From Methanospirillum hungatei (GTDB lineage Archaea; Halobacteriota; Methanomicrobia; Methanomicrobiales; Methanospirillaceae), in the NCBI RefSeq assembly GCF_019263745.1, contig NZ_CP077107.1, forward strand, positions 620,001-684,000: a stretch of DNA of 64,000 bases, in the 5' to 3' direction. Under the pieces are notes generated by a model. It was not told where the DNA came from. It made no database searches and saw nothing but the letters and a program-made list of their open reading frames with translations. Of the stretch, positions 1-64,000 are shown in pieces (positions within the stretch are counted from its first letter, which is position 1; every line of letters begins with the position of its first letter). The translations under genes and the position numbers were made by a program.

Positions 1-588
1 AGTTTTTGTTGTGCTCATATTATCCGAGAACTCATCCGGGTTGAAGAAGAAACCTCTCAAAAATGGCCTTATGATCTTATTGAGTTATTATTAGGGGCAA
101 AAGAAAACAAAGAGATATTTCATGGAGTTGGGGTTCCTATTCCTCCAATCATTCGTACCAGTCTGATGGAGTCATACGATGAATTGATACAGATAGGACT
201 GGATGAAAATCCTCCACCGGTTGTAGATGAAGTAAAAAGGGGCAGGAAGAAAAAGGGATTTGTACGAAACTTACTCGAAAGGCTAAAAGAGTGGAGAGAG
301 AGTGTGTTGAGATTTATAAATGATCCTCTCGTTCCATTCGACAATAATCAGGCCGAGAGAGATATTCGTATGATGAAGGTAAAAATGAAAATATCAGGTG
401 GATTTAGAAGCTTCGATACAGCCAGTGCGATTGCTCTGATCAGAAGTTACATCTCAACTATAAGAAAAAATGGAATTAATGTTATTGAAGGAATTGTTTC
501 AGCATTTCATAATTTTCCATGGTCACCAAATAGAACCAAAGATATTAGTGGAGAGTCGTTACTCTCTCAAAATCTTGCATTAGCCTAA
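1..588 (+). CDS. IS66-family transposase, C-terminal part (window-edge partial)
   Basis: The reading frame is open from base 1 and corresponds to residues 298-492 of the 492-residue transposase at 15403-16881. It carries the end of the DDE catalytic core: the segment NNQAERDIRMMKVKMKISG holds the last catalytic acidic residue (E in QAERD), typical of IS66 TnpC. The C-terminal tail (WSPNRTK...) is identical to that of the full copy. The near perfect identity implies recent transposition. The 5' part is beyond the window, so activity cannot be judged here. Confidence 0.92.
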   Translation, partial: SFCCAHIIRELIRVEEETSQKWPYDLIELLLGAKENKEIFHGVGVPIPPIIRTSLMESYDELIQIGLDENPPPVVDEVKRGRKKKGFVRNLLERLKEWRESVLRFINDPLVPFDNNQAERDIRMMKVKMKISGGFRSFDTASAIALIRSYISTIRKNGINVIEGIVSAFHNFPWSPNRTKDISGESLLSQNLALA

Positions 589-605
589 GCCGACTGAATA
601 GTTAC
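1..605 (+). mobile_element. IS66-family insertion sequence, copy A (3' part)
   Basis: The first 605 bases match, as far as I can read them, bases 16294-16898 of the complete copy further on, including the right terminal sequence gccgactgaatagttac. Identity stops sharply after base 605, where this copy continues into an older transposase gene and the other continues into a T-tract. The left end lies outside the window. By comparison with the complete copy, which makes an 8-bp target duplication, the duplicated bases here should be 606-613 (gttgaatg). Confidence 0.93.
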
Positions 606-1251
606 GTTGAATGAACTAAAAAAAAGAGGTATTCACTACCTTGTCCCATTAAAAAAGAATTCAAAATTCTTACAAAAATCTAAAATAGTATGGGATGGAG
701 GGTTTTTATATCGTAATAGAGGGATTTTGTGTACGTGTGTTAATAATCAATATGGTTACCTCTACCTTTATATGGATCCCTTATTGAAGGGGGAAAAAGA
801 ATCTACTTTACTAAAAAATTCACTTAAAAGAGGCCTGAATGTAGGTGAATATCAAAATAAATGCGAATTTTCGGGAATAATTCCAATATTATCTGACATT
901 GCTAAACCTCCAGCAGAAATTTTTCTTTTATATAAAGAGAGGGAAGATGTGGAACTTGCATTTGATGCATTAAAAAACCCAATAGATTCAGATAAATCGT
1001 ATTTGCAGTCGGAAGAAAGTGTTAGAGGTTATTTTTTCATATCATTATTGGCACTGAGGATATACTTTTCAGTTTTAAGAAAACTTCGCATATTAAACTT
1101 AAATCAGATTATCTCTGTAGAAGAAGTCTTTTTTGAACTTTCAAAAATTGAGATAATTCATGATGCACGTGGAACAAAAAGTTTTGCACAGATTCCTAAG
1201 AGAGCAACAAAAATACTCAGCCTCTTCACCGACCAAATACCTATGGGTTAA
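606..1251 (+). pseudogene. DDE transposase fragment (IS4 superfamily), interrupted by IS66
   Basis: This is the C-terminal part of a DDE transposase. The stretch EREDVELAFDALKNPID with the following SYLQSEESVRGYFF is the YREK-like region around the last catalytic glutamate, typical of IS4-superfamily enzymes in methanogens. The frame starts directly at the right end of IS66 copy A, so the front of the gene was separated by that insertion. The first possible start is a TTG at 607, which is only an accident of the junction. The base composition is AT-rich relative to the primase gene next to it. The fragment ends at 1251, where it runs into the 3' side of the convergent primase-like gene, so this element had itself landed in that gene. 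Confidence 0.8.
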
Positions 1252-2181
1252 AATGCCGAGTTCAGGTTGTATAGTATATGCCCCATCCTGGTGAGCATCT
1301 GAAAACGGACACCGGTCAAGGACATAGAGTGTGCCATCATGGAACGGTTTTTCCTCATACCCGATACCATGACCGAAAAGCCATGCACCAAGATCATCAA
1401 CCTGACCACCGGTCCCAGCTGAAGATGGCACATCTGGAATAGTATCCGGATAGAGCGAAGCAAGTCTGAAAAGATCCGGTTCCAAAACTCCTTCTATCTG
1501 GTCAGGAAGACTGATGATATCTGAAAACCGGTATGGTCGTTCAGGAGTATTGTCACCTTTTCGTGACATCGTGCCGTACAGCTTCCAGATACGTGCAGCG
1601 TTAAAATTCGCCACATCAACCGAACACTGTTCATCAGAAAACCGGATATGGAGGGATTCGAGACATCCCTTTACCAGATCCCGTGATTTCACATCATTTG
1701 GAAGATCAATTCTGTACAGGAGATGTGCCCCGTTTCCAGAATCGGCAATAATAGGTTCAGGCCATCCAATAGAAGTAAGATACCCTGCTATTTCCAGAGC
1801 CTTTGCACGTGCAGCCTCATGTTCTTCATCTGATGACGACACCCCGGATGGCCGGGCCGGATCAATATCAATCGGGAGCCATCGTCTCCGGATGATATCC
1901 TGGTCAGCAGTTGTAGCATCCTTCTTGGTAAGACGCATCAGGATCCGGTTGGCCCTTCGTGCAAGCAGGGCCGGTTTCATCTCATTCAGGGTGATATAAA
2001 TTCCCCTGATCTGGGGGTTTGAATCAAGAACTGATACTGCTTCGGCTAGTTTCTCCGGATTATTGTAATACCCGGACCCGATACCATCCTGCAGAATGAT
2101 TCGGGTCTCTACCACCTGCTCAGGTCTTGAAAGGATGGTAAGTGCAGAGAGAATTCTCTGCTTTCGATCCTGCCCATTCAT
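1141..2181 (-). pseudogene. Archaeo-eukaryotic primase (AEP)-like protein, 3' end truncated by transposon
   Basis: The protein resembles the N-terminal primase-polymerase domain of plasmid/virus-type AEP proteins. LPIDIDPARP holds the paired metal-binding aspartates, ADSGNGAHLLYRI is the sGxGxH nucleotide-binding motif, and AARIWKLYGT followed by RKGDNTPERPYR matches the third conserved block. After about residue 300 (CPFSDAHQDGAYTI, a zinc-finger-like stretch) the family-like sequence stops. The last ~30 residues are antisense to the transposase fragment and end by chance at 1141. The natural gene therefore broke near 1240-1260. It overlaps the upstream gene by ATGA (2178-2181), so it was the last gene of a three-gene operon. 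Such primases usually belong to integrated plasmids or viruses; no helicase domain is left here. Confidence 0.75.
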
Positions 2182-2522
2182 GCAGATCTTCCGGAAAGAG
2201 CGCAGATCCCACCAGGGAATACCCGGTACCGGTTCCAGCAGCCAGGGACAGAAGTCCAGAGCTCAACTTCAGCCTTGAGAGGAACTGACCGGACAAGACC
2301 TGCAAGTTCTTTCACTCGTAATTGAAACTTCTCCGGATTTTTCCATTCCTTGGAAGAGATGACTTTGACAAATACCAGTTCATCCCGACCTTTCCAGCCG
2401 ATGATATCTATTGGAACAGGGGAAGGAGAGACACGGACCGTGCAGTATCCAAGACTTGCAAGATATGACTTAGCGGAATAGGAAATTGTCCGCACAGTCT
2501 GATAATGAGGAGTATCGGTCAT
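2178..2522 (-). CDS. Small conserved protein, possible PD-(D/E)XK-like fold
   Basis: A 114-residue protein that I cannot assign firmly. The central part (PIDIIGWKGRDELVFVKV) looks like the D...(E)xK strand-turn-strand of restriction-endonuclease-like folds, but the usual E-x-K is V-x-K, so nuclease activity is doubtful. It starts with ATG at 2522 overlapping the stop of the upstream gene (ATGA) and ends overlapping the start of the primase-like gene, so the three were translated as one operon. It is probably an accessory factor of the same mobile replication module. Confidence 0.55.
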   Translation of the reverse strand: MTDTPHYQTVRTISYSAKSYLASLGYCTVRVSPSPVPIDIIGWKGRDELVFVKVISSKEWKNPEKFQLRVKELAGLVRSVPLKAEVELWTSVPGCWNRYRVFPGGICALSGRSA

Positions 2523-2770
2523 GAATTCCTCACTTTCTTCTGAGGATACCCTGGCAGGCAGGTAACTTTTTTACATCCCAGAATAATGTATGATTGTTCC
2601 CCTTCTGTGATCAGCTTGGCAGTGAAGTCAACGAGGGGGGACACATTCATTACGATTTTCTGAACTGATTTCTCTTTTTTCCAACGAATTTTAAAGTAAA
2701 ATCGTTGTTTAAACCAGATTATGCGAGAAGCAAATCTCATCCTATCACTTCTGTCTCCGGATTGAGTCAT
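2519..2770 (-). CDS. Small hypothetical protein, first gene of primase operon
   Basis: An 83-residue basic protein, from the ATG at 2770 (a TTG lies one codon upstream). It is rich in K and R in its N-terminal half and has one Cys pair near the C-terminus (GCKKVTC). I do not recognise the family. It is kept as a gene because its stop overlaps the next start by ATGA and the frame is open across the whole stretch. The primase-like gene downstream suggests a DNA-binding role, but that is only context. Confidence 0.45.
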   Translation of the reverse strand: MTQSGDRSDRMRFASRIIWFKQRFYFKIRWKKEKSVQKIVMNVSPLVDFTAKLITEGEQSYIILGCKKVTCLPGYPQKKVRNS

Positions 2771-3553
2771 CAAATCTCAATAAGAGTTTAATTCTGAATT
2801 TCCGGCAGACAAAACATCATGTATTCGGATGAGATTAAAATCTAACGAAATTATGTTTACACATATCATATGAGTTTATATCTCACATGATGACGGAGAG
2901 AATAGCAAAATTGTATGAGGGTGACGAATCTCAACAGGTTCAAACGAATGATATCTGACAATATTAGATGATCAAATCCGAAATCCTTTGACGATAAATG
3001 ATATGCTGGGTGAGGATCTTGATAATGAATATACCCTGAAGATTTAACAGGAAATTCTGGATTATCTCCCGGCAAGGTACGTGATTCACACGGTTGGTCC
3101 AATATGGGGTCAGGGCGATGAAGAAAAACTCCTTTGCATGGTACGGAAGCAATGTCATGTGCTACCGAGTATGTATGGAAAGAATTGCCTTTCCTGCCAT
3201 TAGCACCGGAGGATATGGATATCCTGAAAATAATAGGTGATTCGGATGTTATACTATCAGAAAAACCACCCGAAAGGTATTGACGAAATAATGAATGAAA
3301 TACCCAACTCAATAGCTCATATATCAAGATAACCGGTTGATACTTTCTTTTATACCTCCGTTGATGATGTATGACTGTGGAGTGGAAATATTCGTTCTCT
3401 GCCTCAATGGAATGAGAGGAGCGTTTGAATGATAAATCTGATTCAAGGGATTATCAGAAATGCTATTTGTCAACCTTCTCTCTCCTCCTCTCTGCATGGA
3501 ACAGTTACAATCCATTTTTCCACTCATGTATCTGAAAATAAGAGACAAAAAAG
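2771..3553. other. Intergenic stretch with macrodomain debris
   Basis: About 780 bases without an intact gene. The only recognisable content is the plus-strand macrodomain pseudogene listed separately. The minus-strand open frames across 2866-3327 and 3324-3578 are antisense to or beside it and show no family resemblance. The stretch just upstream of 2771 is AT-rich and may hold the promoter of the primase operon. Confidence 0.6.
2985..3240 (+). pseudogene. Macrodomain (ADP-ribose-binding / deacetylase) pseudogene
   Basis: Two plus-strand frames together spell the heart of a macrodomain. Bases 3063-3165 read RYVIHTVGPIWGQGDEEKLL, the family block around VIHTVGP. Bases 3175-3240 read ERIAFPAISTGGYGYP, the block that binds the ADP-ribose distal ribose and phosphate. 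The two blocks are in different frames (a shift between about 3145 and 3175), the expected ~20 residues between them are shortened, and upstream frames are broken. No start region can be defined. Macrodomain proteins of this class remove ADP-ribose from proteins or from O-acetyl-ADP-ribose; this copy is dead. Confidence 0.82.
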
Positions 3554-3979
3554 GTGCCAGATATGGTTGATAAAACATTGTTCGGTTGCTTTATTGTCCT
3601 GATTATCTCCGTCATTATGTTTGGTTGTACGGCAATTATTTTCATGGTTCAACCGGGCACGATGAATCAGCAGGATTCACGTATTTTAATGAACGGTGAT
3701 AATCAGAACATGATACCCGGTTATCACGGTATAAATCAGGGAAATTTTCAGAGCCCTATGCAGGGAGAATCAATGATTCAATTCACGAAATCTGAAAATG
3801 GAATGAATTGTCCAGGTCATCATCAGATGAAATCCTCAAAACATTGTTCACAAGGTCCCGGACAGAGGGGAGATGAGAAGGATAAAAAGGAAGTGACCAG
3901 TCATAAAAAGAAACCTGAAAAGGTTCCATTCAGTTCTGATGATGATGCCCTGTACAAAATACAGATTTATCAGAACTAA
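3554..3979 (+). CDS. Membrane-anchored, Asn/Gln/Met-rich hypothetical protein
   Basis: A 141-residue protein (138 if the ATG at 3563 is used instead of GTG 3554). Residues 8-33 form one hydrophobic helix (CFIVLIISVIMFGCTAIIFM), so the protein is a signal-anchored membrane protein. The rest is predicted to be unstructured and outside, rich in N, Q, M, G and H. The segment NCPGHHQMKSSKHCS carries Cys and His residues that could bind a metal. A lysine-rich stretch (KDKKEVTSHKKKPEK) follows. No known domain is visible. It has no close neighbour on the same strand. Confidence 0.55.
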   Translation: MPDMVDKTLFGCFIVLIISVIMFGCTAIIFMVQPGTMNQQDSRILMNGDNQNMIPGYHGINQGNFQSPMQGESMIQFTKSENGMNCPGHHQMKSSKHCSQGPGQRGDEKDKKEVTSHKKKPEKVPFSSDDDALYKIQIYQN

Positions 3980-4018
3980 TGATCCATTCCTCCATTTTTA
4001 TTCAAGTACCAATTCTGT

Positions 4019-4714
4019 TCACAGTTCTCTGGTCAGGTTGAGACATGTTCCTTCGGCATAATCCATTTCTTCACAGTCAGTCTCGATAAGATACATACCG
4101 TCGTCAGAAAGAGCAAAGGTTGCATTATCTGGATATTCCCAGGTTGTGGAGAGTGTTTTTCCATCATCAGATACGAGACCTTCAAATATTCCATACCCAT
4201 CCGGAGATGATAAGTTGAAGTAGGTGCCTGTTACGGAATTGCCACTCTGATGAATGGTGAATGATGAATTCTGTGTCAGCCAGTCTCCTGACCAGATATT
4301 CTCTGGATCGAGTATCGTGCCGTTTCTGAACCCTTCTGTGTTGTAGGTATATGGCTCAGTTTCATCGGAAAACTGATCAACCGTCCCATTTCCGGTGAAG
4401 GATATCTGGTCATCAGAGAGGATTAATGTAAGGGTGCCTGAGTCTTTCAGGATGGCAGTGAGTTCTTTTCCATCTTCTGAAAGGGTTCCGGATAAGAGAA
4501 ATGGATCGTTCAGATCAGGATTATGGGATATCGCAATTCCTGTGACTTCAGATTCGTTCTGTTCAAGCGTAAGTGTATAGTTCACATCAGTCCAGGTTCC
4601 AGCCCATGAGAAATCCGTTATGGTGTTTTCAGCAGGGATCTCTTCAGCAAACCCTGTGCAGACAAGGAACAGGCAGAGAGTCAGCAGGATTCCGGATTGA
4701 TACATACGTTTCAT
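4019..4714 (-). CDS. Secreted two-repeat beta-rich protein
   Basis: A 231-residue protein with a clear signal peptide: MKRMYQSGILLTLCLFLVC, then a small-residue cleavage site before EEIPAENT. The mature part holds two similar units of about 95 residues, each starting with W-x-G-x-W (FSWAGTWTD and IWSGDWLTQ). Both units continue with a predicted strand ladder and the phrase SEDGKELTA or SDDGKTLST. This pattern resembles small lipocalin-like or META-type extracytoplasmic beta-barrels, but I cannot name a family. It is acidic, as expected for an exported archaeal protein, and has several N-x-S/T sites that archaea could glycosylate. It stands alone on the minus strand. Confidence 0.7.
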   Translation of the reverse strand: MKRMYQSGILLTLCLFLVCTGFAEEIPAENTITDFSWAGTWTDVNYTLTLEQNESEVTGIAISHNPDLNDPFLLSGTLSEDGKELTAILKDSGTLTLILSDDQISFTGNGTVDQFSDETEPYTYNTEGFRNGTILDPENIWSGDWLTQNSSFTIHQSGNSVTGTYFNLSSPDGYGIFEGLVSDDGKTLSTTWEYPDNATFALSDDGMYLIETDCEEMDYAEGTCLNLTREL

Positions 4715-4933
4715 GGTTAGTCCTCAGTGGTAATGAAAAGATATGGGCTTTTCATGGTTTAAGGTATCGAAAAAGTATTCGAGAATGGTTTATTGAAATG
4801 ATATGTGAATCTATTAGTTCTCAAAATTTTATGAAGTAAAGGAAATCAAAAACATATAAACGACATTATGAAAATATTTAATTAAATGAACAGATACCAT
4901 AATTCCTCGAATCTTCAAATAATTTATGCGAAT

Positions 4934-5145
4934 ATGATTACTATTGATGAGGTGGAATCAGTAATTCAAAATCTTCTATATGATCTCAGAGATCGGGCCC
5001 TTCAATTCATTGAGGAATTAAACAAAGAGTACCAGCAATATGAAAAGAAATTTTCCTTTGACTGGGTGTCGGTGAATTTGAAGACGAAGAACCGTCCCTC
5101 TCTCCGGTTGAATTACAGCATAAGATCCAAACCCTGAAGGGTTGA
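4934..5145 (+). pseudogene. DUF2281-like antitoxin, single frameshift
   Basis: The frame from ATG 4934 reads MITIDEVESVIQNLLYDLR then FIEELNKEY, like the N-terminal part of DUF2281-type small antitoxins. At about 5066-5071 the frame must change by one base. In the new frame 5071-5145 reads GEFEDEEPSLSPVELQHKIQ and stops at TGA 5143-5145, matching the usual VELQHK tail of the family. Without the shift the protein would carry a meaningless basic tail. No partner PIN toxin follows; the next 270 bases are empty and then mscL debris begins. The residue count (about 70) is normal for the family once the shift is corrected. Confidence 0.72.
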
Positions 5146-5411
5146 TGTACCTCCTTAATACAAACATTCTCCTGAAATTACTATTAAGGAGAGCACATGC
5201 ACCTATTGTTTGAGATTCCTGCAGACTCCTGATAATAAAATTACTGACCTAATACGATGATTAGAAATTCTAATATCTACGCTTACAGGTTTGTTGATTT
5301 ATTTCCACACCGACCTCAAAATTCATGTTGGAAGATATATTGTGTTATGAATATTTTCATCAGTAACTACATTTCGAATGTTTTTGTCTTAAAATAACTT
5401 TGATGAGAGGC
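5146..5411. other. AT-rich non-coding spacer
   Basis: No open frame or recognisable remnant on either strand in these bases. It separates the frameshifted antitoxin from the first mscL remnant and may once have held the cognate toxin gene. Confidence 0.5.
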
Positions 5412-5507
5412 GTTAATCATGGGTGCTCTAACAGTCCGGGTAAAGTCATTTGGTGACAATAGTTTCATACCGTTTATTGGTGCTTTCGTTTCATCCGGAG
5501 ACAAATA
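5412..5507 (+). pseudogene. mscL: mscL-like channel remnant 1 (first of three)
   Basis: About 95 bases that align with the middle of the two longer mscL-like copies (8334-8644 and 11226-11535). They encode the end of the first membrane helix and the loop after it (IMGA, then DNS.IPFIGA..SSGD). The rest of the gene is missing: the sequence jumps from SSGD directly to the 3' flanking repeat, so this copy carries an internal deletion of the second helix. Confidence 0.7.
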
Positions 5508-5780
5508 TTTTCCAGATGACATCAGCCATAGCAAGGTTTAATGTTGAATAATCCCTCTGGTGTGCCAAAAACTCTCCATCACTCCTGGATTGCCGAAAGC
5601 CCCCCCATCCGGATACCCGAAACTCCGGGTTACATGACCGGATCACCAATGGTCCGGATTGGTGTAGTGGCTAACCCTCAAAATTATAATTTATTAGATC
5701 CGGTGGCTTCTTCGATAAATTCGGGAGTTAAAAGAAATTGGTGTGTCAACCCTGGTCCGGTGGGGTGGTTAGTAATGCGG
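5508..5780 (-). repeat. Direct repeat R1: remnant of a minus-strand gene
   Basis: About 230 bases that recur at 9683-9878 and 11586-11862 and partly at 8690-8860. Read on the minus strand, copy R3 is nearly continuously open, so the repeat derives from the 3' part of a lost protein gene that faced mscL. In R1 the frame is broken by several small insertions and deletions. The plus-strand open frame 5541-5783 is only the shadow of this remnant. Confidence 0.7.
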
Positions 5781-5951
5781 TGAATTTAAGGTATTTTATA
5801 AATAATTTAGAGAAATACTAAGTTTTAGGAATGATAGTTCTCGTTTTAGTTATCATGGCTTTTAGACCGGAAAGGAGAAAAGAGTATGAATCCATATAAC
5901 ACACAAATATTAATGTCACTCTTTAAGGTATCATAATCCTGGAGAAATCAA

Positions 5952-6233
5952 ATGCCAGATGACATTACTCTTACCATTCCATCATCTATCGTTCAGGAGA
6001 TGAAACTTCCACCAGATACTGTCAAAGAAGAACTCACGAATGAATTAACATTAGGCCTCTATCAGCGAGGAATAATTACATCTGCCCAGGCATGCCGATT
6101 ATCAGGACTTGATCGGTTCCAATTTGAAGAACTGCTCTGGAAAAGGCATAATCAACTCCATTATTCAGAAGAAGATCTCGGGAAGGATATCAAATATGCA
6201 ACTGGTAAACTCTGTTGCACAGTATATTTTTAA
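5952..6233 (+). CDS. UPF0175-family small protein (predicted antitoxin)
   Basis: A 93-residue protein of the UPF0175 type. It starts with a DDITLTIPSSIVQEM strand, continues with a helix-rich centre (LGLYQRGIITSAQACRLSGLDRFQFEELL) that forms a helix-turn-helix-like segment, and ends with the HYSEEDLGKDIKYA tail. Family members are often encoded next to small toxins and are predicted DNA-binding antitoxins. The stop at 6231-6233 is followed at once by the ATG of the HEPN gene, so the two are co-transcribed. The usual partner of UPF0175 is a DUF3368/PIN protein; here it is a HEPN-MNT pair, so the assembly may be mixed. Confidence 0.8.
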   Translation: MPDDITLTIPSSIVQEMKLPPDTVKEELTNELTLGLYQRGIITSAQACRLSGLDRFQFEELLWKRHNQLHYSEEDLGKDIKYATGKLCCTVYF

Positions 6234-6635
6234 ATGAGGAAATTTAGAAAAATGGAACATGAAGTTTTAGAGTGGTTACATCAGGCTGAATATGATTATG
6301 AAGATGCAGAATATCTCTTTCATGGAAAGAGATATCCAAAGGCAGTATTCTGCTGTCATTTGACGCTTGAAAAAGGATTAAAAGCTCTCTACCTTCATTA
6401 TTTAAAAACTCAACCCCCAAGAACTCATAGTCTGGATTTTTTAATACAAACTATTCCTGGTGGAGTGCCAGAAAAGTTCGATAATCTTATGGATATATTA
6501 GAGGATGTAAGCGTTAAGATAAGATATCCTCCATTACTTGATATACTTCTAAATGATATTACTGAAGAGACTGCCAGGATGATTATTGAAGATACTGGAG
6601 ATTTTTTATCATGGATTCGTGGGTTGAATCTTTAA
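6234..6635 (+). CDS. HEPN-domain protein of a HEPN-MNT pair
   Basis: A 133-residue all-helical HEPN protein. EWLHQAEYDYEDAEYLF, followed by YPKAVFCCHLTLEKGLKALY, is the family core: four helices with the conserved E-K-x-L-K-A. It lacks the R-x4-6-H RNase motif of active HEPN toxins; the C-terminal helix instead shows IEDTGDFLSWIR. It therefore looks like the 'minimal' substrate-binding class of HEPN rather than a clear RNase. The ATG at 6252 (MEHEVLEW) is a likely alternative start, since the first six residues are basic and not conserved. It overlaps the MNT gene by 25 bases, so the pair is translationally coupled. Confidence 0.85.
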   Translation: MRKFRKMEHEVLEWLHQAEYDYEDAEYLFHGKRYPKAVFCCHLTLEKGLKALYLHYLKTQPPRTHSLDFLIQTIPGGVPEKFDNLMDILEDVSVKIRYPPLLDILLNDITEETARMIIEDTGDFLSWIRGLNL

Positions 6636-6943
6636 TTACTGATCTTTCAGAAGATATGAAAAAACAGGGGATAAATATCACTTCGATTATCCTGTTTGGT
6701 TCACAATTTGAAGGAACGGCAACCAATGAAAGTGATATTGATCTTGCAATAGTATCCCCGTCATTTACTGGTCTTAGTTCACTTGAACGAAGAAAAAAAT
6801 GTAAAAAATCTATCCGACATATTATTGATATCTATAAAATTCCAGTTGATCTCATTCTTCTTACTCCGAACGAGTATGAAAATGAAAACTCTCTTCGGAT
6901 GTCGTTTATTCGCCAAGGAATAAGTGTTCCTGTCCTGGCATAA
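6611..6943 (+). CDS. MNT-type nucleotidyltransferase of a HEPN-MNT pair
   Basis: A 110-residue minimal nucleotidyltransferase. The active-site motif is GSQFEGTATNESDIDLAIV, that is GS-x10-D-x-D, with a third carboxylate expected at D in IPVDLILL. In MNT-HEPN modules the transferase modifies or binds its HEPN partner, usually acting as antitoxin. It overlaps the HEPN gene and is followed by 80 bases of spacer, so the operon UPF0175-HEPN-MNT ends here. All family residues are present and it looks intact. Confidence 0.88.
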   Translation: MDSWVESLITDLSEDMKKQGINITSIILFGSQFEGTATNESDIDLAIVSPSFTGLSSLERRKKCKKSIRHIIDIYKIPVDLILLTPNEYENENSLRMSFIRQGISVPVLA

Positions 6944-7023
6944 ATTATGGTAACAATCTATTTTCCTTTATCTGGAGTTTTTGAAGTTATTGATATATTC
7001 TCAATGATGAATGATATATAGAC

Positions 7024-7236
7024 ATGGTATCAATATCACCAAAAATTGAACAGGAAGTTCTTTCCCTTCCCGTTCAGGAACGATTGGCACTTATTGACAG
7101 GCTCATTGAAAGTCTAAATTTACCTAAAGACACTATAATTGATGATATATGGGCCAATATTGCTGATAAAAGATTATTGGAAATAAATGAAGGATTAGTT
7201 TCTTCTGTATCTGGTAATGAAATCTTTTCTAAATGA
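7024..7236 (+). CDS. Addiction-module antitoxin (PF09720 type), tail altered
   Basis: A 70-residue protein of the CHP02574/PF09720 putative addiction module component family. LSLPVQERLALIDRLIESL is the N-terminal helix pair, and LEINEGLVSSVSGNEIFSK is the usual C-terminal toxin-contact segment (family members read about G-E-x-F-x-x-V). A RelE/ParE-like toxin normally overlaps or follows the stop. Here the gene is followed instead by a fragment of an unrelated MNT gene on the opposite strand, and the join lies within or right after the last codons. The antitoxin is thus orphaned and may have lost a few residues. Confidence 0.75.
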   Translation: MVSISPKIEQEVLSLPVQERLALIDRLIESLNLPKDTIIDDIWANIADKRLLEINEGLVSSVSGNEIFSK

Positions 7237-7237
7237 A

Positions 7238-7312
7238 TTATTTTTTCCGAATGCTCTGCTAACACTACCCGTTGAACAACCTTCTGGATAATATTCTCAT
7301 TAAGCGTAGAAC
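7238..7312 (-). pseudogene. MNT nucleotidyltransferase, N-terminal fragment
   Basis: This stretch matches the first ~25 codons of the intact MNT gene at 9880-10200 (residues NENIIQ..V...VLAEH.EKII) on the minus strand and then stops at the junction with the addiction antitoxin gene. The catalytic GS-x10-D-x-D motif is missing. It marks the breakpoint of the duplicated block. Confidence 0.75.
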
Positions 7313-7324
7313 ATCCTCAAATAA

Positions 7325-7672
7325 TTCTCTATTCTATTTTTATATTTTTAATAATCCTCCGGATCTTAATATCCAGGTATGGAATATCATATTTGATAAC
7401 TGACCATACCACCATCCATTTTATTCCAAAATACCCGTGAATGAGTTTATCTCCTACCGGCAATGGCATTCCAGGGAACCTCCGGATGAGCATCTCGAAA
7501 AGCAGGAGAAAGATTTTTCACCGCTTCTCCGATTATCTCAAAAGAACGGGGAATAGAACGACTTAAATCAGGGTCAAGTCTGATATCATCAACAGTCAGA
7601 GATCCGGTTTTATCAAGAATATACCATATTTCATCAAGAATATGATATAAAAAAGGGAGTGACTCTTATACC
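7325..7672 (-). pseudogene. HepT-like HEPN toxin, degenerate copy
   Basis: This is the duplicate of the intact HEPN gene at 10222-10566. Two lesions are visible. First, two bases are lost in the start region (ctctttcatac in the intact copy, ctcttatac here), which destroys the ATG and turns the overlapping MNT stop from TGA into TAA. Second, two bases are lost in the RNase motif region at about 7461-7466, which throws the frame off before the conserved R-x4-H-x-Y. The protein was DUF86/HepT-like and the inactive toxin is paired with an intact upstream MNT gene. Confidence 0.82.
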
Positions 7673-7962
7673 CAGACTACCTCTCGGGAAATATAGGGAA
7701 GAATATAAGGAGAAACGCCATCCGTAGTTACAATTTCGATTTTTCTTGGAAATAAAGACTGGAGGTACACTTCAAGATCAAGATATTTTTTATATGTAAT
7801 GGATTCCGGATCAAGTTCAATGAGGAGATCGAGATCACTGGATTCTTTGGCTTCATCCCGTACTACAGAACCGAATAAACCTACATTTGTCACACCAAAT
7901 CGGTCTTTCAAGTCATGAGCTTTCCGTTTCAAAATTGAAAGTACCTCATCTCGTTCTGTCAT
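7666..7962 (-). CDS. mntA: MntA-like nucleotidyltransferase antitoxin, copy A
   Basis: A 98-residue minimal nucleotidyltransferase with the motif GSVVRDEAKESSDLDLLIEL (GS-x10-D-x-D) and the family tail (PRKIEIVTTDG..PYI). In MntA-HepT systems this protein transfers AMP units to the tyrosine of the HEPN toxin's R-x4-H-x-Y motif and so silences it. The ATG at 7962 is preferred because an AGGTGAT ribosome-binding sequence lies just ahead; the GTG at 7971 overlaps that site. It is nearly identical to copy B at 10563-10859, but its toxin gene downstream is broken. Confidence 0.88.
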   Translation of the reverse strand: MTERDEVLSILKRKAHDLKDRFGVTNVGLFGSVVRDEAKESSDLDLLIELDPESITYKKYLDLEVYLQSLFPRKIEIVTTDGVSPYILPYISREVVWV

Positions 7963-8333
7963 CAGTATCACCTTTTATCATATTGTATTTGTACTCAGTA
8001 TATTCTAAGGTATATGTAGAGTAATTAATCCTCATCTTCTTTATACTCACTGAGAATGAATTCAAATCCTAACCTGAATTATTCTCTTTACTCAAAATAT
8101 GCTCTCTGATCACATGATTAACACCCTATGGATCTTTAATTTCAAAAAATCCCTCCCTGAAATAAACAACATAAAATCCACCACTATCACTCCTAGCGAA
8201 TAAACCCTGACCACCCCAAATAATAGAAATCCACTTCCCGGAACCCAGAAAAGGAAATAACAAAAGAACCGAGGAAAATGTGAGTTCCCCCCAACCTTCC
8301 TGCATTCAGCCTGCTAACAAGTAAATGATTAAC
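7963..8333. repeat. Non-coding spacer repeated at 10860-11225
   Basis: The sequence between the MntA copies and the mscL copies is repeated in both blocks with scattered differences (for example a shared ctcactgagaatgaatt and a shared ccctccctgaaataaacaac). It holds no gene. AT-rich parts just left of mscL and right of mntA may be the divergent promoters. Confidence 0.65.
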
Positions 8334-8644
8334 ATGGCCGGAATGATTGCAGCATTTCTTGATTTTTAAATGAGTATCCGGTTGTGGCCCTTGCAGTGGC
8401 GTTTATCATGGGTGCTCCAGTAGCAGCCCGGGTAAATTCGTTTGTTGACAATAGTATCATGCCGTTTATTGGAGTTCTGGTTCCATCCGGAGACTGGAAG
8501 ACCGCAACTTTGGCATTGGGACCGGTTAACCTGGGGACAGGTCCGTTTTTAGCTGAATGTATCAATTTTATAGTAATTGCTCTTGTGGTATTCATGATTG
8601 CCAAAAAAGTAATGGGCGATGAAAAGGGAGAGAAAAAGGAATGA
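8334..8644 (+). pseudogene. mscL: mscL-like mechanosensitive channel, copy 2, one-base deletion
   Basis: From ATG 8334 the frame reads MAGMIAAFLDF and then hits TAA because the T-run at 8363-8367 is one T short. With one T restored, the protein continues through NEYPVVALAVAFIMG (helix 1), the loop MPFIGVLVPSGDWKT, AECINFIVIALVVFMIAKK (helix 2) and a charged tail to TGA 8642-8644. The corrected length is 103 residues. Helix order, the conserved N-terminal helix start and the short tail fit the MscL family, which releases solutes under osmotic stress. The only visible lesion is this homopolymer slip, so it is either a very recent pseudogene or a sequencing error. Confidence 0.78.
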
Positions 8645-8946
8645 GAACTAATAATTACTCAAATAATCCGGATCCTCTTATTTTTCATCTCCTAGAAAAG
8701 TGGGTGCAAATGTTTTCAATAAGGCATCGGCTATAGCAAGGTGTAGTATTTAAAAATCCCTCCGGTGTGCCAAAAAACTCTCCACAATCCCTGATTAACA
8801 TGTGCCCGGATTTCTCATAAGTTGCAAATTCAGGATTATTCAAGGTAACAATTATGACTTTAGGGAGAAGTATATCGAGATATATATGAATACCTTATGA
8901 GAAGATTAATACTTGAGAGAAGGGAGAGAATAGAGAAGTTAGATCA
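8645..8946. repeat. Partial copy of the R repeat plus AT-rich spacer
   Basis: Bases 8690-8860 carry the part of the R repeat that is closest to mscL (shared ctccggtgtgccaaaaa). The rest of R is deleted. The remaining bases up to the PIN gene are AT-rich and contain a possible TATA element (atatatatgaat near 8881). No gene is seen. Confidence 0.55.
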
Positions 8947-9387
8947 ATGATGAAATTATATCTCGATGTCTGTTGTTTATGCAGGCCCTTTGATGATCAA
9001 GATCAATTTATCATCAGACAGGAGGCTGATTCTGTTCAGGAAATATTCACAATGTCCAGTAATTCAGTTATGCTTATCGGAAGTGAGATGATTGATGAAG
9101 AAATTTTCCGTATAAGTCATATACAGAAACGTGAATTAGTGATGGGTTCTACCCAACTTATGCAGGAATATGTCCGTATTGATGAGACCATAAAATAAAG
9201 AACGATGATACTACGATCATATGGGTTCCATTCTGCAGATGCAATCCATATTACTTGTGCAGAAAAATCTCAGGCATCTTTTATCACAACCGATAAACAA
9301 ATACTTCAAACAGCAGAAAAGATGAAACATTTACTACAATGTAGTGTAGTACATCCGCCAATATGGCTCATGGAGAATAATATATGA
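8947..9387 (+). pseudogene. PIN-domain toxin with one in-frame stop
   Basis: The frame starts MKLYLDVCCLCRPFDDQ (ATG 8950), the PIN opening with its first metal-binding Asp. It continues past a single TAA at 9196-9198 into RSYGFHSADAIHITCAEK and FITTDKQIL, which are the second and third acidic blocks of a PIN RNase. Both halves lie in one frame, so only the nonsense codon breaks it. The second half could only be made from an internal start and would lack the first Asp. The next gene overlaps its stop (ATGA, 9384-9387), as expected for a toxin followed by its antitoxin. Confidence 0.83.
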
Positions 9388-9572
9388 CAACGAAAACATT
9401 ATCCCGGATCCAGCAGGAAGGGATGCAGGCTTTAATTAATACCCTCGGTCCGGTTGATGCAATCCGTTTCATCAAAATATTTGATTCTGGTTATGGAGAT
9501 TATACTGCCGAAAGAAAAAATTGGTTGCCTGATGATCCGGATGAGTATTTCAACTCCATCGAAACCAGATGA
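9384..9572 (+). CDS. Probable antitoxin of the PIN-domain toxin
   Basis: A 62-residue protein (MTTKTLSRIQQEGMQALINT... DYTAERKNWLPDD) of a short family that commonly sits beside PIN-domain genes in methanogens and cyanobacteria. The centre GPVDAIRFIKIFDSGYGDYT is conserved within that family. It overlaps the PIN gene by four bases and is therefore coupled to it. The role as antitoxin is inferred from position and size only. Its toxin has an in-frame stop, so this gene may be under no selection or may act on related PIN toxins. Confidence 0.68.
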   Translation: MTTKTLSRIQQEGMQALINTLGPVDAIRFIKIFDSGYGDYTAERKNWLPDDPDEYFNSIETR

Positions 9573-9682
9573 CGAGAAAATAAATGATCTAAATGCCTCT
9601 TTTGAAAAAAAAAATTTAATTTTTCCTTAAATTATAAGAGTTACCTGATGATTCAGGTATTTCCATTTTCGAAATAGGTAGA

Positions 9683-9878
9683 GTGTACCAAAAAACTCTC
9701 CACCACTCCCGGATTGCCGAAAGCCCCCCCATCCGGATCCCCGATACTCCGGGTTACATGACCGGATAACAGCTGGTCCGGACCGTTATTGTGGCTTACC
9801 CCTAAATTTATAATTTTTTAGATCCGGTGGCTTCGTCGGTAGATCCTGGTGTGAAAAGGAATCGGTGTGTCAGCTCTA
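9683..9878 (-). repeat. Direct repeat R2: remnant of the same minus-strand gene
   Basis: Second long copy of the R repeat, starting with tgtaccaaaaaactctccacc and ending at the 3' edge of the MNT gene. On the minus strand the frame is broken in several places, including one extra base in the run of seven or eight Cs/Gs near 9725. It flanks the MNT-HEPN-MNT-mscL block on one side while R3 flanks it on the other. Confidence 0.72.
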
Positions 9879-9879
9879 A

Positions 9880-10200
9880 TCATCCTTCCGCTGCATAAAC
9901 GGTCCTTCCCTCTTTTATACCATAATATAATGCTGAGCCAATTGGAGGATTCAGGATTTCATTTCTTGTACTTACAAGTATATCCACACCCACTCCAGGT
10001 GCAACCCTGCCGATGGCATTTCTAATTTCTGCCATTTTTCTCCCCTTTTCAGGAACAGATTCAAAAACAACTAGAATATCAAGGTCAGATGAGTCTGTTT
10101 GTTCTCCCCTGGCATATGAACCAAAAAGAATTATTTTTTCCGGATGCTCCGCTAACACCACCTGTAGAACAACGTTCTGAATAATATTTTCATTAAGCAT
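9880..10200 (-). CDS. MNT nucleotidyltransferase (second MNT of the HepT cluster)
   Basis: A 106-residue nucleotidyltransferase with GSYARGEQTDSSDLDILVVF (GS-x10-D-x-D), then VGVDILVST as the strand with the third carboxylate. It belongs to the longer MNT class that pairs with HEPN proteins and ends at the edge of repeat R2. The start ATG at 10200 lies 22 bases after the stop of the HEPN gene, so the order of transcription is MntA, HepT, then this MNT. One HEPN toxin is thus flanked by two different transferases. All catalytic residues are present. Confidence 0.88.
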   Translation of the reverse strand: MLNENIIQNVVLQVVLAEHPEKIILFGSYARGEQTDSSDLDILVVFESVPEKGRKMAEIRNAIGRVAPGVGVDILVSTRNEILNPPIGSALYYGIKEGRTVYAAEG

Positions 10201-10221
10201 AAAACATCCTCAAATATTTCT

Positions 10222-10566
10222 CTATTCTGCCTTTATCTCCTCGATAATCTTCCGGATCTTTATATCCAGGTCCGGAATATCATGCTTGATTACTGACCAT
10301 ACTACAATCCATTTTATTCCAAAATATCCGTGTATGAGTTTATCTCTCATTCCGGCAATGGCATTCCAGGGAATATCCGGATGAGCATCCCGAAATGCAG
10401 GAGAGAGGTTTTTTACCGCTTCACCAATTATCTCAAGAGAACGGGGAATAGAACGACTTAAATCAGGGTCAAGTCTGATATCATCAACATTCAGAGATCC
10501 GGTTTTATCAAGAATATACTGTATTTCATCAAGAATATGATATAAAAAAGGGAGTGACTCTTTCAT
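10222..10566 (-). CDS. hepT: HepT-like HEPN toxin (DUF86), intact
   Basis: A 114-residue DUF86/HepT protein. GMRDKLIHGYFG contains R-x4-H-x-Y, the RNase motif whose tyrosine is the AMP acceptor in characterised MntA-HepT pairs. Upstream RSLEIIGEAVKNLSP is the conserved dimer helix. Its ATG overlaps the MntA stop (ATGA, 10563-10566), which couples translation. It is expected to cut RNA when not modified. The duplicate at 7325-7672 is broken, so this is the only working copy in the window. Confidence 0.92.
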   Translation of the reverse strand: MKESLPFLYHILDEIQYILDKTGSLNVDDIRLDPDLSRSIPRSLEIIGEAVKNLSPAFRDAHPDIPWNAIAGMRDKLIHGYFGIKWIVVWSVIKHDIPDLDIKIRKIIEEIKAE

Positions 10567-10859
10567 ACCCAGACTACCTCTCGGGAAATATAGAGAAGAA
10601 TATAAGGAGAAACGCCATCCGTAGTTACAATTTCTATTTTTCTTGGAAACAAAGACTGGAGGTACACTTCAAGATCAAGATATTTTTTATATGTAATGGA
10701 TTCCGGATCAAGTTCAATGAGGAGATCGAGATCACTGGAATCTTTGGCTTCATCCCGTACTACAGAACCGAATAAACCTACATTTGTCACACCAAATCGG
10801 TCTTTCAAGTCATGAGCTTCTCGTTTCAAAATTGAAAGTACCTCATCTCGTTCTGTCAT
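10563..10859 (-). CDS. mntA: MntA-like nucleotidyltransferase antitoxin, copy B
   Basis: A 98-residue minimal nucleotidyltransferase with GSVVRDEAKDSSDLDLLIEL. It differs from copy A at only a few residues (R/K near position 16, D/E in the motif loop, L/P near the C-terminus). In the known system this enzyme adds AMP to HepT and blocks its RNase activity. The ATG at 10859 follows an AGGTGAT site. Its stop overlaps the start of the intact hepT gene. Divergent spacer DNA separates it from the third mscL remnant. Confidence 0.92.
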   Translation of the reverse strand: MTERDEVLSILKREAHDLKDRFGVTNVGLFGSVVRDEAKDSSDLDLLIELDPESITYKKYLDLEVYLQSLFPRKIEIVTTDGVSPYILLYISREVVWV

Positions 10860-11225
10860 CGGTATCACCTTTTATCATATTGTATTTGTACTCAGAAATT
10901 GTATATTTCAAAGTATATGTAGAGTAATTATTCCTCATCTTCTTTATACTCACTGAGAATGAATTTAAATTCTTACATAAATTATTCTTTTTACTCGAAA
11001 TATACTCTCTGATCACATGATTATCACCCTATGGATCTTTTATTTCTAAAAAATCCCTCCCTGAAATAAACAACATAAAATCTACTACTGTCACTCCTAG
11101 CGAATAAACCCTGACCCCCCCGACTACCACTCCCGGAACCCGGAAAAGGAAAGAACAAAAGAACCGAGGATAAATAGAGTGAGCGTTCCCCAACCAATCA
11201 GCCTGCTAACAAGGAAATGATTAGC
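10860..11225. repeat. Non-coding spacer, second copy
   Basis: This is the counterpart of 7963-8333. The differences are small substitutions and short indels (for example ccgactaccactcccggaaccc here against a longer form there). No gene is present. Confidence 0.65.
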
Positions 11226-11535
11226 ATGGCCGGAATGGTTGCAGAATTTCTTGAATTTTAAAAGAGTGTCCGGTTGTTCCTCTTGCAGTGGCGTTTATCA
11301 TGGGTGCTCCAGTAGCAGCCCCTGGTAAAGTCGTTTGTTGACAATAGTATCATGCCGTTTATTGGAGTTCCGGTTCCCATCCGGAGACCGGAAGACCGCA
11401 ACTCTTGGTTTGGAACCGGTCAATCTGGGGATAGATCCGTTTTTAGCTGAATGTATCAATTTTATTGTAATTGCTCTTGTGGTTTTCATGATTGCGAAAA
11501 AAATAATAGGCGAAGAAAAGGGAGAGAAAAAGTAA
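11226..11535 (+). pseudogene. mscL: mscL-like channel, copy 3, multiply frameshifted
   Basis: ATG 11226 begins MAGMVAEFLEF and then the frame fails. Further small indels occur near 11265, at 11319-11325 (cccctggtaaag against cccgggtaaat) and at 11371 (an extra C). The second half, from about 11385, is intact and encodes the loop, helix 2 (AECINFIVIALVVFMIAKK) and the charged tail. This copy has decayed more than copy 2, in which only one base is missing. Confidence 0.8.
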
Positions 11536-11585
11536 AAAGATCCAATAATTACTCATATAATCCGGAGATTTTTCTTTTTCATTTC

Positions 11586-11862
11586 CTAAAAAAATCCGGG
11601 TACAAATGTTTTCCAGATGGCATCAGCCATAGCAGGTGTAATATTCAATAATCTCTCCGGTGTGCCAAAAACGCTCTACCACTCCGGATTACCAAAAGCA
11701 CCCCCATCCGGATACCCGATACTCCGGGTTACATGACCGGATACCAGCTGGCCTGGACCGGTATTGTGGCTAACCCCTAAATCAATAATATTCGTTCCGG
11801 TGGCTTCGTCGGTATATCCGGGGGTGAAAAGAAATTGGTTGTTGTCCTTATCTGGTGGAATG
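11586..11862 (-). pseudogene. Unidentified minus-strand gene remnant (repeat R3)
   Basis: On the minus strand about 90 codons are open except for one TAG (at W-TAG-S). Recognisable stretches are TPGYTDEATGTNIIDLGVSH, GPGQLVSGHVTRSIGYPDGG, FGTPERLLNITPAMADAIWK and TFVPGFF followed by a stop at 11586-11588. The gene pointed towards mscL and ended 50 bases from it. I do not recognise the family. Copies R1 (5508-5780), R2 (9683-9878) and the short one at 8690-8860 are more decayed versions. The gene's front part is missing in all. Confidence 0.7.
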
Positions 11863-11933
11863 ATTTAATTGAATTCGTATTCTCTTTTAGTTTTGAATGA
11901 GTTATTTTCCCAATTTTATTATGAAGCATTTAT

Positions 11934-13654
11934 CCCACATTCGCTAGATCTTTTTTTCAGATGTAGAATTTTTCATACTCCGGTCCAAGCAAATGTAGTA
12001 TCTTCAAGTTCTCAGGACTCAATCGTTGAACTGATGAGCACAATCTATCATTGAACACAATAATGCAGGATTTTATTTCCCTGAACTTAAAGAAAACCCA
12101 TTTTAAGGTTGGATTATAAGTTGGTTTTTTCTTTTGATTCAAAACAGACGCCTTTTCTTCTTGCAACCGCTTTCTCATTAACCACTCAGTATATGCATAA
12201 ATCATGAGGCAAAGAACCATAATCATACATAATGCCTCAATACATCTCTCATTTTTCAGATAGACTTCAGCAACCCTGAACGATTTGTCTTTTAAGAACC
12301 GAAATCCTTGTTCAACTAACATTTGTCCTTTATAATGGTCTAGTACGGCTTCAGCATTCAGATCGAGAACATTTGTAGCAAGAATAAACCTGCCCAGGTA
12401 AGCACGTTCTTTATCAATTGTCTGCTGATTTGGTTTGACAGAAGCCTTTATTTGATATTTTGTTAGGAGAACTTCACCTTCTTTTGGCCTTCCTCGTTTA
12501 CCGTTTGATCGTTTATAAACAATTTTAACATCTGATTCTGTCAGAGTCACCAATGAATTCTTGTTCAGATACCGTAAAAGAGCATTTCTGGTATCCGCTT
12601 CGCATTCATAGAGGATTTTCGTGACCTCTTTCAATCCTTTTATTGCAACCTTGTATCGCTTATCAAGGTTTTTATCAAATGTTTTTTCCTCACGAACCTT
12701 CATTTTTTCAGATGAAACAATGATCCATTTTTGGGGGATCCCCCCATAAGTAGAATCTGCGGAACAGCAGGAATATCTAGGATCTGAAGTTGGAACGAAA
12801 TCCACATCAGATTTCTGGAGTTCGGTCATCTCATTGATCGTAGCAGGTACATTGGAGATCCATTTTGTTTCCTTGCCTAGAGAATTGATGTTTTTTTCAG
12901 TATAGAGGGCACTATCTCCCATGAATATGACATCCGGATCAAACTCAAAAGATTCTTTGAGAGAAAGAATGGTTTTAACTAATGTTTCCTTATCCGATTC
13001 GTTTCCATCATGTGCCCGGGCAAATATTGGAATACCGTGTTGATTTACAACAAGACTGAGAACAAAACGTTTGAGATCCCATCGTTTATCTTTTGGATGT
13101 CCTTTTGTAATTCTAATACAACCATCTCCAGAACCGTTTTCGTATTCACCATGAACACTGAAATTTGTTGTATCTACGTGACCGAGTTGTAATTTCTCCT
13201 TGTAAACGGTAAACATTTGAGTTACTAGGTCTGTAAATAACTTCGTGGGTCCATAGGCATGGATTTGATCCAGTAATCGACCTAATACAGATTCGTTGAA
13301 ATGACTGGCTGAAATATCTGGACCTATCAGTCTTTCGAGATCAAGGTTTTGACAGTATTCCGGAAAAAGATAGAGACGTCTCTCGGTAAATCCGAGGCCG
13401 TTGAGAATAAAAGCTAATAATATTTGAGAACTGGATAATCGGTGCTGTCCGGTTTTGGGGAGAGCTCGATCAATTATTTGAGCTAAACCAAGTTTATGGA
13501 ATGTTCCTGCTACAATTCCAAGATGATCAATTGATTTAATCGAGTCTATTTGAAGAGGAATTTCCAGGGATTCCATTCTTCATAGATATCGACTAAAACT
13601 TAGTTATATATTTTACTATTATATAATTAATTTATGAGATCTGGCGAATGTAGG
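11934..13654 (-). mobile_element. IS1634-type insertion sequence (complete)
   Basis: The ends carry imperfect 18-bp terminal inverted repeats: cccacattcgctagatct at 11934-11951 and, on the other side, agatctggcgaatgtagg at 13637-13654, matching at 16 of 18 positions. The element is about 1.72 kb and holds a single transposase gene. A short target duplication ttat seems to flank both ends (11930-11933 and 13655-13658); IS1634 members usually make 5-6 bp, so the exact edge is uncertain by one or two bases. Confidence 0.85.
11957..13576 (-). CDS. IS1634-family transposase
   Basis: A 539-residue DDE transposase. The N-terminus (IKSIDHLGIVAGTFHKLGLAQ) is the DUF4277 domain. The core shows LGHVDTTNFSVHGEY (first Asp), VIFMGDSALYTEKN (second Asp) and GQMLVEQGFRFLKD (Glu), in the order and spacing of IS1634. 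RITKGHPKDKRWDLKRFV is the family signature after the first Asp. The frame is uninterrupted and the inverted repeats are present, so the element could still be active. It sits between the TA block and an AT-rich gene pair. Confidence 0.93.
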   Translation of the reverse strand: MESLEIPLQIDSIKSIDHLGIVAGTFHKLGLAQIIDRALPKTGQHRLSSSQILLAFILNGLGFTERRLYLFPEYCQNLDLERLIGPDISASHFNESVLGRLLDQIHAYGPTKLFTDLVTQMFTVYKEKLQLGHVDTTNFSVHGEYENGSGDGCIRITKGHPKDKRWDLKRFVLSLVVNQHGIPIFARAHDGNESDKETLVKTILSLKESFEFDPDVIFMGDSALYTEKNINSLGKETKWISNVPATINEMTELQKSDVDFVPTSDPRYSCCSADSTYGGIPQKWIIVSSEKMKVREEKTFDKNLDKRYKVAIKGLKEVTKILYECEADTRNALLRYLNKNSLVTLTESDVKIVYKRSNGKRGRPKEGEVLLTKYQIKASVKPNQQTIDKERAYLGRFILATNVLDLNAEAVLDHYKGQMLVEQGFRFLKDKSFRVAEVYLKNERCIEALCMIMVLCLMIYAYTEWLMRKRLQEEKASVLNQKKKPTYNPTLKWVFFKFREIKSCIIVFNDRLCSSVQRLSPENLKILHLLGPEYEKFYI

Positions 13655-13916
13655 TTATATGTTTACGATATATTAATAAAATGTTATGTCGTAAACTATA
13701 GAAGTAATTTCTCCCAAGTAACTATTTTGTCCGCATCACCCAATCAATCTATAAGAACAGCAATTTTTTATAATTTTTCGAGATGAAAAATGAAGAAAAA
13801 CTCACATATTATAATTGATTTTCTTAGATTAATGCTGAGGTTATAGACAGTTCTCTTAAATTAGTAAAAAAAAACAATTCAAAAAGTTTATTGTTAACTT
13901 CATCTCATTTCATTTG
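13655..13916. other. AT-rich intergenic region with likely promoter
   Basis: About 260 bases, strongly AT-rich, upstream of the 330-residue gene. Several TATA-like stretches are present and none can be singled out with confidence. No remnant of a gene is seen. Confidence 0.4.
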
Positions 13917-14906
13917 ATGACAAAAAGTAAATTACTATTTGCTCGTTTAACTTTTCATGCAAATCCATCTGATCTAGATCTTTCAATTAAGAAAACATTA
14001 GAATTAAGAAAAAAATCCTTATTGGGAGTTATTTCCTATTCAATGAATCCTAATAAAATAATTTTACAAGAAATCGAGGAAATGAAAAAAAAAGAAAAAG
14101 AGATTAATAAAAAGGAAAAACAAACAAAAAAAATAATTTTAGATGATTGGTCTTATATTGAATTAATCAGAGATTCTAGGTATTATAATAAGAGTTTGTT
14201 TAAATTTGCTGGAATTCAGATTAATGATAATACAATTTTTGGAAAATTGGGAAAAAATACAAGCCATCAATATAATGTTGAAGATGATGAAACAGAAGAT
14301 TTTCGTTCAGAATTTATAGAATCAAAAGATTTTTGCTATTTTTTAATTGATATTAAGAGTTCAATTATTTGTTTTGAAAATAAAAATACAGTAGGGCATT
14401 TAGCTCCAATCATTTTAATTCAAGATGCCTTTAACGCACTTCACCGAGGTGTAGAACAAATTGAGATCAATCTCATTACAAAAAGAAAAAGCATTTTAGA
14501 TAATACTGAAAGCATGAAGAAAATTACGAAAATTAGTTTAAAATTATCACTTCCTAATCCAAATAGTACTCCTTTGTCTGAACCTATGAGACAGTATATA
14601 AAGAGGATGAATGCTGATGGGATGGAAATGGACGTTAATTCACCGAAAGGGCTAGATATGGGTTTTTTTAAAGCATTTTTTGTGAGTGGGATTGCTCTTG
14701 CTGAAGAAGGGTATGGAAAAGTAAAAGTAAAGGGAATCGTCGAAAAAAATAATAAAGATCAAGGCATTGTTATCGAGACATATAATTATCCTTACTCCGT
14801 ATCTACTGATTTATCTACATTTGAAAAAACAACCGATAAGGAAAAAGTATTATTAGAGAATATTCATAACCTCGAAGAACTTTTAGAAGAGAATAAAGAT
14901 GAATGA
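13917..14906 (+). CDS. Hypothetical protein, first gene of a two-gene unit with a membrane protein
   Basis: A 329-residue cytoplasmic protein (ATG 13917; a TTG one codon earlier is less likely). It opens with KLLFARLTFHANPSDLDLS, has a long charged coiled-coil stretch at about residues 55-80 (EEMKKKEKEINKKEKQTKK), then a mixed alpha/beta body and an acidic tail. It may belong to the DUF4747-like group of accessory proteins, but I cannot confirm this. Its 3' end overlaps the membrane-protein gene by eight bases, so both are made together. GC content is much lower than in the core genes, suggesting transfer. A defence or toxin-type pair is possible from this layout but is inference only. Confidence 0.7.
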   Translation: MTKSKLLFARLTFHANPSDLDLSIKKTLELRKKSLLGVISYSMNPNKIILQEIEEMKKKEKEINKKEKQTKKIILDDWSYIELIRDSRYYNKSLFKFAGIQINDNTIFGKLGKNTSHQYNVEDDETEDFRSEFIESKDFCYFLIDIKSSIICFENKNTVGHLAPIILIQDAFNALHRGVEQIEINLITKRKSILDNTESMKKITKISLKLSLPNPNSTPLSEPMRQYIKRMNADGMEMDVNSPKGLDMGFFKAFFVSGIALAEEGYGKVKVKGIVEKNNKDQGIVIETYNYPYSVSTDLSTFEKTTDKEKVLLENIHNLEELLEENKDE

Positions 14907-15273
14907 AAATAATTTTCTCTCAAAAATATTGGATTATGGTTTAAAAAATATATTTTTAGCTAAAGATTTTTTAATTTCTGTTTTAATTTTTATTTTATTA
15001 AATTTATTTTCATATTCTTTATGTGAAACTCAAAAAAGTGAATTTCTCAGTAACATAATTTCAGTCTCTGCTGCATTATTTTCAATAATTATTATGGCAT
15101 TTGCAATTATTACGACATATACAGATAAGGAATATATTTTAGCTTGGATTGAAATTAAGAAATATAGTGGACTAATTACCTACTTTCAATTTTACTTATA
15201 TCTTCCTTTAGTAGTCATTTTAATTGCATTATTTAATTGGTTTTTTTTTACTCAAAATATTCTTTTTTTGTAA
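14899..15273 (+). pseudogene. Multi-TM membrane protein, 3' end cut off by IS66
   Basis: The remaining frame gives 124 residues with three hydrophobic segments: about residues 21-40 (FLISVLIFILLNLFSYSLCE), 52-74 (VSAALFSIIIMAFAIITTY) and 91-122 (ITYFQFYLYLPLVVILIALF). The stop codon TAA at 15271-15273 is inside the left end of the IS66 element: the last codons are host CTT TTT TT plus the IS base G, then TAA of the IS. Joining base 15269 to base 16907 restores an open frame of 40 more codons. The full protein would have had a fourth membrane segment and a basic tail. It is the partner of the 329-residue gene, with an eight-base overlap. Confidence 0.85.
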
Positions 15274-16898
15274 CTATTCAGCCGGTCTCAGCGCCCTTAT
15301 CCCGTCCATCTGAAAACCTACTCTAATATTAGTCCTCTTCTTCTAAAAATTCATTTTTACCGAAAGATCTTTTTATAATGACTATTAACGTTAAATTATC
15401 AAATGGACTTTCCAGAAGAACTCAAAGCCAAAATACTTGAATGTCCTCCTGAAGTAATTGCATATATTGTTCACCTACATGAAAGAATTGATCAATTAGA
15501 ATCCAGAGTCAAAGAACTCGAATCCAGGCTAAACCTCAATAGTCGAAATAGCGGAAAACCACCATCTTCTGATGGGTATGCTAAAAAGAATCGAAATAAA
15601 TCAGATTCTCGAAAGAAATATCCGGGAGGTCAACCCGGCCATAAAGGGACAACCTTAAGGCAGAGTCCTCATCCAGATCATATCGAATATCATAAACCTC
15701 ATGAATGCTCCAAATGTGGACATAGCCTTGTTTCTGGAAAAATACTCGGCATTGAAAAAAGACAGGTTTTTGATCTTCCCCCTCCTCCCACAATCGAGAT
15801 AACAGAACATCAGTCTTTCACTATCTGCTGTCCTCATTGTGGTTTAAAAACATCAGGGGATTTTCCCGAAGATGTTACACATCCAGTTCAATATGGATCC
15901 AGAGTCAAATCTTATCTGACCTATTTTTCTCATCATCAATTAATCCCTTATGAACGAGTAACTGAAATCTGCTCAGTTCTTTTCGGTTTTTCTGTTAGTC
16001 CTGGAACAATCGTAAATTTAACTCACAATCTAGCGAAGAAATTACAATCATTTAAGGATGATATTGTAAACGTTCTTCAAAATGAGCCCGTAATCCATAA
16101 TGATGAAACTGGAGTCAGAGTAGAAGGAAAACTTCATTGGCTTCATGTGACCTGTACTCCTAACCTAACTCATTATTCCCTTCAGAGAAAAAGAGGTAAA
16201 GAAGGAATGGATAATATTGGAATCCTTCCTGAATTTCATGGGATTAGTGTTCATGATTTCTGGGGTCCTTATCTTTCCTATTCCTGCGAACACAGTTTTT
16301 GTTGTGCTCATATTATCCGAGAACTCATCCGGGTTGAAGAAGAAACCTCTCAAAAATGGCCTTATGATCTTATTGAGTTATTATTAGGGGCAAAAGAAAA
16401 CAAAGAGATATTTCATGGAGTTGGGGTTCCTATTCCTCCAATCATTCGTACCAGTCTGATGGAGTCATACGATGAATTGATACAGATAGGACTGGATGAA
16501 AATCCTCCACCGGTTGTAGATGAAGTAAAAAGGGGCAGGAAGAAAAAGGGATTTGTACGAAACTTACTCGAAAGGCTAAAAGAGTGGAGAGAGAGTGTGT
16601 TGAGATTTATAAATGATCCTCTCGTTCCATTCGACAATAATCAGGCCGAGAGAGATATTCGTATGATGAAGGTAAAAATGAAAATATCAGGTGGATTTAG
16701 AAGCTTCGATACAGCCAGTGCGATTGCTCTGATCAGAAGTTACATCTCAACTATAAGAAAAAATGGAATTAATGTTATTGAAGGAATTGTTTCAGCATTT
16801 CATAATTTTCCATGGTCACCAAATAGAACCAAAGATATTAGTGGAGAGTCGTTACTCTCTCAAAATCTTGCATTAGCCTAAGCCGACTGAATAGTTAC
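15270..16898 (+). mobile_element. IS66-family insertion sequence, copy B (complete, 1629 bp)
   Basis: The terminal inverted repeats are gtaactattcagccggt (15270-15286) and gccgactgaatagttac (16882-16898), matching at 15 of 17 positions. An 8-bp direct repeat cttttttt flanks the element (15262-15269 and 16899-16906), the target-site duplication length of IS66. It carries a single transposase gene, without the small TnpA/TnpB frames of bacterial IS66. The 3' 605 bases equal copy A at the window start. Confidence 0.96.
15403..16881 (+). CDS. IS66-family transposase (TnpC type), full length
   Basis: A 492-residue protein. Residues 20-50 form the leucine-rich coiled coil (HLHERIDQLESRVKELESRL). 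Then comes the helix-turn-helix-like SRNSGKPPSSDGYAKK and the RKKYPGGQPGHKGTTLR motif of IS66. A Cys4 zinc finger follows (HECSKCGHSL ... ICCPHCGLKT). The DDE core begins at VIHNDETGVRVEGKLHWLHV (first Asp), continues with ISVHDFWGPYLSYS (second Asp) and ends with NNQAERDIRMMK (Glu). Nothing is broken, and the two identical copies suggest that it moves. It lies within the element at 15270-16898. Confidence 0.97.
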   Translation: MDFPEELKAKILECPPEVIAYIVHLHERIDQLESRVKELESRLNLNSRNSGKPPSSDGYAKKNRNKSDSRKKYPGGQPGHKGTTLRQSPHPDHIEYHKPHECSKCGHSLVSGKILGIEKRQVFDLPPPPTIEITEHQSFTICCPHCGLKTSGDFPEDVTHPVQYGSRVKSYLTYFSHHQLIPYERVTEICSVLFGFSVSPGTIVNLTHNLAKKLQSFKDDIVNVLQNEPVIHNDETGVRVEGKLHWLHVTCTPNLTHYSLQRKRGKEGMDNIGILPEFHGISVHDFWGPYLSYSCEHSFCCAHIIRELIRVEEETSQKWPYDLIELLLGAKENKEIFHGVGVPIPPIIRTSLMESYDELIQIGLDENPPPVVDEVKRGRKKKGFVRNLLERLKEWRESVLRFINDPLVPFDNNQAERDIRMMKVKMKISGGFRSFDTASAIALIRSYISTIRKNGINVIEGIVSAFHNFPWSPNRTKDISGESLLSQNLALA

Positions 16899-17027
16899 CT
16901 TTTTTTTTATTTTACGATTTCAGCATTTTTTTATATGATTTTTGCATTATTTGACCTTGTAAAATTTATTGCAGATTATGCTCAAATGCGAGGAGATTTG
17001 GTATTAAAAATGGAGAAAAAAAGTTGA
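16899..17027 (+). pseudogene. 3' remainder of the IS66-disrupted membrane-protein gene
   Basis: Read in the frame of the gene at 14899, these bases give LFFYFTISAFFYMIFALFDL, then VKFIADYAQMRGDLVLKMEK, ending in KS and TGA at 17025-17027. The first 24 residues would be the fourth membrane helix and the end is basic. The join across the insertion is exact when one copy of the 8-bp duplication is removed. No start codon of its own is evident, so it is not expressed as a separate protein. Confidence 0.85.
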
Positions 17028-17062
17028 AATATTAATTTTGGTCTTCATAATTTCAATAATTA

Positions 17063-17470
17063 TCAAATTTTAAAAATCATAATAAAATAATTCATAAAAT
17101 AATATTTTCTTCTTTTTAACCTCAATCCCCTCACCTCTACATCCCCTTCTTCACTCACCCGGACTATTTGGAGAGCTCCCCGGAGATCCCGGACATATCT
17201 GACCCACAATCCGACAATCCCGATACAATTCACCACCGAAATACCAAGAGAAATCCCAGAAAATAATAACTCAGTACCAATCACTCCTCCCACATCAGAA
17301 CCAAACCTCATCGTCCGGTTCCCGTCATCTGACACTGCCCTCGTCAGAAACAGCCCGGAACCGTTCACAAAATACTCAGCAGTAAGAGCATCCCGAATCT
17401 GCCGGGAAGACACGGACTTCCCCCCAGACAAAAGACCGGAAGATACCATCTTACTCCTCCTGACGGTCAC
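17063..17470 (-). CDS. Uncertain hypothetical protein, probably a gene remnant
   Basis: A 135-residue open frame with GC content higher than its surroundings. The frame continues upstream as LFSLPENVT for about 20 more codons before a TAG, suggesting the true start was lost. The centre has one long hydrophobic stretch (VGGVIGTELLFSGISLGISV, about residues 60-90) and then VRYVRDLRGALQIVRVSEEG, a shape like a membrane-embedded module followed by a cytoplasmic tail. No family is recognised. It ends in the AT-rich zone beyond the disrupted membrane-protein gene. Confidence 0.35.
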   Translation of the reverse strand: MTVRRSKMVSSGLLSGGKSVSSRQIRDALTAEYFVNGSGLFLTRAVSDDGNRTMRFGSDVGGVIGTELLFSGISLGISVVNCIGIVGLWVRYVRDLRGALQIVRVSEEGDVEVRGLRLKRRKYYFMNYFIMIFKI

Positions 17471-17917
17471 ATTCTCCGGAAGGGAAAACAGACATCCGGA
17501 AGAGTCCCCCGAATCTTCGGTTTCCTACTCAGAATACTCATCAATCCCCATCTGTCCGGACGACTCTCCGGAGGTGAGCACTATTAGGGAGTCGTCAAGC
17601 TGCAGGTTCTAACGAGCGATTTAAGATCGGTCGGAAAAAACTGCTGGCATATGCTGAATCAGGTATGAGGACAGACGAAAAGACCTATATTGCTCCGTCA
17701 CACACAATCGAAGACGAAATCTCATCGGCTAATCCTACCGGGCTATGAGCAGAAGGAGGCGGATGAATCAGGTCAGAGTACCCACGTTTTAATTATTGGA
17801 TACGATGTCGGGATTTCATTTCCGAAAAAGGGAATTACAGATTACCTCATGAATCAACGAATAGATCAATTCCATTATGCCTGATATGAATTTTCAAGAA
17901 GTGGAAAATAGAAATTA
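17471..17917. other. Gene-free stretch with weak open frames
   Basis: About 450 bases. On the plus strand 17600-17745 reads GRKKLLAYAESGMRTDEKTY and a further ~20 codons before TGA. Then 17755-17884 in another frame reads STHVLIIGYDVGISFPKKGI. These may be leftovers of one or two genes, but neither resembles a family I know. No RNA gene is seen. Confidence 0.35.
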
Positions 17918-18169
17918 TCACTCAGTTACACAAACCGGATCATTCTGGTATTGGTATTTTCGGACATCAAGAAGCGTACCTTGTTCCTGCATCTTTTCGG
18001 CCATATAATAGAGATTCTTTGCAATCTCTCCATCAATATAGTCCTCCCCACAAACATCACAGATTTCTGCAGGAACATCCCGCATAACAAGGGTAAAATG
18101 ATCACGAGTGAGTAAGACTGAAGTAATACCTGGCTTTGTTTCACCTCTCTTACACATAGCACATTTCAT
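17918..18169 (-). CDS. MqsA/YgiT-type zinc-finger antitoxin
   Basis: An 83-residue protein with two Cys pairs, CAMC near the start and CDVC at residues 37-40, which form the zinc site of YgiT/MqsA-type antitoxin N-terminal domains. The centre LLTRDHFTLVMRDVPAEICD is the family strand pattern. The tail GEIAKNLYYMAEKMQEQG is a helix. The C-terminal helix-turn-helix of true MqsA is absent, as in the short class that pairs with DUF4258 toxins. Its start overlaps the stop of the upstream DUF4258 remnant, so they were one operon. Confidence 0.88.
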   Translation of the reverse strand: MKCAMCKRGETKPGITSVLLTRDHFTLVMRDVPAEICDVCGEDYIDGEIAKNLYYMAEKMQEQGTLLDVRKYQYQNDPVCVTE

Positions 18170-18459
18170 AATGACCTCCTCTTTTTCCCTGATTCAAAAT
18201 AAATCTCATCAGGTTCATATGGAGTGATTACAATAATCTCGTTTTCTTCCCTGTTATATGCAACGACAATATGTAATAATCAGCTTTTTGAATATCCATA
18301 GAGAAGAGCACTAGGTAGTGGATAATCATCAGGATAACTTTCAATAATCCCTCCTGATCGAATAATATCTTCAACCTTTTTTGTGATCGGTAAATCATTA
18401 GTTTCAGTACGTGCTATCTATGGAATCAACTACTCAATCCTTTCACGGATTAATCCCAT
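18166..18459 (-). pseudogene. DUF4258-type toxin with three in-frame stops
   Basis: One minus-strand frame from ATG 18459 to TGA 18166 reads GLIRERIE, then TAG, LIP, TAG, then the body KKVEDIIRSGGIIESYPDDY, GYSKS, TGA, and LLHIVVAYNREENEIIVITP ending in YEPDEIYFESGKK. These blocks (the IIESYPDDYP turn, the HIVVAY strand and the TPYEPD end) are those of DUF4258 toxins, which are predicted ribonucleases. The three nonsense codons (two TAG, one TGA) lie without frame changes. The antitoxin gene downstream overlaps by four bases and is intact. Confidence 0.85.
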
Positions 18460-18566
18460 GTTTTAGGTAAAAATATTCTCATAGACTTCTACTCTATAAA
18501 TTTGGTTTTTTACGAGTGTAAAATTTATGATTTCAAATCATTATTACTATTCAGTAAAAAGAGTAA

Positions 18567-19283
18567 TTATTCAATGTCGATATAAACAGGCATATGATCA
18601 CTAAATTGAATCCACTCATCAAATTTACCAATTTCTAACATCTTGAGATTCTTTAGAAAATCCATTGAAGTGTAGATATAATCAACATGATATGGTCGCT
18701 CTTTTTTTCTATAAAGGAATAATGTTGGTTTTTTTTCGAATCCAAATTTGATATTTTCATGAAAATGATATGCACTGAATATTTCAAAATTTGCTAAAAT
18801 CGCATTGAATTCAGTAAGAGTCCCCGTTACTGGATTTTTTTGAGTTGCAGAATCCCAACAAACGTTCCAATTCAAGTCTCCAATAATCATACATTTTGAT
18901 TGTAGGTGATCATGATAATTTCTTAATACGTTAAATGCCTGACCGATATACCTGTTTTGAGGTGAATTAGTATCGTTTTTTGTCCAAAAAGCAAGAATCA
19001 AAATATCATTAAGTAAAAAAGGGAGGTAATATTTAGATTTACTATCGTGGACTTCACTTTTTATAATTGGCATTAATGAAAAAATACCAAGACCCTTATT
19101 ATTATTGTCCCCTACCCAAAGGTAGTGCGGAAATTGAGAGGTAAATTTAAGGTCTGGTTTTTCACATTCTTGAATAATGGCTAAATCAGGGTATAAAGTA
19201 CTTATTAATTTATGTTCCTTTTTCCGAAATGCACCATTACAATTCCAAGTCACTATTCTCATATCTTTCCCAACAATATCCAT
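18567..19283 (-). CDS. Endonuclease/exonuclease/phosphatase (EEP) family protein
   Basis: A 238-residue EEP-fold protein. The motif order is MRIVTWNCNGAF (Asn metal ligand), LAIIQECEKP (Glu metal ligand), MIIGDLNWNV (catalytic D and N), YHVDYIYTS (H/D pair) and QFSDHMPVY (final D and H). It is like short exonuclease III-type or unclassified EEP phosphodiesterases; the natural substrate (DNA, RNA or lipid) cannot be told. ATG 19262 (MRIVTWN) is a plausible alternative start, seven residues in. AT-rich and lone, it may be an acquired gene at the border of the accessory region. Confidence 0.9.
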   Translation of the reverse strand: MDIVGKDMRIVTWNCNGAFRKKEHKLISTLYPDLAIIQECEKPDLKFTSQFPHYLWVGDNNNKGLGIFSLMPIIKSEVHDSKSKYYLPFLLNDILILAFWTKNDTNSPQNRYIGQAFNVLRNYHDHLQSKCMIIGDLNWNVCWDSATQKNPVTGTLTEFNAILANFEIFSAYHFHENIKFGFEKKPTLFLYRKKERPYHVDYIYTSMDFLKNLKMLEIGKFDEWIQFSDHMPVYIDIE

Positions 19284-19399
19284 TTTTTGATTATGTTTTA
19301 AATAATCACTTTAAAAAATGGGTAAATCCACACAACCCATATCTTTCCATATATTTTATTTTTATATTAAAATCAAGGTATTTTACTGTCAGAAAATAA

Positions 19400-20215
19400 T
19401 TATACCCTCGTTATCTGCTCGCTTCGGCTGAATATTTTAATCCCAATTTTTATCAGAAGGGCATCGACAACCAAAACCACGAGCGAAACAAACACGGTAA
19501 CCTCCGGAGAGAGAAATAATAACCCAATAGACTGGGCAATCATCAGCCCGACCACAAGAAGGACCAGGATTCCCGTCGCCTGGTAGGCTTCCATAAAGGT
19601 TTTGACCCGGGTAGAGATGATAATCGTCACTGATACCCCAAGAAGAGATATCACTGGGACCAGGAAGATCATCATGACGATCCAATTCATGGTCGGGAAC
19701 CAGAATGAGCCCATTATTGGAAGCCCTGCGATATTTACGATCAGGGCAAAGATGAGAAAGTTCAACCAGGTAAATACTATCCCTGGAATCATGGCTGCTG
19801 TAATCTTTCCAAGGAACAGTTCGGTATCGGTTGCCGGCGTATAGAGGAGCGGTTCAAGTGTTTTTCGTTCTTTTTCTCCGACAAATGCCTCTGATGCAAT
19901 GATACAGGAGATCATCAGGGGGATGACCAGAAAGAGCGGAGCGATGAGATATCCCAGGATAATCACAATAAACAATGCTTCGGGTGTCAGGGTATCGATG
20001 AGTGACTGGAGCGTAGTCGGGATGAGTGATTCAATCTCATCAAACGCCTCCTGTCCGGTGAAATTCGGATCAAATGTCGGTGCATTGGTAATGATAAGGG
20101 GAATCAGGATTGCAAAGATGAATGAAACGATAAGAGCACCATAGATATTGATAGGGTTATGAAGTGCATCTTCGATATCCTTCTCTGCAATTGCCCTGAT
20201 TATCCGGTAATTCAT
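19400..20215 (-). CDS. ABC-2 type transporter permease
   Basis: A 271-residue integral membrane protein with about six hydrophobic segments, the first at IYGALIVSFIFAILIPLIIT and the last at TVFVSLVVLVVDALLIKIGI. EAFVGEKERKTLEPLLYTPA is the conserved loop of NatB/ABC-2 permeases (the EKERGTLE motif). It overlaps the ATPase gene by four bases and is the last gene of a three-gene operon with a DUF998 protein. The exported substrate is unknown. Confidence 0.92.
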   Translation of the reverse strand: MNYRIIRAIAEKDIEDALHNPINIYGALIVSFIFAILIPLIITNAPTFDPNFTGQEAFDEIESLIPTTLQSLIDTLTPEALFIVIILGYLIAPLFLVIPLMISCIIASEAFVGEKERKTLEPLLYTPATDTELFLGKITAAMIPGIVFTWLNFLIFALIVNIAGLPIMGSFWFPTMNWIVMMIFLVPVISLLGVSVTIIISTRVKTFMEAYQATGILVLLVVGLMIAQSIGLLFLSPEVTVFVSLVVLVVDALLIKIGIKIFSRSEQITRV

Positions 20216-21156
20216 ACGGTCATTCCTCCCTGTCGCTGGACGGTGAAGTAAATCTCCTCAAGAGAATAATCCTGCGGTGCTATCCGGAATATATCTCCTC
20301 CCTCCTGAATTACGGCCCTGATAACCGATGGAATCAGTTCTTTATCGGTGACATGAAAGAGGATAGTGGTCCCTTCCACAGAATCAACTGTGACTCCCCT
20401 CGTATTCCTGACTGCCTGAATAACTGCCGGTGAAGGTTCGTGAAGGAATTCCATCTCAACCGGAACAGCAGAGAACAGACGGCGGGAAAGATCCTGAATA
20501 CTTCCTTCTGCAAGAATTTTCCCTGTATTGAGCATCGCAACTTTGCTGCATAACCGTTCTGCCTGCGAGAGATTATGAGTGCAGAGGAATATGGTCTTTT
20601 GTTCGTCTGATGCAAGCTCCTGGATAATATCTTCAACCTGCCTGGATGATTCGGGGTCAAGTCCTGATGTTGGTTCGTCAAGGAACAGAATTGGCGGGTC
20701 ATGCATCAGTGCCCGGGCAATGGCTAACCGTTGCTTCATCCCTTTCGAAAATCCGCCAACCGGTTCATCTGCCCGGTCTGAAAGATGCATGAGTGAGAGC
20801 ATCTCGTCTGTTCGTTTTGGTATCTCATAATCAGGAATTCCGTAAAACCTTCCAAAGAACGAGAGATTCTTCTTCGCCGTTAGTCTTTCGTACAGTGACG
20901 GGGTTTCAGTAAGAACTCCGGTCCTGGCCCGTATCCATGACCCGTCCGTTGTGACATCCTTCCCAAAGACATATGCTCTTCCCGAGGTTGGAGTAAGCAC
21001 ACCGTTCAGCAAACGGACAAGGGTTGTTTTGCCTGAACCATTTGGACCAAGCAGACCGAACACCTCACCTTCGAAAACCTCAAAACTGATATGATCGATT
21101 GCCGTGGTCGTGGGAAATGATTTGTGAAGATTGTCCGCCTGAATTATGGTGATCAT
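20212..21156 (-). CDS. ABC transporter ATP-binding protein (CcmA/NatA type)
   Basis: A 314-residue ATPase with Walker A LLGPNGSGKTTL, signature GGFSKGMKQRL, Walker B ILFLDEPTSGLDP and switch His in LCTHNLS. The tail (residues 215-310) is the DUF4162-like regulatory domain common in exporters of this type. Its start overlaps the DUF998 gene and its end overlaps the permease gene by four bases each. It drives the permease encoded next to it. Confidence 0.95.
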   Translation of the reverse strand: MITIIQADNLHKSFPTTTAIDHISFEVFEGEVFGLLGPNGSGKTTLVRLLNGVLTPTSGRAYVFGKDVTTDGSWIRARTGVLTETPSLYERLTAKKNLSFFGRFYGIPDYEIPKRTDEMLSLMHLSDRADEPVGGFSKGMKQRLAIARALMHDPPILFLDEPTSGLDPESSRQVEDIIQELASDEQKTIFLCTHNLSQAERLCSKVAMLNTGKILAEGSIQDLSRRLFSAVPVEMEFLHEPSPAVIQAVRNTRGVTVDSVEGTTILFHVTDKELIPSVIRAVIQEGGDIFRIAPQDYSLEEIYFTVQRQGGMTV

Positions 21157-21785
21157 ATCTCCTCCGGTGTTCCGTATTTTCCGGTTAGAAATCCGCCAAA
21201 TCCGATAAGCCAGATAATAACCGGATAAGCAACAAAGCGTTCAGTACCTCCGTCACCAAGGATTGGAATAAAAAACGATTGGAGGAATAAGAAGAGTAAT
21301 GTCATTCCTCCGAGAATCACAAATACAAATTTTAGGGGGCTTTTTGTCATCTTCCATGAGAGGATACAGGAAAGCCCTCCGGAGATAAATGTCATCAAGG
21401 CAAAAATGGGATGTAATATTGCAACATTCCCCGGAAATATCCCGACACCAAGTACTCCGATACCGAGGAGAAGAGGAAAAAGTTTGAATATCCGTTCACT
21501 TTTATTTCGGAATAAGAGAAGTGCTCCTCCGATAATCAGAAGGCCACTCAGTATCATAGTCCAGTTGAAGAGAGTGGCTGATGGCTGGTATGAGATACTG
21601 TCCGGCGGTCTGGTGGCTCCTAAATCACTTATTTCACTGTTGGCAGTCGTGTAGCCCTGGGGATAAAAAATTTCTGCCGTAATAATTCCCATGAAGAGAA
21701 GAGAACCGGCCAGAAGAAAGAGAATCCCGGCATATGATGCTCCGGGAATACCTGGTGAAATCCCTGTACTCATTTCTATTCTCAA
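21153..21785 (-). CDS. DUF998 family membrane protein
   Basis: A 210-residue protein with six membrane segments, starting with ASYAGILFLLAGSLLFMGII and including the DUF998 hallmark NSEISDLGA after the first segment. It is the first gene of an operon with an ABC-2 exporter. ATG 21773 (MSTGIS) is an equally good start. DUF998 proteins are of unknown function; here it could be a subunit or a partner of the exporter. Confidence 0.88.
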   Translation of the reverse strand: MRIEMSTGISPGIPGASYAGILFLLAGSLLFMGIITAEIFYPQGYTTANSEISDLGATRPPDSISYQPSATLFNWTMILSGLLIIGGALLLFRNKSERIFKLFPLLLGIGVLGVGIFPGNVAILHPIFALMTFISGGLSCILSWKMTKSPLKFVFVILGGMTLLFLFLQSFFIPILGDGGTERFVAYPVIIWLIGFGGFLTGKYGTPEEI

Positions 21786-22179
21786 TAATCGGATTTCAGC
21801 ACATAATTAGATATTGTTTACTAACTGGAGTCAATGCAACCCTTTGTTTTATAAAGGGAGGTAATTTTTTACATATATACCAGCATGAATATGTCGGCAT
21901 GAGTCTTTCTCCGATTGTGCTTGGGATTGTTCTCGCATTTTCAAATCTTCATATCGTGTTTAATCTCACCGGTTTTGTCTGAATGACGGGACCAGAAAAT
22001 CATGCCAATAAGTGTAGCACAATAAGGAACTGCAGATAATACTCCGATCTGGATGTGAGAATCGGTAAAGCCGAGTGAATGAATTATCTGGTCGTGATCG
22101 AATAGAACTCCACGGCTTGATTTTCATCTCGTGGTTTTTTCCTCCCGATTGACCTGCATGTAACCGGATAACTCTCCAA
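21786..22179. other. Intergenic stretch with a transporter remnant
   Basis: No intact gene. The minus strand between 21950 and 22120 carries the remnant of a major-facilitator transporter listed separately. Bases 21786-21900 contain the likely promoter of the DUF998 operon (minus direction), with the AT-rich block near 21802-21850. Confidence 0.55.
21950..22120 (-). pseudogene. Major facilitator (MFS) transporter fragment
   Basis: About 50 codons open on the minus strand read DQIIHSLGFTDSHIQIGVLS, AVPYCATLIGMIFWSRHSDK and TGEIK. This is the end of membrane helix 2 with the D-x-x-G-R-like WSRHSDKTGE loop that characterises ACS-type MFS proteins. Both the front and the rest of the transporter are missing, so this is a deletion scar. 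Confidence 0.75.
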
Positions 22180-22827
22180 TCATCTTCCCTGATTATACTC
22201 TTTCAGGTAACCAGATGCCAGTTTGTATGCAGAAAATACCGTCTCTTTATCAATTTTCGGGACACCACATGCTACGATATGTATCGTCTTTGTGGCAGGA
22301 GTTATCTTTGTTCCATCTGAATCCCGATATGGATAGACTGCAATGATCTCTTTCTCATCGGTGAGGATAACCTGATTTTTTTGCAGAATTATCGGCTTTT
22401 TCATGCCTATCCCAAGAAATTCTTCTCCTTCCTGTGCAAACCGCATAGTAAGATCCCCATGCAGAAGGTGAGCATCAAAGGCCCCTATTGGAACACCGGT
22501 CCGGATTGATGCAAGATTATACGCATCCACAGCCGTATTTATTGTTGGGAGTGGTTTTCCTGCGAGTATCCTTCGGACCAGAGCTTCAGAGGCCGGACGA
22601 GTTTTTGTCGGGTCTACTCCGACGCTCCAGAAGAAATCCCTATATGCTCTGAAGAGCGGTTCATCTTTAATCTGTTCAAGTGAGTATCGATCTTTTATTT
22701 CTGCGATAATTACATCTTTCAGATCTTCAAGCTCAGGATTCACATCGGTAATAGCAAGTGGTCCGATATCACCTTCTGCAACAAAAAGCCCGGGAAAAGT
22801 GGTGAGAATATCAGTATCAATTTTCAT
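22180..22827 (-). CDS. B3/B4 tRNA-binding-domain protein
   Basis: A 215-residue protein with the B3/B4 fold known from phenylalanyl-tRNA synthetase beta chains. YRDFFWSVGVDPTKTRPASE is the family core, ALVRRILAGKPLPTINTAVD follows, and then YNLASIRTGVPIGAFD. Free-standing members are thought to edit or bind aminoacyl-tRNA, though the activity is not proven. The ATG 22827 is chosen; a 24-residue hydrophobic extension to 22899 does not fit the family. It is followed on the same strand 45 bases upstream by the moeA-like gene, and could be read from the same transcript. Confidence 0.88.
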   Translation of the reverse strand: MKIDTDILTTFPGLFVAEGDIGPLAITDVNPELEDLKDVIIAEIKDRYSLEQIKDEPLFRAYRDFFWSVGVDPTKTRPASEALVRRILAGKPLPTINTAVDAYNLASIRTGVPIGAFDAHLLHGDLTMRFAQEGEEFLGIGMKKPIILQKNQVILTDEKEIIAVYPYRDSDGTKITPATKTIHIVACGVPKIDKETVFSAYKLASGYLKEYNQGR

Positions 22828-22944
22828 GAAAAGGTATTTTGCGACAATGATGATAAAATAAAGAGATTTGAGAATCAGAAACGGTAGTCCACCATGCAAT
22901 TATAAAAGACACATAATGAAACAGTGTATCTATGCAAATGCTCG

Positions 22945-24828
22945 TCATCGAATAGTGCAATACCGGATATTACCAGTCTGATCTATCTCATATCCGCCAA
23001 GGTGTATGAGTATCTCCTTAAACTTCTGGGATTTTATCAACTCGATAATTATTTTAATACGATGATCCTTCTCAAACATCTCCTTTGTGGTTACCAGTTC
23101 ATATCGTTCCACATCGACCGGAACAAATGGAAGCGAAAATGCACGAGCTGCACTATAAATGGTCATCCCAAGATCTGCATCACCATTCATTACTGCAAGG
23201 CAGACACCAAGGTGCGTTGGAACTTCTTCATCATATCCGTCAATTAATTCAGGCCGTATATTTTTTTGTTTCAGAAGATGATCAAACAGCATCCGGGTCC
23301 CTGAACCCTCCTGGCGATTGATAAACCGATGAGTTGTGATAGACTCAAATCCAAGAATCTCTTTAGAGACAATTCCCTGAATCCGTTCACCGATACATAC
23401 CAGGACGAGTTCTTCATTGTGAAAATGTTTTTTGAGATAAGGAATGTTATATTCACCGTCATCTGAAAGCAGGTGCATCGGAGCCAGATGACAAAATCCC
23501 TGTTGTAACGCAAGCAAACCTCCCGTACTTCCTACATGAGAAGATGCAATAGTAATCCCCGCATCCTTTGCAAGATCAGCCAGGTAATCAATCGCTGGAT
23601 CATGACTCCCGGTTACAAGCACCACCTGATCTGCAGTTTTATGAGGAACTGTAAGATATGCGGTTGTTTTATCACCACTCTTCAATTCACCTTTGCTTGA
23701 TGGAATCTTCAGGTATGCCTGTGCCCTGACCATGTACATCTGGACACCAGCTCCACGGGGAAATGGAACTGCAATCCAATGATCCTTGATTTTTCCAACC
23801 GATGCCAGCACAAATTCTTCAAAACCGGTTGATGAGTGAACGTCTCTTCCTAAAATAACCGGAATAGCTGGATACTCAGGAATTTCACATCCGAACCAGG
23901 AGAGAAGAGGGAGCACTATCTCACGAAGGATCGTATAATTCGCAATAGGATATCCAGGCATTCCAATGATCGGTTTTCCTTCGATATCTCCAAGAATAGT
24001 CGTTTTTGCAGGAATGATTGCAATACCATTTACAATAATGGTCCCCAGTTCCTCAATAACTGAAGCAGTGTAATCCTTCGTCCCTTTCGAAGATCCTCCG
24101 GAGATGAGAATAATGTCATGATCCGCAATTGCTTGTGTTACAACTTTTGTAATCTTTTTCTTATCATCCAGTACGATTGGATAATGAGTGACCGTTACTC
24201 CAATGGAACCAAGCAGAGCAGCAACAACGTGCAGATTACTTGCAATCATCTGATCTGGTTCAGGATGCGTTCCTGCAGGAACAATCATATCACCCGTGGG
24301 AATGAGAGCAACTTTGAGATCACAGACCAGAATTTCAGTAATCCCAAAACTTAAAAGAGCACCAATATCTGATGCCCGGATTTTGCTTTTTCTGGGGAGA
24401 ATCATCTCATTTTGGACGATATCTTCTCCAATGGGACGGATGTGATGCCAGGGAGGAATGGGTTTCTCAATACAATATCCTCCATTCTTCTCCTTCAGGT
24501 CTTCAAGCATGATGACCGCATCATACCCATAGGGTACAACATTACCCGTGTTTACTGGAATTACATCAGTAAGAAATACCTGTTTTTTTCCGGATGAATC
24601 AAGAGTATCCTTACTCCGAACCGCTATTCCATCCACTTCTGAAAGATGAGCCGCTGGAACAGAAAGCGGTGAAAAAATTGCTTCGGCAGTTGTCCGTCCA
24701 AGAGAATCCTGAACAGGAATACGGGACATTCGTGGTGAAAATGAGAATCGTTTTTGAAAGATACGAAGTGCTCCGGACAGTGATGTAATCGGTGGAGCCT
24801 GAGGAGAACTTTTCTCTTTTTTCACCAT
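22945..24828 (-). CDS. moeA: MoeA-like molybdopterin molybdenumtransferase fused to a periplasmic-binding-type domain
   Basis: A 627-residue fusion. Residues 1-400 are MoeA: VPAAHLSEVDGIAV at the N-terminus, YDAVIMLEDL, LVPTGDMIVP-like nucleotide loops, ILISGGSSKGTKDYT (the MPT-binding GGxSxGxxD) and GMPGYPIANYTI. Residues 410-627 are a PBP_like (LysR-substrate-like) domain, with GSHDPAIDYLADLAKDAGI and NRQEGSGTRMLFDHLL. This is the archaeal MoeA2-type arrangement; MoeA inserts molybdate or tungstate into the pterin, and the extra domain probably senses or delivers the anion. It lies in the same window as the Mo/W transport and storage cluster. Confidence 0.93.
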   Translation of the reverse strand: MVKKEKSSPQAPPITSLSGALRIFQKRFSFSPRMSRIPVQDSLGRTTAEAIFSPLSVPAAHLSEVDGIAVRSKDTLDSSGKKQVFLTDVIPVNTGNVVPYGYDAVIMLEDLKEKNGGYCIEKPIPPWHHIRPIGEDIVQNEMILPRKSKIRASDIGALLSFGITEILVCDLKVALIPTGDMIVPAGTHPEPDQMIASNLHVVAALLGSIGVTVTHYPIVLDDKKKITKVVTQAIADHDIILISGGSSKGTKDYTASVIEELGTIIVNGIAIIPAKTTILGDIEGKPIIGMPGYPIANYTILREIVLPLLSWFGCEIPEYPAIPVILGRDVHSSTGFEEFVLASVGKIKDHWIAVPFPRGAGVQMYMVRAQAYLKIPSSKGELKSGDKTTAYLTVPHKTADQVVLVTGSHDPAIDYLADLAKDAGITIASSHVGSTGGLLALQQGFCHLAPMHLLSDDGEYNIPYLKKHFHNEELVLVCIGERIQGIVSKEILGFESITTHRFINRQEGSGTRMLFDHLLKQKNIRPELIDGYDEEVPTHLGVCLAVMNGDADLGMTIYSAARAFSLPFVPVDVERYELVTTKEMFEKDHRIKIIIELIKSQKFKEILIHLGGYEIDQTGNIRYCTIR

Positions 24829-24869
24829 ATGGTCTTCAAACCTGTTTTATTGTAATAAATTGAAATAAA

Positions 24870-25718
24870 TTAACAGAAATACCCTACGATATTTCTGAAT
24901 AATTTCATATTCATGGATTCTGTCGGAACGGGCTGCTGATTTCGGCGTAGCCTTTCTTTTTGTAAAGGCCAGTCATATTCATTGACAAATTCCATCGCTC
25001 GCTCAGGATGAGGCATCATGGCAAGGACTTTTCCGTCTGCAGAGGTGATTCCGGCAATGTCCGCAACCGACCCATTGGGATTATAGGGGTACTCTCCATC
25101 AGCTGGTTTCAGATTTTCCCGACAGTAGGTAAACGCGATCATCTTCCGGTTCTTGAGCTGGGTAAGTACCTCCTTTGAACAGGAAAAATTCCCTTCTCCA
25201 TGAGAGACCGGACAGACTATTCGTTCAATGCCCTTCGTCCAGAGCGTTTCAGCAGCGGGTTTGATGGTCACGTACCGGCACTCAAGCACTCCTTTCCGGT
25301 TTGGCATGAGTGCGATATCCCGCTTATATTGCTTATCAAATGCCGGCACAAGCCCAAGATTAGCGAGGATTTGAAACCCGTTGCAGATACCAAGCACCAG
25401 GTTATCTTCCTCGAGAAATTCAGTCACATCATTCCAGAGATTATTCCTGACCCGGTTGGCATAGGCATTTCCTGCCCCGGTATCATCACCATAGGAGAAT
25501 CCACCAGGGAAAACCAAGAGACGATAATCACACATCCGGTATTTCCGGTCGATAAGATCATTGATGTGGATGATATCTGCATCCATACCCGCACGTAAAA
25601 GGGCCTCCCGGGTCTCCATCTCTGAATTAATCCCGTACCCGCTCATGATGAGTGCCTTGTCCGGGATCAACTCCAGTTCCTTCCGTCCAAAGGCCTGTCC
25701 TGTCGCTATCGGATTCAT
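24870..25718 (-). CDS. purQ: Phosphoribosylformylglycinamidine synthase, glutaminase subunit (PurQ)
   Basis: A 282-residue class I glutamine amidotransferase. The nucleophile elbow is LVLGICNGFQIL and the His/Glu pair lies in MMPHPERAMEF. It supplies ammonia to PurL in the fourth step of purine synthesis (FGAR to FGAM). The start at 25718 lies two bases beyond the purL stop, so the order is purL then purQ on the minus strand. Length is a little above small PurQ (about 230) and fits the type used with long PurL-like proteins. Confidence 0.95.
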   Translation of the reverse strand: MNPIATGQAFGRKELELIPDKALIMSGYGINSEMETREALLRAGMDADIIHINDLIDRKYRMCDYRLLVFPGGFSYGDDTGAGNAYANRVRNNLWNDVTEFLEEDNLVLGICNGFQILANLGLVPAFDKQYKRDIALMPNRKGVLECRYVTIKPAAETLWTKGIERIVCPVSHGEGNFSCSKEVLTQLKNRKMIAFTYCRENLKPADGEYPYNPNGSVADIAGITSADGKVLAMMPHPERAMEFVNEYDWPLQKERLRRNQQPVPTESMNMKLFRNIVGYFC

Positions 25719-25720
25719 GA

Positions 25721-28660
25721 TTAATACCCCCCGAATGGTTTCTTATATGCTGATTCAAGTTCACTGACCGGGACAGATATCCGAAGTGACGGTCCGGTTA
25801 TCTGCAGATTCTTCCCGGTTACTCTGCCAATCAGGGTAGCGTCAGATCCCATCGCCAGTTCAAATGATCGTTTCTTATCAGGATCTACTGTGACGATGAA
25901 TCGTCCAAGGGTTTCTGAGAAAAGAAGGACATCTGGTCGTAGGTCTCCGGTGAGGGTGACATCCAATCCCAGTTTTCCGCCGATTGCTACCTTTGCAAAG
26001 GCCACAGCAAGTCCTCCATGGGTAACCGGGAATGCCGATACAACGAGATCGTGTAAAATGGCATGAGTTAGCCGCTGGTACCGGACTTTCATGGCTGGAA
26101 TATCCAGAGCAGGGACGATGCCACCGGAGATACCAAGATAAGCAGAATATTCCGACCCGCCAAGTTCCTCCCGGTTCTCCCCAATCAGGTAGACAAGATC
26201 CCCTTCGATCTTTGCATCAAGAGAGACTGCTTTTGTCACATCCGGGTGGATACCGATGGAGGATATAAGGAGCGTCGGGGGCACGGAGACTAACACCGGA
26301 TTGTTATTTTCGTCATATCCTCTGAAGTCGTTGAACATACTGTCCTTTCCGGATATGAACGGCGTTTCAAACCCGGTGGCTCCGTCATAACATCCACGGG
26401 CTGCAGCTTTGAGCTGGGCCAGTCGCTCTGGTTTATCTGATGAACACCAGCAGAAATTATCCAGGATGGCGATAGAATCAAGTGGAATACCAAGCGCGAT
26501 AAGACCACGAATTGCGGTGTCAATACAGGCAATCGTCATCCGGTAGGAATCAATCTCTGAGTATGATGGGAAGATGCCCTGTGAAAGACCGACTCCTTTC
26601 TTTGAATCCGGAACAACTTTGGTAAGGGTTGCCATCCCCTGAACTCGTCCTGCTCCCTGAACCGGACCCAGTACATGCCCGCCCTGCACGGTATGGTCGT
26701 ATTGAACAGAAATAAACTCCTTGGAACAGATATTCTTCCTGGCAAGCATCTCCTTGAGTGTCGTATCCAGGTGCTCCGGGCATGACGGCATGGGATCTGA
26801 TTGAACAGGAACTGGTGCTTCTGTCTTCAGGAGTTTTATCGGCAGACCATCATGCAGGAAGGAGAGCTCGATATCCATCACAACCGTTCCATGAAACTCC
26901 ACTACACACCGGCCGGTATCAGTGAAAGTCCCAATAACCGTAGCTTCCACCTCCCGGCTGGCAAGAAGATCCATGAACTCATTCAATTTCTCTGGCGGAA
27001 TCGCAAGAGTCATTCGTTCCTGTGATTCCGAGATCCAGATCTCCCAGGGTGCCATTCCCGGATATTTAAGTGGGACTTTATCAAGATAGACATGGCATCC
27101 GTTACATTCCTTCGCCATCTCTGCTACCGAACAGGAGATACCACCAGCACCGTTATCAGTGATACTGGTATAGAGGCCCCGGTCCCGTGCTTCCTTGACG
27201 ATAACGTCTGATACCTTCTTCTGGGTGATGGGATCTCCAATCTGGACGGCGGTGACCGGACTGCCCGGGTCCAATGCCTCTGATGAGAAGGTTGCCCCAT
27301 GAATTCCGTCTTTCCCGACCCGCCCTCCTATCATGACAATGTAATCTCCCGGGTGTGCCTGTTTCTCAAAGAGATTTCTAGTCCCGTCACTGCGGGGCAT
27401 TATGCCTACGGTTCCGGCAAAGACCAGGGGTTTTCCTACATACCGATCATCAAACCAGACAAATCCCTGGGGTGTCGGGATACCTGAGCAGTTCCCACCA
27501 ACGCCAACTCCTGATACGACACCGTCAAGAATCCGTCGTGGGGAAAGGATTGGATTTGAATTGTTTTTGCCGCGATAAAGGGCTGGATTGCTTTCCGGGT
27601 CTCCGACACAAAATCCATAGATATTGATACAGGGTTTTGCTCCAAGACCAAATCCTATGGTGTCCCGGTTCACTCCTACAATTCCGGTAAGAGCTCCCCC
27701 AAAGGGATCAAGTGCTGACGGAGAATTATGTGTCTCAACCTTGTGGGTGACGAGATAATGGTCGTCAAAGATAATCCCTCCTGAATTGTCGGAAAAGACG
27801 CTTAGACAGATGTCCTTGTCACCCTTTTGTGCCCGAATAGTATTGGTAGCCGCCTGGATGCAGGTCTTATAAAGCCCCTTTGGCATATCATCGTCCATTG
27901 GTGAGGCAAAGATCGTATGCTTACAATGCTCACTCCATGTCTGGGCAAGTGACTCAATCTCAACATCAGTTGGTTTTCTTCCCAATGATGTGAAATAGTC
28001 ACGGATTGCATGCATCTGTGCCAGGTCTAATGCAAGCGGGCCCCTTCTCTGTCCAGTCTCTGAATCAATGATGCCTTCTTTTCCGATTCTGATAAGCTCC
28101 TGGTCATCCACACCAAGGTCAACCGGTTCAGCAGTTGGGAGTTCGTGCAAGTTGACGAGAGGGACAACAATATCCATTCCTTTCGTGCCATACTCAGTCC
28201 TGGTTTTCATATGAACACGGTTGATCAACGGATTGGCAAGTGTTGCAGCTAGATTTTCGGCATTGGTCGGGGAGAGCCTTCCACAGACAAAGTACATCTG
28301 AGATGAGTATACCGCTTCTCCTGGCTCGAATTTTCTTTTGGTAAAGTCTTCGATGGTCTGGCGTGCGGTAGTGCCTACGTTATCAGTCACCCCCGGAAGA
28401 AACCCGACTTCAATAGCAGTATCAAAGTGTGCAATCGTGGCTTTATCAACGGTAAAAGTCTGCACCACCGGGTTTATGAGCTTTGAACCTATCTCACGCA
28501 GTTCTTCCGGAGTAAAGTCACGGGAATGGGTTGAGATGGTATAGATATCAATCACATGAAGTTCATCAATGGGAAACCCAAGTGAACGGATCCGATCAGT
28601 TCTAACCTTTAGTCTGGGATCGGTTTTATATTGGACTTCTATCCGGTGGACATATGCCAT
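25721..28660 (-). CDS. purL: Phosphoribosylformylglycinamidine synthase, large synthetase subunit (PurL)
   Basis: A 979-residue ATP-dependent synthetase, longer than small PurL (about 720) because of an N-terminal part of some 200 residues. That part resembles duplicated PurS-like domains (RIEVQYKTDPRLKVRTDRI and HMKTRTEYGTKGMDIVVPL). LAQTWSEHCKHTIF is the catalytic His motif and THKVETHNSPSALDPFGGAL is the nucleotide-binding loop. GRVGKDGIHGATFSS and ITDNGAGGISCSVAEMA are further conserved loops of the AIR-synthase-like halves. The fused PurS would explain why no purS gene accompanies purL and purQ. It works with PurQ, encoded two bases downstream. Confidence 0.95.
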   Translation of the reverse strand: MAYVHRIEVQYKTDPRLKVRTDRIRSLGFPIDELHVIDIYTISTHSRDFTPEELREIGSKLINPVVQTFTVDKATIAHFDTAIEVGFLPGVTDNVGTTARQTIEDFTKRKFEPGEAVYSSQMYFVCGRLSPTNAENLAATLANPLINRVHMKTRTEYGTKGMDIVVPLVNLHELPTAEPVDLGVDDQELIRIGKEGIIDSETGQRRGPLALDLAQMHAIRDYFTSLGRKPTDVEIESLAQTWSEHCKHTIFASPMDDDMPKGLYKTCIQAATNTIRAQKGDKDICLSVFSDNSGGIIFDDHYLVTHKVETHNSPSALDPFGGALTGIVGVNRDTIGFGLGAKPCINIYGFCVGDPESNPALYRGKNNSNPILSPRRILDGVVSGVGVGGNCSGIPTPQGFVWFDDRYVGKPLVFAGTVGIMPRSDGTRNLFEKQAHPGDYIVMIGGRVGKDGIHGATFSSEALDPGSPVTAVQIGDPITQKKVSDVIVKEARDRGLYTSITDNGAGGISCSVAEMAKECNGCHVYLDKVPLKYPGMAPWEIWISESQERMTLAIPPEKLNEFMDLLASREVEATVIGTFTDTGRCVVEFHGTVVMDIELSFLHDGLPIKLLKTEAPVPVQSDPMPSCPEHLDTTLKEMLARKNICSKEFISVQYDHTVQGGHVLGPVQGAGRVQGMATLTKVVPDSKKGVGLSQGIFPSYSEIDSYRMTIACIDTAIRGLIALGIPLDSIAILDNFCWCSSDKPERLAQLKAAARGCYDGATGFETPFISGKDSMFNDFRGYDENNNPVLVSVPPTLLISSIGIHPDVTKAVSLDAKIEGDLVYLIGENREELGGSEYSAYLGISGGIVPALDIPAMKVRYQRLTHAILHDLVVSAFPVTHGGLAVAFAKVAIGGKLGLDVTLTGDLRPDVLLFSETLGRFIVTVDPDKKRSFELAMGSDATLIGRVTGKNLQITGPSLRISVPVSELESAYKKPFGGY

Positions 28661-28840
28661 GTATACCTGGGTAGTACTTGGTTTTGAATAGCAAAATAAG
28701 TATCAAGAAATGAGAGATCTCAACCTATGGATAGATTATTATATAATAAGTTATAGGATTGTTAAAAATTACCAACAATCATCCTGATTATCCTGAATTT
28801 ATTGAATAATTTCTCGGGTTTATGAGTGAAGATAGGTTTC
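28661..28840. promoter_or_regulatory. Promoter region of the purLQ operon (spacer)
   Basis: An AT-rich spacer, with ttatatataataagttat at about 28738-28754 on the plus strand giving a TATA-like element for the minus-strand purL. The other side holds the 3' end of gldA. No riboswitch-like fold was recognised by eye. Confidence 0.35.
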
Positions 28841-29935
28841 TCATCGGAATTTTAAACCCAGTTCATTTGTCTGAACCATCGCATCATATACCATTGTTGA
28901 TGTGACATCAAATGGTTCACTATTCATAAAATTAATCGGACTACATGCGATATCTGCAACCTTCATGAGATCGTCATAATCGAAAGGTGTGTCACTTAAT
29001 TCTGCAAATGTGACTGGCAATCCGACATTCGTACAGAATTGAATCACCTCTGCTATCTCATATTCCGGACGGTTTTCTAATACCAACTGAACAATTACAC
29101 CAAATGCCACAAGTTCTCCATGGTACCGGTTATGACACTGAGGAAGAGCCGTCATTGCATTATATATCGAATGTGCACAGGCAAGCCCGTTGCTTTCAAA
29201 TCCGACACCACTTAAGTAAATGTTTGCTTCAATAACATTCTCCAATTCTTTTGAACAACTATTCATTTCAGCAGATTGCTTTGCCTTCAGGCCATCACGA
29301 ATAAGGATATCATAACAGAGTTTTGCTAGGGCATAAGATGAATTTGTAGACAATCCTCCAACAAAATTCTCATGCCCAGAATTGACATTTGCACGGGCCT
29401 CAAAATACGTGGATAGTGCATCACCCATGCCTGCAACGAGATATCTGACCGGTGCCTGAGCAATAATCTCGCTGTCGACTAAAACGATCTCCGGATTCCT
29501 TGGTAAGATCAAATTTCCATCAAACACATGATCTTCAGTATACGTTACAGAGATTGCACTCGTTGGTGCATCAGTTGAGGCAATGGTGGGTATCGATATT
29601 ACAGGGCATCCTTTAAAGTAGGCAACTCCTTTCGCAGTATCTAATGTTTTTCCTCCCCCAACGCCCACTACACATTTGCAGTGATTGTTATCAAAAACTT
29701 CACATAACCGATGGATCTCATTTTTTGTACATTCACCGTTGAATTTTTCAAAAATTAATGATCTATCTGATTGAAGGAAACTCTCCTCAATTATACCTTT
29801 TAAAAAGTGCATTGCATGATTTCCCATAACAAAAAGGTACGGTCCATGAATACGGGCAATATGCTTGTTGATGCGGAGAAGTTCTCCAGGGCCCTGAATA
29901 TAGTGAGAAGGGGACGCTAACACCTTGGTCATCAT
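28841..29935 (-). CDS. gldA: Iron/zinc-dependent polyol dehydrogenase (GldA-like)
   Basis: A 364-residue member of the group III dehydrogenase family. VVGVGGGKTLDTAKGVAYF is the NAD-binding loop. The metal ligands are Asp in AGMGDALSTYFEA, His in ACAHSIYNAM and His in RYHGELVAFGV. It resembles glycerol dehydrogenase (GldA) more than the archaeal lipid enzyme glycerol-1-phosphate dehydrogenase (EgsA). The substrate is not proven. It stands alone and is divergent from the VOC gene. Confidence 0.88.
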   Translation of the reverse strand: MMTKVLASPSHYIQGPGELLRINKHIARIHGPYLFVMGNHAMHFLKGIIEESFLQSDRSLIFEKFNGECTKNEIHRLCEVFDNNHCKCVVGVGGGKTLDTAKGVAYFKGCPVISIPTIASTDAPTSAISVTYTEDHVFDGNLILPRNPEIVLVDSEIIAQAPVRYLVAGMGDALSTYFEARANVNSGHENFVGGLSTNSSYALAKLCYDILIRDGLKAKQSAEMNSCSKELENVIEANIYLSGVGFESNGLACAHSIYNAMTALPQCHNRYHGELVAFGVIVQLVLENRPEYEIAEVIQFCTNVGLPVTFAELSDTPFDYDDLMKVADIACSPINFMNSEPFDVTSTMVYDAMVQTNELGLKFR

Positions 29936-30158
29936 GAGGAACTCTTTTTTCTTTTCTATTAGAGCTTTTTGATTGATTATTTCATAAGTCCAATCAAGTC
30001 GAAACCGTTCGAAGAAAAGGGCAGAATAAAAAAACCTAGACTATATTTTAAATTTCGGATTTTCATTTTGTCGTCAATTCATTATAGAAATCAGAAATTA
30101 TTTAACAAGGAAAAAGAATGGATACATTATCTGTTCATTTCTAACAGAGGAGAAAAAA
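29936..30158. promoter_or_regulatory. Divergent promoter region gldA / VOC protein
   Basis: A 223-base AT-rich region shared by two divergent genes. A TATA-like stretch (aaaaacctagactatatttt at about 30029-30048) could serve the VOC gene with a leader of some 80 bases, which ends in the purine-rich ribosome site agaggagaaaaaa directly before ATG 30159. Confidence 0.45.
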
Positions 30159-30551
30159 ATGGATCCGGTAGTACACTTTGAAATGCCATATGAGGATAAT
30201 GAGCGGGTAAAAAAGTTCTACTCCACTGTTTTCGGTTGGGAGATGAGATCATATGGCCAGGAAATGGGAAATTACGTAACCGCTGCAACAACGGAAATGG
30301 ATAATGATAATATGCCATTAAAAGCAGGAGCCATTGGCGGAGGATTTTACCCAATGGGCCAGGACATGCCAAAATGCCCTTCTGTTGTGATTGCAGTTGA
30401 AAACCTGGAAAAATCGATTGAACAGATCACCAGTGCCGGAGGAACGATACTTGGAAACCCTATGGAAATCCCAGGCATTGGAATGTATGTTGCAATGAAG
30501 GATACCGAAGGAAACCGGGTAGGTGTGCTTCAGCCATTCAATATGGTATAA
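30159..30551 (+). CDS. VOC-superfamily protein (glyoxalase/bleomycin-resistance-like)
   Basis: A 130-residue single-domain VOC protein. HFEMPYEDNERVKKFYSTVF is the first beta-alpha-beta unit with the metal-binding His/Glu positions, and IEQITSAGGTILGNPMEIPG then MKDTEGNRVGVLQPF make the second unit with the final Glu. Family members bind a metal and small ligands; the substrate is unknown. It has a strong ribosome site and no close neighbour on the same strand. Confidence 0.9.
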   Translation: MDPVVHFEMPYEDNERVKKFYSTVFGWEMRSYGQEMGNYVTAATTEMDNDNMPLKAGAIGGGFYPMGQDMPKCPSVVIAVENLEKSIEQITSAGGTILGNPMEIPGIGMYVAMKDTEGNRVGVLQPFNMV

Positions 30552-30677
30552 ACCCGGTAATGATAATCCCCACGTTTTTTAACAAATGATATATGCGTAA
30601 AACCAGTGTGAAAATTATAAATTGAAATTTCTAATTGACAAGAAAAGTGAGGGGGGGTATGAGCAGTTTCTACCAAC

Positions 30678-30971
30678 TTATACAGATGCAACCGGATGTT
30701 CCATTCTTCTCTGAAAACCCTGTGTGCTTCCTGGAGATACAAGCCATGTTGTACTGTTTGAATAACTGTACCGTTCAATGGTAAAATCAGGGCAGATCTC
30801 TGAAAGGATAGCCATATTAGTCCCTACTTCTTTTGAAGATAATCCAAGCTCTTTTGCTATATATTTGGATTTTAGAAAGCATCTTCCATTGTGAAGCTGG
30901 GTCTTGAGATAATTGATAAGGGTTACCTGGTTTTCATTATATTTGGTGCTGAATCTGCTTTTTGTTAACAT
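30678..30971 (-). CDS. Small winged-helix protein (DUF7123-like)
   Basis: A 97-residue basic protein from ATG 30971 (an extension to 31055 lacks conserved features). YLKTQLHNGRCFLKSKYIAK then ELGLSSKEVGTNMAILSE form the winged-helix segment, with a C-terminal strand YSNSTTWLV. Archaea encode many proteins of this shape that are predicted transcription factors. It is preceded by a 500-base non-coding region with a perfect 18-bp palindrome and related half-sites, a possible operator. Confidence 0.72.
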   Translation of the reverse strand: MLTKSRFSTKYNENQVTLINYLKTQLHNGRCFLKSKYIAKELGLSSKEVGTNMAILSEICPDFTIERYSYSNSTTWLVSPGSTQGFQRRMEHPVASV

Positions 30972-31055
30972 TTTTTTTGCCTCTGTGTTTGTTAGGTGAG
31001 GATACATCAGATAACGAATGTAGGAGGGATGAGTCCGGCACCCTGCCAGACTCAT

Positions 31056-31568
31056 GATGGCATCTGACTTTTCCTGTGATTTTTCCTATGGATGAGTTAC
31101 GGGTAGATACCCTGTTTCTCTTTCCCTGACCGGATGTGTATGATTATCGCAATGTAGGAGGACATGCAAAGGCACACGTATGATCCAGTATACGGAAAGA
31201 TGACACATGTGGTTCAGGTCTTCAGACGTGAATCGTGTCTGTCTGGTCTCCCCGTGACACACAAGTATTGTATGAAACAGTGTATAAGGTCTGTAGACAA
31301 AACCGGTGATGAATAGTCTGAAATTGATTTCTATTAAAATCTAGTTCTATTTTGAAGTAATATGACATCTTTTCACAGTATATTGAATTATGAACCACAC
31401 TGCCTGTTGTAACCAGTTCGCAAATCTCGATCCGTGATCAGAACATAGGTGAGATAATTCGTCTTTTCGGTGAAAAACACGCGATTTCTAATGTTACAAC
31501 TGGTTGCAACCAGTTTTCATGGGAGAAACTTCATGATGTATGGAAGATTTCATCGGTAGAAAAGAGCA
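31056..31568. other. Non-coding stretch with operator-like palindromes
   Basis: More than 500 bases with no gene. The half nearer the winged-helix gene (31056-31300) shows no feature I can name. The other half contains the perfect palindrome at 31498-31515 and a related half-site (gttgtaaccagtt) at 31405-31417. It lies upstream of the winged-helix gene and downstream of the 310-residue gene, both on the minus strand. Confidence 0.5.
31498..31515. promoter_or_regulatory. Perfect 18-bp palindrome, candidate operator
   Basis: The sequence aactggttgcaaccagtt equals its own reverse complement. A similar core (gtaaccagtt) lies 80 bases away and related arms flank the promoter between the small 67-residue gene and the molybdenum-storage-like gene (36922-36960). 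This is the pattern of a dimeric transcription-factor site. Confidence 0.55.
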
Positions 31569-32501
31569 TCAGAAAGTATCCACCAGTGACACTATCTGGG
31601 TTCCTTTCTTAACAAGATGCATAATACAAAATCCAATATTTTGTCCCCTTTTATCGTTCAATCCGATAAGTTGGTATGGGCGGTCATGTCCATCAAGAGT
31701 GATTTCTATGCCGGATGATACAATTTTTAAGGATGAAATCCGGGCTATTAGGAATATAAAAGGTGATGATCCATCAGAATGAAGAGGGATAATCCGGTTA
31801 GATGTAATCACTACTGTTCCCTGATATTGTTCAAAAAATTCAAAATCCGTGCCTTCTCCAGCTCGTGCATGAGAGTAAATTTGTTCACGGCCCCAGGTTA
31901 ACGTGAACAGTTTCCCGGCTTTTTTCTTTTTCAGGACAGGTTGTTGATGCAAAATAGTAATTTTATCAATATAATGAACCATTTCGCCTGGCTTTTTAAC
32001 ATCTTGAAAGCCTATCGGGATATCAGCACACCAGACGGGAAGAAGATTCGGATCAGTGGTAAATTCTTGTAAAAAAGCAGGGAAAAATGTTTCATAAAAA
32101 TAAGGAGTGTCTGTTGGAATCTGAAACAGCGCAATAAATTCCCTGACCAGTTCAAGCGCTTCTTTTAAGCTCAGATGATCATGAAAATCAAGAAGTCTGA
32201 AGAGAAAATCATACTTATCCTCATCAGAGAGTGATATCAGAAAAGGAATCTCCTGAGAGTTCACCTTTTCATGCCTGATTGTTTTATTGAAAAGAAAATC
32301 TTTTATAAGTTTTTTATGTGAGGCAATTTTATCGACACAGGACTGACATACCTGGGAACGTTTTGATATATATGGTATTCCCTTTTCATGTTTTCCACAT
32401 ACTGAACAGACATTAAGAGAACTCTGACTATGAATACTATTGTGCCATGTGTAATATTCACGAAGGGCATTTTCATATGCCTGATAATTATTTTCTAACA
32501 A
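31569..32501 (-). CDS. Hypothetical protein with zinc ribbon and PH-like C-terminus
   Basis: A 310-residue protein. Near the start two Cys pairs (CSVCGKHEKG and CQSCVDKIA) form a zinc ribbon. The middle is helical and acidic (SLKEALELVREFIALFQI). The C-terminal 100 residues (GTVVITSNRIIPLHSDGSS followed by the strands ISSLKIVSSGIEITLDG) look like a PH/GRAM-type beta fold that often reads out a cellular signal or membrane. No enzyme motif is present. Its role is unknown. Confidence 0.65.
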   Translation of the reverse strand: MLENNYQAYENALREYYTWHNSIHSQSSLNVCSVCGKHEKGIPYISKRSQVCQSCVDKIASHKKLIKDFLFNKTIRHEKVNSQEIPFLISLSDEDKYDFLFRLLDFHDHLSLKEALELVREFIALFQIPTDTPYFYETFFPAFLQEFTTDPNLLPVWCADIPIGFQDVKKPGEMVHYIDKITILHQQPVLKKKKAGKLFTLTWGREQIYSHARAGEGTDFEFFEQYQGTVVITSNRIIPLHSDGSSPFIFLIARISSLKIVSSGIEITLDGHDRPYQLIGLNDKRGQNIGFCIMHLVKKGTQIVSLVDTF

Positions 32502-32578
32502 CCATTTTTATTCTCATCTCTTTTATAATCAAATATTCGATTATATCTTTTAAAAAATATAAGATTTAAAAAAAGAGA

Positions 32579-33319
32579 CTAGTCTTCTGTTGATACCCAA
32601 TCATAAAAAAAAGCGGCACATATAGCACCAAGAATCGGCCCAATAATGTAAATCGGGAAAAAACCCCAAAGATTTGAACCACCAAGAAGCAGATCTCCCA
32701 GATATGGTCCGAATGTTCTGGCAGGATTCAGTGATGAACCTGCTATGTTACCGGTTGTGATAATTACGCCTGCTACAGTAAATCCTATCACCAATCCAGC
32801 AAATCCTGACGGTGCATTCCGATCAACAGCAGCGCCCATAATCGCCATCATCAGAACAAATGTACCGATAAATTCTGCTAGTATCGCTTGTCCATATGAT
32901 ATCCCTGGAAATGGAGCAGTTGCTCCCAGGCCACCAATAGTGACAGCATCCATCCCGACTGAAGCTGCAAAAAGAAGACTTCCGAGCGATGCGCCGATAA
33001 TCTGAGCAACAACGTACCACACCATGTCTTTGGTTGGGAACCGCTTTGTTGCCCAAAGAGCAATGGTAACCGCCGGATTGATATGTGCCCCGGATATTCT
33101 GCCAAGTCCATAGATAACCGCTGCGATGACAAACCCGAATGCAAGCCCCACTGCAAGCCAGTCACCAAGTCCTCCGAGCCCCCCAATACCAATATTAAAT
33201 GGATTTGGAGTCTGTAATCCGGAAGCGATCATGAGGGTGATTGCCGCAGCACCAGCTCCAAAATAAACAAGGAAAAGGGTTCCGATACATTCAGCTACTG
33301 ACCGTTTTATAAGATTCAT
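32579..33319 (-). CDS. aqpM: Aquaporin (AqpM type)
   Basis: A 246-residue MIP channel with six membrane helices and the two NPA boxes: GAHINPAVTIALW and GSSLNPARTFGPY. NIGIGGLGGLGDWLAVGLAF after the first helix is specific for the AqpM type described in methanogens, which passes water and some glycerol. The start at ATG 33319 matches that family; the earlier ATG 33334 would overlap DUF2180. It is the last gene of DUF2193-DUF2180-aqpM. Confidence 0.95.
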   Translation of the reverse strand: MNLIKRSVAECIGTLFLVYFGAGAAAITLMIASGLQTPNPFNIGIGGLGGLGDWLAVGLAFGFVIAAVIYGLGRISGAHINPAVTIALWATKRFPTKDMVWYVVAQIIGASLGSLLFAASVGMDAVTIGGLGATAPFPGISYGQAILAEFIGTFVLMMAIMGAAVDRNAPSGFAGLVIGFTVAGVIITTGNIAGSSLNPARTFGPYLGDLLLGGSNLWGFFPIYIIGPILGAICAAFFYDWVSTED

Positions 33320-33326
33320 GAGAATA

Positions 33327-33533
33327 TCACCCATTCATGGCATTCTTGCATTCTTCACACAATATCCGGGGCATTTTCACCTTTGTCTTCTTTATAGGGA
33401 AGGGATACCCTCCTTCCCAGATATCCATATCTTCTCGAATAGCATGGTCCATGCAAAGACCCATACCACAGACGATACAGATACCCACTGCATCAGTTTC
33501 TTTTCCGGCTTTCGCACATATGTAGCATTTCAT
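33327..33533 (-). CDS. DUF2180 family zinc-binding protein
   Basis: A 68-residue protein from ATG 33533. Four Cys pairs or Cys/His pairs (CYICAKAG, CIVCGMGLCMDH and CEECKNAM) make a small double zinc finger. DUF2180 occurs mostly in methanogens. The ribosome site gaattctct lies ahead of the start, and the gene begins 11 bases after DUF2193 and ends 8 bases before the aquaporin start, so all three form one operon. The role is unknown; sensing or scaffolding is possible. Confidence 0.87.
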   Translation of the reverse strand: MKCYICAKAGKETDAVGICIVCGMGLCMDHAIREDMDIWEGGYPFPIKKTKVKMPRILCEECKNAMNG

Positions 33534-33543
33534 AGAGAATTCC

Positions 33544-35043
33544 TCAAACTGCTTCACGATACTGACAATACTCATGCCTGAAATCAACACATGATGCAGA
33601 TGCGCATCCCTTACAGATCCGGGCCGGAGCTGCAGCTACGTCTTTTTTGAGTGCAATAATATTTGTCATCAGTGTGGCTGTGATTGGTTCACTTGTCAGA
33701 AGACAGGGATAATCCGCAAGCCGCATAAGAGCAGACATTCGCACAGTTATTGCACAGGCCGGATAGGCATACCACTGTGGATTATTAATTATCTCATGGC
33801 TCAAAACCGGAGAAAGATCCACAGGTAATCCTGAAACGGTAACCTTGAGATCTTTACCACTGCCATTTCTCAGTTTTCGTGAACGGTCCATAATATTCCA
33901 TCCACGAAAGAGCATGTCCATAAAGTCACAGTTATGCAGTTCTGCAGCAGCTCCCCGTTTTGGATAGAGCTGAACATAATTGTGGTACCGCTTGGTGAGG
34001 AGATCAATAATCATCAGGGCATTAAACCCATCAAGTTCCAGAATGTATTCTGTTGCAGCTGCACTTGCTCCGGTTGCAAGCGAGAGGAGCTGTTCAGGAG
34101 TTTTAATCTTACCAACCGAGTTAATAAGAGTTTTTTCTATGACCTCGGTTACTGCTTCGATGATTCCCATGACCATATCATCCTTACACATATTAAATGT
34201 GGACTGGGAGATATGGTGGGCAACATCACCGACACAATATGCAGGAATCGTCACAATATTGGCATAATGCACCTTATCAGCAATAGCTGCCTCAACCACT
34301 GGTTTCATGGCAGTTTTATACTGATCCATATATGCCTTGACATCGAAGGATGATTGACCCACACTCTCCATGAGTTCTGCCTGGGCCCGTACCGGATGAT
34401 CATAGATTGAAGAAAGCATCTCAATCTCTTTCTTAACTGCATTCGTGAGTGTATCTCCGCCCTCAATAGCATGGGCAAACACATCGCCGACACCATAACT
34501 GGTATTCATTCCCCACGATTTGGCTGCTAATATCGTCTTTTTATGATCATCCGGAATAGAGGTGTTTCGTAAGATCTGATTTACAACATTACTGGTGCTT
34601 CCTGGAACAAGTGCAAAATCCACAACACAGGTAGGTCCGTAAAAACCTCCGTACCTACGTGTTGATTCAAGACCGATGATTGCTTCACTCTTTTTTATCT
34701 GGGCAATGAATGCCTTGACGCTCTTTTTAAACTCCGGATCTTTTTCGTATAAAATTTCCAGGATAACCGGTGTCTGATAATGTTCTACAAAAGGATCATC
34801 TTCAGGACGGACGGTTTTTGTTAATTTGGATAATATGTTATAATGCGCTTTTACTGACTCCTTATGTAAGTCGATGACCGCCTGGCTCTGTTTTCCAATC
34901 GCTTTCATTCCAGAAACTGCATCAAGGTATACCTTTGCGTCAGTTAATTTAAATGAGTTGCCGCGTTTCTTTTTTATCGTTTCAACGTCTGCTTTCTGGG
35001 CAGCCATTGCTTCATGGATCATCTTCTCATACAGGTCTTTCAT
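33544..35043 (-). CDS. DUF2193 family methanogen protein
   Basis: A 499-residue protein of the DUF2193 family known mostly from methanogenic archaea. The N-terminal half is helical, and RRYGGFYGPTCVVDFALVPG and AAKSWGMNTSYGVGDVFAHA are the conserved core. Near the C-terminus a Cys-rich motif ICKGCASASCVDFRHEYCQY could hold an iron-sulfur cluster or zinc. The function is not known. It is the first gene of the DUF2193-DUF2180-aqpM operon and has a long leader. Confidence 0.92.
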   Translation of the reverse strand: MKDLYEKMIHEAMAAQKADVETIKKKRGNSFKLTDAKVYLDAVSGMKAIGKQSQAVIDLHKESVKAHYNILSKLTKTVRPEDDPFVEHYQTPVILEILYEKDPEFKKSVKAFIAQIKKSEAIIGLESTRRYGGFYGPTCVVDFALVPGSTSNVVNQILRNTSIPDDHKKTILAAKSWGMNTSYGVGDVFAHAIEGGDTLTNAVKKEIEMLSSIYDHPVRAQAELMESVGQSSFDVKAYMDQYKTAMKPVVEAAIADKVHYANIVTIPAYCVGDVAHHISQSTFNMCKDDMVMGIIEAVTEVIEKTLINSVGKIKTPEQLLSLATGASAAATEYILELDGFNALMIIDLLTKRYHNYVQLYPKRGAAAELHNCDFMDMLFRGWNIMDRSRKLRNGSGKDLKVTVSGLPVDLSPVLSHEIINNPQWYAYPACAITVRMSALMRLADYPCLLTSEPITATLMTNIIALKKDVAAAPARICKGCASASCVDFRHEYCQYREAV

Positions 35044-35277
35044 TTTTTTCTCTCCTGGATAATCTGGTATGTCCGGGTATATTCCTGAACGGACAGAGGA
35101 AATCAGATATTAATTTCCTCAGCCAGATGAGCCGGCCTGGATGATGATGATCACTATGCTTTCGATCCTCGGTCCAACACTGTACAGGATCACCAGTAAA
35201 CCAGACCTGACATAGGAGAGATTGTATTCGTGATATATAAGGATCTTGGAATTGAACACAAAAAGAAATGTTAATTA
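35044..35277 (-). promoter_or_regulatory. Leader and promoter region of the DUF2193 operon
   Basis: A 234-base non-coding region. On the minus strand ccttatatatcacg (35229-35242) is a good archaeal TATA box. Transcription would start about 25 bases further on, leaving a leader of some 150 bases before ATG 35043. A purine-rich site (ccaggagagaaa) precedes the start codon. The leader is GC-richer than other spacers here, which suggests RNA structure. Confidence 0.5.
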
Positions 35278-35976
35278 TCAATCCCGACGATCAACAACCC
35301 ACACTCCATCGATTTCACGAACCAGAAGTATGGGTGTATTTTGTATCCTCATGGGTTGGGGGAATTTTCTAAACCGGATTCTGCCTTCAGATACTCTTTT
35401 GCCATCAGCGGATATGATTGATGAGATCCCGGCTTTAAGAATTTCTTTAACATCAGCTTCTCCATGGAGATCACGTATCGTTCCAACCTGAATATATCGT
35501 CCATCTGATCCTGATGCTGCCAGACCTACTGCGGCAAGTGCTCCAATAATCCCCCCATTTGTACCACCAAGCCCCAATAGCCGGATTCCAGAATTCATTG
35601 CCAGCGTTATAGCTTGATCCTTGGTTAAAATCATCGATTTGGCATCTTTTCCAAATATCACTACTGCCGGGTTTACCTGGTCATGGAAAGCCATACACAC
35701 ACCAGGATCACTTCCTTCTGCTGCTTTGGTTTTTATTATTTCTGCGATTTCATCAAAGAGAGAATCCAAAGATTCATCCTGAACACCAGTGAGATGAAGA
35801 ACTGCTGCACTATTATGCGATGTATATGGAATGTCAGGATGGACAAACAGTTGATGTCTGGTTATCCCAAGAACAGTATATTTTTGGTTTATATGAAGAG
35901 CAATTTCTCGTGCAAGTCTCCCGGTCCCCGGACTTGTGGGCATATCTGTATCATCAAGTGCAATGTACAAAATCAT
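35278..35976 (-). CDS. TiaS-like protein (DUF1743-related)
   Basis: A 232-residue protein. IALDDTDMPTSPGTGRLARE at the start is the DDTD motif of the TiaS family, which uses ATP in tRNA-Ile2 agmatidine synthesis. The chain then shows SHNSAAVLHLTG, VCMAFHDQVNPAVVIFGKDA and GLGGTNGGIIGALAAVGLAA, and lacks the C-terminal zinc and OB domains of true TiaS (about 420 residues). It is therefore a paralogue of unknown substrate. Upstream at 36109-36147 lies a motif also found ahead of the tungstate-binding protein gene. Confidence 0.75.
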   Translation of the reverse strand: MILYIALDDTDMPTSPGTGRLAREIALHINQKYTVLGITRHQLFVHPDIPYTSHNSAAVLHLTGVQDESLDSLFDEIAEIIKTKAAEGSDPGVCMAFHDQVNPAVVIFGKDAKSMILTKDQAITLAMNSGIRLLGLGGTNGGIIGALAAVGLAASGSDGRYIQVGTIRDLHGEADVKEILKAGISSIISADGKRVSEGRIRFRKFPQPMRIQNTPILLVREIDGVWVVDRRD

Positions 35977-36303
35977 GATTTTAATCCCATTTTCCGGATT
36001 CTTCCGGATTTGATCTTCCTTACAGGTAAGCCGGGAAAGGTATCATACTTCTGATCTGTATCAGAATTTTACTGATTATCTTCTTAAAAAGGAAACAGAA
36101 TATATCTTGATATAACAATTGCAAACCAATTGATTAATATATGTGATTTAACGCAATTTTTTTTTAATCAATGCAAAATATTTAATTATGTAGATTCAAG
36201 GTGATAGGGAAGGTGAGAAATCACTTTTACTAAATACTTATCTGCCAAAACGGGACATCCGATCCAAACATTCCGGTCCGGCAGTTAATTTCTCATTCCT
36301 CTT
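35977..36303. other. Intergenic region with a shared sequence motif
   Basis: About 330 bases upstream of the TiaS-like gene and downstream of the 115-residue gene. It is strongly AT-rich in the middle and holds the 36109-36147 motif. No other gene is seen. Confidence 0.45.
36109..36147. promoter_or_regulatory. Motif shared with the tupA upstream region
   Basis: gatataacaattg (36109-36121) followed by caattgattaatatatgtgat (36127-36147) contains two direct copies of the palindrome caattg. The same 13 bases plus a variant of the second half stand at 42243-42268 ahead of the tungstate-binding protein gene. A common regulator is possible. The AT-rich composition lowers the weight of the match. 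Confidence 0.4.
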
Positions 36304-36651
36304 TTATTTTCTGGTAATACGGACAATCTCTTGAAACACTTGATCCCCAAGGAGTGCTTTACTTTCTTCAGGATGAAGTTCCTGCATTACGCAAACAAGT
36401 TTACTTGAACCTTTATTTGTAGTCAGTATACCAACACGTTCTGCTCGTGTAACAAGTTCCTGTTCTTCCATCATGGCAAAATACGGGAGAATGTAATAAT
36501 GGGGAACTTCAAGATATTCTGCAAGCCGACGGGTGGTTGGAAATCTGATATGTATCCCATCTTTTGAAAATGTAAGTGTTATTGCATTATCTTCAAAAAG
36601 AAATATTTTAACCGCAGATTCAAAGAGGCCTTCGATTGAGAGCGATGGCAT
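36304..36651 (-). CDS. Small helix-rich protein, predicted winged helix
   Basis: A 115-residue protein with TTRRLAEYLEVPHYYILPYF then MMEEQELVTRAERVGILTTN, that is a helix-turn-helix-like centre followed by a wing strand. The N-terminal part AVKIFLFEDNAITLTFSKDG is a beta hairpin. Such small proteins in methanogens are often regulators. It precedes the 67-residue gene on the same strand, which lies 47 bases further upstream. Confidence 0.6.
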   Translation of the reverse strand: MPSLSIEGLFESAVKIFLFEDNAITLTFSKDGIHIRFPTTRRLAEYLEVPHYYILPYFAMMEEQELVTRAERVGILTTNKGSSKLVCVMQELHPEESKALLGDQVFQEIVRITRK

Positions 36652-36698
36652 GGGATCAACATTAGATTTCTGAACAAATAAGGATACAGGAAAAAAGT

Positions 36699-36902
36699 TT
36701 AGTGTTTTTTCTTCTGGTCATCTGCTACAGGTTCGAGCCACACGATCTCAGCACCAACTTCTTTTGCTATCATTTCTAGTTCAATTTTTCTGAAGTGGGT
36801 TGCTACGACCTGGATTTGTCCGCCGGTTACTGCCACGATCCGGTATTTGGGCTGTTTTACACCTGCACCAACCTTTTGTCTTTCTCGCACAAAAATTTTC
36901 AT
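36699..36902 (-). CDS. Small basic conserved protein, possibly metal-related
   Basis: A 67-residue protein (MKIFVRERQKVGAGVKQPKY at the start, then RIVAVTGGQIQVVATHFRKI and ELEMIAKEVGAEIVWLEP). It looks like a compact beta-alpha-beta domain with a basic surface. No family is recognised. It is divergent from the molybdenum-storage-like gene with a shared promoter region of 220 bases, so it may belong to the same regulon. Confidence 0.65.
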   Translation of the reverse strand: MKIFVRERQKVGAGVKQPKYRIVAVTGGQIQVVATHFRKIELEMIAKEVGAEIVWLEPVADDQKKKH

Positions 36903-37125
36903 ATGCTTGTCACCTCTGTTTACCAGTTGATATAAAATTACATCTGATATAGCAACTGGTTTGTCACAATTTATCTATAGTCTCTTCCCATATATATAAG
37001 TGTGCCTTCGTTGATATATCTCACCATATCAAAAAGAAATAAGATATTTTCGCGATAGTACACTATTCAGATAAGAATCAGGATAAATTTTTTCTGATTT
37101 TTTATAAATCATATTTTGGTGATCC
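36903..37125. promoter_or_regulatory. Divergent promoter region before the molybdenum-storage-like gene
   Basis: Inverted arms accagtt (36922-36928) and aactggt (36954-36960) are followed by ttgtcac. A strong TATA box catatatataagtg lies at 36988-37001 and ttttttataaatcat lies just before ATG 37126. The ribosome site is ggtgat. The arms match the half-sites of the palindrome at 31498-31515. Confidence 0.5.
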
Positions 37126-37941
37126 ATGCACGAACGACATGAAATTTTTAACAAACTTCAGGGAGAAACCCTGGTTAGAAAAGGACTATTTGACAGGTAT
37201 AATGAACGGCCGCTCATGCGAATACTTCCTGAATTAAATGTAATCAAAATTGGTGGCCATGGAATCATTGATTATGGTCGGGATGTGGTTCTTCCTCTTG
37301 TCGACGAAATTGGTGCCTTATCCAAAGATCATCAACTCATGATCATAACCGGAGGAGGTGTCAGAGTCAGACATATTATGGATATCGGGCTTGATCTCGG
37401 GATGCCAACCGGAGTGTTAGCAGAACTTACCAGTAAAATTTCTGAACAAAATGCGATGATGCTTGCCACTCTCTTAGCCCCATACAAGGCAAAGAGAATT
37501 CATACAAGTGATCTTCTGGAACTTCCAACACTCCTTGGAATGGGCGCATTGCCGGTAACTCATGGAACACCCCCATATGGACTTTATGAACACCCATCTG
37601 AACGAACGAACGGTGGAATACCACCTCATAGAACAGATACCGGTGCATTTCTCGCCGCTGAGGTTCTTGGAGCCAGAAGTTGTATCCTAGCCAAAAATGT
37701 TGACGGATTATATGACAAACATCCACTCAAGTATCCTGATGCAAAGTTAATTCCAGAGATCTCAGCGAGTGAACTTATAGCTATGGATATGGAAGACCTG
37801 GTTCTTGAAAGAAAACTTGTTGAACTCATGCTAGAATGCAGGAATGTGAAAGAGGTTCAGATTGTAAATGGTCACAAACCAGGAATGATTACCAGAGCGA
37901 TTAAAGGGGAAAAAGTAGGAACAATCATCCGAGCTGAGTAA
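37126..37941 (+). CDS. Amino-acid-kinase-fold protein like molybdenum storage protein subunits
   Basis: A 271-residue protein, a length very close to the alpha and beta subunits of the Azotobacter molybdenum storage protein (about 270). The kinase-fold nucleotide loops are visible: KIGGHGIIDYGRDVV, IITGGGVRVRHIMDIGLDLG and GGIPPHRTDTGAFLAAEVLG with CILAKNVDGLYDKHP. MoSto packs polyoxomolybdate or tungstate inside a hexameric cage using ATP. The position inside a Mo/W transport cluster supports a role in storing or handling these anions here. Other members of this fold are UMP kinase-like, so the assignment rests partly on context. Confidence 0.8.
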   Translation: MHERHEIFNKLQGETLVRKGLFDRYNERPLMRILPELNVIKIGGHGIIDYGRDVVLPLVDEIGALSKDHQLMIITGGGVRVRHIMDIGLDLGMPTGVLAELTSKISEQNAMMLATLLAPYKAKRIHTSDLLELPTLLGMGALPVTHGTPPYGLYEHPSERTNGGIPPHRTDTGAFLAAEVLGARSCILAKNVDGLYDKHPLKYPDAKLIPEISASELIAMDMEDLVLERKLVELMLECRNVKEVQIVNGHKPGMITRAIKGEKVGTIIRAE

Positions 37942-37999
37942 TAATGTTCCTGATAAAATAAAGATTTGAGGTTTCACTCCTGATTCTGAATATCACTTT

Positions 38000-38293
38000 A
38001 TGAATATGGAACAAATATCAGGTATGGATATGTTGCTCTATACCGGGTATATCGGAGGGATATGCACTACGATTGCATTTCTTCCCCAGGTAGTCAAGAC
38101 GTGGAACAGCAGGTCGGCACATGATCTCTCCTGGGGACTTTTGTTTTTACTTCTTATCGGAGTTTTTCTCTGGATGATTTATGGGATTGTAAGTGCAGAT
38201 ATTCCAGTTATGCTAGCAAATGGTGTAACAAGTATATTTATTGTCTCAATTGTTGGGATGAAGTGGTGGTTTGATCACCGCAACGCCCCATGA
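38000..38293 (+). CDS. SemiSWEET / PQ-loop transporter
   Basis: A 97-residue protein with three membrane helices. GGICTTIAFLPQVVKTWNSR holds the PQ-loop motif P-Q, and SAHDLSWGLLFLLLIGVFLW is helix 2. SemiSWEETs form dimers that move sugars or other small solutes. The gene follows the molybdenum-storage-like gene by 58 bases on the same strand and could share its transcript. Substrate is unknown. Confidence 0.9.
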   Translation: MNMEQISGMDMLLYTGYIGGICTTIAFLPQVVKTWNSRSAHDLSWGLLFLLLIGVFLWMIYGIVSADIPVMLANGVTSIFIVSIVGMKWWFDHRNAP

Positions 38294-38301
38294 GGTATGA
38301 A

Positions 38302-39429
38302 TCAAATTAAATGGATTTTTCTTTCATCTCTATATTGAATTATCCAGGCAAGGATAAGACCGGTAAAAAAACCTGCTGCCAGACCAAAAGGGACAGATAA
38401 TGCCGCAATGATGATAGTTACCAGATAATTATTCGTTTTCAATCCATGACGGATGAGTTCTGTCGCAACAACAATAAGAAGAATTCCAAAAATCCCAACA
38501 GGTAGAGCCTTTACAATATCCGAATCAGTACAGATTCCGGCAATAAGGAACAGAAGGACACCTCCAAATACTAAAGACAGACCCCCTCTGGCACCAAACC
38601 GGTAATGGGCTGCAAGCCCTCCTGCTCCATGACACATTGGAAAACCTCCAAAAAGTGATGAGCTCAAACTCATTACGCCGACTGTTTTTGAAAGTCGGTC
38701 AGGAGATTCTGTTTTTTGAAAGAGATCACAAATCAAAAGTGATGTTGCTAGTATTGCATTTGTCAGAGTCAGAGGTAACTGAGGAGGAAGGAGCAAGATT
38801 GTAGCCATAATGAATTCATCTGCTGTTGGGATTGTAAATCCAGGGATTGGTATGAATGAAAAAGATGGAAATCCCACAAGATAAAAAGCCACCAGAAATC
38901 CAAAAATAATAATACAGAAAGCTGAAAGATCAGGAATATGAGCATATTTTTTTCCTATTAAAAATGCTAAAACGATAAATGCGGATACTCCTGCAAAAAG
39001 GATATCAGGAAGAACAAATCCCATAACTGCACTTCGGATAAAAATTAGAGCAAGGCCCAGTTGAACTCCACGAATAACCGATTCAGGAATTATTCGTCTG
39101 ACCCGATCCATCCATCCCAAAAAACCGATACCAATACATATGATCCCCATCAGTATTCCGGATGCAGCAATTAAATGTGGAGAGAGATGATCTGCAATTG
39201 CAAGGGCACCAACTGCCTTGAGTGGTTCTACCGGGATTGGAATACGGTAGTATAAACCTGTCAGAATATACCAGACTCCAGCCCATGAAAGTATGAGAGT
39301 AATGTTCATATCACAGGCAACAGAGACAGCAAAAAGTAAGGGGAGAACGGTCCCAAAATTCCCCGCTGAACCAGCTAGTTCTGAAATAATATATGAATGC
39401 CGGGGAATTGACAGATCAAAGACATCCAT
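38302..39429 (-). CDS. MOT1-type molybdate (sulfate-like) transporter
   Basis: A 375-residue protein with about 11 membrane helices and the MOT1 features ELAGSAGNFGTVLPLLFAV near the N-terminus and GGFPMCHGAGGLAAHYRFGA at about residue 270. The family member MOT1 is a high-affinity molybdate transporter in plants, algae and many prokaryotes. Its start overlaps the ABC ATPase gene by 14 bases, so it is the last gene of tupA-tupB-tupC-mot1, an operon that joins two independent uptake systems for the same kind of anion. Confidence 0.9.
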   Translation of the reverse strand: MDVFDLSIPRHSYIISELAGSAGNFGTVLPLLFAVSVACDMNITLILSWAGVWYILTGLYYRIPIPVEPLKAVGALAIADHLSPHLIAASGILMGIICIGIGFLGWMDRVRRIIPESVIRGVQLGLALIFIRSAVMGFVLPDILFAGVSAFIVLAFLIGKKYAHIPDLSAFCIIIFGFLVAFYLVGFPSFSFIPIPGFTIPTADEFIMATILLLPPQLPLTLTNAILATSLLICDLFQKTESPDRLSKTVGVMSLSSSLFGGFPMCHGAGGLAAHYRFGARGGLSLVFGGVLLFLIAGICTDSDIVKALPVGIFGILLIVVATELIRHGLKTNNYLVTIIIAALSVPFGLAAGFFTGLILAWIIQYRDERKIHLI

Positions 39430-40510
39430 TATCGTTCTCTTCCGGCATTACGTGGACTGAGGGAGCTTTAAATGAGAGGATAACATCCTGACCTTTCGCC
39501 AGGTTCAGGTCCCTGATCGACTGCCAGGTTACCTGCACTGCAAGAGAGATGGAGCCACATGAAACGATAACATGACTTATAATACCATAAGGCTTTATAT
39601 CTGTAATTCTTCCCTGAATTACATTTCTTGCACTCATTTTTCCATCAGGTTCATTATATAATGTAATATCCTCTGGTCGTAATGCAACTGTGACTCTGCC
39701 ACTTTGAATGGAACTGAGTGCATGTAAAGTAACACCTCCCAAATCTACCAGGATCATCCCATCTTCATGTCCTGTGATGGTGCCAGAAAGGACATTACTA
39801 ATCCCGATGAACCGTGCAATATCAGCAGAACAAGGTTCAGAAAAAATCTTGATTGTATCACCAGCCTGAACAAACCTGCCTCCCATCATCACTGCGACCT
39901 TATCTGCAAGCCGTTGACCTTGAAAGAGATCGTGGGATGACATAATCACGGTAGTGCCAAATTCATGATTGTAGTACCTGATGAGCTCTTCAATTTTTTT
40001 GGTTGAAACTGGATCAAGATTTGCCGTTGGTTCATCCAGAAGGAGGAGATCCGGCTCAGTAATCATTACTCTCGCAAGTGAAACTCGTTGCATCTCTCCA
40101 CCTGAAAGTGTCCAGGCTTTTCTTTTTTCATACCCGGATAGTCCTATCTCTTCTAACTTTTCTTCTACTTTTCGGGTAATCTCTGCGGAGGAAACGTGCC
40201 TGTATCGAAGACCTAAAGCGATATTTTCAAAAACTGTCTCTTTAAATGATATTGGTGTTTGAAAAACCATCCCCATTCTTCGCCGTAATGAAGTAAGATC
40301 CTGACCTGGTTTTTGTAGAGAGATGCCGTCGAGGTAAATTTCTCCCCCGGATGGTGTATCAAGCAGATTAATAAGCCTGAGCAGAGTTGTCTTTCCCTGC
40401 CCTGATGGGCCGATAATAGTAAAAATTTCTCCGGCTAAAATTTCAGCAGATATTCGATCAAGAACTATCTTCTCATCGAAGGATTTAGAAATATTGTCCA
40501 ATCTGATCAT
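39416..40510 (-). CDS. tupC: Tungstate/molybdate ABC transporter ATP-binding protein
   Basis: A 364-residue ATPase. Walker A is IGPSGQGKTTLLRL, signature LSGGEMQRVSLAR, Walker B LLLLDEPTANLDP and switch SSHDLFQGQR. Residues 280-364 carry a TOBE-like domain (TVALRPEDITLY and VIVSCGSISLAVQVTW) that in ModC-type proteins binds the oxyanion and slows uptake. It follows the permease gene with a 3-base gap. Together with the neighbours it forms a TupABC-type importer. Confidence 0.93.
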   Translation of the reverse strand: MIRLDNISKSFDEKIVLDRISAEILAGEIFTIIGPSGQGKTTLLRLINLLDTPSGGEIYLDGISLQKPGQDLTSLRRRMGMVFQTPISFKETVFENIALGLRYRHVSSAEITRKVEEKLEEIGLSGYEKRKAWTLSGGEMQRVSLARVMITEPDLLLLDEPTANLDPVSTKKIEELIRYYNHEFGTTVIMSSHDLFQGQRLADKVAVMMGGRFVQAGDTIKIFSEPCSADIARFIGISNVLSGTITGHEDGMILVDLGGVTLHALSSIQSGRVTVALRPEDITLYNEPDGKMSARNVIQGRITDIKPYGIISHVIVSCGSISLAVQVTWQSIRDLNLAKGQDVILSFKAPSVHVMPEENDNGCL

Positions 40511-40513
40511 GAT

Positions 40514-41200
40514 TCACCGCTGCTGGAGGAAACCCATTACCAAGTTTATAATAAGAGCAATTCCAAGAAGAATTATTCCTAAAGCAAGTGAAAGTTCAAA
40601 GTTGCCCATTGAGGTTTGCAAGGATATCGCAGTTGTAAGAACACGGGTATGCCCTTTTATATTACCTCCAATCATGATTGCTGCCCCAACTTCAGAAAGA
40701 GCTCTTGAGAAGCCAATCACAATCGCAGCCATGATCACATACCTTGTCTCTCGTAAATGACTCAAAAGAAACTGGCTTTTTGTGGCACCAAGCGAACGTA
40801 TCGTATCTGTCAAGGTTGGGTTTACTCCCTGCAGAGCTGCTATGGTAAGTCCTGTCATGATAGGAATAACAAGGAAAGCCTGCCCGAATATCATTCCACT
40901 TGGAGTGAAAAGAAATCCCAGAAATCCGAGAGGACCTGATCTAGAAAGGAGCATGAAACAGACCAGCCCTACAATTACCGTGGGAAGCGCATAAAGAGTT
41001 TGGATCAGACTAATAAGAGTCTTTTTTCCACAGAATTCACTAAAATTTATCGCAGTTCCCAGAGGCAAAGCGATAATGGTACTGATTAATACAGAACTAA
41101 ATGTAATCTCGAGCGTCTTAAATGTAATCTCCATAACGTCCGGATTTTGGGAGATTATCAGATTGATTGCCGTAAAAAAAGCTGCTACAAAATCAATCAT
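40514..41200 (-). CDS. tupB: Tungstate ABC transporter permease
   Basis: A 228-residue permease with six membrane segments and the EAA-like loop RSLGATKSQFLLSHLRETRY that contacts the ATPase. Start at 41200 is an ATG (MIDFVAAFFTAINLI). The length and the helix pattern fit TupB/ModB-type permeases. It lies between the binding protein and the ATPase on the same strand, with gaps of 33 and 3 bases. Confidence 0.93.
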   Translation of the reverse strand: MIDFVAAFFTAINLIISQNPDVMEITFKTLEITFSSVLISTIIALPLGTAINFSEFCGKKTLISLIQTLYALPTVIVGLVCFMLLSRSGPLGFLGFLFTPSGMIFGQAFLVIPIMTGLTIAALQGVNPTLTDTIRSLGATKSQFLLSHLRETRYVIMAAIVIGFSRALSEVGAAIMIGGNIKGHTRVLTTAISLQTSMGNFELSLALGIILLGIALIINLVMGFLQQR

Positions 41201-41233
41201 TAATATAAAAAAGAGATGTCACGGTTAAAGAAT

Positions 41234-42169
41234 TTACTCAACCGGACTTGAAATTTCTTCTTCAGCGACGTTTAATGTAGCTGCATCACCCTTTGCTGGA
41301 ACAAAAAGTGCTTTTCCGTCTTTCTTGAAATCCGCAAAGAACTGCTGAGTTTCATCACTGATAATAAAGTTCGTCCACTTCTTTCCTGCGTCAACATTGA
41401 TAGCTACATCAGGGAATTTTTCCGGATTGATTCTCATAACAGCATAAATATTCAGAAGGTCTTTTCCATCGGTCACGAATGGAACAATTGTCAGGTTTTT
41501 CTCCATAGTGTTCCATGTTGCACCATCGGCGAGAGTGTATCCCTGCTTTTCTTCTGCCATATTAAGAGTCTGACCCATTCCAGCTGCTGCATCAATATAC
41601 CAGGACGAGGTGTTTACATCAGCATAATCGTATCCAGCCGCTTTCCAGATAAGTTTCTCGCGGGAGTGAGTTCCTGAAGCATCTCCACGGGATACAAAGA
41701 ATACTGAGTTGTCTTTTTCTCCAGCATCTGCAATTGACTTGAAAGCTTCAGAAGCAGTCTTACCTGCAATCTTTGCCGGGTCAGATTCGGGACCGGCTAC
41801 AAGGAAGTAGTTAGATGCGAATACACGGCGATCAAGACCGTATCCAGCATCGAGGAACTTATCCTCTGCTGCCCTGTCATGAACCATAACGAGATCAACA
41901 TCGCCACTTTCCCCATATTTGAGAGCTTGTCCAGTACCAACTGCTACCCACTCGGCGGTAACATTATACTTCTCTGCAAATTGTTTGGAGAGTTCGTCTA
42001 GTGCTCCAGTTGCATCAAGGCTTGTGGTTGTTCCAATCAGGAGACGGTCACTTGCGTGTTCGGATCCTTCAAGTCCTTCTGTAGTAAGCTTCTCAGCTGA
42101 TACTACCCCACAGAGAAGCATTACTCCCAGCACGAGGGCAATGATCCCAAACGATATTTTACCGATCAT
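41234..42169 (-). CDS. tupA: Tungstate ABC transporter substrate-binding protein
   Basis: A 311-residue exported binding protein with a signal peptide (IGKISFGIIALVLGVMLLC) and the TupA motif LIGTTTSLDATGALDELSKQ. Further hallmarks are GTGQALKYGESGDVDLVMVH and FFVSRGDASGTHSREKLIW, the oxyanion-contacting loops. TupA binds tungstate with much higher affinity than molybdate. A TATA box (aatatataattg region, 42192-42203) gives a short leader. The first gene of tupABC-mot1. Confidence 0.95.
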   Translation of the reverse strand: MIGKISFGIIALVLGVMLLCGVVSAEKLTTEGLEGSEHASDRLLIGTTTSLDATGALDELSKQFAEKYNVTAEWVAVGTGQALKYGESGDVDLVMVHDRAAEDKFLDAGYGLDRRVFASNYFLVAGPESDPAKIAGKTASEAFKSIADAGEKDNSVFFVSRGDASGTHSREKLIWKAAGYDYADVNTSSWYIDAAAGMGQTLNMAEEKQGYTLADGATWNTMEKNLTIVPFVTDGKDLLNIYAVMRINPEKFPDVAINVDAGKKWTNFIISDETQQFFADFKKDGKALFVPAKGDAATLNVAEEEISSPVE

Positions 42170-42242
42170 ACAATAACAGATCGTTGTGCAGTAATATATA
42201 ATTGTTTAATTGGCTAAAAAGTAAACCAAATGTTAATCAACA

Positions 42243-42268
42243 GATATAACAATTGATTATCATGTGAT
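42243..42268. promoter_or_regulatory. Candidate regulatory motif ahead of tupA
   Basis: gatataacaattgattatcatgtgat contains the 13 bases also found at 36109-36121 and the end atgtgat also found there. It lies 75-100 bases upstream of the tupA start, beyond the TATA box, a usual place for an archaeal activator or repressor. A Mo/W-sensing factor is a possible user, but none is proven. Confidence 0.4.
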
Positions 42269-42332
42269 ATATCACAATAAAGAATTAAAAATTCAATAAA
42301 AACCTTATTAGAAATTTAATAATTCCCTATAT

Positions 42333-43256
42333 ATGATAACCGTACCAATTGTTGCCAAAGAACCTTTTTCTCTGCACTGGAGTGCAATTATATTTGAGAA
42401 CCATGATCCTGCCATTCGGATATATCGAAACAGGTCATTTACATATGCTGCACTTCTTTCATCCGGACCTGTTCTTTTAAGACTGACTACAAAATCCATC
42501 AATACAAATTCACCAATAATACTCTCCATCCAATCAGACCATGAAATCTCTTCAGAAACTCAAAAAGAAGCAGCCAGCCTGATGACCTGGTACTTCAGCC
42601 TTGATGATGATCTTTCTGGTTTTTATAAATCCATTCTGACAGATCCAGTTATGACATATGTATCCCGGATACTCATGGGGCTGAAAAGTCCAACAACTCC
42701 CACCGTTTTTGAAGCTCTCATTGATTCAATAATAGAGCAACAAATATCACTTAATGTAGCACGCTCATTAGAATATCGGTTTATTAGAAAATTCGGACTA
42801 AAGTTTCAGGTTGAAAAGAAAGACTATTATTGTTATCCCACACCTGACCGGTTAGCAGAAATCCCACTGGAAGAGTTTCGGTCTTGTGGTCTTACATCAC
42901 GAAAAGGAGAGTATATCAGAGATATAGCCCGGAATGTCGTTCATGGAGAACTTGATCTGGAAATCTTAAAAAAATGTTCAGATACGAAAAAAATTCTTGA
43001 ATCATTATGTTCAATCAGAGGGATTGGCAGATGGACTGCAGAATTAACCATGATCCGCGGATTACATTGTATGGACGCATTTCCAGCAGATGATATTGCT
43101 CTTCGCAGGATGATATCCGCATGGTATTTTAATGGAGAGAAAATTTCTCCATCCAAAGCAGAAGAAACCGCTATGCAATGGGGTACGTATAAAGGACTTG
43201 CCTCTTTTTATCTGGAAGTTGCTGAGCATTGTGGAATAAAACCCACCCTTGTATGA
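42333..43256 (+). CDS. DNA-3-methyladenine glycosylase-like protein (AlkA type)
   Basis: A 307-residue protein. EALIDSIIEQQISLNVARSL is the first helix of the HhH-GPD fold, LCSIRGIGRWTAELTMIRGL the helix-hairpin-helix that grips DNA, and AFPADDIALRRMIS holds the catalytic Asp (second D of PADD). It removes alkylated bases from DNA. The first 110 residues form the extra N-terminal domain seen in AlkA. It is divergent from tupA with 160 bases between. Confidence 0.92.
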   Translation: MITVPIVAKEPFSLHWSAIIFENHDPAIRIYRNRSFTYAALLSSGPVLLRLTTKSINTNSPIILSIQSDHEISSETQKEAASLMTWYFSLDDDLSGFYKSILTDPVMTYVSRILMGLKSPTTPTVFEALIDSIIEQQISLNVARSLEYRFIRKFGLKFQVEKKDYYCYPTPDRLAEIPLEEFRSCGLTSRKGEYIRDIARNVVHGELDLEILKKCSDTKKILESLCSIRGIGRWTAELTMIRGLHCMDAFPADDIALRRMISAWYFNGEKISPSKAEETAMQWGTYKGLASFYLEVAEHCGIKPTLV

Positions 43257-43300
43257 TGATTATGCGCACGCTCTTATTTAGAAAACGCCTATAATTGTGT

Positions 43301-43474
43301 ATGGATGTGAAAACATCAAATATAATCACCATGATTGCCGGTGTTATTTTCATCGGTCTTGGGATCATAAACATAGTAAATGGCACCCACTGGTGGCATT
43401 ATGTCACATTTATCATCGGTATTATCATCCTGATACTGGGTGCATATGGGTATAAAACAGGGAAAAGGTTTTAA
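43301..43474 (+). CDS. 57-residue small membrane protein
   Basis: A short frame that starts at ATG 43301 and ends with TAA 43472-43474: MDVKTSNIITMIAGVIFIGL then GIINIVNGTHWWHYVTFIIG and a basic end YKTGKRF. Two hydrophobic helices flank a HWWHY loop, as in small multipass regulators. The family is not known to me. It starts 44 bases after the glycosylase gene on the same strand, so it may be cotranscribed, and faces moaE with only 2 bases between. Confidence 0.72.
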   Translation: MDVKTSNIITMIAGVIFIGLGIINIVNGTHWWHYVTFIIGIIILILGAYGYKTGKRF

Positions 43475-43476
43475 TT

Positions 43477-43878
43477 TTATTTTTTTTGGGAAAAATGCCA
43501 GTTTTCTCCTTCTGTGCAGATATCTTTCTTCCATATGGGGACATATGCTTTGATCTCTTCCAGAATCCATGAACAGGCAGCAAATCCTTCCTGTCGGTGA
43601 GAAGCTCCGACAACGATCACAAGAATAATTTCGGTCAGATTCATTCTGCCGACCCGGTGAACAATATCGATTGTCTGGAGGTGATATTCGTTCATTGCCT
43701 TTTTTGCTATCGTGTTCAGGTCTGCAAGTGCAACCTCTTCACACACTTCAAGATCAAGTGCTTCGATTCCATCATCCCGAACTGTACCAACAAAGGTCAC
43801 AATACCTCCGGTCTCCGGTTTTCTTGCAGATTCAATAAATGCATATGGATCTATTGGTTCTCTGGTAATTGCTATCAT
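43477..43878 (-). CDS. moaE: Molybdopterin synthase catalytic subunit MoaE
   Basis: A 133-residue MoaE. ARKPETGGIVTFVGTVRDDG is the N-terminal conserved loop, VHRVGRMNLTEIILVIVVGA then SHRQEGFAACSWILEEIKAY is the dimer core, and VPIWKKDICTEGENW holds the catalytic Lys pair. With MoaD-thiocarboxylate it converts precursor Z into molybdopterin. It is the last gene of ycaO-tfuA-thiF-moaD-moaE and lies 6 bases after moaD. Confidence 0.95.
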   Translation of the reverse strand: MIAITREPIDPYAFIESARKPETGGIVTFVGTVRDDGIEALDLEVCEEVALADLNTIAKKAMNEYHLQTIDIVHRVGRMNLTEIILVIVVGASHRQEGFAACSWILEEIKAYVPIWKKDICTEGENWHFSQKK

Positions 43879-43884
43879 CTAAAA

Positions 43885-44160
43885 TTATCCTCCTGAAACC
43901 GGTGGAAAGAGTATAAGAGAATCACCATCAGACAGGGGCACTGTACCTGCATCCATAGGTGAAATCCTGATATCACGATGCATGATCATCACATAACTTC
44001 GGATGTTTTTATCTTCATCAATCAAAAGTTCTGCATCAGGACCGGTCCCTGCAAGTGTTCTGACGGCATCTAAAATTGTAGCTCTGTCAGGAATGACAAG
44101 TTCTTGTTCATCACCAAAAGCATCACGAAACCGGGCATAACAACGAATTGTAACCTTCAT
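43885..44160 (-). CDS. moaD: MoaD-type ubiquitin-like sulfur carrier
   Basis: A 91-residue beta-grasp protein (KVTIRCYARFRDAFGDEQEL) that ends with SGG at the C-terminus (LFPPVSGG), the double glycine that is adenylated and turned into a thiocarboxylate. In its normal role it hands sulfur to MoaE for the dithiolene of molybdopterin. The start overlaps the thiF stop by four bases and moaE follows directly. Confidence 0.95.
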   Translation of the reverse strand: MKVTIRCYARFRDAFGDEQELVIPDRATILDAVRTLAGTGPDAELLIDEDKNIRSYVMIMHRDIRISPMDAGTVPLSDGDSLILFPPVSGG

Positions 44161-44906
44161 TTACGATCTTTCCCCTCTTCACAAACAGGACAATTATTTC
44201 TTTTGCCAATCTTCAGAAATTCAGTTCTACCAGAAAGTCCATCCCATATCAAAAGTCTGCCTGAAATCATCGTTCCGGATTTGGTGAGATATTTAATTGC
44301 TTCTAGTGCCTGCATGGAACCGATAACTCCGGCAGTTGCTCCAATAACCGGGACTTTTGCAGATGGAGGAACGGCAGTGATAAGACAAGACAGACATGGA
44401 GATGAGCCCGGAATAATACTGGTCAGTTGACCGGAGAATCCTTCTATTGCTCCGTGGATGAATGCAACATCAGCATTCCATGCAGATTCATGAAGAATAA
44501 ACCTTGATTCATAATTGTCAAGAGCATCTATAACAATATCAGCATCTTTGACAAGCCGGTCTGCAGAATTCTCATCAATCCTGATTGAATGAGCAATTAT
44601 GGAGGTATCTGGTGCTAATCCATGAATTGTTGCCTCTGCGGAGTATACTTTTTGGAGACCAACCGAACCAGCAGCATGAAGAAACTGACGGTTTAAATTA
44701 GACTCCTGGATAATATCATCGTCGACGATGATAAGTTCTCCAATACCGGCAAGAGCAAGATATGTTGCAGCCGGTGATCCAAGCCCCCCGGCTCCAGCAA
44801 TAAGAACAGTTGCATCCTCAAGATTTTTTTGCCCATCAGGTCCAATAAGAGGAATCTGACGTTCAAACCGATGGCTTGGATATCCCGGATTATGTGTAGA
44901 ATTCAT
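44157..44906 (-). CDS. ThiF/MoeB/HesA-type adenylyltransferase
   Basis: A 249-residue E1-like enzyme. VLIAGAGGLGSPAATYLALA is the nucleotide fold, ELIIVDDDIIQESNLNRQFL has the D-x-x-N-R motif that binds ATP, and two Cys pairs (CLSCLI near residue 170 and CPVCEEG at the end) bind zinc. It adenylates the C-terminal Gly of MoaD-type carriers. Its place between tfuA and moaD, with four-base overlaps on both sides, links the sulfur carrier to the thioamidation genes. Confidence 0.93.
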   Translation of the reverse strand: MNSTHNPGYPSHRFERQIPLIGPDGQKNLEDATVLIAGAGGLGSPAATYLALAGIGELIIVDDDIIQESNLNRQFLHAAGSVGLQKVYSAEATIHGLAPDTSIIAHSIRIDENSADRLVKDADIVIDALDNYESRFILHESAWNADVAFIHGAIEGFSGQLTSIIPGSSPCLSCLITAVPPSAKVPVIGATAGVIGSMQALEAIKYLTKSGTMISGRLLIWDGLSGRTEFLKIGKRNNCPVCEEGKDRK

Positions 44907-45544
44907 GTGTAGAACGTTTCCTTGATATAACTGAGAGCTTTTCTGGCATCTTCCTGTTTCTGATCAATTGCATGATCTTTTACCCAGGCGAGAATCTCAT
45001 CTTTTCTCTGTTGGTTAAAAGAACTTGCCTGCAGGATTCGGGGCCATGATCGATCAGGATACCAAAGAGATTTTCCGATACTGATAATCGACTGGGATTC
45101 ATCTGATGTGAAAAAACCGGTCTTTTCTCCATAATGAACGGTTACCCTGATATTTACCAAAGCTTCAGAAAAAGCCATGTTTGTTGTGGGATCACACATG
45201 AGTGCCACTTCATCATCTGATTCTATTATCCCATCCCGATACATCCTGAAAATCTCACCAATACCAATCATACCAAATGGTTCAAGTTCTGCAGCCCGAA
45301 GCGCACCCATGCTCGAAGCACCAACTACAGTGATACCATGTTTCATAACTTCCAATACTTCCCGATGCCCGACAGCTGCATCTTCAAAGAAGACACCGTC
45401 GATGATTCCAATGATCCGTGGTTTCATCCTGATAACTTCAAGCAGATCAACTCTTCTGACCGGAGGCCGATACTCTGCAGATAGTATCTCTGATGCCTTA
45501 TGAACCGACAGGCTTGGTCCCAGGAATATAATTACGTCGTGCAC
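44903..45544 (-). CDS. tfuA: TfuA-type McrA-glycine thioamidation protein
   Basis: A 213-residue TfuA protein from GTG 45544; an ATG at 45604 would add 20 residues that overlap ycaO without family similarity. DVIIFLGPSLSVHKASEIL is the typical TfuA opening, IIGIIDGVFFEDAAVGHRE and ASSMGALRAAELEPFGMIGI the core. TfuA works with YcaO to place sulfur on the backbone amide of a glycine in methyl-coenzyme M reductase subunit A. It overlaps ycaO (ending at 45498) by 47 bases and thiF by four. Confidence 0.93.
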   Translation of the reverse strand: MHDVIIFLGPSLSVHKASEILSAEYRPPVRRVDLLEVIRMKPRIIGIIDGVFFEDAAVGHREVLEVMKHGITVVGASSMGALRAAELEPFGMIGIGEIFRMYRDGIIESDDEVALMCDPTTNMAFSEALVNIRVTVHYGEKTGFFTSDESQSIISIGKSLWYPDRSWPRILQASSFNQQRKDEILAWVKDHAIDQKQEDARKALSYIKETFYT

Positions 45545-46769
45545 GTTTGCACCGTTCTCCTCGTCTTTCAGGATCCATGGCAAAATGTTCAAGTCCTGGA
45601 ACAATGACCCGAACTACCGGAACACCAATTTCAGGCCTGGTAAGATCGGTTACCAGGACCCGTTCAAGCCCTGCAGCTTTGAACCGATCAAGGACAATGT
45701 GAATATCGTCCAGGAAGTCATCAGTATGGTACGAAGGCATCTCACGGTATTGAAGTTCAGGTTCTAATGTAAACCATTTTTTATTAAGGCGCTTGGCCCG
45801 ATCATATCCCACTTTTGAAAGGAAATGGGTTGATTGGGTATCTTCTCGTGCTCCATGAATTTGAGTGGCCCTGCTCTGTGCAACCTCTGTTAATGCCCGG
45901 AGTATAGCTATTTCACTGCAAAGATGTGATCCCATCCCAATACACAGAAGGGTAGGATCACGAAGTTGGAGATCATCTGATACTGCCGCAACGGTCGGGA
46001 TTCCAAGGTCGCTCGTAATATCCCGCAATATCACATCAACCCCTGCCTTCTCAAACTTTTCCAGCAGGCTTTGTGCCACTGGATGAGTTATTTCAGTAAT
46101 CCTTGGTCCTGCATTGTTTGCTGATTCAACCAGTGACCAGGCATCACGCTCCACTAGTTCACACAGACTATGAAAGACAGCCTCTTCATAAGTATTTCCT
46201 GAAGCTATTCCATTTGTACTCGTCCTGAATAATTTACCCATAATACGCGGAACCGGGTGGAATACAGCATGAGCAGGAACCCAGACTTCCTCATTCTTTA
46301 TGATATCCCACGCCTGATACCAGGGAACCGGCCAGTCAGTGGGAGTATTCTCCGGAAGAATGAGAGAGTCAGGATTTATTGTTTTTTTGACTGACGAGAT
46401 CTGATCATATGTCATAATCTCCGGTGTTCTGTCATGAACTTCTGCTGAATATCGTTCAAGCCCTTCCATTATTGCCGATACTCTGGCAGCAATAGGTGTT
46501 GCTCCTTTCCCATTATATACAGTAATTGCTCCTTCGGCAGCAACGGGACGGATACAGGAAAAAACAGGAATTCCAATTCGATCTAATCCCGTGATATCAG
46601 CAACCCTGGTTATTCCGGCCGGCCCAGTGAGATCGCGGACCGCTTCATATGTTTCTTCAGGTGACTTAGTCCGATGAGTCTCCTGTTGGTAGAGTTTTTT
46701 ACAGGACGAGAGTAACATGTGCTCATATACGTTTTCATCTGGATACAAAAGAGTACGGGGTTCATGCAT
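45498..46769 (-). CDS. ycaO: YcaO-type McrA-glycine thioamidation protein
   Basis: A 423-residue YcaO protein from ATG 46769 (MHEPRTLLYPD). Family ATP-binding residues lie in ISAIMEGLERYSAEVHDRTP and AVFHSLCELVERDAWSLVES. The chain ends near GLERVLVTDLTRPEIGVPVV then GTKPVGS. YcaO phosphorylates the peptide amide, which is then swapped for sulfur; in methanogens the product is thioglycine in McrA. This gene is the first of an operon of five. The upstream side is divergent from the DUF2769 gene. Confidence 0.95.
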   Translation of the reverse strand: MHEPRTLLYPDENVYEHMLLSSCKKLYQQETHRTKSPEETYEAVRDLTGPAGITRVADITGLDRIGIPVFSCIRPVAAEGAITVYNGKGATPIAARVSAIMEGLERYSAEVHDRTPEIMTYDQISSVKKTINPDSLILPENTPTDWPVPWYQAWDIIKNEEVWVPAHAVFHPVPRIMGKLFRTSTNGIASGNTYEEAVFHSLCELVERDAWSLVESANNAGPRITEITHPVAQSLLEKFEKAGVDVILRDITSDLGIPTVAAVSDDLQLRDPTLLCIGMGSHLCSEIAILRALTEVAQSRATQIHGAREDTQSTHFLSKVGYDRAKRLNKKWFTLEPELQYREMPSYHTDDFLDDIHIVLDRFKAAGLERVLVTDLTRPEIGVPVVRVIVPGLEHFAMDPERRGERCKRARRNYIPGTKPVGS

Positions 46770-46847
46770 AAGGTAGTGTGATCCTGAAAGTATTAGGATG
46801 GACAGATTTATACGAATGAAATCACAACACACAACCGAGGGATCTCG

Positions 46848-47165
46848 ATGGACGATTTTACAACCTTTATCCGGGACTTAAAGAAACTCCCGGCAGAAGA
46901 ACAGGATAAGATCATTGAAGAGAAAAAAACAAAATGTATCTGTCCTACTTGTCCAAGTTATAATAAATGCGCAATTGTTGAGCGCGAAAAACTCTTCTGT
47001 ATGATTGGACAGAGTTTCCTGTGTATATCATACGAAGAGGGATGTAAATGTGAAGAATGCCCGATTGCAAAAGAATACGGACTTGATTATAAGTATTTCT
47101 GCACTCGTGGTGATGAAAAAGGTCAGCGGTACCTCAACTCAGTCTGGGGCTCAACCGTGGAATAA
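46848..47165 (+). CDS. DUF2769 family cysteine-rich protein
   Basis: A 105-residue protein with a long row of Cys residues: CICPTCPSYNKCAI, FLCISYEEGCKCEECPIAK and FCTRGDEKG. Such spacing suggests iron-sulfur clusters or zinc. DUF2769 is known almost only from methanogens and related archaea; its function is unknown. It is divergent from ycaO with 78 bases between, and convergent with the CARF-HEPN gene. Confidence 0.9.
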   Translation: MDDFTTFIRDLKKLPAEEQDKIIEEKKTKCICPTCPSYNKCAIVEREKLFCMIGQSFLCISYEEGCKCEECPIAKEYGLDYKYFCTRGDEKGQRYLNSVWGSTVE

Positions 47166-47188
47166 CCATTTTTTCATAATTGGAAATT

Positions 47189-48457
47189 CTATTCCAAGTG
47201 GTGGTTCTCAAGAATGGGAAATTCTGATGACCGGTATAACTCTTCAAGATCTTCACATGTCCCTTTACAGGCTTTCGTAATTACATTTCTCACTTCAGAC
47301 CACATCTCATGAGCGATATCACCAGGAACAGGCGTGAGTCCATGGGCCAGAATTGAATCATTTCGAATCATAATATACTGCTGCAAGTCAGAATACCACT
47401 GATCAGCCCCTTTCATTCCAAGGTCTTCAAGAAGAAGGAACTTGTACCGAAGCCCTATCCTGATAATCCCATTTCGATCAGCTTTCCTGGCATAGGTAGA
47501 GATATCCTGTTTTTTGAGTAATTTTCGAAGATCTGAAAACCGAATCTTCTCTTCATTGTCATCAATACCATAATTTAGCAGTAAAACCTGGGAAATTAAC
47601 TCAACAACACGATATAATCTGGCAAGAGCATCATCGTATCGCTCACCGTCAATCCGTCGCTTGGCATTATGGAGCAGATCAATGAGCATATAGGTATATT
47701 TTTGCTGTCTGACATGGAGCCGCTCCTTTCGGTTGAGGATAGTATCATCCATCCGATCAAGGTCAAGGAGTTTTTTAAGAAATTTCCTGTTTAGAGGAAT
47801 GAGAATATCAAGATCCGGGACATGTTGAAGATATCGCCATGCTTTCTCATAATCCATCTTGTCCCAATGCCAATATCCATTAAATAAGGTGTAATACATG
47901 TCACGTTCCGGCAGATTGCTTATTCCTTCCAGCAGGCGGAGTGAGCTTCCATAATGATTATTATTAAATGCATAGATTGCCCGATGAATTAAAAGCCGGT
48001 CATATGCAGCAAAGAGTACCATCTCTTTGACCGTTTCCGTTCCTGGAATAATCATTCCATCAGGTTTATCCCCGGTAACATGAGACACGGGATTTCTGGT
48101 GAGAAATGATACAATCTCTGCTGCCAGAATCATCTCTCTGGTTCCGGTAGATGCTTCGATTACCATCTCATCATATTGATACAGAGAAGCAACACCGTAC
48201 ATGACTTCAAAACATCCATTGAAATCATTCGGATCTCGAATCATGCAGAGGGTTGAAGAGGGAGGAGAAGTATTATATTCAGTTTTTAAGGCATTGTGTA
48301 TGGGATCTATAGATCCTTTACTCTCTTCTGAACAAAAATAGATGATCTTTTCCGGATGATAAAAGTGAATAGCATAACTACAGGATCTGACAAGTCGGGA
48401 CAAGGCATCTGCATGACTGGTGCCAATCCCTGTCCCTAGTGTCATGAGAAGAAGCAT
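47189..48457 (-). CDS. Orphan CARF-HEPN ribonuclease (Csm6-like, TIGR02710 type)
   Basis: A 422-residue protein. The N-terminus LLMTLGTGIGTSHADALSRL followed by the helices SYAIHFYHPEKIIYFCSEES is a CARF Rossmann fold, with the ligand loop EASTGTREMILAAEIVSFL near residue 100. The C-terminal half is helical and ends with MIRNDSILAHGLTPV, giving R-x6-H, the RNase motif of HEPN domains. Csm6/Csx1 proteins cut RNA when cyclic oligoadenylates bind the CARF domain. No cas gene, array or effector-synthesising Cas10 is in the window. It lies alone, close to two small genes. Confidence 0.88.
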   Translation of the reverse strand: MLLLMTLGTGIGTSHADALSRLVRSCSYAIHFYHPEKIIYFCSEESKGSIDPIHNALKTEYNTSPPSSTLCMIRDPNDFNGCFEVMYGVASLYQYDEMVIEASTGTREMILAAEIVSFLTRNPVSHVTGDKPDGMIIPGTETVKEMVLFAAYDRLLIHRAIYAFNNNHYGSSLRLLEGISNLPERDMYYTLFNGYWHWDKMDYEKAWRYLQHVPDLDILIPLNRKFLKKLLDLDRMDDTILNRKERLHVRQQKYTYMLIDLLHNAKRRIDGERYDDALARLYRVVELISQVLLLNYGIDDNEEKIRFSDLRKLLKKQDISTYARKADRNGIIRIGLRYKFLLLEDLGMKGADQWYSDLQQYIMIRNDSILAHGLTPVPGDIAHEMWSEVRNVITKACKGTCEDLEELYRSSEFPILENHHLE

Positions 48458-48542
48458 AGATTGTATTTCAGCATATCCCTGATATCATTCTTCTGATCCG
48501 GTATACAAAGAATTTTAACCATGAGACCCTCATTCTGATTCT

Positions 48543-49106
48543 ATGCACAAGTTTGGACTGACACTTCTGATTGTAGTGATGACGTTATTCCTTTGTTTCC
48601 CTTCACTAAATGCAGAACCTCAACAAAAGTCTGATGGAGCAATTGAAACTGATGAATATGCACACACCATTTCATTTGACAATGGGAATTATGTACTTTA
48701 TTGGACTGTAGCGGATGAACATATTTCAATGGCAATTCAGGGTAAAACAACCGGATGGGTAGGTATCGGTTTGAAACCAACACAAATGATGAAAGATGCA
48801 GATATTATTCTTGCAGGAATGAGAGGAGAGGAGGTATACTGGACCGATTCTTATTCAACAGGAGTATTCGGCCCGCATCCAGACGATACTGAACTTGGGG
48901 GGACAGATGACATTCTCAACCTTTCTGTATCCGAACAAGATGGAGTTACCACACTGGAGTTTTCAAGAGACCTCGTAACTGGTGATGTTTATGATGCAGA
49001 ATTGTCAACCGGAGAAAATGTTTCAATAATATGGGCAATGGCTTCAGATGATGATCCAAAATTCAAACACAATACCTCTAAAGGAAAAGGCAGCCTTCCT
49101 CTTTGA
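48543..49106 (+). CDS. Secreted DOMON-domain protein
   Basis: A 187-residue exported protein with a signal peptide (TLLIVVMTLFLCFPSLNA). The body is a DOMON-type beta sandwich: NGNYVLYWTVADEHISMAIQ, GKTTGWVGIGLKPTQMMKDA and GGTDDILNLSVSEQDGVTTL. DOMON domains bind heme or sugars in redox or surface proteins; the heme-ligand Met could lie in TQMMKD. No membrane anchor is visible. It lies convergent with a membrane-protein gene and 85 bases from the CARF-HEPN gene. Confidence 0.88.
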   Translation: MHKFGLTLLIVVMTLFLCFPSLNAEPQQKSDGAIETDEYAHTISFDNGNYVLYWTVADEHISMAIQGKTTGWVGIGLKPTQMMKDADIILAGMRGEEVYWTDSYSTGVFGPHPDDTELGGTDDILNLSVSEQDGVTTLEFSRDLVTGDVYDAELSTGENVSIIWAMASDDDPKFKHNTSKGKGSLPL

Positions 49107-49110
49107 TCCA

Positions 49111-49392
49111 TTACTCCTCTTTTTTCATATAATCGACAAATGCTGCAATAAATGATAATACAACCATAGTCAATCCCATAAGACTGATGATTTGCCAGGT
49201 ACCGGTCATTTGTGGCCCACTGGTTGCGAGGTTCATTCCATAACTAACAATCCAGAAAAGAAGACTGATATTAAGGATGAGTAAAAACCGGAGCCGGGGC
49301 TTCCCTGTAAATATATACAAAAAGATAGTGGAGATGAGCAGAATTATCCCAACAAACAGCAATGATGCTTCTGCTCCAATCTCTTCTGTCAC
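49111..49392 (-). CDS. Three-TM small membrane protein
   Basis: A 93-residue protein with three helices: ASLLFVGIILLISTIFLYIF, FLLILNISLLFWIVSYGMNL and IISLMGLTMVVLSFIAAFVD, ending in KKEE. No family is recognised. The gene ends 5 bases from the DOMON gene on the opposite strand and follows the bactofilin-like gene at a distance of 64 bases on the same strand. Confidence 0.75.
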   Translation of the reverse strand: MTEEIGAEASLLFVGIILLISTIFLYIFTGKPRLRFLLILNISLLFWIVSYGMNLATSGPQMTGTWQIISLMGLTMVVLSFIAAFVDYMKKEE

Positions 49393-49455
49393 GATCTGCC
49401 TCTTTGGTACATCTGGTTTAGGATCTATGAGGGCTTTAAATGTGTCAAAAAAAGG

Positions 49456-50484
49456 TTAGAGACCAGAGTCACTATATACATCATAACAGGTAAGAATCAG
49501 CATACCAAATCCAAGAAATACTGCTATCGCCCAGATGAAAAATCCGATAACCGGAATAAAGAACAGAATATGCAGTATGATAAAACCAAGGATAAATCCC
49601 CAAATTAATCCTGTTTCTTTTTTCGCGATATTCAAAACCCACGAACCCAAGACTGCTCCAGACATGATAGTGGAAAGTGAGAGTCCTATAAGCATCAGAA
49701 GCATTAAGAGGCAGGCAATTGGTATTCCAATAAGAGTTATTAACAGAATTACAAAGAGAATGAAACCGATAACGAGTCCTGCGATCCCGGCAACTAATGA
49801 TAACAGAGTTTTTTCAGTTCCTGTTTTTACAAGTGCGGTAAAGAATGCCGGACAGATTTTTATGAGAATGATGCCCAAAATCAAAAATCCAATAAAGCAC
49901 AGGATCATTGCCATGGTAATGAAGGCTCCGACTGCCTCACCAATCTTATCTATATCAAAACCGGACTCATCTTCTTCTTCGATCGTTAAGTTGCCTTGGA
50001 TTGTTGCCTGGGTGGTATAGCCAGAAGCACTTATGATGGCATCTTTCGAGATAACGGTATTTTTACCGAGAACAACGGTGCCACCTGATGCAGCGATGTT
50101 TTCAGCATTTCCGGACATGGTAACTGATCCACCAACGGCCATCACCTTGCCGCCGACATTTCCGTTAATGTCTATATTCCCACCCGCAGCGAAAAGATCG
50201 GTTCCGACCGGAGCATTGACCTGAATCGTTCCACCTGCTGCTACAAGATTACGTTCTACCGGTTCATTTACGATAAGTGTTCCACCCGCCCATGTGATGC
50301 TCTTCACCGGTGCATTAACAATCATCGAGCCACCTGATGCAATGAGATCATCATCAATCGGCTCACTAATGACGATATTATCTCCGGACCTTGTATCAAA
50401 TGCAGACACTGGTGAGATAAAAAATCCGGTCAGAAAAATCAAAAACAGGATGAACAGGATTTTTTGAATCGTTGTTTTACTCAT
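49456..50484 (-). CDS. Bactofilin-like surface protein with C-terminal membrane domain
   Basis: A 342-residue protein from ATG 50484 (four residues after the first ATG). Signal peptide (ILFILFLIFLTGFFISPVSA), then residues 30-150 form a regular beta repeat with ASGGS, AAGGT, AAGGN, AVGGS and ASGGT every 16-20 residues. That is the polymer-forming (bactofilin/DUF583-type) beta helix. The C-terminal half has about five membrane helices (AFITMAMILCFIGFLILGII and others). Repeats of this type may make a surface scaffold. The orientation is unusual for bactofilins, which are cytosolic. Confidence 0.85.
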   Translation of the reverse strand: MSKTTIQKILFILFLIFLTGFFISPVSAFDTRSGDNIVISEPIDDDLIASGGSMIVNAPVKSITWAGGTLIVNEPVERNLVAAGGTIQVNAPVGTDLFAAGGNIDINGNVGGKVMAVGGSVTMSGNAENIAASGGTVVLGKNTVISKDAIISASGYTTQATIQGNLTIEEEDESGFDIDKIGEAVGAFITMAMILCFIGFLILGIILIKICPAFFTALVKTGTEKTLLSLVAGIAGLVIGFILFVILLITLIGIPIACLLMLLMLIGLSLSTIMSGAVLGSWVLNIAKKETGLIWGFILGFIILHILFFIPVIGFFIWAIAVFLGFGMLILTCYDVYSDSGL

Positions 50485-50539
50485 AATAACCTCCATCCGT
50501 CATTATGTAGGCTGAATGCAATAAAGATTTCTCCTTCGA

Positions 50540-50962
50540 TCATTCAGACGGCTTTGCGCCGCCCCCCATGTACATATTAAAATATTCAGAAAACCAATCC
50601 GCTTTTTCAAGTGATGCAAGTTCCGGAAGTCCGACCCAACGATATTCAGTATGTTCTTTGCTAATAGAGAGTCCACCAGAAAGAATGCTCCCTATCATGA
50701 CCAGGTGAACAACACGAAAATCTTCAGTCTCTTGCATAGCTGTCCCGGCAGCAGAGTGAACTACAACGGTAAATCCGGTCTCTTCCAAGATCTCTCGTTT
50801 GAGTGCCTCATCAAATGTTTCGCCGGCATCAATTTTTCCGCCAGGTAGTTCCCATTTTGCTGGATTGGTCTTTGATGATGAAGAACGTTTTAATACAAGA
50901 ATATGGCCCTGATTGTCAAACAGAATAAGACGGACACAGAGGGCAAAAGGTTTTCCTGTCAT
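50540..50962 (-). CDS. NUDIX hydrolase
   Basis: A 140-residue NUDIX enzyme with the full box GGKIDAGETFDEALKREILE then ETG (G-x5-E-x7-REUxEExGU). The N-terminal strands (FALCVRLILFDNQGHILVLK) and the C-terminal helix (LASLEKADWFSEYFNMY) fit 8-oxo-dGTP or ADP-ribose hydrolases; the substrate cannot be told. It is divergent from the flavodoxin-fold gene, with about 90 bases between. Confidence 0.93.
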   Translation of the reverse strand: MTGKPFALCVRLILFDNQGHILVLKRSSSSKTNPAKWELPGGKIDAGETFDEALKREILEETGFTVVVHSAAGTAMQETEDFRVVHLVMIGSILSGGLSISKEHTEYRWVGLPELASLEKADWFSEYFNMYMGGGAKPSE

Positions 50963-51048
50963 AGTACATGGTCAACGTTGATCCACAAAAAATTTCGGAA
51001 TTCTTTTTTGACCGAAAACCAGATATGACATACATAAACAAGAATTAT

Positions 51049-51645
51049 ATGGATATTTCGCTGATCTTAGCCCATCCGGACCAGAACAGCTTTAATCATG
51101 CCATTGCACATACCGCTCTTGATGCCCTTATCGATGGTGGTCATACTGTCCGATTTCATGATCTTTATAAAGAGTAATTTGATCCAATTTTGTATACTGA
51201 AGAGATACCTCGGGATACAGCTCTTGATCCAATTATTGCATGTCATTGTCATGAAATTGCAAATGCTGATGGTATCATTATTGTGCATCCTAATTGGTGG
51301 GGTCAGCCCCCCGCAATTCTCAAAGGATGGGTTGACCGGGTAATACGTCCGGGTATAGCATACCGGTTTTTAGAAGGAGATAATGGTGAAGGAATTCCGG
51401 TCGGTTTATTAAAAGCTCGTGCTGTGATAGTATTTAACACAGCCAATACACCAGAGGAACGGGAAAATGCTGTGTTTGGAGATCCACTAGAGCGAATATG
51501 GAAAGACTGTATCTTTGATCTGTGTGGTGTTTCACAGTTCCATCGGCGAATGTTCAGGATAATAGTTACTAGCGATGAAATCCGCAGAGCCAGTTGGCTC
51601 ACTGAAGTAAAAGAAATGGTTGTACAGGCTTTTCCAAAAGAATAA
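51049..51645 (+). pseudogene. NAD(P)H dehydrogenase (quinone)-like flavodoxin-fold protein, one in-frame stop
   Basis: From ATG 51049 the frame reads MDISLILAHPDQNSFNHAIA and HTVRFHDLYKE, then TAA at 51175-51177, and continues in the same frame with FDPILYTEEIPRDTALDPI, NADGIIIVHPNWWGQPPAIL, KGWVDRVIRPGIAYRF and so on to TAA 51643-51645. Together they give the NQO1/KefF-like flavoprotein of 199 residues (FMN loop in HPDQNSF, then HPNWWGQPPAILKGWVDR). A single nonsense codon (AAA or GAA to TAA) is the only lesion. The downstream part could start again only at internal codons and would lack the FMN loop. Confidence 0.85.
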
Positions 51646-53121
51646 TTATTTTTTTTTCAGCCAGGAACCAAACATCCCACGAACAATCTCTTTTCCGATC
51701 TGGGTACCAATATTTGTTGCAGTCCTGACCGCTATTGTTCCAACCACATCCCCGACATCTTTGGATTTTCTTCGTGTACTCCGGGAAGGAGTGGTATTTC
51801 TGGGTGCTGGTGTTGCATTTTTTTGTTTTTCAACAACTACTTCTCTCTCTCGTCCGGCTAATTCTTCAGCAGCAGAGTGGCGATTGATTTGTTCCTCATA
51901 TTTGCCATATAGTGGTGAGGATTGAATCTCTTTTTGTTGCTCAGGTTCAGTAAGGGGAGTGAGATTACTATGAGGAGGAAGCACAAGGGCCCGGTCAACC
52001 GGTGTTGGTACACCTGATTTATCTAACACTGATACCAATGCTTCCCCTATTCCAAGTTGTCCAATTATCTTTTCAGTATCAATCTTTGGATTTTGCCTGA
52101 AAGATTTTGCAGCAGTTTTAACTGCCCGCATCTCACCAGGAGTTGTAGCACGAAGTGCATGTTGGACCCGGTTTCCTAATTGTCCCAATACATCTTCAGG
52201 AATATCTCCAGGATTCTGAGTGATAAAGTATACACCAACTCCTTTTGATCTGATAAGTCGAACTATCTGAATGATCTTTTCTTCCAGTACCTTTGGAATA
52301 TCTGAAAAGAGAAGGTGAGCTTCGTCAAAGAAGAGAAGGAACTTTGGTTTCTCCAGATCTCCAACTTCTGGGAGATCATCATATAGTTCGGAGAGAAGCC
52401 AGAGAAGGAATGTAGAATAAATTTTCGGGCTTTTGATTAAACTACGTGCAGCAAGAAGATTGATAGTTCCTTTTCCATCGTGAACTGACATTATATCATC
52501 CAGTTCCAACGAAGGCTCACCGAAAAAAAGATCACCCCCCTGTTCTTCAAGAGTCAGAATGGCACGTTGAATGGCCCCAAGGGAAGCAGGAGTCATATTT
52601 CCATATTTCCCTTTTATTGCCGCAATATTCTCAAGAGCATAGGTAATGAGTGCGATAAGATCTGCAATATCTATCAGCAATAATTGGTTATCATCCGCGT
52701 ACCGAAAGAGCATGGACAATATACCAGTCTGTGTTTCATTCAGATCAAGAATTCTAGCGAGTAAAAGTGGACCCATTTCAGAAACAGTTGTTCTAACCGG
52801 ATGACCATCTTTCCCATAGAGATCCCAGTACCGAACAGGATATCCTTCGTAAGAAAAACCAGATAATTGCAAAAGAGAAGCACGTTCCTCGATTTTCTTA
52901 TTCCCACCACCAGGTCTGCACAGGCCGGAGAGATCACCTTTCATATCTGGTAAAAAAACCGGAACACCCATTGAACTATACTGTTCTACAAGAACACGAA
53001 GAGTTACCGTTTTTCCTGTTCCAGTTGAACCTGCTATTAAACCATGACGATTCGCCATGGATGGTTCGATAAAAATATCACTCTCTCCTTTTGCAATTGG
53101 AGAGGAAAGGAATCCTGCCAT
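51646..53121 (-). CDS. HerA-like DUF853 P-loop ATPase
   Basis: A 491-residue ATPase of the DUF853 (YjgR) family related to HerA/VirB4. Walker A is GLIAGSTGTGKTVTLRVLVE, Walker B FLLFFDEAHLLFSDIP and arginine-containing QNPGDIPEDVLGQLGNRVQH is the sensor region. The C-terminus is basic and low-complexity (PRNTTPSRSTRRKSKD). Family members are widespread and of unclear cellular role, possibly DNA-related. It is convergent with the flavodoxin-fold pseudogene; a T-run follows the last codon. Confidence 0.93.
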   Translation of the reverse strand: MAGFLSSPIAKGESDIFIEPSMANRHGLIAGSTGTGKTVTLRVLVEQYSSMGVPVFLPDMKGDLSGLCRPGGGNKKIEERASLLQLSGFSYEGYPVRYWDLYGKDGHPVRTTVSEMGPLLLARILDLNETQTGILSMLFRYADDNQLLLIDIADLIALITYALENIAAIKGKYGNMTPASLGAIQRAILTLEEQGGDLFFGEPSLELDDIMSVHDGKGTINLLAARSLIKSPKIYSTFLLWLLSELYDDLPEVGDLEKPKFLLFFDEAHLLFSDIPKVLEEKIIQIVRLIRSKGVGVYFITQNPGDIPEDVLGQLGNRVQHALRATTPGEMRAVKTAAKSFRQNPKIDTEKIIGQLGIGEALVSVLDKSGVPTPVDRALVLPPHSNLTPLTEPEQQKEIQSSPLYGKYEEQINRHSAAEELAGREREVVVEKQKNATPAPRNTTPSRSTRRKSKDVGDVVGTIAVRTATNIGTQIGKEIVRGMFGSWLKKK

Positions 53122-53261
53122 GTGAGTATATGAGAATTGGTTCCAGATAATTCTTTATGATCAGTTAGAAGGAGGAAATTATGGAATGCGAACAAGGAAA
53201 ATTTTGATCGCCTACTACGAGTTTTAAGATGTTATTGTAATGTCAGAGTAATGTCAGACTT

Positions 53262-55187
53262 TTAAATTCTCCATTTTCCCTGGGGAATATACATCTCAAA
53301 TCTTACCCCTTTTCCATGTTCTCCACATTCACAGATGGAAATACCAGTCATAGCAAGGATTTCTTTGATCAGGAATAATCCAAGACCAGTATTTTTTCCA
53401 AATCCTTCTTCGAATATTTTATGTTTTTCTGTATCTGGAACTCCCCCGCCATCATCCTCATACAGAACATACAAATCTCCATTCCGCCTTTCAGATCGAA
53501 AACGAACTGATTGCACATCCTTCCCATGACGAATGGTGTTATCAATTAGATTTTCAAAAACTTTTTCAATCAGCGGATCGGCGAATATCTGTACATTTTC
53601 TCCGATAAATGAGTAAATTGTAGGCTCAACCCGATGGTATTTGGCAGCATTATAACAGAGTGAACGAAGGTAAAACCAATTTGGCTCCAAAATCCCAATG
53701 GTCTGATATTCAAACGTAGTTTGCAACTGGTCAAGAATATTTTTACAAGGATTAATCGCCCTTTTGAGCAACTCTGCTTCAGACTCAGGAATGTCACCTG
53801 AACTTACCAGATCAACGATTGCCATAATAGTCGCGAGTTCATTTTTAATGTCATGACGAGTTATTGAAGATAAGATCTTTAATTTATTCTGTGCCTGAAG
53901 AAGTGCAGTTTTTCTTTCGAATTCTTTGGTAATATCCCTGAATATGGTCATAACAGAAATAGAATCCTCCATCGACATAGAAATTGCAGCAACCTCTACA
54001 GGTACTTCGGATCCATCTTTCTTTAAAAAGAACTCTTTCACAAATGGATTTTCAATGGTTCCAGTTCGTGATATTCGATACGATAACTGATCACGACATC
54101 TGGGATGAACGACGTCGAGGGATCCTACCCCGGTAAGTTCAGCAGGATCACTATACCCTAAGATATGTGCAGCCATTGGGTTTACATAATGGATGTGATC
54201 ATTGTGGTGTATGATAACCCCGTCAGGAAGATGCTCAATAAATCCCCGAAATTTCCGCTCACTTTTTGATAAAAGATCCTTTTGTTTTTCAATTTCATCA
54301 AAACTTGCCCGGATCTCTTCATTTTGTGCAGCAATCTCTTCATACGATGATGCAAGCTCTTCGTATTTACGTTGTAATTCGAGTTCGAGTTCTTTTCGTA
54401 TGGTAATATCCCGAAGGGTTTCTATTGCCCCTATAGTGCAGTCATGCTCATCATACAAAGGACTTGCTTTGATCCAGACCGTTCGGTCCTGAAGAGAACC
54501 GATGTCCATCTGGGTTTCTGCAGTAACTGTCCTTGCATCACTGTGGATATGATAATACCATTTTTGAATCGGGATTTCAGGAGATAAAATATAATCTGCT
54601 AGAGACAGGCGAGGCATCCCAAAAATTACCTGTGAATATTCTGAAAGGTTTCTCCCAATCATCTCCAATTCATGAAATCCTGTTAAAGATTCCATCTCTT
54701 TGTTCCAGGCAATAATTACCCTCTGCTCATTTATTGCAAAAGTAGGATCAGGAAGATGATTGATGATAGCCTTTGATTGATAACTGACCCGTTGTAATTC
54801 CAATTCAGCCCGCCTTTTTCCGACGGCTTTTTGGATCATATTAAATAGTTCTGTAAATTGAGATTTTGGAGGGCCACCTTTCTGAAGATAAAAATCTGCC
54901 CCGCTATTTATCGCGTCAATGACAACTTCTTCCCTTCCCTTTCCTGTAAAAAGGATAAAGGGTTCATAGAACTGAGATTTTCGTAAATTTTTCAAAAAAG
55001 TAATGCCATCCATTGTGGGCATCTGGTAGTCTGAAATGATAATGTCAAATGTTGAGATCTTCAGATAATGAAAGGCCTCTTCCGGAGATGAAACGGTTGT
55101 AACAGACAAATTCCAGTACTTCTGAAGAAAGACCTGTCCAAGTTCTAGTAAATCAGGTTCATCATCGACATAGAGAACTGAATACAT
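53262..55187 (-). CDS. Hybrid histidine kinase: receiver-PAS-PAS-HisKA-HATPase
   Basis: A 641-residue protein with an N-terminal receiver domain: VDDEPDLLELGQVF, D53 in IIISDYQMP, and LFTGKGREEVVIDAINSGAD. Two PAS domains follow (about 140-275, with a coiled coil at residues 275-320, and about 325-440). The kinase part has TRHDIKNELATIMAIVDL (phospho-His) and FENLIDNTIRHG, YEDDGGGVPD and NTGLGLFLIKEILAM. The receiver at the front is typical of methanogen kinases. The architecture is the same as the pseudogene kinase at 59543. The input signal is unknown. Confidence 0.93.
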   Translation of the reverse strand: MYSVLYVDDEPDLLELGQVFLQKYWNLSVTTVSSPEEAFHYLKISTFDIIISDYQMPTMDGITFLKNLRKSQFYEPFILFTGKGREEVVIDAINSGADFYLQKGGPPKSQFTELFNMIQKAVGKRRAELELQRVSYQSKAIINHLPDPTFAINEQRVIIAWNKEMESLTGFHELEMIGRNLSEYSQVIFGMPRLSLADYILSPEIPIQKWYYHIHSDARTVTAETQMDIGSLQDRTVWIKASPLYDEHDCTIGAIETLRDITIRKELELELQRKYEELASSYEEIAAQNEEIRASFDEIEKQKDLLSKSERKFRGFIEHLPDGVIIHHNDHIHYVNPMAAHILGYSDPAELTGVGSLDVVHPRCRDQLSYRISRTGTIENPFVKEFFLKKDGSEVPVEVAAISMSMEDSISVMTIFRDITKEFERKTALLQAQNKLKILSSITRHDIKNELATIMAIVDLVSSGDIPESEAELLKRAINPCKNILDQLQTTFEYQTIGILEPNWFYLRSLCYNAAKYHRVEPTIYSFIGENVQIFADPLIEKVFENLIDNTIRHGKDVQSVRFRSERRNGDLYVLYEDDGGGVPDTEKHKIFEEGFGKNTGLGLFLIKEILAMTGISICECGEHGKGVRFEMYIPQGKWRI

Positions 55188-55576
55188 ACATACAACAATT
55201 TATTTTTTACTAACTGACGAAATAGATGCTGATCTGTTCAGCGGATTAGAACCCAGGTATATACGCTTTTATAGAATGAGATCTTCAGACAATTTCCCCT
55301 GTACGCTACATCAGGAGATATATGCAAAATCCAATTGACTTTTAATAGGAATGGATAATTTAAAAAACGAAAGTAATAACGTGATTTTTTGAAGATTTGT
55401 CGCCTGGCACTAACAAATATGGATCACAAGTGGATTTTACCGTACTTCACCTATTAAACGCCCTCAGCCAGGCGGTGCCATAATAATGTACCGTTTCCGG
55501 GTTGTCCCGAAGATCACTCTATGAGACCTCATCGTATCACCCGGGGACCTATGGAAACGAGGAGAAGGCACTATAT
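55188..55576. other. Intergenic stretch with a possible gene remnant
   Basis: About 390 bases between pyrC and the kinase gene, both on the minus strand. The part next to pyrC (55440-55530) can be read on the minus strand as DLRDNPETVHYYGTAWLRAF with a stop after N-R, which looks like a protein C-terminus, but it is preceded by TAG. The AT-rich part next to 55187 holds the kinase promoter. No RNA gene was identified. Confidence 0.4.
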
Positions 55577-56914
55577 CTATATTGGTTTTTCGAGTGTATA
55601 ACCTCTTCCCGGAATCCACAGCGAGAGACCAGGATCATCTGCTAATGAAGTTTGATGAATATCACATCTTGAACTACTCAAATCAGGCTGGATAAATTCC
55701 CCCCCGTCAAAAACAATCGCTCCCCTTAATATTGTAATTTCCGGAAATATCGCTTTCATACCTTCAAAGGGAGTCCACTTCGCACGACTATGGAGACTGT
55801 CAGCATGTATTGTTGTGCAATCTTCCGGATATATTGCAAAGTCTGCACGGTTTCCAGGTAAAAACCCTGCAGGTGAAAGACCAAGCATTTCAGACGGGTT
55901 TGTGGAAGTTTTCTGGATAATTTCAGGAATCGTTATTTTTTTCTCAACCATCCATCCCATAAGGAGAGGAATCATCGTTTCAACTCCAGGAATTCCTGAT
56001 GGCGCCTTTTCAAACGATTGATCCTTATCTTCAATACTATGAGGGGCATGATCTGATCCAATGACATCGATGCGATCCCAACATGAGAATACTTCTTTCC
56101 TGGTTTTTTCAGATCGAAGAGGAGGATTCACTTTCCCTCTTGGATCATCGGGTGAAAAAGTATCTTTTGACAAAAATAGATGATGAGGTGTAACCTCAAC
56201 AGTTGCTGTTCCTACTGGAACTGACTGAATGGCCTGTGCAGATGAGAGATGGCAGAAATGAAGATTACATTGACTTGAATTCAAATTCAGGACATCCTGA
56301 ACAGTCTGGACTTCGCCTGATACTGATCGAAGAGCATCATGACGAGTCAGAGAATCATCTGTTCCTTCAGTAACCTGTTCAGCATGAATTGTCATGATGC
56401 CATTCCAGGATGATATCTGTTTCATGGTCTTTGAAAGTACCTCAAAATCTACCGCCTCACCATAACTAGAAGGCCCGGCAAATGTCTCCCCAAATGCAAA
56501 TACTCCAGCTCTATACATTCCGGTAAGATCTGAATCTCCAGTAACTGCACCATTGATTGCAAACCGACAATAAGCCTGTGAGGCTGCAAGAAATACCCGG
56601 TCCCTGACAAGGTCCGGTGAGATCAGCGGGGGAATGGTATTTGGTTGATCAACAACAGCAGTAACACCTCCAGCGATGGCACTCTTCGTTCCACTTTCCC
56701 ATGTTTCTTTAAATTTTTGTACACCATCACGCATATGAACGTGCAAATCCGTTCCGGCTGGAAGAACAGTAGTGTCCTGACAGAAAATCTCAACATCACC
56801 TCTTCCTGCAGCACCAATGTGAAGGACCAGACCATCCCGAATGGTTATATCTGCAACTCTCCCTCCAGGAATGAGAACGTCTCTGAGGATGAGAGTTTCC
56901 TGTTGATCTCCCAT
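55577..56914 (-). CDS. pyrC: Dihydroorotase (PyrC)
   Basis: A 445-residue amidohydrolase. GTDLHVHMRDGVQKFKETWE is the metal-binding H-x-H motif, SAIAGGVTAVVDQPNTIPPL the conserved loop, and GSDHAPHSIEDKDQSFEKAP the final Asp motif. The central lysine of binuclear sites is not certain by eye. It closes carbamoyl-aspartate to dihydroorotate in pyrimidine synthesis. The gene stands 36 bases after the DUF4349 gene stop, and the two may share a transcript. Confidence 0.92.
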   Translation of the reverse strand: MGDQQETLILRDVLIPGGRVADITIRDGLVLHIGAAGRGDVEIFCQDTTVLPAGTDLHVHMRDGVQKFKETWESGTKSAIAGGVTAVVDQPNTIPPLISPDLVRDRVFLAASQAYCRFAINGAVTGDSDLTGMYRAGVFAFGETFAGPSSYGEAVDFEVLSKTMKQISSWNGIMTIHAEQVTEGTDDSLTRHDALRSVSGEVQTVQDVLNLNSSQCNLHFCHLSSAQAIQSVPVGTATVEVTPHHLFLSKDTFSPDDPRGKVNPPLRSEKTRKEVFSCWDRIDVIGSDHAPHSIEDKDQSFEKAPSGIPGVETMIPLLMGWMVEKKITIPEIIQKTSTNPSEMLGLSPAGFLPGNRADFAIYPEDCTTIHADSLHSRAKWTPFEGMKAIFPEITILRGAIVFDGGEFIQPDLSSSRCDIHQTSLADDPGLSLWIPGRGYTLEKPI

Positions 56915-56949
56915 GATATTACTTATGTACGTATCAGCTCAGAATATCA

Positions 56950-57828
56950 TTACTCTGTCTTCCCTATTTTCCACCGCTTGTAAAGTACATATCCTGCTCC
57001 TCCCACGAGAACCAGAGGAAGAATCGTAAGTATTGCTATGAAGAGCCACACAACTGTGTTTACAAAACCAGCAATTCCTTCACTGATGACTGAAGGAAGT
57101 GAATACCCACCTGGGGTTTCAAGTTGCGCAGGTTCTGAAAGACCGACCGTTATCGTCGAGAGTGAAATACGGTTATCAAGATATTTCATTTTTCCGACAA
57201 TCCGGTCAAGTTCTACCTGGACTCGTTCAATCTCTTTTTGTACTTCAAGTATTTCTGATACATTTTGTCCTTTCGTCAGTAACCTGTTATACTGATCGAG
57301 TTGATATGACAAAGCATCACGTTGTGCCTGGAGATCCACATATTCTTCAGTCACATCCTCAGCATTCACCGAGCTCGAAAGAATTATCCCAATTGCTGAT
57401 ATCTCTGAAATTGCCAGATCAAAATGTTCGGCAGGAATCCGAATGGTGACTGTTCCGGAATACCGGTTTTTGCTGGTTGCCTGAACAGATGATGACTGAA
57501 CAAGACCATCAAACTTTTTTGCAATCTCCTGAACTTCCCCTGTTGAAAATGTAACATTTTTAACTTCAAGCTGAATATTTGCAGTTCTGATAATTTTTTG
57601 TTCATGTAAGGATTGTTCTAAAGGTATCTCTCCACCATAAGATGAAGAAGGTGCATTTTTGACATCTGGAGATGGGCTATATGCATATTCTTCACTTACA
57701 TATCCACTATCAAGAGAAAATGCCTCTTTTGTCTTTGGATTGGACTGCGAACCTTCAAAACCTATACATCCGGCAAAAAGAAGTGTACCGGTAAGAATCA
57801 ATAGACTCAATACAACATACAATTTCAT
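56950..57828 (-). CDS. DUF4349 lipoprotein
   Basis: A 292-residue protein with a lipobox at the start (LTGTLLFAGCIGFEGSQ), a beta-rich DUF4349 domain (QIIRTANIQLEVKNV-like then KNRYSGTVTIRIPAEHFDLA), a coiled coil at about 185-225 (VSEILEVQKEIERVQVELDR) and a C-terminal membrane helix (TVVWLFIAILTILPLVLVGG). It should be anchored at both ends, which would place the coiled coil outside. Its function is unknown. Confidence 0.9.
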   Translation of the reverse strand: MKLYVVLSLLILTGTLLFAGCIGFEGSQSNPKTKEAFSLDSGYVSEEYAYSPSPDVKNAPSSSYGGEIPLEQSLHEQKIIRTANIQLEVKNVTFSTGEVQEIAKKFDGLVQSSSVQATSKNRYSGTVTIRIPAEHFDLAISEISAIGIILSSSVNAEDVTEEYVDLQAQRDALSYQLDQYNRLLTKGQNVSEILEVQKEIERVQVELDRIVGKMKYLDNRISLSTITVGLSEPAQLETPGGYSLPSVISEGIAGFVNTVVWLFIAILTILPLVLVGGAGYVLYKRWKIGKTE

Positions 57829-57895
57829 GCACTATACTGGTGAGATATGAATAAAAGAGCACTGTTGACTTCAGAATATTCTGAAGTCACATTTT

Positions 57896-58339
57896 TCATC
57901 GAACAACTATTGTTGATACCTTTGCATGACTCAGAATATATGTACTCACGCTACCAAGCAAAATTCTGGCCCCCAGTCCCTTTCCGGTAGACCCAACTGC
58001 GATTAGATCTGCTCCGATCTCATCCGCGGCAGTTAAAATCTCATTTCTTGGATCACCGGTCCTTACAATCACTTCTACATCCACTCCCCGATCATGAGCA
58101 AGTTCTTTCACCCGACTGATAACCTGCTCTTTCTCATCCTGAACGATACGTTCACGAATTTCATGGAGTGTTGATATACCCTCATATCCTGCAGCTCCGT
58201 CGATTGCAGCATATTTTGATGGAGAGATAACATATAAGGCACATGCTCTTCCTTCCTCTTTGATATGCTCTAAAACCCAGATTAATGCATTATATCCTTC
58301 AGGCGATCCATCAACAGCAACAAGCATTGTTCCTGACAT
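57896..58339 (-). CDS. Universal stress protein (UspA family)
   Basis: A 147-residue protein with LVAVDGSPEGYNALIWVLEH at the start and the ATP-binding loop G-x2-G-x9-G-S near the end (VGSTGKGLGARILLGSVSTY). It is an ATP-binding member of the family that helps cells survive stress; the target is unknown. It is divergent from the DUF2179-type gene and lies 68 bases from the DUF4349 gene start on the same strand. Confidence 0.95.
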   Translation of the reverse strand: MSGTMLVAVDGSPEGYNALIWVLEHIKEEGRACALYVISPSKYAAIDGAAGYEGISTLHEIRERIVQDEKEQVISRVKELAHDRGVDVEVIVRTGDPRNEILTAADEIGADLIAVGSTGKGLGARILLGSVSTYILSHAKVSTIVVR

Positions 58340-58461
58340 ACGTGAATGGTTATATACCCAAGACCATATGAGGATACCGAAATGAAGATCATTTATGGAT
58401 CAGGACCAGAGATCATCTATAATTAGCTGCAAGCCTGAATATTGACCTGAAAGGATTACGT

Positions 58462-59064
58462 ATGGACATAGGATTCTTATCAACAGACATTTTCGCATTT
58501 GTCGTAATTCCACTCTTGATCTTCTTTGCCCGAATAGTGGATGTGTCTATTGGTACTATCCGGTACATCATGATATCCCGGGGATTTAAGTATATTGCAC
58601 CCATTTTTGGTTTTTTTGAAGTGACAATCTGGCTTCTTGCAATAGGACAGGTCATGGCAAATATCACAAATCCGATCTGCTATATTGCCTATGGAGCAGG
58701 ATTTGCTTCAGGAACATACATCGGTATGGAGATAGAAGAGCGAATGAAACTGGGTATGGCAATTATCCGTCTCATTACCCCACTCCCCGCCACTGACTTT
58801 GTCGCCCGTTTACGTCAGTATGGATATGGAGTAACAAACATTTCTGCAGAGGGAGCAAATGGACAAGTCACCATCATATTCATGGTCGTAAAGCGATCAA
58901 AGATACCCCATCTTATACCGCTCATTCGTGATTTTAATCCTCATGCATTTTATACGATAGAAGATGTCCGATCTGCTTGTGAGGGGATTTTCCCAATAGA
59001 AATGAATAATGATCCCTTTTCAGTTTTTAAAAGACCATTTTATTTTATTGGTAAAAGAAAATAA
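58462..59064 (+). CDS. UPF0316/DUF2179-domain membrane protein
   Basis: A 200-residue protein with three N-terminal helices (FVVIPLLIFFARIVDVSIGT, YIAPIFGFFEVTIWLLAIGQ and CYIAYGAGFASGTYIGMEIE) followed by a cytosolic DUF2179-like domain (GYGVTNISAEGANGQVTIIF and RSKIPHLIPLIRDFNPHAFY). Fits the UPF0316/DUF5698 family. In other family members the C-terminal part may bind nucleotides such as c-di-AMP, but that is not shown. It lies alone on the plus strand. Confidence 0.9.
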   Translation: MDIGFLSTDIFAFVVIPLLIFFARIVDVSIGTIRYIMISRGFKYIAPIFGFFEVTIWLLAIGQVMANITNPICYIAYGAGFASGTYIGMEIEERMKLGMAIIRLITPLPATDFVARLRQYGYGVTNISAEGANGQVTIIFMVVKRSKIPHLIPLIRDFNPHAFYTIEDVRSACEGIFPIEMNNDPFSVFKRPFYFIGKRK

Positions 59065-59082
59065 AACTTTTAACCACTTAAT

Positions 59083-59334
59083 TCATTGCGCCATCCAAAT
59101 CTTCCCATTGACCCCATTGTGATGACCATTATAGGGTTCTGCTTCAATAAATTCCATCATTTCATCCGGAGTAAAATGATACCGACAAGGTACTGTTTGA
59201 TCGTCATACTCCCATCGCTCTATTTTTTCCGGAAATAATGTCTCTTCATGAAGAGTACAGAATTCTTCCAGCGTATTGTAAAAGACACATTCTTCACACG
59301 AGCGGATTTGCCTGATATAAACTGGAGGTATCAT
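59083..59334 (-). CDS. Small Cys/His protein, unknown
   Basis: An 83-residue acidic protein with Cys residues at the start (SCEECVFYNTLEEFCTLHEE) and one in the middle (VPCRYHFTPDEMMEF), a spacing that suggests an iron-sulfur or zinc site. No family is recognised. The ATG start at 59334 lies ahead of an AT-rich promoter shared with the divergent kinase gene. Confidence 0.65.
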   Translation of the reverse strand: MIPPVYIRQIRSCEECVFYNTLEEFCTLHEETLFPEKIERWEYDDQTVPCRYHFTPDEMMEFIEAEPYNGHHNGVNGKIWMAQ

Positions 59335-59542
59335 TTGAATATATCCAAAAAATTGTATCCTTTCTCCCTATCTTTTTACTATTCTTAAATTAAGGCTTAT
59401 CTGTATGGAGAAAAAATACATGATAACAACCTCATCTCATATTTGAATCATTCCTTATAGTTAGTGGTTATTTTTTTTAAGACCTGCAAAGGATTTATAC
59501 CTCTGGAGTATGCTAGGTATAATAACTGGAGATTTGAAACAG

Positions 59543-62239
59543 ATGCCCAAAACAGATGCTCCTTATCATGTTTTATGTGTTGATGATGAGGATTTTCTTT
59601 TAGATATTAGCAAACTGTTTCTTGAAAGAGAAGGGGATTTTAAAGTTGATACGGCCCTGTCTGCATCAGAAGGACTTAATAAACAACTGGATACACAATA
59701 TGATGCAATAATATCAGATTATGAAATGCCTGGAATGAATGGAATAGAATTTCTTAAAGAAATTAGAAAAAATGACATTTCAATTCCTTTTATTATTTTT
59801 ACCGGGCGAGGACGAGAGGAAGTAGTTATCGATGCCCTAAACAACGGAGCAGATTTTTATCTCCAAAAGGGTGGAGATCCAAAATCCCAGTTTGCAGAAC
59901 TAAAATCAAAACTAGAACATGCTATCCGTCAAAAGAAGGCCGAGGGGATTCTTCAGCAAGAGCGTGAACAATTACTATCAATATTTGATAGTCTTGAACA
60001 GATGGTATATGTTTCAGATCCCCTAACATACGAAATATTATATGTAAATAAATACTTCAGAAATTTTCTCAATAGAGATGTAATTGGAAAAATATGTTAT
60101 GAAGAATTTCAGAATAAGAAGTCTCCCTGTGAATTTTGTACAAATACAGTTATTTTAAAAAATAAACCCGAGCCATATTCATGGGAACATTTTAATGCAG
60201 TATATGAAAGGTATTACTCCATTGTTGACCGGATAATCCAATGGCCTGACGGGCGAGATGTAAGACTTGAAGTTGCAACTGATGTAACAGAAACAAAAAG
60301 AGCACTTGATGAATTAAATGCAGCTTATGAAGAGATAGCATCATCAGAAGATGAGTTAAAACATCAGTTTGGAGAGATTCTTGAAAGTAAAGAAGAACTC
60401 AGGAAAAGTGAAGAGCGATATCGGTCAGTTGTAGAAAACGTTCAGGACGTTTTTTACCGCAGTGATAATAAAGGCAACCTTGTTATGGCAAGCCCGAGTG
60501 CACTGGCAATGTTCGGTTATGATTCTCTTGATGAGATTATTGGGAAGAATATTGCAGATTCTTTCTATAAAGATCCCTCAGAACGAGACCGACTGATGGA
60601 AATATTGCATGAAAAAGGACAGGTTTATAATTTTGAAGCATATCTCGTAAAAAAGGACAACTCTCAGATATATGTATCCACGAATGCACATTTTTACTAC
60701 AATGAGGATGGATCTATTGCCGGGGTAGAAGGGAGTATCAGGGACATTACGAGGATGAAAAAAGCTTCAAATGCTCTCCGCGAAAGTGAGGAGTTATACC
60801 GGTTTCTTGTGGAGCATATTGAAGACGGGGTTTTTATCGTTCAAAATGATATTGTAGTTTTTTGTAATAATAAATTTGCAGAAATTATTGGCTACACACG
60901 AAATGAAATTCTGTGAACACCAATGTTTCAATATATTTCTCCGGAATATCGAGATGAACTTATCTGGCGGTGTCATACAACTGATGAATATGAAGTGATT
61001 CTGGAGTCATATGAAACACAATTTTTGCATAAAGATAATACAAAACGTATATCAGTCCTGCTTTCCTTACGAATTGGAGAATATAAAGGAAAACATGCCT
61101 GTATAGGTACAATTCATTTTGCTGAAGGTATTTGTGAACTTGTTGAACATTCTCTCAGAGAAAGCCGGGCAATGCTCAATGCAATATTACAGGAGTCTCC
61201 AATCCCTCAGTTTGTAATAGATAAAAATCATCGGGTATTATACTGGAATCAGGCATTGTCAAAATATAGCGGGATTCAATCTCATGAAATAGTTGGAACA
61301 TCAAAACACTGGCGGGCATTTTACCCTGAGCCGCGTCCATGTATCGCAGACATCATTCTTGATAGAAAAGAGGATGAGCTTGAGACTTGGTATAAAGGTC
61401 GGGCAAAAAAATCAACGCTGGTTCAGGACGCATATTCATCCATTGATTTTTTCCCTCATCTTGGTAATAAAGGAATATGGCTATATTTTACCGGGGCATT
61501 GCTTCGTGATTCTGATGGTGAAGTATGGGGAGCTCTCGAAACTCTTGAAGATATTACAGAACAGATGATGAACGAAGAAGGTCTTAAACAAGCAAACAAA
61601 AAGCTCAATCTACTCGCTGAAACCACCCGTCATGACATCCTGAATTCTCTGACTGTGCTTACTGGTGCAATGGATTTAATTAAGGATGAGATCCGGGATC
61701 TTGATGTTTTTTCTTATATGGTTCCTGCAGAAAAAGCACTTGATACAATATATCGTCAAATACTGTTTACCAGGGATTATCAAAACCTTGGAGTTACTGC
61801 ACCAGTCTGGCAATCCATCCCAACGCTTATAGAAGAGCAGGTCAGAAATAACATCCCAGAACATGTCACATTAATTACTGACAATATTGACTATGATCTC
61901 TATGCTGATGCTATGCTTGGAAGAGTTTTTTTCAATCTTATTGATAATTCTCTTCGTCACGGATTAACGGTGTCTGAGATCCGTATTTCAGGAAAAGAAG
62001 AGCATGATGCTTTGATAATTGTGTATTCTGATAATGGCACGGGCATTGAAGAACATATGAAATCAAAAATATTTGACCGGGGGGTCGGTTCTCACACCGG
62101 TTACGGACTCTTTTTAATTAGGGAAATATTGTCTATAACACATATAAAAATCCAGGAGATTGGAATAAATGGAAAAGGAGTTATATTTGAATTGGTCGTA
62201 CCATCTGGATTTTTCAGACATCATGAATTTATTCCATAG
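59543..62239 (+). pseudogene. Receiver-PAS-histidine kinase with in-frame TGA
   Basis: One frame from ATG 59543 (or 59510) to TAA 62239 with TGA at 60914-60916. The first half has a receiver (VDDEDFLLDISKLF, D59 in IISDYEMP, FTGRGREEVVIDALNNGADF), a PAS region ending with the DITRMKKAS link and a second PAS that breaks after IGYTRNEIL. The second half opens with MFQYISPEYRDELIW, the natural continuation of that PAS domain, then a third PAS and the kinase core: TRHDILNSLTVLTGAMDL, FNLIDNSLRHG, YSDNGTGIE and GYGLFLIREIL. The split inside a PAS domain makes a functional two-gene arrangement unlikely. It ends overlapping the convergent gene by 11 bases. Confidence 0.85.
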
Positions 62240-63374
62240 ATTTTTGATCAGGTAAAAAGATATCCTGTAATGATTTCAGATTATTGATAGATAACAAAAC
62301 AGGGATATTTACCCCGATTGAATATGATGGATATAAACCTAGCATCTTTCGTCTGTTATATGCATATAGCCGGCTCTCTAATACCAGACTTTCAATTCTT
62401 TGTAAACAAGAAACCATGTGAGTTGTCTCAGAGGTTAATACTATTTTTTGAGCATCGGTAAGTTGTTCATATTTTTGATCCACCATATCATAAGCGATTT
62501 TTCGGCTCAGAATACTTTGGAGAAACTGCATAATCACAAACTGAGAACAGAGCAAAAATACAACAATAATACTTCTTCCTGCATAGTAAAAACCTGCCAT
62601 ATTCACAAATTTTGTTAATGTAAATGCGGGTAACACCATCGCAATTATCATCAGGATGACAAGGACTGTAGAGAGCAGAATAAGGACACACGCAATAATA
62701 GCCATAAAAACCAGCCTTTTGTGATTTTCAATCTTACTTTGAAGTCGGATATGAGTATTATAAAGCATCCTGCCTTTAAATAAAAAAATTTCGCTATAAA
62801 ATAAAATTATTCCCATACATTGTATTAAAATTAAAAAAAGTGTCTCATTTGAGAAATTACTGAAATACCCAATTATCATGGTAAATGTAATTGATATTCC
62901 ATAGATGCATAATACTCCATATGTAATGGGAATCATGCTTAAGAGAAAAAATCTCATGAACAGATTATATCCAATCCGTTTATTGGAGAAAATATGCAGA
63001 TTCTTTGCCCAGGTTACCATTGACTGGCTTTTTTTCTTTATTGGCGCAGTTCCGGTAGCTTTTTGATATATCATTCTGAATGGAAAAAGAAAAAGAGGTA
63101 ACATTGGATAAAATAAATAAAAATAAAGGCTTGATGCGACCCAGAAGAAGAGATAATCAAATTTTAAAAACGCAATTAACAAAATATTAAGGAAACATAT
63201 TCCTATCAACACTCCAAACGATACAGGGCTTATTTTTTCTTGTGAGATATCTTCTCGAATACCAGATAAGCGGTTTATCTCATCTGATAAGGATGATAAT
63301 ATTCCTTCATGAGATTGAGGCACATCATTAGAAGAGTCAAAAATGGTATTCACCATATAGTATATTATTTCCAT
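62229..63374 (-). CDS. Polytopic membrane protein of unknown function
   Basis: A 381-residue protein with about eight membrane segments, among them FGVLIGICFLNILLIAFLKF, LFFWVASSLYFYLFYPMLPL, FFLLSMIPITYGVLCIYGIS and VFMAIIACVLILLSTVLVIL. It has a soluble N-terminal stretch of about 50 residues (SLSDEINRLSGIREDISQEK) and a soluble C-terminal part (ETTHMVSCLQRIESLVLESR). The charge and length do not match a transporter family I know. ATG 63356 (MVNTIFDSS) is an alternative start. Confidence 0.8.
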   Translation of the reverse strand: MEIIYYMVNTIFDSSNDVPQSHEGILSSLSDEINRLSGIREDISQEKISPVSFGVLIGICFLNILLIAFLKFDYLFFWVASSLYFYLFYPMLPLFLFPFRMIYQKATGTAPIKKKSQSMVTWAKNLHIFSNKRIGYNLFMRFFLLSMIPITYGVLCIYGISITFTMIIGYFSNFSNETLFLILIQCMGIILFYSEIFLFKGRMLYNTHIRLQSKIENHKRLVFMAIIACVLILLSTVLVILMIIAMVLPAFTLTKFVNMAGFYYAGRSIIVVFLLCSQFVIMQFLQSILSRKIAYDMVDQKYEQLTDAQKIVLTSETTHMVSCLQRIESLVLESRLYAYNRRKMLGLYPSYSIGVNIPVLLSINNLKSLQDIFLPDQKSME

Positions 63375-63480
63375 TTTTCATAAGGAGATCGAATGAACCG
63401 GTGAATTTTCATCTGATGAACACAGATATACTAAATGTTCAAATAACTTTACCTGTGTATTACGAGAGGTTGCATTTTGT
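63375..63480. promoter_or_regulatory. Divergent promoter region
   Basis: About 100 bases between two divergent membrane-protein genes, AT-rich near 63420-63450 with a TATA-like tactaaatgtt. The ribosome site for the plus-strand gene is not clear, which suggests a leaderless or short-leader start. Confidence 0.3.
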
Positions 63481-64000
63481 ATGCCGGATATTTACGAATT
63501 TTTGCCTGCTCTACACCAGGGAGTATGGGAAGTAGTCATTCCAAAAGATCTCCTGACAGTCCCTCTTGGCCCAGAATGGAAGTTTTCACCCATTAATGTA
63601 CCGAGCCATGAAACCATTGCCAGTTACCGGAACGGGCAATACCATATGCATGTGACAAATGATGAATATCGTATTCATTTGGACAGGTATGATCCAGAAA
63701 AAAACCCTTTCCTTCATCTGATTGACGATGCTCCGCTGGTTCTCATGATCTATGAAACTCTGGAAACGCTATACATAACCGCTCGAGATGCTAAAAAAAA
63801 TCCTGGTCCGGATTTTATTCAGGATCAACGATTAACATGGAAGTTCAGGATCATTCTTGGAATTGGTCTACTGACAACAGCAGGTATACTTGGATTGATT
63901 GCATTAGAGCAAAATACTGTGCTGTTTTCAACTCTCCTTCCTGCCATAGTATTTATAGGAGGCATTCTCGTCCTCATGAACGGTCTGATAATGCAGAGGA
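63481..64000 (+). CDS. Two-TM membrane protein, cut by the window end
   Basis: The frame opens at ATG 63481 (MPDIYEFLPALHQGVWEVVI) and is still open at base 64000, so at least 173 residues. Residues 1-115 are soluble (PKDLLTVPLGPEWKFSPINV and HLIDDAPLVLMIYETLETLY), then a helix (FRIILGIGLLTTAGILGLIA) and a second hydrophobic stretch (TLLPAIVFIGGILVLMNGLI). No family is recognised. The C-terminus is unknown because the window ends. Confidence 0.75.
   Translation, partial: MPDIYEFLPALHQGVWEVVIPKDLLTVPLGPEWKFSPINVPSHETIASYRNGQYHMHVTNDEYRIHLDRYDPEKNPFLHLIDDAPLVLMIYETLETLYITARDAKKNPGPDFIQDQRLTWKFRIILGIGLLTTAGILGLIALEQNTVLFSTLLPAIVFIGGILVLMNGLIMQR

Follow-up and report, generated by a model that had tools for sequence, protein, structure and literature searches.

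Judged from its sequence and a structural model, a 271-residue protein encoded in Methanospirillum hungatei is a relative of the molybdenum storage protein (MoSto) and not a UMP kinase. We consider it probable that the locus around its gene, which lies in the 64,000-nucleotide stretch of DNA analyzed here (the window), encodes a single-gene, homomeric cage of the MoSto superfamily, which would be loaded in an ATP-dependent manner with tungsten and/or molybdenum supplied by TupABC- and MOT1-type importers and would work together with a partner protein of 67 aa. Homology, predicted fold, conservation of ATP-site residues, genomic linkage and co-occurrence are established. The following features of the window are concerned:

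35278-35976, minus strand: 232-aa stand-alone TiaS-type TCKD kinase domain, putative (AF2 model, co-occurrence with MoSto)
36304-36651, minus strand: 115-aa conserved protein, possibly a winged-helix DNA-binding protein and candidate local regulator, following the 67-aa gene
36699-36902, minus strand: 67-aa small conserved protein outside Pfam and NCBIfam families, constant partner of single-gene MoSto-like proteins
36922-36960, no strand: inverted repeat with perfect 8-bp arms in the divergent promoter, candidate operator
37126-37941, plus strand: MoSto-like subunit of 271 aa, AA_kinase fold (PDB matches, AF2 model, own clade in the tree)
38000-38293, plus strand: SemiSWEET-type small transporter (NCBIfam SemiSWEET_2, 89 bits, cut-off 80)
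38302-39429, minus strand: MOT1-type molybdate carrier (Pfam MFS_MOT1 PF16983, E 2.8e-50)
39416-40510, minus strand: TupC/WtpC-like ABC ATPase with TOBE domain (Pfam ABC_tran and TOBE)
40514-41200, minus strand: TupB-like permease (NCBIfam ABC_perm1, 238 bits over a cut-off of 100)
41234-42169, minus strand: TupA-like tungstate-binding protein (PDB 3lr1, TTTS motif)

The initial annotation had described a kinase-fold protein of 271 residues resembling MoSto subunits, and such a protein is indeed encoded here, by a gene that occurs once in the whole genome (3.39 Mb, one contig). The nearest named relatives, with 90-97% identity, belong to Methanospirillum. When compared to solved structures in a PDB search, it matched MoSto beta (E 3e-60) and alpha (E 3e-52) far better than UMP kinases (E about 3e-10), the lead amounting to 50 orders of magnitude, and its identity to the MoSto subunits amounts to 42-44%. 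An AF2 model, for which an alignment of 43 relatives served as input (mean pLDDT 83), yielded Z scores of 31.6-33.3 with MoSto, compared to about 25 with UMP kinase and 20-21 with acetylglutamate kinase. MoSto is the nearest relative in sequence as well as in fold, and neither of the two kinases that the annotation had named as possible better fits accounts better for the model.

Features of the ATP site are retained. The glycine loops are present in the family, and according to the alignment residues K41 and K190, which are kept throughout, correspond to MosB K42 and K189, the ATP-site lysines of the beta subunit, which is the catalytic one (K42S, 6ris, being a studied variant). At the position of K189, MosA carries a Glu. 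The family also shares the invariant H83 with MoSto, and its own conserved residues include H250, C186 and an N-terminal GE(T/S)LVR motif, the conserved histidines being H83, H146, H156, H168 and H250. The initial annotation had suggested looking for the cluster-binding residues of MosA/MosB, but these have not been kept: in the alignment, none of the MosA residues E129, H130, H140 and H156, which we assume to be the ligands of the polyoxometalate clusters, is conserved, although one alignment places H126 opposite H130, so that this single position is unsure. Moreover, an invariant Thr occupies the position of MosB Met149 (beta 149), presumably the gate residue, throughout the clade, while a more distant Desulfobacterota clade retains the Met. 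The numbering of these ligands and of the gate fits the retrieved MosA and MosB sequences. The loop due to hold part of the cluster sites (residues 151-167) was poorly modelled by AF2. Since the presumed MosA ligands are absent, any clusters must be held differently. With the MosB-type lysines kept, we infer that storage by ATP-driven loading is likely. Relatedness to MoSto and the Mo/W context speak for the MoSto-like storage cage that had been proposed initially, whereas the missing ligands speak against clusters of the MoSto type.

Tree building with 137 rows placed the MoSto-like family in a supported clade of its own, with MosA and MosB each apart from it and with proteins of the phylum Desulfobacterota in a second, more distant clade; the branching order between the clades is unsure, as a quick tree method was used and the branches are long. 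One archaeal genus possesses two tandem copies that fall into two sister clades, so that its gene pair arose by a duplication other than that of MosA and MosB. At these tandem pairs (L108, L110, L111, L113, L116, L121) each copy has a small partner of its own; the duplication is independent of MosA/MosB and parallels it. At locus L138, which belongs to a Desulfobacterota-phylum genome, two Met-gated MoSto-like genes adjoin each other without the small partner, possibly a further heteromeric type.

The gene is not peculiar to this methanogen. The single-gene clade is common to Methanomicrobiales and Geobacterales, and most sampled Methanomicrobiales and many Geobacterales carry a member. The archaeal sample comprised 296 genomes of the phylum, 50 of which are MoSto carriers, in addition to one weak match. 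TupA is present in 49 of the 50 carriers versus 96 of the 246 other genomes, and its distance from MoSto is at most 5 kb in 31 of the carriers, at most 15 kb in 41 and at most 30 kb in 44, a closeness far above chance. MOT1 is found near MoSto in 39 loci. Neighbors in relatives include, besides MOT1, genes for MoeA, MoaC and MogA-like proteins as well as a ModE-like regulator and FdhA, the latter two named by eye from sequence. This linkage to Mo/W genes recurs with altered gene orders in Methanomicrobiales, in other archaeal families and in Geobacterales. The Methanospirillum genome itself encodes 11 molybdopterin-domain proteins, and for a close relative the reliance on formate dehydrogenases has been stressed (PMC11346949).

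A link of the MoSto-like gene to nitrogenase was considered and rejected. NifD scored over the cut-off in 36 of the 296 genomes, six of them MoSto carriers, and within the order genomes with nif tend, if anything, to lack the MoSto-like gene more often than those without (it is present in 5/12 nif-positive versus 39/50 nif-negative genomes; P 0.03, Fisher P values being descriptive only and overstating independence, as the sampled genomes are related). The Methanospirillum genome studied here does carry nifD.

The neighboring transporter genes form a tight run on the minus strand. The MOT1-type protein reached 169.8 bits with the MFS_MOT1 model, exceeding the gathering score of 30. The best solved match of the TupA-like protein is the tungstate-binding protein 3lr1 (E 4e-53), and it contains the motif TTTS, a TupA signature. 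All three Tup-like proteins scored below the curated NCBIfam cut-offs, i.e. the ATPase with its top model WtpC (279 bits, cut-off 440), the permease with the TupB equivalog (158 bits, cut-off 320) and the binding protein with NF041772 (190 bits, cut-off 400), the last cut-off perhaps being too strict for archaea, since none of the 296 archaeal genomes passes it. On these scores, we classify the importer as TupABC-like and not as an equivalog. The MOT1 and TupC genes overlap by exactly 14 bases, as noted initially, and gaps of 3 bp and 33 bp separate TupB from TupC and TupA from TupB, respectively. The proposal that both uptake routes are encoded on one transcript is consistent with this spacing, but cannot be extended to the storage gene: MoSto is located on the plus strand and converges with the Tup/MOT1 run, so that it is not part of the transporter transcript. 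The SemiSWEET gene is situated between MoSto and MOT1, 58 bp downstream of MoSto, and its pairing with MOT1 was seen again in several Methanoculleus loci (e.g. L039, L048, L057). Further along, positions 43477-46832 of the minus strand are occupied by another tight run, in which Mo cofactor genes (MoaE-, MoaD- and MoeB/ThiF-like) are joined with genes for McrA modification (TfuA of the McrA-glycine thioamidation type and a YcaO-like gene).

The closest functional partner of the MoSto-like protein is the 67-aa protein, which the initial annotation had not mentioned. Its gene is located just upstream of MoSto, between MoSto and the 115-aa gene, and relatives are present at 125 of 138 MoSto loci. 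Three placements occur: most Methanomicrobiales have the gene upstream of MoSto in divergent orientation, most Geobacterales have it immediately downstream in the same orientation, and in the Desulfobacterota clade it is located upstream, again with the orientation of MoSto. Among the 296 archaeal genomes, the profile of the family (A3) matched all 50 MoSto carriers versus two of the 246 others, these two genomes being 80-85% complete. In 45 of the 50 carriers the gene lies no more than 600 bp from MoSto, and in four of the remaining five (G062, G209, G214, G303) it is found beside the TCKD gene. In the bacterial sample, the family occurs in 15 MoSto carriers; the profile search did not detect it in G332, a bacterial genome with two MoSto-like genes, and no relatives were found at the Azospirillum mosAB loci. 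Searches of Pfam, NCBIfam and PDB returned no significant match for the family. Its invariant residues (K, two R, P, A, H, R, E, A) would fit a basic, possibly anion-binding protein.

A second companion is the 232-aa protein. Its AF2 model matched the N-terminal kinase domain of TiaS with a Z score of 22 over 149 residues, while its Pfam TCKD score (22.6) stayed under the cut-off of 27. Full TiaS comprises about 420 aa in solved structures, and the 232-aa protein is devoid of the further TiaS domains. It was found in 41 of the 296 genomes, of which 39 carry MoSto, and its gene adjoins MoSto in Methanoculleus and several Geobacterales. The protein is probably an accessory of the MoSto-like system, and we would guess that its substrate may be a nucleotide or a nucleotide-like cofactor. 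It also weakly resembles methanogenesis marker 11.

Regulation of the locus may involve the 115-aa protein, whose gene has the same orientation as the 67-aa gene and lies beside MoSto in 47 loci. The protein matched no Pfam or NCBIfam family, and its candidacy as a regulator therefore derives from position and appearance. It may bind to the inverted repeat in the divergent promoter, whose arms are ACCAGTTG (36922-36929) and CAACTGGT (36953-36960). A related element precedes MoSto in 65 of 118 archaeal and in none of 18 bacterial loci. The half-site pattern was matched 14 times genome-wide, and the two best matches carry one mismatch each; the site at the MoSto promoter is the only one between divergent genes, the second one-mismatch match lying within a gene. 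As the other genome matches mostly fall inside genes, we do not claim a regulon from this pattern. An Rfam search of the window returned no match.

How else could the 271-residue protein be explained? The superfamily fold and weak matches to models for UMP kinase and isopentenyl phosphate kinase would be compatible with a kinase of the UMP kinase superfamily which acts on nucleotides or small metabolites and resides near Mo/W genes by chance. However, the protein widely misses the cut-offs of all kinase models (79.9 bits with the NCBIfam UMP kinase model, cut-off 158, this model also being the top family for the 43 relatives, with similarly weak E-values), a separate true PyrH reaching 256 bits with the same model is encoded elsewhere in the genome, MoSto is nearest in sequence and structure, and the Mo/W linkage persists despite changed gene orders, which makes this explanation the most improbable one. 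Hardly more credible is a canonical MoSto that functions just as Azotobacter MosAB does and holds its polyoxometalate clusters at identical sites: while the degree of identity (42-44%) and the shared fold would agree, only a single gene is present, the presumed ligand and gate positions are occupied by other residues, and a small partner is present that is lacking at the Azospirillum mosAB loci.

The serious rival, owing to the loss of the presumed ligand positions, is a protein that serves molybdate/tungstate as an ATP-dependent kinase, sensor or delivery factor and not as a store; it would activate single oxyanions or pass them on to cofactor insertion, a step of the MoeA type, without forming clusters. 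At Geobacter locus L025 the gene directly follows moeA-moaC-mogA-like genes, the constant small basic 67-aa partner could be the acceptor, and linkage to transporters would equally suit a sensor or chaperone. Against this stand the high similarity to a proven storage cage over the whole chain and the possibility that a homomeric cage draws on residues other than the MosA ligands, such as H83, H146, H156, H168 and H250. On balance we regard such an activator as unlikely, though clearly less so than the two explanations above, and favor the homomeric storage cage.

For this cage the following mechanism can be envisaged. The neighboring importers would supply the oxyanions, tungstate via TupABC and molybdate via MOT1. 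The MoSto-like protein is predicted to assemble into a homomeric hexameric cage, in which ATP bound at each subunit would drive tungstate and/or molybdate inside, as proposed for MoSto. The cage would buffer the metal and release it for the many formate and formylmethanofuran dehydrogenases, i.e. pterin enzymes, and not for nitrogenase. The basic 67-aa protein would be a companion dedicated to this cage, most likely a loading or unloading factor that binds either the oxyanion or the cage itself.

So far, MoSto has been viewed as a peculiarity of nitrogen-fixing organisms. The bacterial MoSto family as such is known, since MoSto alpha genes are annotated on Azospirillum plasmids; in the searchable literature outside subscription journals and database-only annotation, no MoSto was found to be described from archaea or from Geobacter. 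The data suggest that stockpiling of tungsten or molybdenum in a so far undescribed manner is widespread among anaerobes. If true, single-gene MoSto proteins that are linked to tungstate import and occur in methanogens as well as in Geobacter-type bacteria would mean that metal reserves are more generally a trait of W/Mo-dependent anaerobes, namely those relying on W/Mo formate and formylmethanofuran dehydrogenases, and a simpler homomeric system would be at hand for asking how an oxyanion pump evolved from a kinase fold, with the small partner as a potential explanation of loading or release. Going further, one may tentatively picture a widespread metal-reserve module of anaerobes, consisting of the homomeric cage, an obligate 67-aa partner that loads or releases the metal and often a TiaS-like domain, which would serve W/Mo pterin enzymes instead of nitrogenase and hold the metal through new residues; we put less trust in this generalization than in the reading of the locus itself.

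Among known systems, Tub/Mop proteins, i.e. TOBE-domain tungstate/molybdate storage proteins of about 70 aa, resemble the MoSto-like protein in the proposed role as an intracellular oxyanion store fed by TupABC (PMC11980592), but differ in size and consist of an unrelated domain. Archaeal and bacterial PyrH share with it the amino acid kinase fold and weak sequence similarity; however, the protein stays under the curated UMP kinase cut-off and its model is closer to MoSto (Z 33) than to UMP kinase (Z 25). The importer has the gene set of TupABC, the TTTS motif and tungstate-binding proteins as nearest solved relatives, but scores under the equivalog cut-offs, and its TupC gene overlaps the MOT1 gene. 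Closest of all are MosA and MosB of Azotobacter vinelandii, with 42-44% identity, similar length, a fold shared over nearly the full chain, the glycine loops and the MosB-type lysines. In contrast to these two gene products, which form an (alpha-beta)3 heterohexamer, the Methanospirillum form derives from a single gene, and its family lacks the presumed cluster ligands of MosA and the Met gate of MosB, has a 67-aa protein as partner and W/Mo importers as neighbors, and occurs mostly in nitrogenase-free genomes.
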